From positions 1-42,574 of the IMG/VR virus record IMGVR_UViG_3300035698_012750: a stretch of DNA of 42,574 nucleotides; one strand, 5' to 3'. This DNA is from a virus. A program made the translations under genes and the position numbers. A model generated the notes under the pieces. That model searched no databases. It saw only the letters and a list, made by a program, of their open reading frames with translations, and was not told where the DNA came from. Shown here piece by piece: positions 1 through 42,574 of this stretch. Position 1 is the stretch's first letter; each line of letters starts with the position of its first letter.

Positions 1-1
1 G

Positions 2-133
2 GCACTTCCAGTGGAGGATCTACGAAAAGCTTTGGAAGAGTTGAAAAAGCACGCCGTGCCACCTGATAAAGACGGTATGTATACGATTAAAATTGGTAGT
101 TACACTCCTGAGAGGACACAGAATGACGAATGA
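2..133 (+). CDS. Hypothetical protein, C-terminal fragment
   Basis: The window opens inside a reading frame that stays open from base 2 to a TGA at 131-133, giving 43 residues that begin ALPVEDLRKALEELKK and end ERTQNDE. The first half is a charged amphipathic helix and the end is polar. Its stop codon overlaps the start of the next gene at 123 by 11 nt, the same tight packing seen among the following genes, which supports real coding. The 5' part lies outside the window, and no family can be recognised from the fragment. Confidence 0.5.
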   Translation, partial: ALPVEDLRKALEELKKHAVPPDKDGMYTIKIGSYTPERTQNDE

Positions 134-671
134 AGAACAGAATGATTCATTGTTGTTGCTTACTAATCCGACTGATGCCGTAGCAATCATTCGGTCGATC
201 GGAGAGAAGAGAGCTGAGGACAACTATCGTTTCAATGAAGACCTGACTGAACCATGGCAAGAGGCTTTGGAGCCTGGGGATACTGTTCTGTGGTCGGATC
301 CGCGGACTAACGAGGACTGCTTCACGGTTATTACAGATCTGTTGATGATCGATGTGGTGAACAGTGCGGGAGATGCTGTACACAAACGTAAGGCATTTCG
401 TGGTCCGACCTATATAGATGGTGTACTGATGTGTACAGTATCAGTGTGGGTCGGCTTGGCGATTGCCGGTGTCTTTGTTGAAGTGGAAGACGCGAAGCTG
501 ATGTCTGCCTACAATATCGTTGGGATCTCAGCGATGTTCAAAGCAGCGAAGACATACGATCCGATTCAGCTGCGTGGAGACTATGCAGAGGAGCAGCAGC
601 TAGCCGCTGACACTGCGATGGAGGATCTATTTGAGATCGCTGAGAAGTACAGTCGCGGCGGTAACGGTTGA
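123..671 (+). CDS. Hypothetical phage protein, 182 aa
   Basis: The frame is also open from a TTG at 93. The ATG at 123 is preferred because AGAGGA (111-116) sits 6 nt before it and it overlaps the upstream stop by only 11 nt. The product (MTNEEQNDSLLLL...KYSRGGNG) is acidic. It has a moderately hydrophobic stretch around residues 100-125 (VLMCTVSVWVGLAIAGVFVE) that could be a buried strand-helix rather than a membrane segment, and an acidic helical C-terminus. No catalytic motif is visible. The TGA stop overlaps the next ATG by one base. It belongs to a run of small accessory genes upstream of the packaging module; the function is unknown. Confidence 0.75.
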   Translation: MTNEEQNDSLLLLTNPTDAVAIIRSIGEKRAEDNYRFNEDLTEPWQEALEPGDTVLWSDPRTNEDCFTVITDLLMIDVVNSAGDAVHKRKAFRGPTYIDGVLMCTVSVWVGLAIAGVFVEVEDAKLMSAYNIVGISAMFKAAKTYDPIQLRGDYAEEQQLAADTAMEDLFEIAEKYSRGGNG

Positions 672-988
672 TGGCGAAGACTTACTCCAGGTTTGTATTT
701 GTGCTGGATGGAGAACGATTCCAATCGACTGCGCTGGATGCAAATCAGGAAGTTTACAGATTCCCTGCGAAGGAGAAAAAGATGTCTGATATAGAATCAT
801 GCAAAGCCTGTGGTGCGGTTTTAGAGGATCCATTGGATAGTATGGAGTGTTCTTACTGCGCTTCAATCGGTTGCCCGGAGTGCACAGATTTTTATGAGTG
901 TGTCAGCTGCTCGACTCTATTCTGCTCGAACTGCGCAGAGTGGAGCGGGACACACCCGTGTTGTCCTGTATGTAAGACGGTGGCGTGA
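671..988 (+). CDS. Small Cys-rich zinc-finger protein, 105 aa
   Basis: The last two thirds carry five CxxC-type pairs: CKAC, CSYC, CPEC, CVSC/CSNC and CPVC, spaced as in RING or multi-zinc-ribbon folds. At least two zinc ions are probably bound. The 37-residue N-terminus (MAKTYSRFVFVLDGERF...) has no cysteines. Two starts are possible. ATG 671 is coupled to the upstream TGA by a 1-nt overlap. ATG 782 is in frame, has a very good AAGGAG at 770-775, and would give a 68-residue protein that is only the zinc module. Both may be used. Such small phage zinc proteins often bind nucleic acid or host proteins, but no specific role can be assigned. Confidence 0.7.
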   Translation: MAKTYSRFVFVLDGERFQSTALDANQEVYRFPAKEKKMSDIESCKACGAVLEDPLDSMECSYCASIGCPECTDFYECVSCSTLFCSNCAEWSGTHPCCPVCKTVA

Positions 989-1060
989 CTTACGGCAGTT
1001 CAGCCGAAGAAGACTGGCAGTGGGCCGAGGCTAACTTTTTATATAGGGGATGAGAATAGA

Positions 1061-1225
1061 ATGAGTAAACGACGCGATGCTGTGCAGAGGGAAAAGGACA
1101 AGAAGCGACGAGAGAAGTTCCGGGAATTGGGTCGATCTTCAACGTATGCAGAGAAACGTAAAGCTCAGATACGTGTAGCATGCGAAGAAGATGAGCAGCC
1201 TACCACGGAGACTGACGAGCGATGA
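1061..1225 (+). CDS. Very small basic protein, 54 aa
   Basis: This short frame begins MSKRRDAVQREKDKKRREKF and ends in an acidic tail (EEDEQPTTETDER). The N-terminal 40 residues are a strongly basic, probably helical segment that could bind nucleic acid or be disordered. A purine-rich AGGGGATGAG lies 5' of the ATG. The stop overlaps the next gene in an ATGA arrangement (start at 1222), typical of translational coupling, and this is the main reason to accept it as a gene. It has no recognised family. Confidence 0.6.
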   Translation: MSKRRDAVQREKDKKRREKFRELGRSSTYAEKRKAQIRVACEEDEQPTTETDER

Positions 1226-1545
1226 CTACGCCTTCAGTGAAATACTGTCCGCAGTGCCAATCAGTCACAACAGTGACTGATTCCAGGCCGCGTAAGGACG
1301 GAGAGATTGTACGTAGGCGATTATGCCCTAAGTGCGGATCGCATCATGCCACAGTTGAGGTACTGCTTGATACTGAAGGCGTACGATGGCGTGGAAGATG
1401 GAGGACGTACCGAAAGCTCAATCTGGCTAAGTTACGAAGACTTCTGTCACAGCTTTTAGAGGTGCCACTATCGAAACAAGCCCGCAGTATTGTGGCGGAG
1501 ATGCTTGATGTTTTTAATGAAACTTGTACCAGAGGTAAAAAGTAA
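1222..1545 (+). CDS. NrdR-like zinc-ribbon protein, 107 aa
   Basis: Residues 9-50 contain CPQC, then VTDSRPRKDGEIVRRRLCPKCG and a following TVEVLL strand. This closely follows the N-terminal zinc ribbon of the ribonucleotide-reductase repressor NrdR (C-x2-C, DSR, G..VRRRR.C..CG). The ATP-cone domain that completes NrdR is missing. Instead there is a basic Arg/Trp segment (RWRGRWRTYRKLN) and a helical C-terminus. From the family, the ribbon should bind zinc and probably DNA, but regulation of nrd genes cannot be inferred without the ATP cone. The start overlaps the upstream stop as ATGA, and the stop overlaps the next gene as TAATG. It could be a small phage transcription factor or a nucleic-acid-binding protein of another kind. 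Confidence 0.7.
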   Translation: MTTPSVKYCPQCQSVTTVTDSRPRKDGEIVRRRLCPKCGSHHATVEVLLDTEGVRWRGRWRTYRKLNLAKLRRLLSQLLEVPLSKQARSIVAEMLDVFNETCTRGKK

Positions 1546-1733
1546 TGGACGCATTGCAGAGCATGAAGGACATGTGTACAGCAGCTAAAATATCTGCGGA
1601 GGCACATATCAAGATACTTCATAACCAAGCTGAAGCCTTAGCGCAGGCCGGTAAGATAGCAGACTCGCGTCGACTGCGTAGTCAAGCAGACGATCTGGAG
1701 AAGAAGTACCACGTCCGGAACCGAGGAGCCTGA
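1545..1733 (+). CDS. Small helical hypothetical protein, 62 aa
   Basis: The ATG overlaps the previous TAA by one base (TAATG), with AGAGG (1530-1534) upstream. The product is Ala/Gln/Lys-rich and probably forms one or two helices (residues 10-55, with repeated small and charged residues such as AEALAQAGKIADSRRLRSQ). It has no Cys motif, signal peptide or membrane segment and no recognised family. The gene is placed in the small-gene cluster by spacing alone. Confidence 0.65.
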   Translation: MDALQSMKDMCTAAKISAEAHIKILHNQAEALAQAGKIADSRRLRSQADDLEKKYHVRNRGA

Positions 1734-1735
1734 TT

Positions 1736-1999
1736 ATGAATGTTCTTGTGACGTTGGGTTTATTCCTGTTCGTGCTTAGTGTCTCATGTACTGATGCCGG
1801 GTGGATTTATATTGGCATGCTTTTTGTCCAAGCTGCGTGTGTTGGGGCTGTGTACCGCATCATCGCTGGTGTTGTTCCTCAGCTACCACGTCCAGCATCG
1901 ACATCCCCAAAACCGGTTGAACGGTATGAGGAGGACATTAGTTTTCTTGGTCCTGGGAAGCCTGATTTCATGGAACTACTGAATCGAAAGTCTAAGTAA
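1736..1999 (+). CDS. Small two-helix membrane protein, 87 aa
   Basis: Residues 3-17 (VLVTLGLFLFVLSVS) and roughly 22-48 (GWIYIGMLFVQAACVGAVYRIIAGVV) are hydrophobic and predict two membrane-spanning helices with a very short turn. A Pro-rich, polar C-terminal tail of about 38 residues follows. GAGGAG lies 7 nt before the ATG. Two short helices and a charged tail are compatible with a holin or another small inner-membrane phage protein. No endolysin or spanin gene is nearby, so a lysis role is only a possibility. Confidence 0.65.
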   Translation: MNVLVTLGLFLFVLSVSCTDAGWIYIGMLFVQAACVGAVYRIIAGVVPQLPRPASTSPKPVERYEEDISFLGPGKPDFMELLNRKSK

Positions 2000-2013
2000 C
2001 ATAGGAGACAGAA

Positions 2014-2631
2014 ATGAATGAGAGATTGGATAAGACTAGGAAAGTCATGGAGAAGATTGCACGTGGTGAGACGTCCTTCTCAATGGATGCCTTGAAGAAA
2101 GCGGCTGAGCATGTGCTATCAATCCTGGCACAGCAAAGTACAAGTGCGCCAGAAGGAGCGCAGGTAGAACCTGCAGAGGCACAAGAAGATCTTTCAGGTC
2201 GTGTACGAGAGTTAGAGGCAGCGTTGAAAGCACAGCAAGCGGAGACCGAGACTACGCAGAATCGGCTTACTTACACTCAGCGTCTGCTGGAAGAAGCTGG
2301 TATACCGTCAGAAGCGGCTCTCGGGTCCGCAGAGCAGAAATACAAAGACCTCCAGGCGGATTACGATGAGCTGACGGAGCTATTCAAGAAGACAAGCCAA
2401 TCGGTGGAGCCGGTGAATCCAGATTTTAATAATATCATTGCTGGCCTGTATCAGGAACTACGTGATGTAGGCGATACGATGATCGAACTGGAGCAAGAGA
2501 AGGCTATTATGGCTAAGAAGCTTGTACAGTATGAGAGCATGGGACCGTTTGTGAATGGAGGTACACTTCCTCCTGGTGCGAAGGCTGTTGTTGTTGTACT
2601 TGACGGATGCTCACACATTACGGTAGAGTAA
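2014..2631 (+). CDS. Coiled-coil hypothetical protein, 205 aa
   Basis: A good ribosome binding site (ATAGGAGACAG) precedes the ATG. Residues 60-125 are rich in Glu, Gln, Ala and Leu in heptad-like spacing (LEAALKAQQAETETTQNRL), and a second helical stretch lies around 145-170 (LYQELRDVGDTMIELEQEKA), both indicating coiled coils. The C-terminus (LPPGAKAVVVVLDGCSHITVE) looks like a short beta segment. The protein is probably an elongated oligomer. No enzymatic motif is seen and the function is unknown. Confidence 0.7.
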   Translation: MNERLDKTRKVMEKIARGETSFSMDALKKAAEHVLSILAQQSTSAPEGAQVEPAEAQEDLSGRVRELEAALKAQQAETETTQNRLTYTQRLLEEAGIPSEAALGSAEQKYKDLQADYDELTELFKKTSQSVEPVNPDFNNIIAGLYQELRDVGDTMIELEQEKAIMAKKLVQYESMGPFVNGGTLPPGAKAVVVVLDGCSHITVE

Positions 2632-2635
2632 TCAG

Positions 2636-3181
2636 ATGAAGATCACAAGCCGCCAAACTATCGAGGTGTATCTGCTAGACGCAGAGATATGCTATGAATT
2701 TCGTATTCCTTCGCACGACGAGGTTATCCAGTTGCGTGAGGAATACGAGATTCTTGATTTTGTCTTGGATCGACCTCCATTCTTTGATTGGGTTGCCCAG
2801 CGTTTGATTTTCAGTATCGACAATCATCGTGCGGATTCATTCGAATTTGACTTCATGGACTCTGGTGACGCACAGTCCATTAGATTCGGGGTTAGGGAGA
2901 TGATGGCGGGATTGATGATCGGTAAGTGCTGTGTCTGCGGGTGCAAGACGGAGGCGGCATCAGTGGTGGTGTGCCCTGTGTGTACCGAAGATGGATGGGA
3001 ATCTCCTGCATCCATAGACAATTTTCGAACTGAACTTGGAATATCACGCATAGTGCAATCTTCCAGGTGGGCTTTACGAGACGGGACTGTGTCCTACATG
3101 TCTGCTACTGGAACGATCTGCACGATGCAAACCCACGACATTGATGTACGATTGAGGGGGTTTACACCCCCAGAATTGTAG
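2636..3181 (+). CDS. Hypothetical protein with central zinc knuckle, 181 aa
   Basis: The N-terminal half is acidic and mixed alpha/beta (MKITSRQTIEVYLLDAEICY, then RPPFFDWVAQRLIFSID). The middle holds CCVCGC about 12 residues before CPVC, a likely single zinc site. The C-terminal part is Ser/Thr-rich and beta-like. The start lies 4 nt after the upstream stop region. It is the last gene before the roughly 100-nt gap in front of the terminase, so it probably ends the accessory transcript. It is the third zinc-ribbon protein in the first 3.2 kb. No family is recognised. Confidence 0.7.
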   Translation: MKITSRQTIEVYLLDAEICYEFRIPSHDEVIQLREEYEILDFVLDRPPFFDWVAQRLIFSIDNHRADSFEFDFMDSGDAQSIRFGVREMMAGLMIGKCCVCGCKTEAASVVVCPVCTEDGWESPASIDNFRTELGISRIVQSSRWALRDGTVSYMSATGTICTMQTHDIDVRLRGFTPPEL

Positions 3182-3217
3182 ATCGCTTTGCCTATCTAAC
3201 ACACATGTCCTGTCTCG

Positions 3218-3245
3218 TATCAAATAAAACTTGATTTATTTGATA
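3218..3245. promoter_or_regulatory. Perfect 11-bp inverted repeat upstream of terL
   Basis: TATCAAATAAA (3218-3228) and TTTATTTGATA (3235-3245) are perfect reverse complements around a 6-nt spacer ACTTGA. The site lies in the only sizeable gap of this region (3182-3278), 33 nt before the terL start. The arms are nearly all A/T, so it would be a weak transcription terminator and has no T-tract. Its perfect symmetry is more like an operator for a dimeric DNA-binding protein. No good -35/-10 pair could be assigned around it. Confidence 0.45.
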
Positions 3246-3278
3246 ATATCAGGCAACATTATTTCGTTCGGAGGAATA

Positions 3279-6245
3279 ATGTCGTTTAAGCTACCACAAG
3301 AAAAAGGCTCGGTCACCAAAGAAAAACTTGTCGAAGAGAAGTATTCTCACGACTCGATCGCTGATCATGAAGATGCTGCGAAGAAGTTTTTAGCTGATAA
3401 CATCGCTAAAGCTAAAGCCGAGGCTGAAGACTTTGAATCTTCTGAAGCTAGTTATGTCCTGTCAGATGAAGAGATGTGGCAACTCTCAGAGAAGATCCTT
3501 AAATATTGTGAGGTGCAGTCTGGGATAGATATGTACTACTACCAGAGGAACTTTGCACGTCGTATAATTTTTTCGGTAATTGTAGAAGATACTGCAATGA
3601 TTACATCACTTTGGTCGAGACAAAGTGGCAAAACTGAAACAGTTGCGCAAGTAATTACCGGTCTCATTATCATCTTGCCTCTTCTAGGATCAATCTACAC
3701 AGATCCACGAATCCAAAAATTCAAGCATGGTGTATGGGTGGGGATATTTGGTCCAACGTATGAGTTGGCCGGTATCATGTACAATCGTATGCGGACCAGG
3801 ATATTTTCTAAGCACGCACAAGCTGTGCTTAACGATCCTGATATCAGTATTGATTTGTCTACATTCCGTGGGCGTGCACTACAGTTTCCAAACGGTTCCT
3901 TTGTAGATGTACAGTCTGCTGGTCCGGGATCAAAGATTGAAGGTAAGACATACCACGTTGCACTCCTCGAAGAAACGCAGGATATACCGAACATTAAAAT
4001 TAAGAAATCTATCTCTCCGATGATGGCTTCAACCGCAGGTTGCCTTACTGGGCCTATGCGTATTACGCTAAGCGATGGGACGATAGAGCCAATAGTTGAC
4101 GTTGTTACAACCTCGAATGCTTCAGCTGTGATGTCCTTGCCATCAGAAGACACAGCGACGAAGAATTATGATTTGGTACCACAGCCTATAGCTGGGTTCC
4201 ATCATAACGGTATTGCGGAGTGTGTACGTGTGAGTACGCGGGACGGTCGCGTACTGGAGTGTACCTGTGACCACAAATGGCTAGTAGCTGTGAATTCGCG
4301 GCGTGGTACTACTAAATGGGTCCGTGCGGATGAACTGGAGCCTGGGGATAAACTTTGCTATAGTATAGCCGAGCATGAGGGTGCGTTGCATGACGAGTCG
4401 ACGTACCCGGAACTGCTTGGATACATCATATCGGATGGGTGTATCACGGCTGATAAACGTGGTCGGCTGCATCCAGTGGAGATCGCATGTTCACGTGATA
4501 CAACCATTGCGGACTGCAAGCAACTGACTGAGAGATTTTCTGATGGGCTGAAGTGGGTCCACAGTGGACGCCGTGGTCGTATATCTCACATACGTAATGG
4601 ACTTAGGAGGCCGAATGCATTACAGGTTCGACTTCTTGATGACGGTATGTGGGGTAAGAGCGCACATACGAAAAGTTTACCAGTAAAATACCTGAAGTGG
4701 GATGCGGATACACTGGGGCGGTTCTTATCACGTTTGTATGCCGGTGATGGGTGTTTGCATATCGCGTCTGGTAACGTAACCATACAGTACTCGACTGTGA
4801 ACGAGGCACTGGCACAACAAATACCTGAGCTTCTTCAGCGGTTTGGGGTCTATTCTTACTACAGAAGAATTACCATGACACACCCGTCTGGTAAGCAGGT
4901 ACCTGGGTACGTGGTATATGTATCACGTAAGAACAGTGTCATACGTTTCTTGGACAAGATAGGATGGTGTAGAGATCGAACACTGGAAGCAGAAGCACAT
5001 AAGTGCTTAGGCGAAGGTAAGCAATTCAAGTATCATCAATTTGCATATATTCCTGTGAGGCTGGTGGAACGTATTGGGGAGCAACTTACTTATGATGTCG
5101 AGGTCGATAACTCTCATTGCTACGTTGCTGGTGGATTTATATCGCATAATACAAAGATAAAAATTGGTACACCGAATCCTGACAAGAATGATTTCTACGA
5201 TTCCTGCGAGAAAAACAAGATCCGTGACGAGCATAAGATCATGGAGCTTGGTGAAGCAAAAGCCGAGCGGTACAAAACTCATTTCGAGTATGACTACACT
5301 CATGCAGCAAGATGCAATCCTCGGTACGCCAAGTATATTGAGATGGAGATGGACGATCTTGGATACGATTCAGACGAGTTTCGCATGAGCTATCGTATTC
5401 AGTGGTTGGTCGAACGAGATCGCTTCTTGACAACGTCAGTGTTGAACGCTGCCGGGGTGGAGCGTGGGTACACGTTAAAGTGGACAGATGACGAAGATGA
5501 GGTCAAGGGGACATTCCAAGTAAGCGGGATGGTCCAGACCAGTGGCATCGTTGAGGGCGACATCATAGTTGCAGCGGATTTTGGAAAGAGTAGATCATCC
5601 ACCATACTGACTGCTGGCAAAGTCTGGGTTGAACGTGATTACTTCGATGGGCAGGAAACCCGTAAACGTGTTCATGTGGTGGACTGGCTAGAGTTAGAAG
5701 GCGATGACCACGAGTCACAGCATATACAAATTATTGAATTTCTAAATAGATTCCCTGGTCTTTACAAGTTTATTGGTGATGCAACTGGTAAAGGTGATCC
5801 GATTGTATCGAGGCTAAAAGCAATACTTGAATCCCGCGGCGTAATTGTTGTGCCGTTTATCTTTTCTACACAATCGAAACATGATGGATATACTGTATAT
5901 TACAAAGAGCTTGTGGCCAAGCGTTTCACATATCCATATGCCAAGCAGACTAGATCCCGTAGGGTACGTCGTTTTCGGCAACAGCATTTGGAATTGAAGA
6001 AGGGGTGGAAGGGACGATACATCGTTGTCGAGAAGCAGAAGGATGATGAACGTTCTCGTGACGATTATCCTGACTCCAGCATGATGTTGTGCTATGCTGC
6101 TAATGTTGATCGATCCGGGTACACGGAAGAGATTGAAGAGAATCCGTTTTTAACATCCGGACGACGCCACGCAATATTAGCGGAGCGTGGGGCGAGGGCT
6201 GCATGGCACAAAGAACCACAAGGCAGGACAGGGCCATGGTCTTAA
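3279..6245 (+). CDS. terL: Terminase large subunit (DNA packaging ATPase-nuclease) with intein
   Basis: This is the motor that pumps phage DNA into the procapsid and cuts the concatemer. The start is ATG 3279, with GGAGGA 3 nt upstream; the frame also extends to a TTG at 3231 without ribosome-site support. The N-extein (254 aa) has an adenine-binding Q segment (YYYQRNFAR, 86-94), Walker A SRQSGKT (113-119) and Walker B with catalytic Glu in HVALLEE (226-232). The intein follows directly after STAG. The C-extein (364 aa) starts with TKIKIGTPNP, completing the ATPase coupling motif. It then has an RNase H-like nuclease with acidic residues in AADFG (spliced residue ~397), GDATGKGDP (~464) and DDYPDS (~562). 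Spliced length is 618 aa, close to T4 gp17 (610). Packaging therefore depends on protein splicing. Confidence 0.95.
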   Translation: MSFKLPQEKGSVTKEKLVEEKYSHDSIADHEDAAKKFLADNIAKAKAEAEDFESSEASYVLSDEEMWQLSEKILKYCEVQSGIDMYYYQRNFARRIIFSVIVEDTAMITSLWSRQSGKTETVAQVITGLIIILPLLGSIYTDPRIQKFKHGVWVGIFGPTYELAGIMYNRMRTRIFSKHAQAVLNDPDISIDLSTFRGRALQFPNGSFVDVQSAGPGSKIEGKTYHVALLEETQDIPNIKIKKSISPMMASTAGCLTGPMRITLSDGTIEPIVDVVTTSNASAVMSLPSEDTATKNYDLVPQPIAGFHHNGIAECVRVSTRDGRVLECTCDHKWLVAVNSRRGTTKWVRADELEPGDKLCYSIAEHEGALHDESTYPELLGYIISDGCITADKRGRLHPVEIACSRDTTIADCKQLTERFSDGLKWVHSGRRGRISHIRNGLRRPNALQVRLLDDGMWGKSAHTKSLPVKYLKWDADTLGRFLSRLYAGDGCLHIASGNVTIQYSTVNEALAQQIPELLQRFGVYSYYRRITMTHPSGKQVPGYVVYVSRKNSVIRFLDKIGWCRDRTLEAEAHKCLGEGKQFKYHQFAYIPVRLVERIGEQLTYDVEVDNSHCYVAGGFISHNTKIKIGTPNPDKNDFYDSCEKNKIRDEHKIMELGEAKAERYKTHFEYDYTHAARCNPRYAKYIEMEMDDLGYDSDEFRMSYRIQWLVERDRFLTTSVLNAAGVERGYTLKWTDDEDEVKGTFQVSGMVQTSGIVEGDIIVAADFGKSRSSTILTAGKVWVERDYFDGQETRKRVHVVDWLELEGDDHESQHIQIIEFLNRFPGLYKFIGDATGKGDPIVSRLKAILESRGVIVVPFIFSTQSKHDGYTVYYKELVAKRFTYPYAKQTRSRRVRRFRQQHLELKKGWKGRYIVVEKQKDDERSRDDYPDSSMMLCYAANVDRSGYTEEIEENPFLTSGRRHAILAERGARAAWHKEPQGRTGPWS
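4041..5150 (+). other. LAGLIDADG-endonuclease intein inside TerL, 370 aa
   Basis: The insertion begins at Cys (codon 4041-4043) and ends with His-Asn (Asn codon 5148-5150), followed by Thr as the +1 nucleophile. Block A is CLTGPMRITLSDG. Block B has Thr75-x2-His78 (TCDHKWLVAV). Two LAGLIDADG-type motifs, LLGYIISDG (125-133) and LSRLYAGDG (229-237), mark a homing endonuclease with its acidic residues kept. Block F is YDVEVDNSHCYVAGG and block G is FISHN. All splicing residues of a class 1 intein are present, so it should be active in both splicing and DNA cleavage. Removal joins STAG to TKIKIGTPN in frame. The host site is the most conserved ATPase coupling region, a usual choice for homing elements. 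Confidence 0.95.
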
Positions 6246-6472
6246 CACTGGGAGTGGTATCTGATCTTTCGGGGCTGGCTGTTATCGATGTACAGAAGAT
6301 CATTCGTCATGGTGACTTACCATCGTTGGAAGCTGATGTGGTAGGAGTGTGGCTGCAAGATTACTTTTCTCAGCAGGGTCGACGTGAATTGACACGAGAA
6401 TTATCAGATACTGGGCGACTGGTCCGGCAACGTAATACACCTAATTGGAGAAGTGATGAAGAAGGACTTTGA
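6203..6472 (+). CDS. Small protein after terL, possible DNA-binding or TerS-like, 89 aa
   Basis: It overlaps the 3' end of terL by 43 nt from ATG 6203 (GGCGAGGG upstream). ATG 6236 is an alternative that would shorten the overlap to 10 nt. Residues 13-50 (LTLGVVSDLSGLAVIDVQK, then RHGDLPSLEAD) resemble a helix-turn-helix of the MerR/Nu1 kind followed by a charged helical tail. No other terminase small subunit is visible in the window. The position next to terL makes a DNA-recognition role attractive, though small subunits usually precede terL. This is inference only. Confidence 0.6.
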   Translation: MAQRTTRQDRAMVLTLGVVSDLSGLAVIDVQKIIRHGDLPSLEADVVGVWLQDYFSQQGRRELTRELSDTGRLVRQRNTPNWRSDEEGL

Positions 6473-6734
6473 AAAACGAGTAGCGGACAAGAAGCTTGCG
6501 ATGCTGAGCAAATTCGCCGAGGCTGCGGGTAAGCCCGCATCGCAGTATAAAGGTCACGGCGGTGTTGAATACGAGATCTCGAAGGCCGATACGGAAGTCC
6601 GGCTGGAACAAGAACGCCTAGCCGCGGAAGCCAAAACCAAGCAGATGGCCGAAGGCCGTGCAATGATTGATGAACGGAAAGCTGCAGAAGCTGCGGCGCG
6701 TCCGAATAACCATGTAATTCGTCGTGGGAGGTAA
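6456..6734 (+). CDS. Charged helical hypothetical protein, 92 aa
   Basis: GGAG (6447-6450) lies 5 nt before ATG 6456; GTG 6453 in the same frame is a less likely start. The product is rich in Lys, Glu and Ala, with long helix-forming runs (residues 40-80, RLEQERLAAEAKTKQMAEG), and ends in a basic NNHVIRRGR. It lies between the putative DNA-binding protein and portal, and its TAA overlaps the portal ATG (TAATG). A role in packaging or as an internal head protein is possible but not shown. Confidence 0.7.
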   Translation: MKKDFEKRVADKKLAMLSKFAEAAGKPASQYKGHGGVEYEISKADTEVRLEQERLAAEAKTKQMAEGRAMIDERKAAEAAARPNNHVIRRGR

Positions 6735-8326
6735 TGATGCCAGACGGACCCCAAATTTCTAGTACAGTGTACGGTGGTGCCCGTGTGTCGGACTTCCATT
6801 CGTTCCTGTCGTCGGAGCAAGAGCATGCTGTACGAATTCAACGATATCTTGAGTTCTGGAGACTTTATCGCGGTGGTCATTGGAGCTATGATCGTATGGC
6901 TAACTCTTCCGAGCCGCTGATTACAATAAACTATATTCAAGCAATAGAAGACCTGCACATCAATTTCTTGATGAAGCATGGCTTTGATATCGTAATGCCT
7001 GATCTTCCTGGTACGAAGGAAGACGAGTCAGTCGATCGCGAGTTTATCAAAGTGGCGTTGGATCAGACATGGGAGCGTAACAGCAAACTGAACTGGTGTT
7101 TCGAATGTGGGCAGATGGGTGGGGTGACTGGCGATGTCTTCCTATACTTCTCTTGGGTCGACGATGATCCTCTTTACGATCCGTATGTGCGTGTCGATGT
7201 TCTTCCTTCCCATTATTGTTTCCCTGTTCTTGGTGGCCCTCATGGAGTTGATCGGAAGAAGATAACCGAGTTCTCGATTGTGTTTCCGCAGTATCGTAAC
7301 AGAAAGCCGTTAGACAGGCTTGGATGGAGAGCGGGCACAAATTCTCGCGCAGAGCTGGTCATGAAGGCCGAGGTCTGGACCGCAGAGAAGAAGAGAGTCT
7401 ACGAAGGAAAAGAACTGATTGAGGAAACCGATAACCCATACGGTGAAATTCCGATTGTGCACATTCCCAACTACCCGATCGCCGGTGAGTACTACGGTGC
7501 CTCAGATCTGGTGAATATGGTGAACCTTCAGAAAGAGCTAAACGAGAAAGCGACGGATATTTCGGACGTCATAAATTACCATGGATCGCCTTTGACAGTT
7601 GTGACCGGTGCCCAGGCAAACCAGTTGCAGCGTGGTGCAAACCGTGTATGGTTCTTACCCACGGATACAGATGTCAAGAACCTGGAGCTTCAAGGGGACT
7701 TGAAAGCCAATATTGAGTGGTTTACTACCGTACGCAGAGCCATGTTTGAGATGTCTTCGACTCCGAACAATGCTTTGGGTCAGCACGAGCCTACGAATTC
7801 AGCTGAGGCCGGTGCAGCCATTGCAATCCATTATCTACCGATGCTCGACCGCCGTCGCGTGAAGGAGCAGCTCTATTCTCAAGGACTGCGGCTGGCCAAT
7901 CGGATGATCCTGAAGATCCTGGAGTTGAAAGACCCGAAGTTCTACGCCGAGATGGAGAAGCTACCGGTCACAGCACCTCAGAGGTATAGAACTGATGTGG
8001 TGTACCCGGAGCCGTTCCCGCGCAATGAGGAACTGGAACTGGAGAAGCTAGAAACCAAACTACGCCTGAGCCTCACTACGCGTATACGTGCCTTACGCGA
8101 CCTGGGCCACGGCGAGGAAGATGCTAAGCGTATCGTAGAGGAAGCCTTGGCCGAAAAGATCAAAGACTTGGAGATGTCATTCCAAGTAGAGGATCCGATG
8201 CTTGGCGGATTCGGTACAAGTTTCGGGGCCGGTACTGGGAAGGGTAACCCACATCCCAAGAGGCCAAACCCAGACTCGCAGGGCGAGAAGAAATCACGTA
8301 ATACCGAGAAGAAGAGCACACTGTGA
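6734..8326 (+). CDS. Portal protein (SPP1 gp6-like), 530 aa
   Basis: The portal forms the dodecameric ring at one capsid vertex through which DNA enters and to which TerL and the neck attach. The length and layout fit the gp6-like portal family. There is an N-terminal segment with FWRLYRGGHWS and ITINYIQAIED, and a central part with GEIPIVHIPNYPIAGEYYGASDLVNMV. A crown and stem region contains MFEMSSTPNNALG and TNSAEAGAAIAIHYLPMLDRR, typical of portals. A charged helical C-terminus ends in a disordered, basic Gly/Pro/Lys tail. It follows terL and precedes a MuF-like gene, the classic order. The start overlaps the previous stop by one base; a second ATG at 6737 gives the same protein minus Met. 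Confidence 0.9.
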   Translation: MMPDGPQISSTVYGGARVSDFHSFLSSEQEHAVRIQRYLEFWRLYRGGHWSYDRMANSSEPLITINYIQAIEDLHINFLMKHGFDIVMPDLPGTKEDESVDREFIKVALDQTWERNSKLNWCFECGQMGGVTGDVFLYFSWVDDDPLYDPYVRVDVLPSHYCFPVLGGPHGVDRKKITEFSIVFPQYRNRKPLDRLGWRAGTNSRAELVMKAEVWTAEKKRVYEGKELIEETDNPYGEIPIVHIPNYPIAGEYYGASDLVNMVNLQKELNEKATDISDVINYHGSPLTVVTGAQANQLQRGANRVWFLPTDTDVKNLELQGDLKANIEWFTTVRRAMFEMSSTPNNALGQHEPTNSAEAGAAIAIHYLPMLDRRRVKEQLYSQGLRLANRMILKILELKDPKFYAEMEKLPVTAPQRYRTDVVYPEPFPRNEELELEKLETKLRLSLTTRIRALRDLGHGEEDAKRIVEEALAEKIKDLEMSFQVEDPMLGGFGTSFGAGTGKGNPHPKRPNPDSQGEKKSRNTEKKSTL

Positions 8327-9150
8327 TAATACTAGAGGACGCTGTACCAGTCTCACGACAGATAATTTCAGCGGGGTCTACTGGCCTGAGAACAGACTTC
8401 AGTGAACTGGTACGGCGTTCGATCCTATACAGTCGGCAGAGCCGATCAATCTTTGAATGGGCTTACATTAGACTATCACGAATTGAATACCTACTCGGGA
8501 CTGTCGGCGGTACTGTTCTATACCTCGCCGAGGCTGGGAGCATTCTGAATATGATGTTCAGTGATCTGCGGTCTTACGTAGGTGATGGATTGGTAGAATC
8601 TGGGTATGTGGTTCGAGGTGTATACGGTACAACATATCCAGAGCTAGCGAGTACATCGGATGATGTGGTGGCATTATCCGAATCATGGTTCAATAAGCCA
8701 CGCCATGGAAAGACACTAGACGGACGGTTCAGTCGCAGGGCTAGACTAGCTCAGCGGTATCTATCACATGCGATTCCACTCCACAAAGATCACCCAGCCA
8801 AATTCAGAAAATTCCTACGCTCCTTCTTCTTGGGCGATGTTGTCGGACCTGGACCCGCTACCGGTGGGTCTATGTACCAGTACGGGCAGCTTGCCACCTT
8901 TACAGAAATGCACGCATTCAAACAGTTCTTTTCTAAGCGACTAGTGTCGAAGTCAAGTATTGGATGGGCACACTGGCGCCTTAGTAGTTGGCATAAGTGG
9001 TATGGTGGACAAGAGATCTGTGAGCAGTACGCTGGTAGTTACACTACTGGTGCACCTTCCTCGTTGGATAATCGTGGCTTGTTTCATATAGATAGCATTC
9101 CTGCGCATCCTCATCCCAACTGCGCCTGTTACATAGAACCAGCATTTTAA
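8323..9150 (+). CDS. MuF-like minor head protein, 275 aa
   Basis: The gene starts with GTG 8323, overlapping the portal stop by 4 nt (GTGA). The C-terminus has the signature of the Mu gpF/SPP1 gp7 minor head family: WRLSSWHKWYGGQEICEQYAG, a variable loop, then IPAHPHPNCACYIEPAF. The HP-x-C-x-C ending and an upstream Cys probably form a structural metal or disulfide site. Its place directly after portal agrees. Such proteins sit inside the capsid near the portal, and some are ejected with DNA. The N-terminal 200 residues show no extra enzymatic domain. No ATG alternative with a better ribosome site was found. Confidence 0.75.
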   Translation: MIILEDAVPVSRQIISAGSTGLRTDFSELVRRSILYSRQSRSIFEWAYIRLSRIEYLLGTVGGTVLYLAEAGSILNMMFSDLRSYVGDGLVESGYVVRGVYGTTYPELASTSDDVVALSESWFNKPRHGKTLDGRFSRRARLAQRYLSHAIPLHKDHPAKFRKFLRSFFLGDVVGPGPATGGSMYQYGQLATFTEMHAFKQFFSKRLVSKSSIGWAHWRLSSWHKWYGGQEICEQYAGSYTTGAPSSLDNRGLFHIDSIPAHPHPNCACYIEPAF

Positions 9151-9174
9151 TTCAGTAGGCAGGTTTGAATTTAG

Positions 9175-9203
9175 TTGACAAGATACAAATAACCTGCGAT
9201 ATA
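9175..9203 (+). promoter_or_regulatory. Sigma70-like promoter before the head-shell genes
   Basis: A consensus -35 TTGACA (9175-9180) is followed after 17 nt by GATATA (9198-9203) carrying a TG extension at 9195-9196. TATACA at 9200 is an alternative -10 with a longer spacer. It lies in the 127-nt gap between the minor head gene and the small basic gene at 9278, where transcription of scaffold and capsid protein would be boosted. The -10 match is only moderate, but the same arrangement recurs at 42401. Confidence 0.6.
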
Positions 9204-9208
9204 CAAAG

Positions 9209-9224
9209 GTAGGTGCTAACCTAC
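9209..9224 (+). promoter_or_regulatory. 5'-terminal hairpin GTAGGT-GCTA-ACCTAC
   Basis: This is a perfect 6-bp stem with a 4-nt loop placed where transcription from the 9175 promoter should begin. A hairpin of the same size and shape occurs at 42440-42455 after the other promoter. It could protect the 5' end of a late mRNA or, as a 16-bp dyad in DNA, serve as an operator. It is 53 nt before the next start codon, so it does not mask the ribosome site. Confidence 0.5.
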
Positions 9225-9277
9225 GCTAGACATGCCCCACCGTTGACCGTCTGAATAATACAAACTGGAGGTTCATT

Positions 9278-9484
9278 ATGAGCAATCGAAGTGCTGGTAA
9301 AGTCAGCGATGGCAACAGTGGGTCGGTCCACCGTGGTTCGCGTGGTAAGATCACTGTCTTTCGCTACAACAAAGGTATGCGTGACAACCGGGTTGTTGGT
9401 GGTAGTGGAAAATACGACAATTCCACTGTTGATGGTGACCTGACCCTCATTCGTAAGGCGAAGTTCAACGATCGTTCTGCGTAA
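9278..9484 (+). CDS. Small basic Gly/Ser-rich protein, 68 aa
   Basis: GGAGG (TGGAGGTTCATT) precedes the ATG with good spacing. The product (MSNRSAGKVSDGNSG...KFNDRSA) is basic and rich in Gly, Ser, Asn and Arg, low in hydrophobics, and probably mostly beta or disordered. It is the first gene after the promoter at 9175 and precedes scaffold and capsid protein, so high late expression is expected. A capsid decoration or DNA-associated role is possible, but there is no recognisable family. Confidence 0.75.
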   Translation: MSNRSAGKVSDGNSGSVHRGSRGKITVFRYNKGMRDNRVVGGSGKYDNSTVDGDLTLIRKAKFNDRSA

Positions 9485-9528
9485 GTTGGACCAGTTACTC
9501 GGCTTTAACAAAATTATAGGAGCAAGAC

Positions 9529-10392
9529 ATGCCCGATACAGATCCCAAGAAAACAACTGATGACGCTGATACTGGTGACAATGCACCGGTAGGCGGCGAC
9601 AAACCGGACACCAAGACAGATGTTCCAAACACAAGTGATAACCTCACCATGACGAAGGAAGATCTGAATGAACTGCTGAATAAGGTGCGTGGAGACGAGA
9701 AACGGTTACGGTACACAGCAATTGACCAGTACACAGCCAAGATCACAGAAACAGAAAAAGAAAAGGCTGAATTGGTTGCGAGGATAGCAGAACTGGAAAA
9801 TGCTGCACCGTCAGCCGCTGCTAAAGACGATGACCCAACAATCGAGGCTTCGACACCGAAGTCGGATACACCAAAGAAGACACAGAAAACAGACACGCCC
9901 TCTACTACGACAGAGCCGCAGACAATTGATATAGAGGCCATCAAGGCCGAACTCGCTGCAAACATGAAGGTTCAGATCGAAGCCGTTCGTGATGAAGCAG
10001 CACTCCAGATACATCTTGCTAAACTGGATACGTACAAAGCTGAGTCAATTAGCAAGTCTGGTTTGGATGACATTTTTGTGGACATGGTGCAGGGTGACAC
10101 GAAAGAAGAGATTGACGCTTCTGTAGTCAATGCGACTCAGAAGCAGACACAGGCGGAAGAACGATGGGCCAGTAAGCGTCGTGAAGAACTTGGAGACTTG
10201 GTACCAAGCGGTGGATTCAATCCTGGTACTACACAACCTGAGTTTGGCGATGAAATTGGTAACTTCAATCCGCAGGACCGCCAACGTCTGGCGCGTATCC
10301 GTGATAATGGCGATTTCCTTGCCATTAAGGATAAACTCTTGAAGGGAGCCGAGCAGCTTGTCCGAGGACAGACACGACGCAAACAGCGTTAA
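9529..10392 (+). CDS. Capsid scaffolding protein (probable), 287 aa
   Basis: The gene starts at an ATG with ATAGGAGCAAG upstream and lies 29 nt before the major capsid gene, the usual scaffold position. The first 45 residues are acidic and disordered (Asp, Thr, Pro). Residues 45-90 form a Glu/Lys-rich coiled coil (ITETEKEKAELVARIAELEN), followed by a second low-complexity Asp/Thr/Pro linker and a helical region around 125-180. The C-terminus is basic (LVRGQTRRKQR), as in scaffolds whose C-terminal helix binds the capsid shell. No protease motif is visible. Assignment rests on composition and position. Confidence 0.75.
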   Translation: MPDTDPKKTTDDADTGDNAPVGGDKPDTKTDVPNTSDNLTMTKEDLNELLNKVRGDEKRLRYTAIDQYTAKITETEKEKAELVARIAELENAAPSAAAKDDDPTIEASTPKSDTPKKTQKTDTPSTTTEPQTIDIEAIKAELAANMKVQIEAVRDEAALQIHLAKLDTYKAESISKSGLDDIFVDMVQGDTKEEIDASVVNATQKQTQAEERWASKRREELGDLVPSGGFNPGTTQPEFGDEIGNFNPQDRQRLARIRDNGDFLAIKDKLLKGAEQLVRGQTRRKQR

Positions 10393-10421
10393 TTGGACAA
10401 CCTGAACGGAGGTAACTAGAG

Positions 10422-11399
10422 ATGCCTAATAGTCCTGTTTATACCGGTTACTCGACCGTAGGAAACATTGTTTCTATTCCACAAATCTATCTTGATATCT
10501 ACTCGATGGAACTGGAACACAATGCCCTTCCTATCATGCGGTTCGAAGAGTATGCGGTAAAGAAGACTGAATTGGAGAAGGGCAAGGGAGACAAGATAGT
10601 CTTTACGCGCTTCGGAGATATCGAACGTGGCGGTGCCTTGAAAGAAGACACCCCGCTGGTCGAGCGCAACATGCAAGCCGCTCAGTACAGCGTGACTGTG
10701 ACTGAGTACGGTAATGCAGTCGGCGTAACTGAGAAAGGTCTTCAGCTTTCCTTCTTCGACACAATGGAAGAGGCAGCGTATCTGCTGGGTCGTGACTATG
10801 CGATCACAATGGATCTGATGCTGCGTGATACCATTCTTGGTACTTCCAATGTCATCTTCCCCAACGACAAAGCAACCCGTGCTGCTCTTGATCCTGTGTT
10901 GGATTTCTTCGATGTCGAAGTTATTCGTGATGCAGTAGAGTGGCTGTCGACGCAGAATGCACCGAAGTTCAACAACGACTTCTACCTGTGTTTCCTGCAT
11001 CCGCATCAAGTCGCTCATCTGAGGCGTGATCCGGACTGGATCGCCGCCAACAACTACGCCAACACTCGACGCCTGTTCACCGATGAAGTCGGTCGCTGGG
11101 AAGACGTTGTGTTTATCGCGACTACGCAGATGACCAACGGCGCGGCTGCTGCAAGCTCGGATTCCTATGACACTGTCCTCGACGCCGCGGCGACGAAGGG
11201 TGGGACGGTAACCGGTGGTGATGTCTATCAGTCCGTTATCATTGGTGACGGCGCGTACGGTATGGCGACCGCATTGCCTGTCGAACTGCGCGATTCTGGT
11301 CCGCAGGATTATGGTCGTAAGCATGGTATCGCATGGTACGGACTTATGGGTGCCAACTTGCTGAACGAAGACCATTCCGTGCGTGTTGAGACTGTATAA
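10422..11399 (+). CDS. Major capsid protein, N4-gp56 family, 325 aa
   Basis: The protein matches the N4 gp56-type HK97-fold capsid family. Residues 190-206 (FLHPHQVAHLRRDPDWI), 211-229 (NYANTRRLFTDEVGRWEDV), and near the end LPVELRDSGPQDYGRKHG and IAWYGLMGANLLNEDHSVR follow the family's conserved C-terminal signature. The N-terminal part has the usual KGKGDKIVFTRFGDIERGG segment. The length is ordinary for the family. ACGGAGGTAAC is a strong ribosome site. A capsid of this type with a contractile tail is less common than its podovirus use, but the following sheath gene makes the combination clear. Confidence 0.95.
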   Translation: MPNSPVYTGYSTVGNIVSIPQIYLDIYSMELEHNALPIMRFEEYAVKKTELEKGKGDKIVFTRFGDIERGGALKEDTPLVERNMQAAQYSVTVTEYGNAVGVTEKGLQLSFFDTMEEAAYLLGRDYAITMDLMLRDTILGTSNVIFPNDKATRAALDPVLDFFDVEVIRDAVEWLSTQNAPKFNNDFYLCFLHPHQVAHLRRDPDWIAANNYANTRRLFTDEVGRWEDVVFIATTQMTNGAAAASSDSYDTVLDAAATKGGTVTGGDVYQSVIIGDGAYGMATALPVELRDSGPQDYGRKHGIAWYGLMGANLLNEDHSVRVETV

Positions 11400-11419
11400 G
11401 TCTCACGAAGGAGTTTCAA

Positions 11420-12061
11420 ATGACCGGTAAGGGCAAACATAAATCAGATACGACGAAGTCAGATCGATCACTGGATCCGGAGATTGATGATGAAACGAAA
11501 AGTAAACCTAGCAGAAGCAGGAAGAAAGCTGGATCAGATGAAGAAGACGGGAAAGAAAACACCGCTTCAGATTCTGATACAGCAGACGATGTCTCGGCTA
11601 GTAAAGACGACTTCGGCTCCGCTAAGAAAGATAGCACTGCAGATGTTCCTAAAGGCGCATCAACAGTCACAGAGGAACCGGAAGTAACTGAATCATCGTT
11701 GCCTGAGACACCGGAGGAAACGATCGATAACATTGCCAAGCAGTCGAAGAAGGCGAAGTCTCCTGTCAATGTGATCAAAGATCCATCGGAGAAGGTGATT
11801 CGGCGAGGTAAAGTTATTGTTGATGAGAAGAAGCTCAACCTTCCGGATCCGGATGATGTGTCTGCTATTCCGTCAAAATCTCTCCTGGCTCCGCGGGCAA
11901 TCCGTAGCGGTAGTGAAGAGGACTGGATTACTGTTCGTCATCTGGTAACTGATCGAAAGTTGTATGGTACACGAGTGTACGCGTTCACCAAAGATGAGAT
12001 AGGCAAACTTCCACGTGAAGTTGCTTATCACTTCAAGAGTGCAGGGAAAGTGACGTTCTAA
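11420..12061 (+). CDS. Acidic, partly disordered head-associated protein, 213 aa
   Basis: GAAGGAG precedes the ATG. Residues 1-120 are low-complexity Asp, Ser, Lys, Thr and Glu and almost surely disordered. The last 50 residues look folded (WITVRHLVTDRKLYGTRVYAF, ending PREVAYHFKSAGKVTF). A linker with PSEKVIRRGKVIVDEKK joins them. The position right after the capsid gene suggests a capsid or neck accessory protein, such as a decoration protein with a long arm. The stop overlaps the next start (TAATG). Confidence 0.7.
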   Translation: MTGKGKHKSDTTKSDRSLDPEIDDETKSKPSRSRKKAGSDEEDGKENTASDSDTADDVSASKDDFGSAKKDSTADVPKGASTVTEEPEVTESSLPETPEETIDNIAKQSKKAKSPVNVIKDPSEKVIRRGKVIVDEKKLNLPDPDDVSAIPSKSLLAPRAIRSGSEEDWITVRHLVTDRKLYGTRVYAFTKDEIGKLPREVAYHFKSAGKVTF

Positions 12062-12891
12062 TGGCCGACAAACGTGATTTGCTGAGACAAGTGAGATCAG
12101 CGGTACATGATCCTGATCCCCCGCCCTCTTTCAGAGATGCGGTGATCTACAGCGATGAGCCGTATGTCGATGCGTTGCATTTTGCTCTGAACAAGTTGAA
12201 TCTTGACTTGAGAAATCTAACCGATTTCTTGCCACTTCCTCCCTGGACTTTCACAGCCATACCTGAGACTCTCACATTCCTACTGATAAAGCTGGCTACC
12301 ATCCAGATGGCGCAGATGCGAGGAGCAGAAGCCGCAGGGTCTGTATCAGTACAGACTGAGGCCGCTGCTTCCGGTATCCAAGAAATTGAGATGCCTGATC
12401 TTCGGGTTAAGGAGCATAATCAATCTACTGGAGCATCCGACACTTATGGTCCTGGCTACTGGCGGATGATGTGGGATAGATTACAGAAGGAGTACGACGA
12501 CGAGAAGCGTAGTTTGGTCAATGACCAATCACCGTTCAAGGGACAGATACAGCAAGGTGTCATGCAGCGTTACAGCGTTCGCACTGGTGCACTGGCTCGG
12601 AAGGAACTTGATCGAGGACTACCGGCGTCGACCCTTTCTGTGAGTTTTGTATCTCCAACCGTCTCGGCGGAGTGGGCCAAAGTTTATGATGACACATTCC
12701 AGTACTACCGGTTGTACCATCAAGCACCTGGAAGTGATTCAGAAACTGTGACTACACTGTACAGCAATCACGATGATTCATATGAATGGGATTCAAGTTT
12801 AGCTGTAGGTCAGCATTTGTTCTGGCTCGACGCGGTGAACATGAATGACATCGCTACTCGTAGTAATATCGTTCGCATGGACATCGAATAA
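12061..12891 (+). CDS. Head-tail connector/neck protein with FN3-like C-terminus, 276 aa
   Basis: The N-terminal 175 residues are mostly helical (SDEPYVDALHFALNKLNLDL, FTAIPETLTFLLIKLATIQ), similar in layout to portal-adaptor proteins. The last 85 residues read as a single fibronectin-type-III-like beta sandwich: LSVSFVSPTVSAEWAKV, then YYRLYHQAPG, then SLAVGQHLFWLDAVN and SNIVRMDIE. FN3 domains on head and neck proteins are thought to aid weak surface binding. The gene position after the capsid genes and before the neck genes supports the adaptor role. No sequence family is firmly recognised. Confidence 0.6.
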   Translation: MADKRDLLRQVRSAVHDPDPPPSFRDAVIYSDEPYVDALHFALNKLNLDLRNLTDFLPLPPWTFTAIPETLTFLLIKLATIQMAQMRGAEAAGSVSVQTEAAASGIQEIEMPDLRVKEHNQSTGASDTYGPGYWRMMWDRLQKEYDDEKRSLVNDQSPFKGQIQQGVMQRYSVRTGALARKELDRGLPASTLSVSFVSPTVSAEWAKVYDDTFQYYRLYHQAPGSDSETVTTLYSNHDDSYEWDSSLAVGQHLFWLDAVNMNDIATRSNIVRMDIE

Positions 12892-13340
12892 TGGGTTTGA
12901 CGCAAACGTCAGTGCTGACGAAAGTTGACACAACATTGAGCCTTGCACCCATTGGATATGGTACACAACTCTATGTCTTGAAGTACAGCGGTAAAGAAGC
13001 AATTCGAGATAATCCGTTTAACTATGCCCCTCCTGGTTTCGATGATCCTTTGCTGGCAGTTGGCCGGGGTATTGTTAAACCTTCTGCAGAGGTTGTATCA
13101 CGGTACGGAGGTTCGACTAAGAAGTACGACCTATTGGTTCTTATGTCGAGGTTGGAGTTGATTCGTCGGTTCCCAAGTGCTGAAGAGAATGCATGGATCA
13201 CTGAGAACGATCGTATTCAGTTTCGTGGCAATGTGTACTTGATATCAATAGCGAAGCCCACTGGGCAGATGCAGGACTACTGTACAATGATGGCTCTCTT
13301 TTGCAACACTGCAAAGGGCCAGGGTTTGGAGAAGCCATAA
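12891..13340 (+). CDS. Neck/head-closure protein (probable), 149 aa
   Basis: The ATG overlaps the upstream TAA. The mixed alpha/beta protein has RIQFRGNVYLISIAKPTGQMQDY near the end, resembling head-tail stopper proteins in which a beta barrel carries a D-x-I/V-x-F/Y-x-G-x-x-Y pattern. The size is typical of this class. The placement, third gene after the capsid protein and before the tail genes, is what mainly supports the assignment; a tail-completion role is also possible. Confidence 0.55.
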   Translation: MGLTQTSVLTKVDTTLSLAPIGYGTQLYVLKYSGKEAIRDNPFNYAPPGFDDPLLAVGRGIVKPSAEVVSRYGGSTKKYDLLVLMSRLELIRRFPSAEENAWITENDRIQFRGNVYLISIAKPTGQMQDYCTMMALFCNTAKGQGLEKP

Positions 13341-14059
13341 TGGCCACTCAACTTGGATTAAAACTTACTGCGGAGATACATCCCACAAAGTGGAATGTAG
13401 AGACTCGGCGGATGTTGGCATCCTTGTCTGCGGGCAGCATGGACAATCCGATCATCGGTACGTATGCATCCTTATTTGGTGATCTTTGCTTTGATTCATA
13501 CGCGCTGTTGCTTGAAGTGATGGGCACAATGGGCGATGCAAAGCCTGTTAAAGACAGCACCATGGAATTCCGTGAAAGGGTGCATCATTCTACTGTAGCG
13601 GGAGGGACTAAAAGCGGTATAAGTCATTTGCCGCCTTCTTCCATGTCGCGTAGGTCGTTAGTCTTTACCAGTGGTTATCGTAGTTCAGTATTGTACTCGA
13701 TGAAACGGTACGGATCAAAGATGGTATTTCGGATATACCCAGATCCAAATGCAACCCATATCTACATTGGTAAGAATGGGCGGCAGTTGACCTCAATACC
13801 TGTCATTGAGTTGGCGGATAGGTTAGAGCAGTATAACCCTCACTGGGAGCCTGCATTCAAACTTATTCCATTTCTACCTGCATGGAATAAGCTTCGTAAT
13901 GGACCGATGACGTCAGTGTTGACGTCTAATAAGTCTGTGTTCCCAGTGAATAGTGCAATTCCGAGTGACACGTTTGCGTTCCGGCGAGCGAGGCGACTCC
14001 AGCGTGGAGGAGCTACGTCTGAGACAGATTATGCGAAGATGCTTTGGACAACGAAGTAA
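13340..14059 (+). CDS. Neck or tail-completion protein (unrecognised family), 239 aa
   Basis: The start at ATG 13340 overlaps the previous stop (TAATG). The frame is open earlier to 13301, but inside the upstream gene. The product has conserved-looking segments such as LPPSSMSRRSLVFTSGYRSS and FRIYPDPNATHIYIGKNGR, a Trp/Pro-rich region (PHWEPAFKLIPFLPAWNKL) and a basic C-terminus (RRARRLQRGG). The mid-size protein between a head-closure gene and a tail-terminator-like gene suggests part of the neck. No motif assigns a precise function. Confidence 0.6.
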   Translation: MATQLGLKLTAEIHPTKWNVETRRMLASLSAGSMDNPIIGTYASLFGDLCFDSYALLLEVMGTMGDAKPVKDSTMEFRERVHHSTVAGGTKSGISHLPPSSMSRRSLVFTSGYRSSVLYSMKRYGSKMVFRIYPDPNATHIYIGKNGRQLTSIPVIELADRLEQYNPHWEPAFKLIPFLPAWNKLRNGPMTSVLTSNKSVFPVNSAIPSDTFAFRRARRLQRGGATSETDYAKMLWTTK

Positions 14060-14907
14060 TGACTAATTTTGCACATTTAGCACAATTTCCAAACTACGTG
14101 GTCGAGGACATCGACTGGGCTTGGAAAGATCTTCTGGAGAAGGTTAAAGTGCTGTCGGATGGTACACCAGTACCTGTGCATTTAGAGGCCCAGAATCCTG
14201 AAGCCTACAAAGAAGATATCCCATGCATCGGAGTGCGTCTGGTAACCATGGTTCCGGACTATAATTCGTACGAAGGTTGGAATGAAATGCCGGTTGGCTA
14301 TACACGAGATAGCCAAGGGTTCCCGATGCACGAGGCATATCAGCGCCAACCTGAGCATTACATTATCCAGTACGAAGTTTTTGCATTGTCGGGTAACCCG
14401 CTACATGATCGTGAGTTGACGTTGAAGATTGGTATGATCTTGACACCGAGGCCGGTTTTACGGCTCACACATGCAGAGGGTAATCCAGTTCTTCAAGGGT
14501 TTCAGCAGCCTTACAAGTTGATTGCAGATCGCGATGTGTTCGTTGATCGTACTGATGAAGAAGGCGAACAGCGATTATACAATAAAGTTTGGCTGTACAA
14601 TGTCCCGGTCGATCTTCCACATCCGGAGGTCGGCTTGGAAGCTGTAGCACAGGTAACCGAGTGGCGAGGAATTGCCCCACCGGTCAACGGCACAGTTGTT
14701 TCAGGGACTGGGGATGATACTGGTGACGATTCGAGTCATGATGATAACAATCATACTGGAGTGTCCTTATCTATTGGGCGTGGGCCAGCTGATCCGTCAG
14801 ATGCATCTGAATTAGATCTTCCGATGGATTCTGTTGACATACCTGAAGAATTAAGGGATACTGCGGTTAAGGTTACTGTAACCGATTATGACGAAGACAC
14901 AGATTAA
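14059..14907 (+). CDS. Tail terminator/completion-like protein, 282 aa
   Basis: The ATG overlaps the upstream TAA (TAATG). The first 200 residues alternate strands and helices and include PCIGVRLVTMVPDYNSYEG, HYIIQYEVFALSGNPLHDRE and a LILTPRPVLRL-like strand, compatible with the tail terminator fold that caps the tube and sheath. The last 75 residues are acidic and low complexity (Gly, Asp, Ser, Thr) and probably disordered. The location immediately before the sheath gene fits a tail terminator. Family assignment is tentative. Confidence 0.6.
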   Translation: MTNFAHLAQFPNYVVEDIDWAWKDLLEKVKVLSDGTPVPVHLEAQNPEAYKEDIPCIGVRLVTMVPDYNSYEGWNEMPVGYTRDSQGFPMHEAYQRQPEHYIIQYEVFALSGNPLHDRELTLKIGMILTPRPVLRLTHAEGNPVLQGFQQPYKLIADRDVFVDRTDEEGEQRLYNKVWLYNVPVDLPHPEVGLEAVAQVTEWRGIAPPVNGTVVSGTGDDTGDDSSHDDNNHTGVSLSIGRGPADPSDASELDLPMDSVDIPEELRDTAVKVTVTDYDEDTD

Positions 14908-14957
14908 ACACGGGCGTCACAACCATAACATTTTGGCAACTGAACGAGGAGGTTGAA

Positions 14958-17597
14958 ATGCCGCAGGTTTATGATGCCCCGAATACATATTTCGAGGAGA
15001 TCGAACAATATCCTACGGAGATCACTCCTGTTCCGACATCAGTACCGATATTCTTCGGTGTGGCGGAGTGGGGAGAAGTATGGTCACCGCAGGCGATCTT
15101 TAATGGATTCGGGAACTGGATTAACATGTTCGGTGACCATGTCGCGTACTCGGATCTAGCGTATTGTGTGGATCACTTCCACAAAGAAGCGCAGGCTACG
15201 GGTTTGTCGGCTGGGAACAAGACATACACTGTCCGTCAAACAAAGCTGAATGACGATCTGTCCGATGTGGCAGATGATGTCGTGAGATCGAGCATATCGC
15301 TTGATTCCATCACGTCGCTACCCCGTGGTGCTCTGCTTCTGGGTACCCAGTCTCCGTCTGACTATCTGGATGGCTGGGCTATACCGCATGATACACTCAT
15401 CAATTTGACCTTTACTGTAAGTGAGGGTTACGGCGATGAGGCAGAGTACAGCACGAGTATCATAGGGTACTCGGCTGAGATCGAGACTGAGGAACTGGTT
15501 GGCAGTTTCACAGCGATTGAACTACGCCCGTACTTCGAGCTTCGTATTTCTGAGGGGCAGAACCCTCTTCCGGTGTATTTCGAGAACCTGACTTATACCC
15601 CGGCAGAGATCGTTGACGTCATCAACAGTCAGATCTTCAAGGCTGTTGCATCGTTGGACGGTGACGCGATCACGATCACACACGATGCCGGTGGTACACA
15701 GAGCTACTTGGAGATCGTCAGCATTACCTCTGACCTCGCCAGTTACTTTGGCTGGTCGGTTGGTTCTCTGCCATCTTCTGGTCCTGCTACCGCGGGATCC
15801 AATGTAGCAAACACTCTCAATGTCACCATTGCAGAACTCAAGGCAATAATCGAAGCCATCTCTGGTGCGCCGGTTACTGTGTCGACAACTGTCTCTCCGA
15901 TGAAGTTCAACATGACTACAGTCGAGACTGGTTCTGACGTCACAATCCAATTCGATGCCACTGAGACCACTGCGTATGCCAGATCGATCTTCGGAATACC
16001 TACAACGGTGTTCTCCGGTCTTGATTCTGGTACCGCGGCCCCAGCTTTGACCGCTACGGGCAAGTACTACGGACTCAAGGGCAACCGTCTGGCCGTACTA
16101 CCCGAGTTGAACTCGGTTCGGTCTTCGCGCCTTGCGGCCAATGCAGCGATCCCAGATCTGAAGACGGCCATCTCTATCGGTGCTGCATACTTTGATGTGG
16201 ACTCCAGATTCGGGTACGAACTCGAAATGGTCCTACGTCTTAATGACGGCACCAATGAAGAGTGGGTTGTTGTTGATCGGATCGAGACGCTGTACGACGA
16301 TGATGGAGATGCGTACTACAGACTGCATGTGACCAGTGACAATACCACAACTGGTCTGTTTGAGTACACATTCGCTATCGGGTCCACTGAAGTTGACTCG
16401 ATGGAGTTCGATTTCAAAGTGTATCTTGATGGCATACTTAAAGAAGAGTTCACCCAGCTGTCGGTTAACGACATTGCGGACAACTACTTCGAGACGGTTC
16501 TTCTGGACGAGTATGCTGGGTCAACCTTGGTTGTGCTGGATCCTGCTGCCGGTGCTGCAGAGAACCTGAAGACCTTGTTCCCTGCCACGTTGACTGCCAT
16601 GGTCCGTCTTACCGGTGGTACACTGGAAGTGGAAGACGACTACTCGGTCTCAAACGGCGACTTCGAAGGCTCGATCCAGGATCTGACTGGTATCTATGCC
16701 ATTCACAAGCTTCGTTTCCAGGCTTCGATGGTCGCAACTCCGAATGCCAATGCTATCAAGATCAAGAAGATCCAGACTTACGTTGGACGACGCAAAGACC
16801 TGCATCACTTCGCGAGTATACCGGCCAGTGACACTGGATTCGTATCCATCGCAGATGCTGACTCGGCGTTCGGTTGGCGTGACCGTAATGGCTTCGACTC
16901 GATGCATCTCAGTTTGTTCTTCCCACAAGAGGTTGTCGAAGATCCAATTGGTGCCGGTCGTGATCCGTTGCGGACGATCGATCCTATCGGTGGTATCCTA
17001 GGAGTCCATGCCCGTGTCCATGCCATGGATCCGAAAGATGATGGTGGTGTATGGGCAGCGGCGGCTGGTGAGGATGACTTTGGTCGACTCTACTATGCCC
17101 GTGACTTGAGCTACGAAGTGGATCAGATCGGTGATGGTACTGGTCGTTCTTCTGAGCTTGGCATGTTGAACAGTGCTGGGATCAACTGTATTCTGAAACT
17201 GACGAACACGATCAACATCTGGGGCGCTCGTACCACGTCTTCCAACAAGAAGTGGCGATACACTCCGGTACGGCTTACCTTCAATATGCTGGAGCAGAGT
17301 GTACTTCTTGGTACTCGTTACGGTGTGTTCCGTGGTAATACGCCGCGTTGGTGGGACAGGTTGAAGGATTCGGTCATTGGTCTGCTGGATCAGACATGGA
17401 GGAACGGCGGTCTGCAGGGAACTACTCCTGCACAAGCCTACTACGTCAAGATGGGCACGACTGATGGAACTATGACGCAGGCAGATATCGACAATGGCCG
17501 GGAGATCGGTGAATTTGGTGCTGCGGCTGTGAAACCTTCCGAGTTTGTCGTATGGCGCGTGAACCAGCTTCCGGGTGGTGAGACCACTTTGGCATAA
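14958..17597 (+). CDS. Contractile tail sheath protein, 879 aa
   Basis: The N-terminus has the sheath-type start with repeated Pro and FFGVAEWG (residues 33-40) and GNWINMFGD. The C-terminal region from about residue 734 has the most conserved sheath segment: SAGINCILKLTNTINIWGAR, then KWRYTPVRLTFNMLEQSV and a final domain ending in KPSEFVVWRVNQLPGG. Between them, roughly residues 90-600 hold large beta-rich insertions with Gly, Thr and Asp that form protruding domains on the sheath. The protein is much longer than T4 gp18 (659) or typical sheaths (400-500). GAGGAGG precedes the ATG. It is directly followed by the tube gene, as in contractile phages. Confidence 0.92.
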   Translation: MPQVYDAPNTYFEEIEQYPTEITPVPTSVPIFFGVAEWGEVWSPQAIFNGFGNWINMFGDHVAYSDLAYCVDHFHKEAQATGLSAGNKTYTVRQTKLNDDLSDVADDVVRSSISLDSITSLPRGALLLGTQSPSDYLDGWAIPHDTLINLTFTVSEGYGDEAEYSTSIIGYSAEIETEELVGSFTAIELRPYFELRISEGQNPLPVYFENLTYTPAEIVDVINSQIFKAVASLDGDAITITHDAGGTQSYLEIVSITSDLASYFGWSVGSLPSSGPATAGSNVANTLNVTIAELKAIIEAISGAPVTVSTTVSPMKFNMTTVETGSDVTIQFDATETTAYARSIFGIPTTVFSGLDSGTAAPALTATGKYYGLKGNRLAVLPELNSVRSSRLAANAAIPDLKTAISIGAAYFDVDSRFGYELEMVLRLNDGTNEEWVVVDRIETLYDDDGDAYYRLHVTSDNTTTGLFEYTFAIGSTEVDSMEFDFKVYLDGILKEEFTQLSVNDIADNYFETVLLDEYAGSTLVVLDPAAGAAENLKTLFPATLTAMVRLTGGTLEVEDDYSVSNGDFEGSIQDLTGIYAIHKLRFQASMVATPNANAIKIKKIQTYVGRRKDLHHFASIPASDTGFVSIADADSAFGWRDRNGFDSMHLSLFFPQEVVEDPIGAGRDPLRTIDPIGGILGVHARVHAMDPKDDGGVWAAAAGEDDFGRLYYARDLSYEVDQIGDGTGRSSELGMLNSAGINCILKLTNTINIWGARTTSSNKKWRYTPVRLTFNMLEQSVLLGTRYGVFRGNTPRWWDRLKDSVIGLLDQTWRNGGLQGTTPAQAYYVKMGTTDGTMTQADIDNGREIGEFGAAAVKPSEFVVWRVNQLPGGETTLA

Positions 17598-17621
17598 CAG
17601 AGAGAGTAAGGAGGAATTACC

Positions 17622-18134
17622 ATGGCTGCTACAGACAGCATTCTCACTACTGATTACCAGTCGTATTACCGGCCCGGTAACTTCAAGTTCAATCTTACGA
17701 TCGGCGACAACGTGATCGGAGTGAACAAAGTTTCTGGATTGGGTAACAGCACTGATGTGATTGAGTATCGTGAGGGCGGTGAAGTTGAACTCAATCATAA
17801 GTTCCCTGGCCTGACGAAGGTGGACAACATCACTGTCGAACGAGCAATCGTGCCCGGTGGTGTTAGTAAAGCCAATCCTACTTTCTTCCTCGACTGGGAG
17901 AAGTCGGTCTTGGACGTCACACGAGCCGGTGGCGGCGCGGAGAGCAACAAAGAGTACCGTAAGCTCATTCGTGTTGATCTTCTGGACCGTACAAATTCCA
18001 TCGTCTCCGTCTGGTATTGCTACAACTGCTGGCCGACAAAAGTGTCTTGGAGTGACTTCGATGCCGGAGGCAACGATGTCCAACGAGAGACAGTTGAACT
18101 GGCGTGCGAGTACGTGAGACGCCTTTACACGTAA
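17622..18134 (+). CDS. Major tail tube protein (T4 gp19-like), 170 aa
   Basis: The tube protein polymerises into the inner hollow tube through which DNA passes. Length and sequence match the gp19-like tube family. It starts with YYRPGNFKFNLTIGD, then GLGNSTDVIEYREGGE and a KFPGLTKVDNITVERAIV strand. The central GGAESNKEYRKLIRVDLLD and the final WPTKVSWSDFDAG followed by VELACEYVRRLYT complete the pattern. AAGGAGG lies upstream. A strong hairpin terminator follows, so sheath and tube may share the end of an abundant transcript. Confidence 0.92.
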   Translation: MAATDSILTTDYQSYYRPGNFKFNLTIGDNVIGVNKVSGLGNSTDVIEYREGGEVELNHKFPGLTKVDNITVERAIVPGGVSKANPTFFLDWEKSVLDVTRAGGGAESNKEYRKLIRVDLLDRTNSIVSVWYCYNCWPTKVSWSDFDAGGNDVQRETVELACEYVRRLYT

Positions 18135-18156
18135 CGGTCGAAGTACTACCTTTTCC

Positions 18157-18188
18157 GTGCTGGGGAATCGTCCCCAGCACGTTGTTCT
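18157..18188 (+). terminator. Strong hairpin terminator after tail tube gene
   Basis: GTGCTGGGGA (18157-18166) and TCCCCAGCAC (18171-18180) pair perfectly over 10 bp with a 4-nt ATCG loop. The following GTTGTTCT is U-rich but broken by G. It stands in the 94-nt gap after the tube gene. The stem is strong enough for intrinsic termination or for an RNA 3'-end stabiliser. It likely lowers expression of downstream tail genes relative to tube. Confidence 0.75.
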
Positions 18189-18228
18189 ATTCCAATAAGA
18201 CATAGCAAAGACATGAAGGAGCATAGTT

Positions 18229-19020
18229 ATGAGCGGAAATCCCACGATTGGATTGGAAATCAAGTTACCCATTGGAGTCGAAGTAGACGGCGTCAGACAC
18301 AACCGTATGTTCATCGACGAGATGTGCGGTGTTGACGAGGAAAATCTTGCTTCCCCTACCGTCCGGAACAATTCTTCAAAAGCAAACACAGTTCTTCTCC
18401 AGCGCCTCATCCAGTCCATTCCTGGGCTGCTAGAGACGAAGGATAACCGGTATGGCCTGATACCGGATGAACTGGTACGCAACATGTACCAAGCTGACCG
18501 TGATGCAGCCGTCATCGGCATGCTACAGCAGTCACCGAATCCTACCAATGATGAAGTAGCCACATGCCCGTGGTGCCAGACTCAACAGCCTCCACGTCAT
18601 GTTGACCTGCGGGAGTTGGGTATCAAAGAGTGGCCAGCGGACAAAGCCGCAGAGTTCCCGATAGAACTTCGACGTGGTGTCATGGAAGACGGGGTTACTT
18701 ACACGAGCGGCTTCTTCCGTTTTCCGAAGGGCAAAGATGTCGAGGAAGTAGGTAGTGTACAGGGCAACATGGCCGATGCACAGACACGGTTGTACTTCAG
18801 ATGCTTGAATATCAACACGGATCATTTCATTCTCAGCAAAGAGCATGTACGTCAGATGTCGAAGTATGACCGCGATTACCTAGGGTTCATGCTTCAGAAA
18901 CATGCTCCTGGCTACGAGACGACTTATGAAACGCAATGCGTCGGCTGCGGCAAGAAGATCGAAGGGAGCATAGATATCGCTGCTTTTTTCGATACGACGC
19001 GGGACTTCAACTTCGGTTAA
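18229..19020 (+). CDS. Tail assembly chaperone, zero-frame product, 263 aa
   Basis: This gene lies between tube and tape measure, where tail assembly chaperones are encoded. GAAGGAG precedes the ATG. Residues 78-92 and 145-175 are mixed alpha/beta. Two Cys pairs, CPWC (113-116) and CVGC (237-240), suggest one structural zinc site bridging distant parts. Residues near the end (IDIAAFFDTT) contain the slippery site. The zero-frame product ends nine codons later; a -1 shift replaces those nine residues with a 63-residue extension (total about 317 aa). By analogy with lambda gpG/gpGT and P2 gpE/E', both products should coat the tape measure during tail assembly. Some myophage homologues in this place are annotated as baseplate hub proteins; that is the main alternative. 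Confidence 0.8.
   Translation: MSGNPTIGLEIKLPIGVEVDGVRHNRMFIDEMCGVDEENLASPTVRNNSSKANTVLLQRLIQSIPGLLETKDNRYGLIPDELVRNMYQADRDAAVIGMLQQSPNPTNDEVATCPWCQTQQPPRHVDLRELGIKEWPADKAAEFPIELRRGVMEDGVTYTSGFFRFPKGKDVEEVGSVQGNMADAQTRLYFRCLNINTDHFILSKEHVRQMSKYDRDYLGFMLQKHAPGYETTYETQCVGCGKKIEGSIDIAAFFDTTRDFNFG
18984..18990 (+). promoter_or_regulatory. -1 programmed ribosomal frameshift site T TTT TTC
   Basis: In the zero frame the codons read GCT TTT TTC, giving the canonical slippery heptamer X XXY YYZ at 18984-18990. After slippage the next codon is CGA 18990-18992. A candidate stimulatory stem (18999-19007 paired with 19024-19032, one A-C mismatch, one G-U) begins 8 nt downstream, which is within the usual spacing. 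The shift leads into the overlapping frame that ends at 19181. P2 uses a very similar T TTT TTG site in its tail gene. Confidence 0.8.
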
Positions 19021-19181
19021 AGAAAGCCCTGCGGACGCACGTACAGATTTTAGCCGAACGGTACCGTTGGGATCATGAGATGGTGGTAAGACTAACGTCA
19101 ATTGATCGACTTTACTATGTTGAAAGAGCCGTTGAATCATATGAGAAAGAGCAACAAGCAATGGACGATGCTCGTCGCTAG
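18990..19181 (+). CDS. -1 frame extension of tail assembly chaperone, 63 aa
   Basis: This frame is read only after -1 slippage and adds a helical, charged extension beginning RYDAGLQLRLKKALRTH and ending KEQQAMDDARR. The frame extends upstream to an ATG at 18936, but that codon lies inside the first gene without a ribosome binding site, so independent initiation is unlikely. The following tape measure gene and the frame relation (-1) match the gpGT-type extension that binds tape measure. Helical periodicity in the last 30 residues (VERAVESYEKEQQ) supports a real protein. Confidence 0.78.
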   Translation, partial: RYDAGLQLRLKKALRTHVQILAERYRWDHEMVVRLTSIDRLYYVERAVESYEKEQQAMDDARR

Positions 19182-19192
19182 TACCAATAAGA

Positions 19193-19222
19193 GGCTCGGC
19201 GTCGTCGCCGGGCCTTTTTGTT
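19193..19222 (+). terminator. Intrinsic terminator directly before tape measure gene
   Basis: GGCTCGGCG (19193-19201) pairs with CGCCGGGCC (19206-19214) over 9 bp with one G-U and a TCGT loop, followed by TTTTTGTT. This is a textbook rho-independent terminator. It ends only 12 nt before the tape measure start codon. Tape measure transcripts must therefore come from read-through or antitermination, unless a promoter was missed. Confidence 0.85.
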
Positions 19223-19233
19223 AGGAGTCTTTC

Positions 19234-22200
19234 ATGGCTGGTCCAATGACATTAGAAATCAACTTGGTATTGAATGCTGCCGGTGTGAAAGCTGGTGGCA
19301 AGCAAGCCGAGGAGGTTTTCCAGGGCTTTGAAGGCAAAGTAAAGCAGTTCAGCCGCAATGTGCTCAATTCTCTTCGAAGGATTGAAACTGGCATCTCTAC
19401 ACTCGCGACTGCAACAAAGTCGCATGGTGCCGCTGCTGTGCAGTCTGAGAAAGCCATTATCAATGTGTTGAAGCAGCATGAGCAACAAGCGCAGAAGATA
19501 GAAACAGTAGAGAAAAGTGTTCGCATGAGTTCGTTGGCTGGAAAAAAGGCAGAGATCCAGCTTGCTGGTAGAATAGCCGCGATGAATCGATTAGGGCATG
19601 AAGAATTAGCGGTTGGCTTGCAGTGGATGAAGAGGAGAGAAGTCGAACTCCAGAATGAGATCCAGCTTCGCAGGATGAGCGGGGAAGTGATCAAAGAGTC
19701 GATGAAGATTGAGCAAGCTGCACTGCAAATGAGCATTCGTTATGGCACGACTCGCCTTAAAACTCTGAGTCTGGTAAACACTGGTGAAAAGAAGGCAGCA
19801 GCAGATCGCAAGGCGATAGCTAAAACCGAGGAAGAAGCGGTTGCGGCTCTTGAGAAGCAGCGGATTTCCAAGTACAACGTCATGCAGAAGTGGATCACAC
19901 AGATACACAAGAGCGAGACAAACAAGCGACTTACAGCGGAGAAAGCTTTTGCGGCTAAGCAACGCGCAATTGCTGAAGCCCAGGCTGCTCAGGTACAGCG
20001 CCTATGGCATAGTTTATTGCGGTATACGACTGTTGGTTTGACCTTTGCTATGGTGATGCAGCGGGTAGGTGATAGTATTGTAAATGGTCTGGTTCGCCCT
20101 GCTGTAGCCAGCTTTGGTGAGTTTGAAGCAAAGATGGTCAGGATTGGCTTTCTGCTGAGCGACTACCATGGATCGAAGTACCGTGAAGCTACTACGTTTA
20201 TTCAGAGATTTGCTGCAGACAGCTTGTTCTACATCGACCAAGTACAAGATGCCCTAACCCAGCTACTTCAGAGTGGCTTGGACTTTGGTGCAGCGAAGGG
20301 TGCGATGGTGGCTGTTCACAACTGGGCGCTTTTATCAGACCAATTGAAAGACACTCGATCCACTGTTCGTTTGCTAGTCGCAACATACAATATATTTCGT
20401 AAGTCTACTCCGGGACTGGAGAAGTTGTTCGAAGCTTCACCGGAAAAAGCATTTTCTAGGATTGGGGATCAGTTGGCGTTCATGACGCAGAAGACAATCT
20501 TTGAGCCGAAGGAAATGGGTGCATTCATCAGAACGATGCGTGGAATGCCTGCACTGTTACATATTCCATTAGATGAAATCCTTAGTGTTGGTGGTGCTGT
20601 TAGATCGGGTGGTATGCAGCCTGCTGATACTGGTCATTCTATTTCAACCTTTATCCAGCGTATGACTAACATCGAGAAGAAAGTTGCACGTTTTGGGGCG
20701 AAGGATGTCGGTGATTACTGGAAGAAACTTGGTTTGTCACCAGCCATGATTGAGAAAGCGATCGCGGCATCTGGGCGTGATGTAGGCAAGAAGATTCGTA
20801 GAGCTATGTCGGCGCAAACCATCGGTGGTGCGATGAAGGGTATGGGGCTTGAATTCTTTGATAACGGTAAGTTTGTTGGATTAAATGAAGCTATCAAGCG
20901 CACTATTACATCACTTGGAAAACTGGAATCAGAACAAGCCAAGATTATCTTAGCTACGACACTATTCGGACAGCAGGGTCTGACTGCCGTCAAGATGGTA
21001 GAAAACTTCAAATATAAGACTCTGGAGGGCGCGGCGGCACTAGATAAGTTTAACCAAGATATCAAGCGGTCCAATGGCTACCTGCAAACGTTTGCCGAGG
21101 AGAGGCTCAAGAACTTCGAGGCGAAGTTGAAGTTGATCAATGCAGTCCTAGAAACGATCAATGTCCAGATTGGTGCCGTGATTGGAGATGCACTATCACC
21201 TTTGTTAGATGTAATCAAGCCAGTACTGCAGGGGATTGTTAAATTCAACAACGAGTATCCAATGGTGACCAAGGGTATTGTCATGATAACGACAGCCTTT
21301 GGTGCACTAGCATTGGTTCTAGGAACTCTAGGAGTGGCTTTCTTCGGGTTTATGTCCATGATGTCATTGACGTTGTTCTTTACTAACGAGGTCAGTAAGA
21401 ATGGGCTGATGCCGATGGGCATGGTGCTACAGTCATTACGAAAAGATCTGGCAGTCATTACTAAAGGTATGATTCCATTCAACCTAACGCTTGGGCAGCT
21501 TGGTTTAATACTGAAGTTTGGCGTGCTTGGTGGCTTGATTGGCGCGGCTATTTACCTGACGAACCTCGGTGGCGCCGCGGATTGGGTCAATGAGAAGATC
21601 AAGTCTGTGAGATTGGTATTCGGCGCGTTGCAAGAGTACTTCAAGAAGGGTTATCTATCGAAGGGTACGATGGGTGCATTGCTTGGCTACGGCTCTGATG
21701 GACCGAATGTACTTGGATGGTTCGAAGACATTCTGCATGCAATTCGCTGGGTAAAAGCTATAGGCCAAGGTGTATGGAGTGGGTTACAGCGTGGGCTAGA
21801 GCAACTGGAGGAGCCGTTAAACCAAATATGGAAAGTGTTTGGCGCTGTAGCGTCATTGATATGGAGTGCAATTGAAGGTCTCCTTGGCCTGGGTGGTGAG
21901 CTGCGCAATACTGATGGATACCTTGGTAAAGTCAGTGCAGCAGTGTCGGATGTTGTGTACTGGTTGTCTTGGTTGATTATAATCCCAATGAAGGCAATTG
22001 GCGTGGTTGCTTCATTGCTTGGTTGGCTTCTTAAATTCGACGCAGTTCAATGGGTTGTGGTAAAACTGGTCCAAGGTTACATGGCGTGGTGGGCATGGAC
22101 TAAGCTCTGTGCAATAGCTCAGTGGGCACTTGGCAAAGGTTTATTGAAAATAGCAACACTGATGCTGATGTCACTGGCCCCGGTGATCGCGGTAATGGCC

Positions 22201-22989
22201 GCACTGGTTGGTGGGTTCCTATTGGGTACATACGTGATAAACAAGTTTGGTGATTATGTCGATGCCATCATATTGAAGTTCCGTGATCTGAGACTGACTA
22301 TCATTGAAGCACTTGGCCCTCTTACAAGCATTGGTAGGGCTGCGCTTAGTCTCATTCCTGGCGGAGGGGCGCTTTACAGTGCACTATCGGCAGCTAATCC
22401 TGAGCAGGGCATGAGTATAGAAATGCAGCGCAAGTCACTGGAGGCTGACAAACGTAACTTCGCAGCAAACGGTACACCTAAAGGTGATAAGTGGGACGCA
22501 ATGGGCGGTTCATTTAGACAACGTATGCTCAATACTCTAAGGGAAAGATTTAGTATGGGGACTGTGGACTACTCGGAGCAAGAGAGGCTGGAGAGACTAC
22601 GCGGCACCGGTATTGGACTTGGGTTTACACAGGATCCGATTTTCTCAAGTGCGGAAGGTCAGTATAGTAGTGGCACAGGCACACTCTTTGACTTCATGGG
22701 TGGTAGGCAGATGCCACTGGACCAAGCAAGCCAAATGAATATCCCGGCATCATTCCCTGGAATGTCATCCACTTATTCAGATGGTGACTTAAAGAAGATG
22801 ACTGAAACGATGACCGCAAGTAACGTGCAGTACGGGGCTACCCAGCCGAAGATCGGTCAGATGTCTGTTAGGAATGATATTGATATCCATGCATCATATG
22901 CATTGACCCCGGACAAAATGGATGAGATCATCGACCGAGTGGAACTGAAGATGCGGCAGGGTGCACTTGGCCAATCATTAGCGGAGTAG
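19234..22989 (+). CDS. Tail tape measure protein, 1251 aa
   Basis: This is the longest gene of the tail module, located directly after the chaperone frames. Residues 20-260 are long Ala/Lys/Glu helices (coiled coil). Residues 263-287 are hydrophobic (TVGLTFAMVMQRVGDSIVNG). The region around residues 320-460 (IDQVQDALTQLLQSGLDFGAA, then KEMGAFIRTMRGMPALLHI) is typical of the tape measure core. Hydrophobic helices lie near 676-720, 752-778, 906-933 and 972-1002, consistent with membrane interaction during DNA ejection. Length sets tail length; at about 0.15 nm per residue the tail would be near 190 nm. TTAGGAG precedes the ATG. No lysozyme or peptidase motif is seen. Confidence 0.9.
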   Translation: MAGPMTLEINLVLNAAGVKAGGKQAEEVFQGFEGKVKQFSRNVLNSLRRIETGISTLATATKSHGAAAVQSEKAIINVLKQHEQQAQKIETVEKSVRMSSLAGKKAEIQLAGRIAAMNRLGHEELAVGLQWMKRREVELQNEIQLRRMSGEVIKESMKIEQAALQMSIRYGTTRLKTLSLVNTGEKKAAADRKAIAKTEEEAVAALEKQRISKYNVMQKWITQIHKSETNKRLTAEKAFAAKQRAIAEAQAAQVQRLWHSLLRYTTVGLTFAMVMQRVGDSIVNGLVRPAVASFGEFEAKMVRIGFLLSDYHGSKYREATTFIQRFAADSLFYIDQVQDALTQLLQSGLDFGAAKGAMVAVHNWALLSDQLKDTRSTVRLLVATYNIFRKSTPGLEKLFEASPEKAFSRIGDQLAFMTQKTIFEPKEMGAFIRTMRGMPALLHIPLDEILSVGGAVRSGGMQPADTGHSISTFIQRMTNIEKKVARFGAKDVGDYWKKLGLSPAMIEKAIAASGRDVGKKIRRAMSAQTIGGAMKGMGLEFFDNGKFVGLNEAIKRTITSLGKLESEQAKIILATTLFGQQGLTAVKMVENFKYKTLEGAAALDKFNQDIKRSNGYLQTFAEERLKNFEAKLKLINAVLETINVQIGAVIGDALSPLLDVIKPVLQGIVKFNNEYPMVTKGIVMITTAFGALALVLGTLGVAFFGFMSMMSLTLFFTNEVSKNGLMPMGMVLQSLRKDLAVITKGMIPFNLTLGQLGLILKFGVLGGLIGAAIYLTNLGGAADWVNEKIKSVRLVFGALQEYFKKGYLSKGTMGALLGYGSDGPNVLGWFEDILHAIRWVKAIGQGVWSGLQRGLEQLEEPLNQIWKVFGAVASLIWSAIEGLLGLGGELRNTDGYLGKVSAAVSDVVYWLSWLIIIPMKAIGVVASLLGWLLKFDAVQWVVVKLVQGYMAWWAWTKLCAIAQWALGKGLLKIATLMLMSLAPVIAVMAALVGGFLLGTYVINKFGDYVDAIILKFRDLRLTIIEALGPLTSIGRAALSLIPGGGALYSALSAANPEQGMSIEMQRKSLEADKRNFAANGTPKGDKWDAMGGSFRQRMLNTLRERFSMGTVDYSEQERLERLRGTGIGLGFTQDPIFSSAEGQYSSGTGTLFDFMGGRQMPLDQASQMNIPASFPGMSSTYSDGDLKKMTETMTASNVQYGATQPKIGQMSVRNDIDIHASYALTPDKMDEIIDRVELKMRQGALGQSLAE

Positions 22990-22992
22990 ATT

Positions 22993-23823
22993 ATGGGACG
23001 GACAATCATTGATCCTTTGACCGGTGCAGATATTAGTTACCTAGAGTTAATCAATACGTCTGGGCCAGAAGGAGTACGTGGATCAAGAGGTGTGTCTGGT
23101 CCACCGGCAATACCGCCTCCAGAGGCGCGTCTTCGTAAGTCTGATGGCAAGACTACTTGGAATGGGCATTCTCATGACACAGAGAATCACACCAAAGTTC
23201 GTGGGATGATTGTAAAAGAGTTAAAGACAGAGCTGTCGGCATACGACTTTCAGTTCAATCCTCCAGAGATGAGTGGTAGTACTGGTGCGGAGTGGAAGAC
23301 ATACAATGGTCCTGGGACGTTCTTACCGATTGCTTCTTTCATGCATATGAACACGCCAAGTACCTCACTGAACATCTTTATCGACTGCAGTGATCCGAGT
23401 AAAATGAAACAGCAAAGGATGGTAAGCGATCAGTATATGGGTGCATGGGCTGATATTCTTACTCTACTGGGATTCGTGAACCCAGATCTACGGAAGCAAA
23501 CATACGACACCATCTACAAGCCGGATACTGGCCGCTTCGTTGCCCCTTCACCTGTGATCATTGTGATGGGTCCGGTTGTCCTGCGTACTATCCTCAATTC
23601 GGTCGAGTGGACTATTTCACACTGGCACGCAAATCTTGTTCCAATGCGAGCTACGGTTGCATTGAAGTTCCAAGAGATCACATCGAGCCTGAAGCGTGAT
23701 TTCAACCGACTACAGAAGACGCAGAATGAATCATCTAAACGGTTGACAACATTAGGCTATGCATCATTGCCAGCCGCTGCAGCAGCGTACGGCGCGGAGA
23801 ATTTCTTCAGTCCGGAGGGATAG
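22993..23823 (+). CDS. Baseplate tube-adaptor protein (contractile injection tube-like), 276 aa
   Basis: The centre reads MIVKELKTELSAYDFQFNPPEM, like the (Y)xFxFNP start of CIS-tube proteins such as Afp7. The end (VVLRTILNSVEWTISHW followed by PMRATVALKFQEI) matches the strand pair of the same family. The gene lies right after tape measure and before a LysM-like gene and the hub, matching injection-system order (adaptor, LysM, hub, spike). The N-terminal 70 residues are Gly/Pro-rich and flexible. It probably links the tube to the hub. ATG 22993 lies 3 nt after the tape measure stop. Confidence 0.65.
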   Translation: MGRTIIDPLTGADISYLELINTSGPEGVRGSRGVSGPPAIPPPEARLRKSDGKTTWNGHSHDTENHTKVRGMIVKELKTELSAYDFQFNPPEMSGSTGAEWKTYNGPGTFLPIASFMHMNTPSTSLNIFIDCSDPSKMKQQRMVSDQYMGAWADILTLLGFVNPDLRKQTYDTIYKPDTGRFVAPSPVIIVMGPVVLRTILNSVEWTISHWHANLVPMRATVALKFQEITSSLKRDFNRLQKTQNESSKRLTTLGYASLPAAAAAYGAENFFSPEG

Positions 23824-24087
23824 ATGATCGATATTATGAACACTGGTAAAGTACAGCGGATAGAAATAGATGACGAAGGAGTCGAGTTCCGTGAGCCGAT
23901 CGAGCTTCCGGAAGTGGTTATCGCAGGATCGATCAGAGTTCCTCCTAGGTTTAACATGGTGGCCATGGCTTGGACTGAGCATGATGATGTTGAGGCATGG
24001 TGGAAGATCATGGCTGCAAACCCAGAATACCTGTATCCACCGGACCTGGAGCGGGATACTGGTAGGATTATGAGGATACCTGAATAA
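23824..24087 (+). CDS. LysM-like baseplate protein (gp53/tail protein X-like), 87 aa
   Basis: Residues 37-86 (PPRFNMVAMAWTEHDDVEAWW, then KIMAANPEYLYPPDLERDTG and RIMRIP) follow the LysM pattern of baseplate proteins: an entry segment, W..I...NP, and a closing G-x-x-x-RIP. In phages this fold holds baseplate parts together rather than binding cell wall. GGAGGG lies 4 nt before ATG 23824; ATG 23836 is a shorter in-frame option. The stop overlaps the hub gene start (TAATG). Homology is judged by eye. Confidence 0.65.
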   Translation: MIDIMNTGKVQRIEIDDEGVEFREPIELPEVVIAGSIRVPPRFNMVAMAWTEHDDVEAWWKIMAANPEYLYPPDLERDTGRIMRIPE

Positions 24088-25619
24088 TGGGGTACGTTGA
24101 TCCAACACTGATGCAGACACGATACTGGGCTATTAGTATTGATGGTGTGCCTCTACCAGAGTCCTTCATGGCCTTACTGGAGTCGATCAAGGTTGAAGAA
24201 TCTACATCGGAGCGTAATAAGTGCATTGTTAGATTCAATGATTTGCGCCATACCATACCCAAGCAAGGTGGTGGATTCTATACGACACTTAATGATGTAG
24301 CTACGACGAAGAACCATTACTTTTTTGAACGAGGACGTGAACTTACTGTTTCTATAGGGTATGATCCTAACAAATTAGTTGAGACATGGTTATTTGTGAT
24401 CTCGAAGGTAAAGCCGGACTTCCCGGAAGACGGTGATCCACAGTTGACAATAGAAGCGTTGAGCAAGAAGCAACGCTTACGCATTGGCCGTACAACCACA
24501 CTGAAGCCTGGATCATTGGTGATCCGTAAGCTGAGTGACGTACTGGTGCCGATTGCCCAGAATCATAAGTTATCATATCAGATCGATGATGTTATTTTTA
24601 TGCAGCCCCATGCGTTTACTATTCTCGGCACGGATACTGATCAAACTATAGTGGAGCGTCTTGGTGACGAGTATGGACGAACATCCAATGTGATTGGGAA
24701 TACACTGGTGTTCATTTACAAAGACAGGACACTGCATACTCCACAAGATGATTTCCGTTATCAATTGTGCTACCGGTGCGGTGATAGCTCGTGTAAATCC
24801 TTTCGAGCTATTGAGCACGATAGATCAAGGAAGAGTAAGAATCAGAAACAAAGTACCAGTGATTCCGACGTCAAGAACGCATACATCGATGACACTACTG
24901 GTTTAGAGCACGTAACACACCTGTCTGACGATGGATCGTATGGGGTAGCTGATCACCGCGAGAAAATATCGGACGTCATTGATCCAGAGTCCGAGAGTTT
25001 ACAAGAGTCTATGCCTACGACATACGATCAAATGGCTTATGAGGGTACACGTGAAGGATCCTCTGAGTATGATGAAGTAATCACGTATGATGGGAGTACA
25101 GGGTCGCATATTGTACATCGCATGGAACGAGAGATCGGCGAAACTACTAATGAGGAAGTCTCTACTGATACCCCGCAGGATCCAGACGATGCAAACAAGA
25201 AGGCGGCTGGTAAGTCAAAGAGTCCAAGTTACGATGCAGAGATCGTTCCATCGATGTTTGATCCATTTCTGAAGTTAAATGTGCAGATCGAACTATTTGG
25301 TCTGGGTGTGCGGTGGTCCGGCACGAAGGGTAATAAGTACATAATCAAAGCACGGACAGTGAGCATGGCACGCGACTCTGGTCCTGACTTGTCACTGAGT
25401 ACTGTTCGATACCGTAAGCCCAAGCCTTCGGCTAGAGAAGCAGAGCCGAGCGTTGACCCTGGAACCACGCTCACGCTGGATCCGTACGACGGCCAAGTAG
25501 AGGGGCTTAGGTACAACGGAGGAACCGGTACATGGGACGTGATCCAGGTCGTGAATGAAACTGGTGATACAACTGCCCATGATGTAGCAGATGACAAGAC
25601 AGTGAAGAAAAATGATTGA
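24087..25619 (+). CDS. Baseplate hub protein (gpD/T4 gp27-like), 510 aa
   Basis: Residues 1-120 show the first tube-like hub domain (YWAISIDGVPLPESFMALLES, then FFERGRELTVSIGYD and VISKVKPDFPEDGDP with LTIEALSKKQRL). Residues 150-225 show the second (LSDVLVPIAQNHKLSYQID, then DQTIVERLGDEYGRTSNVIGN), as in gpD and VgrG N-terminal parts. Residues 235-380 are a polar, likely disordered insertion containing CYRC and SSCKS. The C-terminus (LNVQIELFGLGVRWSGTKG, then YIIKARTVSMARDSG) is a further beta domain. It forms the trimeric hub that carries the spike encoded by the next gene, which overlaps by 8 nt. Confidence 0.85.
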   Translation: MGYVDPTLMQTRYWAISIDGVPLPESFMALLESIKVEESTSERNKCIVRFNDLRHTIPKQGGGFYTTLNDVATTKNHYFFERGRELTVSIGYDPNKLVETWLFVISKVKPDFPEDGDPQLTIEALSKKQRLRIGRTTTLKPGSLVIRKLSDVLVPIAQNHKLSYQIDDVIFMQPHAFTILGTDTDQTIVERLGDEYGRTSNVIGNTLVFIYKDRTLHTPQDDFRYQLCYRCGDSSCKSFRAIEHDRSRKSKNQKQSTSDSDVKNAYIDDTTGLEHVTHLSDDGSYGVADHREKISDVIDPESESLQESMPTTYDQMAYEGTREGSSEYDEVITYDGSTGSHIVHRMEREIGETTNEEVSTDTPQDPDDANKKAAGKSKSPSYDAEIVPSMFDPFLKLNVQIELFGLGVRWSGTKGNKYIIKARTVSMARDSGPDLSLSTVRYRKPKPSAREAEPSVDPGTTLTLDPYDGQVEGLRYNGGTGTWDVIQVVNETGDTTAHDVADDKTVKKND

Positions 25620-26946
25620 TAAATCTAACAAGCATTTTGGTATCTACGACGGCAAAGTGAAGTCTATTGGTGACAAGCCAGAGATTGGTCGTATCAAAGC
25701 CACTGTGCCGACTATATTCGGTAACCACTCGTCCGTTTGTAATTGGGCCTATCCGTCGCCCGCTATGGCCGGTGCGGGCAATGGGTACGGATTCTTTGCT
25801 CTACCACAAATCAATGACACTGTTTACATCCAGTTCATCAATGGTGATATTGATAAACCTGTATGGTCCCCTGGGCCATGGCATGTGGTAGGTGGGGAAA
25901 GCGGTGCGCCGAAGCATGCGCGGGGTGAGCGTGACGAGTGTGATGCTGGTATGAAGGGTGCTCATGGCATCCCTAAGACGTCGTTCAAGGGCGAGTACGG
26001 TAAAGTGTACGTCTGGCAGACTCCTGGCGGAAACATGATCGAGATGGATGATACGGTAGGATATGAACGTATTCAGATCTACCACTCATCTGGTTCGCAT
26101 TATGAGATCCACGCTGATGGTACCGTTGTAGATGCGTCTACCGCTGATCGTGTGGAGGTAACGACACAGAACAAACAAGAAACAGTTCTGGGGAACTCTA
26201 AACGTTCAGTGCAGGGGAACCTGGAAGATTTTATTCAAGGAGATTACCACCAGACGATTCTAGGTAACGCTAAATTTGTCTGGAAGGGTGAACAAGAATA
26301 CGAGATAGGAAAACTTCAATTCAAGACCGGAGGTGATCAACGTTTCGTGTCTGGTGGTAATCTCTATCAGTACGCTGATGCAAACATGAATGTTGAGGTC
26401 GGCGGTTCAAGAGCTGTCAAAGTAACATCGGCTGATTCAAAGTTTGTCATGGGGCCGCACACGACGATGGTTACAAACGTTGAAGGTCTACCCACGTCGG
26501 ATTCTTTGCTGCTACACGGACTGAATGGAGTGACCAGTCTTATCGGCACCGATGCATCTGGTTTGGCCTCTGGTGGTTATGTTCGCATTGAGACTGTTCC
26601 GCCTAATCTGAAAATGTACGCTGGCCCAGCGCCTGACCCATCGCTTCAGATAGCCGGTGAGGGACGACCGTCACAGGGGTCGGGCTTGGTGTTGGATGGT
26701 ACTGGGGCGGGGACCATACTTCATTCAATGTTGAACTTGCTGCTGAAGGGCATGGTTTCGATAATCCTTGAGGCTCCATCAGTACGTATTGGAGGTAGAG
26801 CAGCGATTCATCCATTGCTTTGGGGTGAAATAGCCGCATCGTTATTCGATAGTCATGTCCACACTACAGCCATGGGTCCAAGTGGTATACCTATAGCTCC
26901 TGTTATGGGGGCTACAGCATTGTCAAAGACAGTAACAACAACATAG
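25612..26946 (+). CDS. Central spike protein with OB-fold (gp5/gpV-like), 444 aa
   Basis: The N-terminus carries an OB-fold as in gp5 and VgrG: GKVKSIGDKPEIGRIKATVP, then GYGFFALPQINDTVYIQFING and DKPVWSPGPW. The middle (residues ~155-290) has repeated polar strands (NKQETVLGNSKRSVQGNLED, then FIQGDYHQTILGN) typical of an intertwined beta-helix needle. The end (FDSHVHTTAMGPSGIPIAPV) is a usual feature of these phage spikes. There is no lysozyme domain as in T4 gp5, so cell-wall digestion must come from elsewhere. It trimerises under the hub and pierces the outer layer of the host. Confidence 0.88.
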   Translation: MIDKSNKHFGIYDGKVKSIGDKPEIGRIKATVPTIFGNHSSVCNWAYPSPAMAGAGNGYGFFALPQINDTVYIQFINGDIDKPVWSPGPWHVVGGESGAPKHARGERDECDAGMKGAHGIPKTSFKGEYGKVYVWQTPGGNMIEMDDTVGYERIQIYHSSGSHYEIHADGTVVDASTADRVEVTTQNKQETVLGNSKRSVQGNLEDFIQGDYHQTILGNAKFVWKGEQEYEIGKLQFKTGGDQRFVSGGNLYQYADANMNVEVGGSRAVKVTSADSKFVMGPHTTMVTNVEGLPTSDSLLLHGLNGVTSLIGTDASGLASGGYVRIETVPPNLKMYAGPAPDPSLQIAGEGRPSQGSGLVLDGTGAGTILHSMLNLLLKGMVSIILEAPSVRIGGRAAIHPLLWGEIAASLFDSHVHTTAMGPSGIPIAPVMGATALSKTVTTT

Positions 26947-26954
26947 GATTAGAC

Positions 26955-27233
26955 ATGCCGACAGCACGAGACACACTGGAAGATACATTAACTGACATCA
27001 TCACAGAGTTGATGGAGCAGGATCCGCCTACTGCAGAGGAACCTGAATTGAAGCTGACTTTCCTGGATCAGATTCCAGCGATTGCCGATGCAATCGATGT
27101 ATACATTTCGGCTGTATTGACGGGCGGTGGTTTCACACTTACTGTACCTGCGGGCATTGCTGTTGCAGTTGACGTCGGTACTGGTGTTGGAGCAACGACA
27201 GAAGACGGTGAAGTTACAGTGGAGGCTGGTTGA
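26955..27233 (+). CDS. Small acidic hypothetical protein, 92 aa
   Basis: It starts 9 nt after the spike gene. The first half is acidic and helical (DTLEDTLTDIITELMEQD). The second half is Gly/Val/Thr-rich with alternating hydrophobics (FTLTVPAGIAVAVDVGTGVG) that suggest a small beta structure. PAAR signatures are absent. Its place beside the spike would suit a spike-tip or baseplate accessory protein. The next gene starts at the overlapping TGATG. Confidence 0.65.
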   Translation: MPTARDTLEDTLTDIITELMEQDPPTAEEPELKLTFLDQIPAIADAIDVYISAVLTGGGFTLTVPAGIAVAVDVGTGVGATTEDGEVTVEAG

Positions 27234-27991
27234 TGCAAGCTGCTTTCACCGGTCACACATCGAACCAAGAGATGCCGTTTAGGACGTACCAGCATTACAA
27301 GAAGCATCCGCATGAACTAGTGAAAGATTTCCAGCCGCCAGCTCCGTTTGTATTACCTGAGATCACAGAAGCCGATTACGGTAAGAATGTGATGGCTGGT
27401 CAAGCATACCCACTGGCGTCGGCTCGTGCTGTAGGCATCTTGGTTAAAGTAGCAATGCTGGTCGAGTTCAGTGTGCGAGATCTTGATGTAGTTATGGACC
27501 AGAAAGCACTTTCAACTGCTGTGATGCAGCATGAATTGTTGCGGAATAAACAGAGGTCTGAATATGGCAAATTGGATTCCTTTTACTTTCGGTCGGGTTG
27601 CGTTGGAACCGCTGGAACTGATAGCATCGCACGTTCTTACCGTCGTGGACTTGTTAGGCAATTTGCTAACAATTCTTGGGACAGTTATCGAGATCATCGC
27701 CGTGCTTATCATGGGTTTCTCAAACGCGCTTGCACAAGCTATCAATGCCTTACTGGAAGCGATAACGAATTTTTTGAACGATATCTTGTCCACGGGTTTC
27801 TATTTTCTCTTGTACGCCCCTGGATTGAAAGAAGGAAGCGGATCGACTCGCAAGTTTTCGGAATGGTTGCGCGATGTCGCGGCTACGTTCGACAAAGAAG
27901 ACGACAGCTATCGCCCGCAGTTCAGCCGAGACGCTTATGTTGGGGGTCTGGTACTATGCTTAGCCTTTCCGACATTCGAAGAACTGATTGA
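27233..27991 (+). CDS. Hypothetical baseplate-region protein with unusual 3' overlap
   Basis: ATG 27233 overlaps the previous TGA, with GGAGG (27221-27225) at ideal spacing, so the start is strong. The first 110 residues look like a normal protein (FTGHTSNQEMPFRTYQHYKK, VGILVKVAMLVEFSVRDLDV). From about 27560 on, the frame runs under the next gene (start 27564) to 27991. There it has Arg/Cys-rich, low-quality sequence (ARCRGYVRQRRRQLSPAV), which looks like a shadow of the other frame. The true C-terminus is therefore uncertain: a lost stop codon, an assembly indel, a recoding event or genuine overprinting could explain it. The function is unknown. Confidence 0.5.
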   Translation: MQAAFTGHTSNQEMPFRTYQHYKKHPHELVKDFQPPAPFVLPEITEADYGKNVMAGQAYPLASARAVGILVKVAMLVEFSVRDLDVVMDQKALSTAVMQHELLRNKQRSEYGKLDSFYFRSGCVGTAGTDSIARSYRRGLVRQFANNSWDSYRDHRRAYHGFLKRACTSYQCLTGSDNEFFERYLVHGFLFSLVRPWIERRKRIDSQVFGMVARCRGYVRQRRRQLSPAVQPRRLCWGSGTMLSLSDIRRTD

Positions 27992-29870
27992 GGCTATCAA
28001 CAAGTTCATCGGATTGTGGACCGAGGGTTGGGAGTTTTTAACCGACCTGCCGAATGGTATCCCTTCCTGGGATGACTGGAACCCTCCTCCAAGAACCAAG
28101 GGCCAGTGGAGCAGTGTCACATTCAGAGATATAGATGCTATACGCGTAACACTGATGAAAGCAATCAACGCACTTGATAAGTTCCAACTCTTCGAAGATG
28201 CAAACAAAATAGTTCAGAGTTTCGGTGAGATGATGAAACGCAAAGGGCAGGAGATGCAGAAGTTTGCACGTGAGTTCAAGCAATTGATTGTCGCACTGAT
28301 CAAAGCAATCTCTGAGACGGGTGTCTGGGCATTGCCGATCTATGGACGCGGAGGTAATCCACTGCTGCAGTCGGCACTTAGAAGCATGACTGGTACGCCT
28401 AGTACTGTGCAATCGAGTGCTGAGGAGGGTGCAGTTGCTGCGGCACAAACTCTCCAGAGTACAATGGATGAACTTGCTGGTATCCCAACTGATCAGACTT
28501 TCGTGCGTCCCGACAACCACAAGGAGTCATTGGACGCGACCGTCCGGATGGTAGAAGAAGTGAATGACCGGATCGACAAGCTGGATAAAGATGTACGTGC
28601 TTATCCTAATGGCATGCTGGCCGGTGCGGTTGGCAATGCTATTGATGGTGAGTCAATCGTAAACCCATTCAGTATTCCTGGGTATTCTCCTGATACTATC
28701 GAGGAAGGTGCAGCTACGGATTCCAGCTATCGTGAGTCATGGCCTGTGTCTACAGAGGACAACAGTACTGAAGACACTGAAGCCTTACCAGCTTTGGTTC
28801 ATTTGAATGATGCTGTCGAACTACAAGAATACCTGAAGTCGTTGTCAGTCAGTCCTACGATCTGGCCGAAGGTGCCCCGCACTAACTCATACCAAGACAA
28901 CCCGCTGGCCGGTAAGTCTGAAGAATTCGATGCTTCGAGCGCCTATGCTGATTCCACCTGGGTCGACGGCGAGGGGGCAAACCATACGATCGGAGTCGGT
29001 AGGATCGACTTCATCGGGCAGTACGGATACACAAACGCCAGTGGGTCGATTCAGTCTGCTGGCGCTGATGTCATTGCGGCACAAGACAGCGACATCTCAG
29101 TGGCATTGGGTGACGTTGTGAATTCGTGGTCCTTGGGCTGTGTGGTAGTGATTGACCTGTCGACTACTGGAGAGATTCCGTACGGCTCAGAGTTTTACAC
29201 ACAGATAGTCGAGTTTGTTACTGGCGAGGATACTCGACATACACCGTCACGTATCGTAATTATCGGTGACGACAATATGATGAATCTGACGCTTCAACTC
29301 AATGTCAGTATGGCCTTGCTTCGTGCACAGTTGGGTATAGCAGATGATGCTATACCTGGGGTTCATACTGCAGCCGCAGATGATGAGACGGTTGCACTGG
29401 ATCAGTTCAATGCGAATGAACGCTTGACTAATGAAGAGATGCGGGATCCTAAGAACGCTGGGGCCGCATTAGGGCAACTGGTATCAGATGCACTACCGGA
29501 AGCATACGAAGTACCTTCCGTACCAGTCCCACAGATAAGTTATGATGAAGACGGTAAAGTCAACATCGAGTACGAGGATCGTCCATTGGGTCCGCGTTTT
29601 CAGGCTACCCAGTACCCTGATTTTGCTGGGTTGGATAATATCACAATGGGTTGTATGATCGTTACGGGTGGGCCATCCGATACTGTAGTACAAGCGTTAT
29701 TCAATCTACTTGGTGTGACCGCTGCAGCCAGTGAAGTCGCGGCAGCAGGAACTATGCAAACCGCCGAGCAAGTCCGTGCTGCTGGTGGGATGTTTGAATC
29801 GTTCGAAGAGAACTATGAGTATACCCAAGCGCAGAATAGATCTGATGGGAACACTGAAGATTACTCGTGA
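27564..29870 (+). CDS. Large baseplate-region protein of unknown function, 768 aa
   Basis: Start ATG 27564 has AGAGG 7 nt upstream; ATG 27531 in frame has no ribosome site. Residues 15-85 are very hydrophobic with few charges (LLGNLLTILGTVIEIIAVLI, ALLEAITNFLNDILST), and 120-150 are also hydrophobic. These could be membrane-active or buried helices. A long polar stretch (270-480) is Ser, Asp and Glu rich. Around 490-580 (GSIQSAGADVIAAQDSDISV, WSLGCVVVIDLSTTGEIPYG) strands suggest a folded domain. The gene lies between spike and gp25-like genes, so it is probably structural. Its relation in frame to the upstream gene is +1. Confidence 0.75.
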   Translation: MANWIPFTFGRVALEPLELIASHVLTVVDLLGNLLTILGTVIEIIAVLIMGFSNALAQAINALLEAITNFLNDILSTGFYFLLYAPGLKEGSGSTRKFSEWLRDVAATFDKEDDSYRPQFSRDAYVGGLVLCLAFPTFEELIEAINKFIGLWTEGWEFLTDLPNGIPSWDDWNPPPRTKGQWSSVTFRDIDAIRVTLMKAINALDKFQLFEDANKIVQSFGEMMKRKGQEMQKFAREFKQLIVALIKAISETGVWALPIYGRGGNPLLQSALRSMTGTPSTVQSSAEEGAVAAAQTLQSTMDELAGIPTDQTFVRPDNHKESLDATVRMVEEVNDRIDKLDKDVRAYPNGMLAGAVGNAIDGESIVNPFSIPGYSPDTIEEGAATDSSYRESWPVSTEDNSTEDTEALPALVHLNDAVELQEYLKSLSVSPTIWPKVPRTNSYQDNPLAGKSEEFDASSAYADSTWVDGEGANHTIGVGRIDFIGQYGYTNASGSIQSAGADVIAAQDSDISVALGDVVNSWSLGCVVVIDLSTTGEIPYGSEFYTQIVEFVTGEDTRHTPSRIVIIGDDNMMNLTLQLNVSMALLRAQLGIADDAIPGVHTAAADDETVALDQFNANERLTNEEMRDPKNAGAALGQLVSDALPEAYEVPSVPVPQISYDEDGKVNIEYEDRPLGPRFQATQYPDFAGLDNITMGCMIVTGGPSDTVVQALFNLLGVTAAASEVAAAGTMQTAEQVRAAGGMFESFEENYEYTQAQNRSDGNTEDYS

Positions 29871-29878
29871 GGTGAATT

Positions 29879-30265
29879 ATGGGAGTTGGAACTGCATACC
29901 CAATGCGCCTGAATCAGCATGGCAAATGGACCATGGATTCAGGAGCGGCGCGTAAGAAACGATTGATTGCATCGATCTTAATGACTCCAATCGCTACGCG
30001 TGAGGATGATCCTCGTCTCGGAGTATTGAATAACTTCTTGTTCCGGACCAAGTCATCGGAAAAGCTCACACTGTCTAAGTTCTTAATCATCGAGAAACTG
30101 GAGTCTCAAGTTCAGAATATAAAAATTGTTGATCTGATTCCACAACAGGTGTATGGTGATGATGGAACCGCTAGATTGGTTATTGACGTGACATTTGTTG
30201 ATCTCGATACTAATCAAGGCGAGCGCGTAGGGATTCTCCTACCGACCCCTGCAGGGAGCGACTAA
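29879..30265 (+). CDS. Baseplate wedge protein (T4 gp25-like), 128 aa
   Basis: The small protein has the gp25/W-like layout: IASILMTPIATREDDPRLGV near residue 30, then FLFRTKSSEKLTLSKFLIIE and the strand ARLVIDVTFVDLDTNQGERV. gp25-like proteins link the sheath initiation ring to the wedge, and the gene usually lies directly before the J/gp6 gene, as here. The Glu-Pro-Arg motif of the family appears only loosely as EDDPR. GAGGTGA lies before the ATG. The stop overlaps the next start (TAATG). Confidence 0.75.
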   Translation: MGVGTAYPMRLNQHGKWTMDSGAARKKRLIASILMTPIATREDDPRLGVLNNFLFRTKSSEKLTLSKFLIIEKLESQVQNIKIVDLIPQQVYGDDGTARLVIDVTFVDLDTNQGERVGILLPTPAGSD

Positions 30266-32031
30266 TGACATTGATTCTTAGCGGTGACGGCCTCTCAATC
30301 AACTTTGCACGTCGAAGCTTTGCCGATTTTCAGGCAGACTTTATCTCCTTGGCTACAGAACAAATTCCTGAATGGAGTGATCCTGGTGATTACGACCCCG
30401 GTGTGATTATTGGTGGGTATTCTGCACGTCTTGGGACATTCTTGAACTTCTATCTGAATCGTTACACGAATGAACAGTACTCGACGACCGCTAAGTTGCT
30501 GTCGTCTTACCGCAAGATGGGCGCATTGAATGGGTATACTCCTTCACCGCGCACCACCGCATCTGTTGACGTTGTTGCTGTAACCACACAGGCTGGATGG
30601 ATCCCTAAGTATTTCACCGTTGGATCCGAGCCAGATGAAGACTCGACAGTCGTTCAATACGAACTACTGACTCCAGTCTACGCGTCTGGTCCTGGTCAGT
30701 ATGTGCTGACCTGCTATCATGGGATCACACGTGAAAACAAGTTGATCGGTACTGGTAACGGTTCACTGTTTCAGTGGTTCCGGGTTATCGAAGTCCCAGT
30801 AGCGACGAAGTCATCTGGATTTCCGGATATCAGCTTAGAGGTCTTAGAAGGCGAAGAGTGGAGGGCATGGTCACGTGTACCGGATTGGTTGAACTCTGGG
30901 CCACTGGATCGTCATTATTTGGCTTCCTACAATGACCACGACGAACTGATTATCCAGACTGGTGACGGTGTTACTGGCCGAGTACCTCCGATTAGTACCG
31001 ATGGAGCTAAGAATATTCGAGGAACGTACCGTCTTGGAGGCGGTCCTGTAGGCATGCTACCTGGTAGGGGACGGGTTACTCAGATAGTCAACGCGATGGG
31101 GTCCAGCTTGGTGGCATCGGTTGTGAATCTACGCAAGCCGACCGGTGGCCGACCAGCGGAAACTGTCACACAAGTACGCGAGAACATGCCGAAGGCAGCA
31201 GCAACACGTACATCGATTGTCACGTTTGATGATGCGATCGCTTTGGTACGGCAGAGTGGCTTAGGGGTTCAGCACATTAAGCTCAGTCAAGGCACTGGAC
31301 CTTTGGATGTCCACGTAGTTGTAGGAGCATACGGCGAGAATCCCGTACCGACTGGATACTGGGACAGCTACCTTGAGACTGGGCAGGGTATGCTCGGGGC
31401 AGTGGGGCAGTTCATCCAAGAGCGTTGCTCGGAAAACTGGATCCTGTCTGTGGTAGCTGCCAAACCTGTACCTGTCATTGCTAAGTTAACAGTGTACTGC
31501 GCCAGTTGGGCGTACCAATCTGATGTAGGCCAACGTGCACGCACAGCGGTAAATAGTTTCCTCGTGGCGACCAATCAAAGCCTTGGCGGAGAAGCGGACC
31601 TCTCAGAGTTTAATCAGACGCTCAAGGAGCTGGACGGAGTGCGAAGCGTTGATATCACTGAATTCCGACGAGCGCCACGTGCCAAGTTTAAGCAGGGAAT
31701 CGATGGCGCTTCGTTTGGTTCTTATGTCGTAGGCGAGAACTCCTCAGAAGAGGTATGGCGTATCCTATTCACCAATTCTACGACATTCCGTGTGATCGGT
31801 TCCAAGTCTGGTGAGCAGAAGAATCTTGGGATACTGGCACATCCTCAAGGGTATCAGACTGATAATGGGCAGTTGGCATTCAAAGCAGTACCACTTGTAC
31901 CTTTGCAGCCCGCAGCCGGTACGTTGTATGAGATACGGACTTCTAAGTTCATTGGATCAATAACGGTAGATACCGATGAGATTATTACTACCGGCACAGC
32001 GGTCATCAATACCTCCGGGGGTGTAAGTTAA
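30265..32031 (+). CDS. Baseplate wedge protein J-like (T4 gp6-like), 588 aa
   Basis: The N-terminus (SFADFQADFISLATEQIPEW, then DPGVIIGGYSARLGTFLNFY) follows the start of baseplate J proteins, in which early residues describe a subunit entering a wedge ring. The middle VVQYELLTPVYASGPGQYVL and LIIQTGDGVTGRVPP match the beta domain. VRENMPKAAATRTSIVTFDD, then IALVRQSGLGVQHIKLS, and SEFNQTLKELDGVRSVDITE near the end are typical J segments. Length is normal for longer members. It forms the iris-like ring around the hub that opens when the sheath contracts. Confidence 0.88.
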   Translation: MTLILSGDGLSINFARRSFADFQADFISLATEQIPEWSDPGDYDPGVIIGGYSARLGTFLNFYLNRYTNEQYSTTAKLLSSYRKMGALNGYTPSPRTTASVDVVAVTTQAGWIPKYFTVGSEPDEDSTVVQYELLTPVYASGPGQYVLTCYHGITRENKLIGTGNGSLFQWFRVIEVPVATKSSGFPDISLEVLEGEEWRAWSRVPDWLNSGPLDRHYLASYNDHDELIIQTGDGVTGRVPPISTDGAKNIRGTYRLGGGPVGMLPGRGRVTQIVNAMGSSLVASVVNLRKPTGGRPAETVTQVRENMPKAAATRTSIVTFDDAIALVRQSGLGVQHIKLSQGTGPLDVHVVVGAYGENPVPTGYWDSYLETGQGMLGAVGQFIQERCSENWILSVVAAKPVPVIAKLTVYCASWAYQSDVGQRARTAVNSFLVATNQSLGGEADLSEFNQTLKELDGVRSVDITEFRRAPRAKFKQGIDGASFGSYVVGENSSEEVWRILFTNSTTFRVIGSKSGEQKNLGILAHPQGYQTDNGQLAFKAVPLVPLQPAAGTLYEIRTSKFIGSITVDTDEIITTGTAVINTSGGVS

Positions 32032-33587
32032 TGGCGACTACGACACACTATAGTATTCCAATTCCTGGTCGCGGTGACACGGACTGGCTGAACACGCTCC
32101 AAGAGGCTTTTCAGCATATCGACAACACATTATACGACAGACAAGTTGCGTTGTCTGAGGCTATCGGAGTCATGGGTGTTGCTGATGATAATCTGACACC
32201 GTTTACGATGATGGCATCTGGGTACGTGTGGCCAAGTGGTGAACGACGCTTCGGCCCGTATACAGCACAGAAACTAGCTGATGGGTGGCTGTCTGCAATC
32301 CACAGTTGGATGCAGGCCAAGCCTACATGGCCGGTCTTACATGCCGAAGGGGCATATTGCGATACCAAAGCTACTGCAATAGGTTCTTCTGCCACCATGA
32401 CCTATGGTCCTATCGTACGGTTGAAAAACAGTACAACTAGGCAAGCGATCCCGCACGCAGCCGCCTTCCTGGCTAACGATGGTGGGATTGTTCCATCGGA
32501 ACCAATGGTAACCCATTACCCTCTGATAATGCCGAGAATCGGCGCTGTGGCGGTCTTGAAGTCATTGACCGGTGCGTATACTACAAACGTTCCGAACCAA
32601 GACCTTGTTGACGATGCCGATGGTGAGATATCAGCACCTAGCGGTACTGCGTCATCGTATTATAAGTCTATGGCTTACATGCCTGGAACGTATCGTGGAG
32701 CCTACTTCGAGTTAGACAACTTCACAGCTGGGACGACACTGACTGTGGCCGGTCTGGGCCAGGGGACAGTAAGAATCTACGGACTGACAGACGAGAGTGC
32801 GTTCGTATACGAGGACGTTGCTGTAGACGGCCTGAAGTTCAGTGAGGTGACATCCAGAGATGACTGGGCCACGATTCTTGGTATCTCGTTCAAGGGGACC
32901 GATCTGGCACTTGGAACAGTATCAGTCGTAGCGTTGCAGGGTATGATCGACTGCAAACTATACTCGACCGGAGCTACCGAGGAGATCACAACACTGAGAG
33001 CGTGGCGTCCAGCCGAGAAGATCCTGAATAAAGATGGTGGAGATGGCGACTACGGTACGTATGGCTTCACTACAGCAGAGTTGGAACTTGCAGACTATGG
33101 TGTGAAGCCTAGTGAATTTATCGACTACGATGTCTGGTGGAACCCGGATCCAAAGTTCCGTGTATCATGGGAAAGCATTGATCCTGGATGGCTGTGGGAC
33201 ACGTCCTACCATGTCGAAGGCATACCCATGATGATGTACGCCATGGGTCTGCGCGATAACCGGATTGCTTACCTATACCAGATCCTTCGACAAAACCTTA
33301 CTGAAGATCAAATCCACGAGGCAATCAACACACTCAGTACTACTGATCTGTTGGCTGTGCCTACGTCACCGCAACCTATGTATGTGGTCGGTTACGATAA
33401 AGATGGCAACGAGCAGATATGGACATGCTTACCGAAGCTGGTCTTCACGACCGTAGATCTGCAGGGTGTGGACTCTTCGTTCTACGACTGGCCGGACGAC
33501 TGGGATGACTTCTCAGAGTGGTGGGGTACCGGTGTTGCAGATTATGGTACTGGGATCTCTGGGTTGTTGCCGGTTGATTGGAGATGA
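32031..33587 (+). CDS. Baseplate/tail fibre-associated protein, 518 aa
   Basis: The N-terminus (YSIPIPGRGDTDWLNTLQEA, then FQHIDNTLY) is a motif often seen at the start of phage tail and fibre attachment proteins. The central part (residues 190-310) is rich in Thr, Gly and Asp strands (FTAGTTLTVAGLGQGTVRIY), and the C-terminal third has many Trp, Asp and Tyr residues. No depolymerase active site is evident. It is coupled to the J gene by TAATG. A role in the outer baseplate or in fibre attachment is likely. Confidence 0.65.
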   Translation: MATTTHYSIPIPGRGDTDWLNTLQEAFQHIDNTLYDRQVALSEAIGVMGVADDNLTPFTMMASGYVWPSGERRFGPYTAQKLADGWLSAIHSWMQAKPTWPVLHAEGAYCDTKATAIGSSATMTYGPIVRLKNSTTRQAIPHAAAFLANDGGIVPSEPMVTHYPLIMPRIGAVAVLKSLTGAYTTNVPNQDLVDDADGEISAPSGTASSYYKSMAYMPGTYRGAYFELDNFTAGTTLTVAGLGQGTVRIYGLTDESAFVYEDVAVDGLKFSEVTSRDDWATILGISFKGTDLALGTVSVVALQGMIDCKLYSTGATEEITTLRAWRPAEKILNKDGGDGDYGTYGFTTAELELADYGVKPSEFIDYDVWWNPDPKFRVSWESIDPGWLWDTSYHVEGIPMMMYAMGLRDNRIAYLYQILRQNLTEDQIHEAINTLSTTDLLAVPTSPQPMYVVGYDKDGNEQIWTCLPKLVFTTVDLQGVDSSFYDWPDDWDDFSEWWGTGVADYGTGISGLLPVDWR

Positions 33588-34419
33588 CAATCCTTTAGAG
33601 CTTGATATCACAGATGTTGATAGCCTAGCTGATGCGCTGACCGGTTTTGTGAATCCTTTGGCGTCATTGGCTTCACAGCCACTACCTTGGGCAGGTTTAA
33701 TTCCACCACCTCCTGGTATATCCGCCCATTCGGCATACCCTGGTACATTCATGCTTTACCGGTATGAGTTCCCGACAGATCTGTCGAAGATCACAAACAT
33801 ACTGTGGTCGAATCTTGATGAGCCGATGCAGTACAGTAAAGTTGTTGGTGGTGCAATACCGATTCCGATCGGTCGTGTTCTGTCCAATACAATCGGAGGA
33901 TCACCGGCTCCTGTGAAACTGTTCCAGTCGACCGCCGCTGACGACGCTGCGAAGGCTGACGCTATGATGAATGTGATCCTTGGACTACTGGAAGGGAACA
34001 CAACTGGAACCAGACTGCAGGTTCAATGGGAGGCAGTGGCCAAGGAGTTCGGTATAAACGAGAAGACTCTACACATAATCATGCGCTCTCTGCCTGGGAT
34101 GATGCCGTACCTGATCGACATGGTCGGTGGAATGTTGTACACGTTCTGGCGCGGGACGTCGATCACATTTGAAGACTTGAATTCTGAGGGATTCATGCTC
34201 TTAGTGAAGACATTCCTCATCGGTGCGGGGTTCACACACCTTCTTCAGTTCATACTAAAAAAGAAGCGTGTCCTAGTACTCGTGCTCATTGGTTTCTTGT
34301 TGTACGGCATGTTCACAAGTTGGCAGGATTACGATGAAACTACACCGACTTCAGTATGGACACAGATCCTAGACTTGCTCACATCGTTTACTGATACAGT
34401 ACAAGATCTTGGATCTTAA
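33574..34419 (+). CDS. Hypothetical baseplate-region membrane-like protein, ~281 aa; start unclear
   Basis: The coding frame is clear from LIGDDNPLELDITDVDSLAD onward and extends to 34419. No ATG with a ribosome site lies at the right place. TTG 33574 (14-nt overlap with the previous gene) is the best-placed start; ATG 33544 and GTG 33466 also keep the frame but lack good sites. The middle carries PWAGLIPPPPGISAHSAYPG, and the C-terminal region has hydrophobic helices (MLLVKTFLIGAGFTHLLQFI and VLVLVLIGFLLYGMF) separated by KKKR. Membrane insertion or hydrophobic packing is likely. No family is recognised. Confidence 0.55.
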   Translation: MIGDDNPLELDITDVDSLADALTGFVNPLASLASQPLPWAGLIPPPPGISAHSAYPGTFMLYRYEFPTDLSKITNILWSNLDEPMQYSKVVGGAIPIPIGRVLSNTIGGSPAPVKLFQSTAADDAAKADAMMNVILGLLEGNTTGTRLQVQWEAVAKEFGINEKTLHIIMRSLPGMMPYLIDMVGGMLYTFWRGTSITFEDLNSEGFMLLVKTFLIGAGFTHLLQFILKKKRVLVLVLIGFLLYGMFTSWQDYDETTPTSVWTQILDLLTSFTDTVQDLGS

Positions 34420-34431
34420 TAGGAGAGTATC

Positions 34432-34863
34432 ATGGGTAGCCCTGTAGTCTACATCGAAGAAACTGTAACAACCGAGATTCCAATTTCTGGTATTACCACA
34501 TTTCCGTTTGATCACCCGGATGCGGTACAGACTCTCGGACGTGCTCTGATACAATCTATTTCACGTGCGCATAACGCATGGTACTTGCGTTTCAGTGACT
34601 TCGATTACCTGACTACCATACAGACAGCAATCATCTCGCTTGGTGAAGTACAGTCGTACCTCGCGAGTACAAAAGCAATCCCTGGTGGGTACAATGTCGG
34701 TGTGCTAAACATGGCTTTCTCAAATAATGTCATCACCTTGATCAGACTATTTGGTCCTGGCGGTACGTTCGGGGAGATATTCTCACCTGGGCAGTTTGTA
34801 GAGCATCTGTTCGGTAGCCGGTTCGGTTGGCTCTCATCTTTAACTGAGTTGGTTGATGCCTAA
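34432..34863 (+). CDS. Hypothetical baseplate-region protein, 143 aa
   Basis: ATAGGAGAG precedes the ATG by 6 nt. The product (YIEETVTTEIPISGITTFPF, then AVQTLGRALIQSISRAHNAW) is mixed alpha/beta with a Gly/Phe-rich C-terminus (GGTFGEIFSPGQFVEHLFGS). There is no signal peptide, Cys motif or catalytic pattern. The stop overlaps the start of the gpI-like gene (TAATG), so it likely works with it in the baseplate, but no family is recognised. Confidence 0.65.
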   Translation: MGSPVVYIEETVTTEIPISGITTFPFDHPDAVQTLGRALIQSISRAHNAWYLRFSDFDYLTTIQTAIISLGEVQSYLASTKAIPGGYNVGVLNMAFSNNVITLIRLFGPGGTFGEIFSPGQFVEHLFGSRFGWLSSLTELVDA

Positions 34864-36386
34864 TGCATATTCATGGGATGCCATATGACTTCACTGCGGT
34901 GGCAGAGATCAGCCACCCGGCGATCAGACTATCATGGTCTACTGCTGAGCTGCCTGCTTCGTTGATCGGTGGAGGCGATGCTGGGTTGGATATGCCTGCA
35001 GTCACCTCTGAGTGGGGCGGCAGGATATGTATCGTGAAGCATCCGTTTGGGTTCGCACAGTACTTTGACAGTGAGCAGGCGGTAGTACTATTTGATGGGA
35101 CACTTCCGTTAACAGAAGCAGACTACTTCTTTGTGGATGATGGCGCAGCCCATTCGGCGTCTCCGGTGCCAGCGGTCCCATTGGTCGATGGTACGCAGTG
35201 GGATTACAGCGGACCTGGGCTTCCTGGTAGCATTACATACTATTACTCATTATTCTTCTTTGACACGGATGACAATCCAATTTACGATCCAGCATCAATG
35301 TTTAGATCTGCATTTTCTAATGAGCAATGGGGCCATGCAACATGGTTACGGGAACGGTTACCTGGATACCTTTGGGCTGGGAAGACGGATGAGTTTGATC
35401 GAATGGTGGAGACGCTTGGTAGGCAGTTTGATGCACTGAAAACCGAGGTGAATCGTATTGGATTTTGGAATGATTATGAGCGGATCGATGAGGATTTGGT
35501 AAAGCTGTTGTTTGATCGGCATTACTGGCCTGAGACCATGCAAGTTACTTCGGCAGAACGGCGCAGAGAATTATTGCGTATTCCGTCATACCTGCGTGAC
35601 AAAGGAACTCGCCGAGCGTTCAAGCAAGTTTCTATTGATATTGCAAGTCTTGCTCCTGTCATGCACCGTGAGTGGCGTACGCTAATACACGCCAATTCGG
35701 CTAACAGTCCACGGTTCGTGCCATCAGCGGTCACAACTGAGAGCTATGACTTCAGTGATGATCCTTATTGGATTGAAGTTGGTAGTGTTTCATATTGGGG
35801 GTCTGTTTCGACTCGTGATGTCACAGTACTGACGTTGCCGGATAATATGCGTGATGCACCGGTCAAGGATGATTATTTTACTGGCCAGCGTGTTGTGGTC
35901 GAGTCGGATCCTCCGGTATCAGCTATAATCGGCAAGTATCGTGCTGAGGAGCGACAACTGGTTTTATCAGAATCGCTTGATGTACCTGTGGGCACATTTG
36001 TGAAGATCATGCTCGGTACACCGCGATTGACTGGTGCGTTTCGGCATCCTAGTATAGCCATGGTGGCGAGGAACCGTGATGCTGCTATCATGCGTACACT
36101 GTCGAATAAGACCTCAGTACGGCATCCTGGATTCTTCGTGTTGCTTGAGCCTGAGACTGCAGCACAGAATCGTCTCCTTGGCACAGTAGTTACCAAATTA
36201 CAAGCGGTTGAGTCTCGAATGCTGAACGGTACTGCAAAGACTCAATACTACATACGACCACTTACAATTGTAGAAACAATGCCACGCCCACTGGATGGAT
36301 CGACAATTACATTTGCACCATTCGATGAGACAGTGGATAGCCCATGGGACGCCGTGGATCCGGAGGACGAAAGTTATGGCGCGTAA
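34863..36386 (+). CDS. Tail protein I-like baseplate protein, 507 aa
   Basis: Residues 158-270 carry the tail-protein-I pattern: WLRERLPGYLWAGKTDEFDR, then VETLGRQFDALKTEVNRIGF, DEDLVKLLFDRHYWP and RRRELLRIPSYLRDKGTRRA. The C-terminal half is beta-rich and contains IMLGTPRLTGAFRHPSIAMV and a long strand region. gpI proteins connect the wedge to fibre proteins in P2-type baseplates. The position after the J gene and before the fibre genes agrees. The N-terminal 150 residues form an additional domain not seen in short gpI members. Confidence 0.75.
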   Translation: MHIHGMPYDFTAVAEISHPAIRLSWSTAELPASLIGGGDAGLDMPAVTSEWGGRICIVKHPFGFAQYFDSEQAVVLFDGTLPLTEADYFFVDDGAAHSASPVPAVPLVDGTQWDYSGPGLPGSITYYYSLFFFDTDDNPIYDPASMFRSAFSNEQWGHATWLRERLPGYLWAGKTDEFDRMVETLGRQFDALKTEVNRIGFWNDYERIDEDLVKLLFDRHYWPETMQVTSAERRRELLRIPSYLRDKGTRRAFKQVSIDIASLAPVMHREWRTLIHANSANSPRFVPSAVTTESYDFSDDPYWIEVGSVSYWGSVSTRDVTVLTLPDNMRDAPVKDDYFTGQRVVVESDPPVSAIIGKYRAEERQLVLSESLDVPVGTFVKIMLGTPRLTGAFRHPSIAMVARNRDAAIMRTLSNKTSVRHPGFFVLLEPETAAQNRLLGTVVTKLQAVESRMLNGTAKTQYYIRPLTIVETMPRPLDGSTITFAPFDETVDSPWDAVDPEDESYGA

Positions 36387-37353
36387 AAGCAGCGAAATCA
36401 TCAAACCCGATGGATGGTACCAGGATAAGATCATTCAACCTGATGGGGTGGAGATCATCCGTCCATGGAAACACAACCAGATTCAGAACTCTTATGCAGT
36501 CCTGCTGGCTGGCCTTTGTGCTGGCTACGACTTTGGCCCTGGGGTGGGTGTCGGCATCAATCAGATTGCATATGGCACCGGTCTTGATGAGTGGTACGTA
36601 CGCCAAGGCGAGACTGATTATGGCGAATATGGAGATGAGAGCTATGTGTCAATGACATCTACCGTAGGTCTTCCTATCAGTATTGCTGATTACACTGGTG
36701 TTTACGTGCTACTACACTATGAAGGCCAAGTGTACGAGGTTGCAACGGCCATCGAATCAGGTGAACTGGACGCTCCGGAGGACCAAGCTGCATTGGATGC
36801 ATGGTTAGCTGTTGGTCTTGGCGAATTGTCTCCTTTAATATCCGCTGTGCTGCTTGGCGACAACCGCATACAGTTGGTATTCGCTCCTGGTGTTTCTGTT
36901 GATGTACGATCACCGATTGGACGACTGATTGATGGTCACATTATCTCATACGACTTGATGACCATGATGGGATACCCTCATCGATTCTTGACCCCGGATC
37001 CCACGGACGAAGAGGATGCATACTCATTCCAATTCCCTTCACTGAACCCTGATTCAACTACACTGGGTACTGAGTTTGCCAGGACGGTACTGGCGTCAAC
37101 TGACTTCTCTTTTGTAGATCCGGACACATGGGTGACTTCGTCAGTCCCAACACGTGCGATAAAAGTACAAGCTACCCGTGGGCCAACAGCGGTCGGAGAG
37201 ATCCACGGTGAGTTTGGATTGTTCGGGGCATACAATGCTATTACTGGGCAGGCTAAGATGGTGAACTGGGTAGCTCGTCCACAACGAATACCTAAGCGAC
37301 CTGAAGACATGCTTGAGACAACGATTATTCTCGTTTTCTTTGAGAACGACTAG
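36376..37353 (+). CDS. Tail fibre/baseplate linker protein, 325 aa
   Basis: The start is ATG 36376, with GGAGGA (36362-36367) 8 nt before it. It overlaps the previous stop by 11 nt. The open frame upstream (from 36295) is out-of-frame reading of the gpI-like gene. The N-terminus (KPDGWYQDKIIQPDGVEIIR) and NQIQNSYAVLLAGLCAG followed by INQIAYGTGLDEW resemble tail proteins whose first domain binds the baseplate. The end (GLFGAYNAITGQAKMVNWVA) resembles a strand region common in such proteins. Function is by position. Confidence 0.65.
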   Translation: MARKSSEIIKPDGWYQDKIIQPDGVEIIRPWKHNQIQNSYAVLLAGLCAGYDFGPGVGVGINQIAYGTGLDEWYVRQGETDYGEYGDESYVSMTSTVGLPISIADYTGVYVLLHYEGQVYEVATAIESGELDAPEDQAALDAWLAVGLGELSPLISAVLLGDNRIQLVFAPGVSVDVRSPIGRLIDGHIISYDLMTMMGYPHRFLTPDPTDEEDAYSFQFPSLNPDSTTLGTEFARTVLASTDFSFVDPDTWVTSSVPTRAIKVQATRGPTAVGEIHGEFGLFGAYNAITGQAKMVNWVARPQRIPKRPEDMLETTIILVFFEND

Positions 37354-37362
37354 GAGGCAGAC

Positions 37363-40300
37363 ATGGCCGGTGGACCTACTCCTGACATCACAATGGATCG
37401 ATTCGATCCTGAGAAGTGGTGGCAGCGTGTCACCCAATACGAAGGCGAAGCTATTTTAGATTGTGACTTCAATGAAGCACAGGATATTGCTCGCTACCGA
37501 GATTACCTGACTATATCGTCGGCAGTCTCTACACATTCACGGCTACTGGATGGGTTCAAAGTACTTGAAGCTCCGGTGCCGTTGAACAATTTTGCAGTTC
37601 AGGCTGGTGTGGCCATTGTCGGTGGGAACATCATCGCGGTTCGCGGCGAGAACGTCTACGTCAACAGCGTGATGAGTTTCATGTACGAGTCCACCAATGG
37701 GCAATACTATAACCGGCTCGGTGATGGAACAGTCACAACGGTTGATGGTGAATCTCATAGACTGGTCGATGAGCACAAGAACTGGTCGATCGACATGCGC
37801 CTGTCTGGGTGCCGTGTAGTTATGACGTCTGGCGCAGAGATCGGTAAGACATTTACGATCAAGGACACATATGGTAGTGGCTGGACAAGCAACTCCCTGT
37901 ACCTGGATCAGACTGGATCGTTTGGTATCCTGGCTGGTGATACGTATGTGATCATTCCTCCTCGGCTGTCGACGCCGAATATCCTTGCTGGGCTTGGTGC
38001 GGATTACCGAACAGACAAAGCCTATATCCAGTGCTGGCATGAGCACATTAACGAGTATGAAGACACTGATATACTATTCCCTGGCATGCCCTATGCCACC
38101 TCTGGTCGTGTCCGTCTTCGTTGGTGTGTACGTGTTGCCGAAGGTCTGTACAACGAAGCAACCGGTGAGATGGTGACCGGTGTTGTCCCATCAGCGACGG
38201 ATGCCGATGATCCGTTCGGTGTGCATTTCATGTCCATTGCTGCATTCTCGCGGCCAAACGGTGAGCCGAACATCTATGAGTCCGCGTTCAATAGAGTGCG
38301 TGGTGTAGAACTGACACTGCCGCAAGCCACCCAAGAGATAAAAGATGCACGTACCTCAGACTGGTTCGGTACATTCAGTTCACTAGACAACCGTATCGAT
38401 AAGAATGAAGAGATCCTGAGCCAGTCGAAGTTGTTTAACGGCGGCTTTGAGCTTGGTTCCATTATAGGCTCGGATATTCCTGGGTGGTATCCTTCGTCAA
38501 CCGCGTGGTATATCTCAACTACTCGTCCGTATAACCAACGTCGATGTGTTGTCATTGATCATGATACCCGTACTACCTCTCGGACTGAGGTACTGACAAG
38601 TCAACCGTTCTACGTGCGACCGAACCAGAAGTTACGGCTGTCCGGCGCTGTTCGTGGTTTTTCTGCTGGGTCAACTGCTGAGGTACGCCTTGAGGTTTTC
38701 AACGGTGAGTACCAATGGAATGCCACTGCGTTGCAGACAAAGATACTTGGCTTTGGTGAAGGTAGTTCTGACTGGACCACTGATGATGAGACCTTTGAGG
38801 TATCTTCATCTGCCAACTGGGCGAGGGTCAAGTTGGTAGTAACTGACCTCCAAGGCGACAAAGTCTGGTTCGATGATGTACGTGTAGAATTCCTCGAAGA
38901 TCCGATGAGTAACACGGAAGAGTATATTCCGGAGACTGAGATCTTCTTTGGCCGTTTCGTCGAAGCATTCAGATGCTGGAAGATCGATCATGACTACGCC
39001 AAAGATCCGGATATGGTGCAGATCACCTCGTCCGCAACCACAGAACCGGTTCTTGAGTTGACCCCATCTGGCAGTTATCCAGATGTCAAAGTCAATTCAT
39101 GGCCTGTGAGCTTATCGAACACACCAATGCTGAACGATACTCTTCGGCTGGTGGTAGAAGCACAGTATGCATCTTTGGTGTTGACTCCTGCATTACGTGG
39201 CCCTTACGCAACCGTAATATTCTACGATGCTGGGATGGTTGAGATCTCATCGATGTCAGCTACACAGTACCTGAAAGAACTGGACTGGGATTCTGGTGCA
39301 CAAGCAGCAAACCCGGCAGGCAGTAACTTCAACACTTACACCACCTTGGTATCAGTACCGAAGAATGCCGCGTTCTTCGTGGTGTCGTTAGGCATCGCAA
39401 GTAGCAGCGGTTCAGCACAGTTCCGGCAAGCCCAAGTTTATCAGTTTGGTTCTGCTGGGCAGACTCTTGCAAATCGCACCTATCACGATATCGCGATCAA
39501 CGGCGAGTTCGGTACCGCTACTCTGCAGACCGGCGCTGATGCTACTGACCCAGCTGGTAATACTTTCATCGTTTCCGGATGGGAAGTGCAGAACGAAGAC
39601 AGTAGCCATGTGACGCCGCTGACCGGTGTGGACTATCAAATCATTCATTGGGTGTACAACTCACCTGATATCGCTGGGCCTGTTGGCTCACGTTTGATTC
39701 AGTTTGAAGTACCGGTAGGCACTACTGTTGCATCTCCTGGGGTAAGCTTCATCCAGACAGCGAATCGTTCACTGACTGAGCAAGACCTGCTGCATGGCTT
39801 TGTTATGGAGTTTTACTTCAATTATGCAAACCTGCTTGCCGACTCCAAGGTATACATGGTGGTACAGTTCTTTGATTCTGTCGGCGACGACATTACAACG
39901 ACTGAGATACCACTTCGATCCACGGATGCGTCGGCTGACTGGGCACTTCGTTCGGTGGGCATAGCTCCGCCACAGCGGGTAATCTCAGACTCCAAGTACC
40001 GTGCTGCGACTCAGATGAAGATTGGATTCAGAATGGTGTGTCCGACCACACCGACTGCATCGGTTGGTGCATTGTTCAACGTCTGTGGTGTGCGCCTGTG
40101 GAGCCGTACTATCACCTCATCTGCATTGCAAGCACACGCTACGACTCATGTTCCTCCGGAAGGATCGGAACGCGGTGAGACCTGGGTAGGTAGTGGCGAC
40201 GAGGATCCGATCCCGTTGTCTTCATTAACCCAGACTGGTGTACTCAGTCAGACTGACTGGGCGCGGTTCAATACAGCACTGCAACCGGCTGATCTGCTTG

Positions 40301-42390
40301 GTATGGCAAAGATAGGCATCAATGAGGGGCTGCGCGTCGAGGCAGATGGTACTGTGCATCCTGGGTATGCATACGACAAAGAATTCAACCTGCTACAGCT
40401 TACAGCATCAACTCGTGTGACAATCGAGGTTGATACAACGTATCCGTACAATCAGTACCACATTGATGTAGTGTACATTCACCTGGATAGTTCTGGTGAG
40501 GTTGAAGTCGCATGTGCCCGCGGCCCGTATGATTCGATAGACTGGCAGTTACCAAGTGCTGAACTTATCCCGGCCAATGCAGTTGTGTTGGCAGTGGGCT
40601 TCTTTGATCAGGCAGTATACCAGTATCACCATTACGATATTGCCACAGACACTGGTGAATTCCTTTATGATGGTGAAACGTACGATGATCGAGATGACTT
40701 TGTCGCGAACAGTGGTGTTACTGGTGCTGCTAATGTGTGGGATTACGGTGACGCTACACTAGGAGTACCGGCTCATAAAGTATGGCGAACTCCAGTGGAG
40801 ATAGACTCGGTTATTGGTAGCCGTCTGCTAACTTATCGAACAGAGTTTCCGATACCGGCTGCTGCTGCAACTACCATTACTACGAAAGTCTACATGCCTC
40901 CGGTCGAGTATTTGATCAATGCTGAGCGTGTAAAGAACACTACTGCTTACCGCGAAGTAAGTACAGTGGATCCAGTGACCGATCCCTGGATACGCTGGCC
41001 GATTGAACCAACCTACCGTGTTAAAGATGTTAACTTCTCTGCATACCGCTTCACTCGTCTACGCGAGGATGATTTGTGGGAGTACTTCACAATCGACGCA
41101 GAGGATCTTGCTGTTGATGCAGATCCTCTGGCGGATGGAGATGAGTCTGCGATCTTCAAGGAATACGGCGCGGATTGGTCGTCTTACGATTCAGCTAATC
41201 CTGGATGGGGTATTGGCCAACCGCTAAGCGGAGCCTTCGAGCATTGGGATGACTTCTTGGATAGTGTGAAAGATGAGCTTGCAGCAATCAAGGGTGCTGC
41301 ATGGGATGCGACTCCGTGTGTCTCATTGGCAACGCTGTGCTCGTTGTTGAATACTGGCGGCGGGTCGACGGTTACGTACGGTATCTCGGATGACAATGTT
41401 AAAGATACCGCCGCCATAGACCAAAAGAAGATCAAGTTCTACGAACAATCAAGTCCTCTTGTATTTGGTTACTGGGAGTCGATGGTGCGTGCATTCGAGA
41501 ATGGTACCAGTGCACTAGACGATGAGTATTCTGGTGCTGGTACTTTTTATTCAGCAGCCCACCCAGTAGCCGATGTAGTTGTTGGCTACAGTTCTACAAA
41601 CCATCGTCCGATTGGTGCTAGTTTGCTTGATCGTATGACTACGGTAAGACCTACCACTCATGAGGGTGTAGTGGTTGTAGAGGCCGCCAGCAACGTTACA
41701 GCCGTGGACGACGACAACCTATCTTACGGACCTGCCCCGCTTCAGAATTCATATGCGGATTTTCCGTTGTTAGATGGGGGCGTGTTCCCAAGAGAAACAG
41801 CACCGCTGGCTATACAATCTATTATGCTTCCACCGGGCACAGATGTAGTAAATATCCGTCTTCGATTGGCGGCGTATATTAGGGATTTGGAGCTTACTGG
41901 TGTTACAGATCCTATACTTACTGTCCACTGCAATGCTGTTTTAGTGAATCCTAACGTACTCGAAACAGCCGCACATTGGCAGACAGTCAAATGGGACGAC
42001 GGTACGGATACACTTGCCGGTGCTGGTATGATTGCATACTCTGCCCTGTTGACTACATCGCCGCCGCTTACGCTGGACGTTGGTGATGGGTACTATGATG
42101 GCAATGGTTACAAAGATGATTGGATCACAATTAGTGGTCTCCTTGATCCTACGCACGCTCCGTATGGCTGGGATCTTGAAAACAATTATGAAGAAGTACT
42201 GCTTCGTTTTGATCTGGCATACTTTATTACAGGAGCAACTAGTGCAGCATCACAAAATTCGGGTACGCGTGTTCATGGTCGTGTAATGGGATCGCGTAGT
42301 CGCGGTGCCCGGATAAAACCCAATGCCGAAGAATATGAAGTGTTCCCATTGACACCGTGTCCAATAATGTATTCTTGTTCACGTACTTAA
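37363..42390 (+). CDS. Very large tail fibre/receptor-binding protein, 1675 aa
   Basis: TAGGAGG precedes the ATG. The first 330 residues (DRFDPEKWWQRVTQYEGEAI, DCDFNEAQDIARYRDYLT) resemble the N-terminal anchoring domain of large phage tail and baseplate proteins of the DUF4815/6519 type. Residues ~360-510 start FNGGFELGSIIGSDIPGWYP and end AWFDDV-like, as in family 4/9 carbohydrate-binding jelly rolls. A second similar block begins near residue 710 (INGEFGTATLQTGADATDPA, then FIVSGWEVQNED). Later parts are strand-rich with many Thr and Asp. The modular, beta-rich layout and terminal position indicate host-surface binding. No chaperone or protease domain is visible at the C-terminus. Confidence 0.78.
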   Translation: MAGGPTPDITMDRFDPEKWWQRVTQYEGEAILDCDFNEAQDIARYRDYLTISSAVSTHSRLLDGFKVLEAPVPLNNFAVQAGVAIVGGNIIAVRGENVYVNSVMSFMYESTNGQYYNRLGDGTVTTVDGESHRLVDEHKNWSIDMRLSGCRVVMTSGAEIGKTFTIKDTYGSGWTSNSLYLDQTGSFGILAGDTYVIIPPRLSTPNILAGLGADYRTDKAYIQCWHEHINEYEDTDILFPGMPYATSGRVRLRWCVRVAEGLYNEATGEMVTGVVPSATDADDPFGVHFMSIAAFSRPNGEPNIYESAFNRVRGVELTLPQATQEIKDARTSDWFGTFSSLDNRIDKNEEILSQSKLFNGGFELGSIIGSDIPGWYPSSTAWYISTTRPYNQRRCVVIDHDTRTTSRTEVLTSQPFYVRPNQKLRLSGAVRGFSAGSTAEVRLEVFNGEYQWNATALQTKILGFGEGSSDWTTDDETFEVSSSANWARVKLVVTDLQGDKVWFDDVRVEFLEDPMSNTEEYIPETEIFFGRFVEAFRCWKIDHDYAKDPDMVQITSSATTEPVLELTPSGSYPDVKVNSWPVSLSNTPMLNDTLRLVVEAQYASLVLTPALRGPYATVIFYDAGMVEISSMSATQYLKELDWDSGAQAANPAGSNFNTYTTLVSVPKNAAFFVVSLGIASSSGSAQFRQAQVYQFGSAGQTLANRTYHDIAINGEFGTATLQTGADATDPAGNTFIVSGWEVQNEDSSHVTPLTGVDYQIIHWVYNSPDIAGPVGSRLIQFEVPVGTTVASPGVSFIQTANRSLTEQDLLHGFVMEFYFNYANLLADSKVYMVVQFFDSVGDDITTTEIPLRSTDASADWALRSVGIAPPQRVISDSKYRAATQMKIGFRMVCPTTPTASVGALFNVCGVRLWSRTITSSALQAHATTHVPPEGSERGETWVGSGDEDPIPLSSLTQTGVLSQTDWARFNTALQPADLLGMAKIGINEGLRVEADGTVHPGYAYDKEFNLLQLTASTRVTIEVDTTYPYNQYHIDVVYIHLDSSGEVEVACARGPYDSIDWQLPSAELIPANAVVLAVGFFDQAVYQYHHYDIATDTGEFLYDGETYDDRDDFVANSGVTGAANVWDYGDATLGVPAHKVWRTPVEIDSVIGSRLLTYRTEFPIPAAAATTITTKVYMPPVEYLINAERVKNTTAYREVSTVDPVTDPWIRWPIEPTYRVKDVNFSAYRFTRLREDDLWEYFTIDAEDLAVDADPLADGDESAIFKEYGADWSSYDSANPGWGIGQPLSGAFEHWDDFLDSVKDELAAIKGAAWDATPCVSLATLCSLLNTGGGSTVTYGISDDNVKDTAAIDQKKIKFYEQSSPLVFGYWESMVRAFENGTSALDDEYSGAGTFYSAAHPVADVVVGYSSTNHRPIGASLLDRMTTVRPTTHEGVVVVEAASNVTAVDDDNLSYGPAPLQNSYADFPLLDGGVFPRETAPLAIQSIMLPPGTDVVNIRLRLAAYIRDLELTGVTDPILTVHCNAVLVNPNVLETAAHWQTVKWDDGTDTLAGAGMIAYSALLTTSPPLTLDVGDGYYDGNGYKDDWITISGLLDPTHAPYGWDLENNYEEVLLRFDLAYFITGATSAASQNSGTRVHGRVMGSRSRGARIKPNAEEYEVFPLTPCPIMYSCSRT

Positions 42391-42400
42391 GTAGAATAAC

Positions 42401-42428
42401 TTGACAATAAAAATAACTAAGGTACAAT
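42401..42428 (+). promoter_or_regulatory. Sigma70 promoter after fibre gene
   Basis: TTGACA (42401-42406) and TACAAT (42423-42428) are separated by 16 nt in an A/T-rich stretch that begins 11 nt after the fibre gene stop. The -35 is perfect and the -10 matches five of six bases. No terminator precedes it. It should start transcription near 42435, just before a hairpin, for the gene at 42488. Confidence 0.8.
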
Positions 42429-42439
42429 TACAGTACCGG

Positions 42440-42455
42440 TGAGGCATTAGCCTCA
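42440..42455 (+). promoter_or_regulatory. 5'-terminal hairpin TGAGGC-ATTA-GCCTCA
   Basis: This perfect 6-bp stem with a 4-nt loop lies at the expected 5' end of the transcript from the 42401 promoter. It has the same size, loop length, TA loop ending and core AGGY/RCCT as the hairpin at 9209. T-A in one copy is replaced by C-G in the other at the loop-closing pair. It is 32 nt upstream of the next start codon. Confidence 0.55.
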
Positions 42456-42487
42456 GATTCGAGATAAACCCGAAAGGAGATTGGATC

Positions 42488-42574
42488 ATGGCTGAGACTT
42501 TGAAACGACTTGACTGGCAGAATCTGCATCACGGTTCAGCGGCTTTACGGCGTATCATAGATACGTTTGATGCA
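42488..42574 (+). CDS. Hypothetical protein, N-terminal fragment
   Basis: AAGGAG (42474-42479) lies 8 nt before the ATG, and the frame stays open to the window end, giving 29 residues (MAETLKRLDWQNLHHGSAAL...). The gene has its own promoter and 5' hairpin, so it starts a new transcription unit after the fibre gene. The fragment is too short to assign a family. Confidence 0.7.
   Translation, partial: MAETLKRLDWQNLHHGSAALRRIIDTFDA

Follow-up and report, generated by a model that had tools for sequence, protein, structure and literature searches.

The open reading frame (ORF) that lies between the tail tube and tape measure genes of the window, by which we mean the whole of the 42,574-base virus record analysed here, very probably encodes a gp26-type tail assembly chaperone of a contractile-tailed phage, which would be produced in a short and a long form by a −1 ribosomal slip. 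We infer slippage, its frequency and the chaperone activity from the sequence of the locus, the phase of its slippery heptamer, a two-domain homology with other phages, the conservation of the site among relatives and the order of the genes (Table 1).

Table 1. Coordinates, strand and supporting details of features at the chaperone locus of the window
Feature	Position	Strand	Details
Tail tube gene (T4 gp19 type)	17622..18134	+	PF06841 E=7.8e-29
Terminator-like hairpin, tube/chaperone gap	18156..18181	+	−22.3 kcal/mol, z=−6.3
0-frame ORF, predicted short chaperone form (TAC-N), gp26-type zinc-ribbon protein	18229..19020	+	263 aa; family profile made without the window, fold match, place between tube and tape measure
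First CxxC of zinc ribbon (CPWC, residues 113-116)	18565..18576	+	
Second CxxC of zinc ribbon (CVGC, residues 237-240)	18937..18948	+	
Shine-Dalgarno-like AAGGGAG	18962..18968	+	15 nt upstream of heptamer; −7.6 kcal/mol with anti-SD
Slippery heptamer T_TTT_TTC (U_UUU_UUC)	18984..18990	+	codons 252-254 of the 263-aa ORF
−1 frame continuation, predicted C-terminal domain of long form	18990..19181	+	63 aa + stop; second-domain profile match
Candidate stem, arms GCGGGACTT (18999-19007) and AAGCCCTGC (19024-19032)	18999..19032	+	8/9 pairs
Terminator-like hairpin with U tail, −1 stop/tape measure gap	19189..19218	+	−22.7 kcal/mol, z=−5.1
Tape measure gene	19234..22989	+	PF10145 E=6.6e-14; phrog_28 E=1.7e-13

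With the 0 frame reading GCT TTT TTC GAT, the heptamer lies in the correct X_XXY_YYZ phase and inside the overlap of two open frames, the −1 frame being open from 18930 to 19181 after an upstream stop at 18927-18929. Fusion at this point would give a protein of 254 + 63 = 317 residues with the junction AAFF|RYDAG; among the predicted products, the tryptic peptide IEGSIDIAAFFR is specific to the fusion and IEGSIDIAAFFDTTR to the short form. The preliminary description of this DNA had placed the heptamer in the zero frame, with a −1 frame open to 19181, products of 263 and about 317 residues and 14 codons between the second CxxC (C240) and the slip site. Its coordinates, phase and spacing are correct, as are both lengths when the ORF and the fusion are recomputed. 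The genes run in the order sheath, tube, chaperone ORF and tape measure, an order shared with phages BRock, GiJojo, SP-15 and LIS04.

In the mechanism that we propose, most ribosomes would reach the stop at 19018-19020 and release the 263-residue short form (TAC-N), and a minority, carrying tRNA-Phe in both the P and the A site on U_UUU_UUC, would slip back by one base and read the −1 frame to 19181, yielding a 317-residue TAC-NC with a 63-residue C-terminal domain. If lambda gpG/gpGT is a guide, the short form may bind the tape measure protein and the extra domain of the long form may recruit tube subunits.

Used as a direct query, the window protein retrieves no relatives at E ≤ 0.1 from IMG/VR, GTDB genomes or phages, and no match in a PHROG search; at E ≤ 10, its matches among phages are confined to the BRock group, in an alignment that reaches residue 254, the slip site. 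Tube and terminase used as bait found no relatives in IMG/VR, and a scan of genomes with GiJojo gave no match. The route to the family was provided by tblastn matches of the tube gene, which lead to the Streptomyces phages BRock and GiJojo, where sheath and tube are followed by a protein with two CxxC pairs, then a small ORF and, where a tape measure would be expected, a large gene. This CxxC protein aligns along the length of the window protein, both CxxC pairs included, and that of GiJojo is a member of PF12322 (T4_baseplate, T4 gp26; 43.2 bits, cut-off 24.5); the window protein, with 14.7 bits, falls short of this curated cut-off, a point against the assignment; the cut-off is the threshold of one model and not a biological feature. 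A first-domain profile built from 25 diverse relatives, with the window left out, finds the window protein near full length at E=8.9e-13 and T4 gp26 at 3.5e-17. Moreover, an AlphaFold model of the window protein (pLDDT 75.8, pTM 0.77) finds its Foldseek matches in predicted baseplate hub proteins that resemble gp26, such as those of SP-15 (1.2e-10) and Aeromonas phage 25 (gp26, 5.8e-6), with Bacillus phage BCD7 also among the matches; no solved structure of the gp26-type chaperone family was found. Because of the BRock/GiJojo alignment, the profile match and the Foldseek matches, the product of the ORF is classified, on its sequence and predicted fold, as a divergent gp26-type protein of the zinc-ribbon, PF12322-related kind.

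The two CxxC pairs, whose presence had been correctly noted beforehand, had also been taken as unusual for a chaperone; this second part is rejected, as they are the normal zinc ribbon of the family and occur in T4 gp26 (second CPEC, first CTC), BRock, SP-15, GXN1 and others.

In-phase X_XXY_YYZ heptamers are frequent in the window, which has 18 of them in about 37 predicted genes, and T_TTT_TTY occurs in one of its 26 Phe-Phe pairs, that of the chaperone. The other heptamers have no long −1 extension past the stop of their ORF, with the exception of one pair: in ORF 12891-13340, in-phase AAAGGGC and GGGTTTG stand near the 3′ end with a long overlapping −1 ORF (13301-14059) downstream, an arrangement that is probably an ordinary gene overlap.

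The decisive evidence that the chaperone heptamer is not there by chance is its conservation in relatives. An alignment of these, suggested in the preliminary description as a check, covers 67 non-redundant relatives from IMG/VR (59 cyanophage-like and eight of the gut-phage DP type, all of them distant kin of the window), and 66 of these carry an in-phase T_TTT_TTC at their C-terminal Phe-Phe; the remaining one, L090, has the look of a frame error made in assembly. In all 39 cyanophage clusters (90% identity), the Phe codons of the slip site are UUU-UUC and the preceding Ser or Ala codon ends in T; elsewhere in the same genes Phe is encoded by 305 TTT and 135 TTC codons, and the Glu, Gly, Leu and Ala codons next to the invariant heptamer vary freely. 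The identical heptamer is found in Vibrio phage nt-1, Pelagibacter phage Mosig, Stenotrophomonas phage Yut3, Aeromonas phage AS-szw, Salicola phage SCTP-2, Agrobacterium phage Atu_ph07, Pseudomonas phage PA5oct and the huge metagenomic phage LR756511, and the slip site of C48C1 is T_TTT_TTT. That the heptamer is kept while its neighbouring codons vary argues strongly for a programmed −1 frameshift in which two tRNA-Phe slip in tandem, and which would supply a short and a long chaperone. Against the −1 reading stand the distance of the relatives that support it, the searches having yielded no close kin of the window phage, and the use of the +1 frame by its nearest known kin.

A group of phages from a human-faeces isolate record and IMG/VR contigs (L004:5446-6380 and L022-L031) carries the identical T_TTT_TTC together with the second frame. 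Members of the DP type have no CxxC knuckles, and in the DP member of this group the chaperone lacks both CxxC pairs yet has the heptamer, so that the slip site outlasts the zinc ribbon. Vibrio phage D495 (L018:2348-3304) lacks a canonical heptamer but has a stop-start overlap, TAATG, and the IMG/VR locus L133 has neither Phe-Phe nor heptamer; in both, re-initiation or some other route may have taken the place of frameshifting.

In nearly every lineage examined, the first domain is followed by a short domain in another frame. A profile made from the second-frame domains of relatives, with the window left out, has a single significant match in the six frames of the window, at 18930-19178 in the −1 frame (E=5.7e-5; next match, E=3.5). 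The same profile matches residues 212-248 of T4 gp51 (E=2.9e-6 for the whole protein). T4 gp26 matches the first-domain profile throughout and stops three residues after a Phe-Phe, its end being overlapped by the frame of gene 25. Because T4 gp51 is a separate gene in which a gp26-like part is joined in frame to the second domain, T4 seems to have one gene for the short form and another for the long form.

It is unlikely that the second frame is a separate gene, entered at a start of its own or by stop-start coupling, in the way that gp51 of cyanophages (annotated with its own start) and the small genes of BRock and GiJojo have been annotated. Although TAATG or TGATG overlaps at the 0-frame stop of D495, nt-1 and Yut3 would permit a restart in the −1 frame, the 0-frame stop of the window has no stop-start overlap, and no start with a good Shine-Dalgarno sequence was found in its −1 frame, where the start at 18936 has a Shine-Dalgarno energy of −2.7 kcal/mol and that at 19080, with −4.0 kcal/mol, would lose half of the domain; an independent start for the second frame of the window was rejected on these grounds. 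A separate gene would also leave the invariance of the heptamer unexplained. Relatives that translate the second frame from its own start, an observation that the preliminary description had set against a frameshift, exist in annotation only (BRock, GiJojo and cyanophages), and the appearance is deceptive because the conserved reading begins straight after Phe-Phe in the other frame, its first residues (R[IVL]xL) lying upstream of the annotated starts. The separate-gene annotations concern BRock gp135 (L003:6391-6633), GiJojo gp83 (L002:6343-6645) and a cyanophage gp51 (L014:3175-3399), and the second-frame ORF is unannotated in pSt2308 and LIS04; in all of these phages it is probably the C-terminal part of a frameshift product.

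Slippage of RNA polymerase, in place of the ribosome, on the T6 run is a still less probable way of opening the extra frame. An inserted U in this homopolymer would give the same fusion, but six Ts are generally regarded as a short run for RNA polymerase to slip on efficiently; C48C1 apart, neither the length of the run (T6) nor the C after it varies, and in several relatives the second domain is reached with no such T run. From one virus record with an apparent frame change at a T6 run, one might suspect a single continuous gene that was split by faulty sequencing or assembly or that broke recently; this is essentially refuted by the recurrence of the same arrangement in dozens of independently sequenced genomes, isolates included.

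Besides the −1 ribosomal slip favoured here for the window, the family includes about 21 relatives in which the second domain lies in the +1 frame. These are BRock and GiJojo, which are the nearest known kin of the window, LuckySocke, pSt2308 and their IMG/VR kin, Bacillus SP-15, Listeria LIS04, Streptococcus GXN1, Microcystis Mel-JY01, LR756508 and a marine group (L123-L132, L135 and L139). Their conserved +1 residues follow the same Phe (EFF|VPDSK, EFF|VPDLT, EFF|TPDST, ILF|ANSDY and GFF|GLTND), whose codon is always UUU followed by C, U or A, at sites that include CUG_UUU_CGC, UUC_UUU_CGU and UUC_UUU_UGG; UUU_CGN resembles the +1 site of influenza PA-X. Because the +1 frame opens just 29 nt (most of the BRock group) or 23 nt (most marine phages) before the end of the 0-frame stop, the +1 shift in these phages is pinned to the Phe site. 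At three six-U sites (SP-15, LIS04 and Mel-JY01), a −2 slip instead of a +1 shift is possible.

A −1 shift on U_UUU_UUC would characterize T4-like, jumbo and gut phages together with the window, and a +1 shift on UUU_N those of Streptomyces, Bacillus/Listeria, Streptococcus, Microcystis and the sea. In the tree, the +1 class requires three changes, and the −1 window, on a long branch, groups with the +1 BRock clade (support 94/96); the rejection of a single origin for the +1 class is marginal (p-AU 0.047). We consider it likely that this is one chaperone family in which the recoding site is fixed, at the Phe-Phe after the second zinc knuckle, and the direction of the shift depends on the lineage, with the −1 window grouping with a +1 clade. 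If true, these phages form a natural series in which a frameshift reverses direction and both products are kept. The comparison of these phages suggests that selection maintains the pair of short and long chaperones and that the recoding event is interchangeable, be it a −1 slip, a +1 slip or two genes as in T4; such interchange at homologous sites makes the evolution of frameshift direction testable.

Judged by sequence, the closest known system is the gp26/gp51-type chaperone of T4. The core of the original proposal, a −1 shift in a tail chaperone gene directly before tape measure, is strongly upheld by homology and heptamer conservation; lambda G/GT and P2 E/E′, which it had cited as precedents, are analogues. 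T4-like gp26 (TAC-N) and gp51 (TAC-NC) share with the window the family, the zinc ribbon, the second domain and a poly-T site that ends the short form, and U_UUU_UUC in S-SM1, nt-1 and others is identical to that of the window, with the same Phe-Phe. In contrast, the window phage is not T4-like, having an SPP1-type portal and its own tape measure and sheath types; its chaperone is about 15–26% identical to those of T4-like phages, and its chaperone gene has tube and tape measure as immediate neighbours, in contrast to T4 itself, where the two forms are split into genes 26 and 51. Vladimirov, Gautam and Davidson are said to have found frameshifting kept in several T4-like groups, with T4 itself using genes 26 and 51.

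The lambda gpG/gpGT and P2 E/E+E′ pairs, reportedly the work of Xu, Hendrix and Duda in 2004 and of Christie et al. in 2002, showed no sequence kinship with the window chaperone in the present searches beyond a sub-threshold match of the latter to PF10109 (P2 E type; E=0.04, 14.4 bits, cut-off 25). The chaperones of lambda and P2 are without this zinc ribbon, and their slip sites differ from that of the window. BRock gp136/gp135 and GiJojo gp82/gp83, nearest to the window in both sequence and gene order and homologous in both domains, differ from it in that their second domain is +1, entered at CUG_UUU_CGC or CUG_UUU_CAG, and in being annotated as two genes.

The lambda G/GT system has been reviewed, and in the archaeal myovirus HSTV-2 a +1 shift in the corresponding gene is reported as very likely (PMC5009743). 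Vladimirov, Gautam & Davidson 2022 (Virology 566:9-15; doi 10.1016/j.virol.2021.11.003) deals with gp26 and gp51 as the tail assembly chaperones of T4-like phages, and a paper that cites it (PMC12846349) states that TAC-N genes of these phages contain poly-T slippery sequences. In Pakpunavirus and Vandenendeviridae, a −1 frameshift takes place at a GTTTTT that ends TAC-N, and the second ORF is usually mis-annotated as a separate gene (PMC12846349); this is the −1 direction predicted for the window, likewise at a T run where TAC-N ends, but the motif differs. A frameshifted chaperone of the gp26/gp51 type is therefore already known from T4-like phages, and what is new is the membership of the non-T4-like window phage. 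No report of +1/−1 alternation within the gp26-type family was found in the literature searched, which did not extend to the key 2022 paper on T4-like chaperones, and the alternation is provisionally regarded as new.

Around the slip site, a stem had been put forward in the preliminary description as a stimulator of frameshifting. Its arms and position, beginning 8 nt after the heptamer, are as described, with one G-U pair and one A·C mismatch; the stimulatory role is not supported, since the region folds at chance level (z=−0.50 to −0.78 against shuffles), with z=−0.50 and −0.62 for the 60 nt downstream of the heptamer against dinucleotide shuffles. Several relatives with the identical heptamer are likewise without a stimulatory structure, which is not obligatory for this class. 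The Shine-Dalgarno-like AAGGGAG is a possible stimulator, and not every relative has such an element. The two flanking hairpins may lower the expression of chaperone and tape measure relative to that of the tube. As a terminator is annotated in the Bacillus SP-15 record at the place matching the first hairpin (L010 3753-3785), attenuation between tube and chaperone may be common to both phages.

The assignment gives a contractile phage that is otherwise an orphan its tail chaperone, and it puts right a common error of annotation, by which the second frame is called a separate gene and the chaperone a baseplate hub subunit. Elsewhere in the window, the terminase large subunit (3231-6245) contains an intein with a LAGLIDADG endonuclease domain (PF14890, 40 bits; PF14528, 60 bits).
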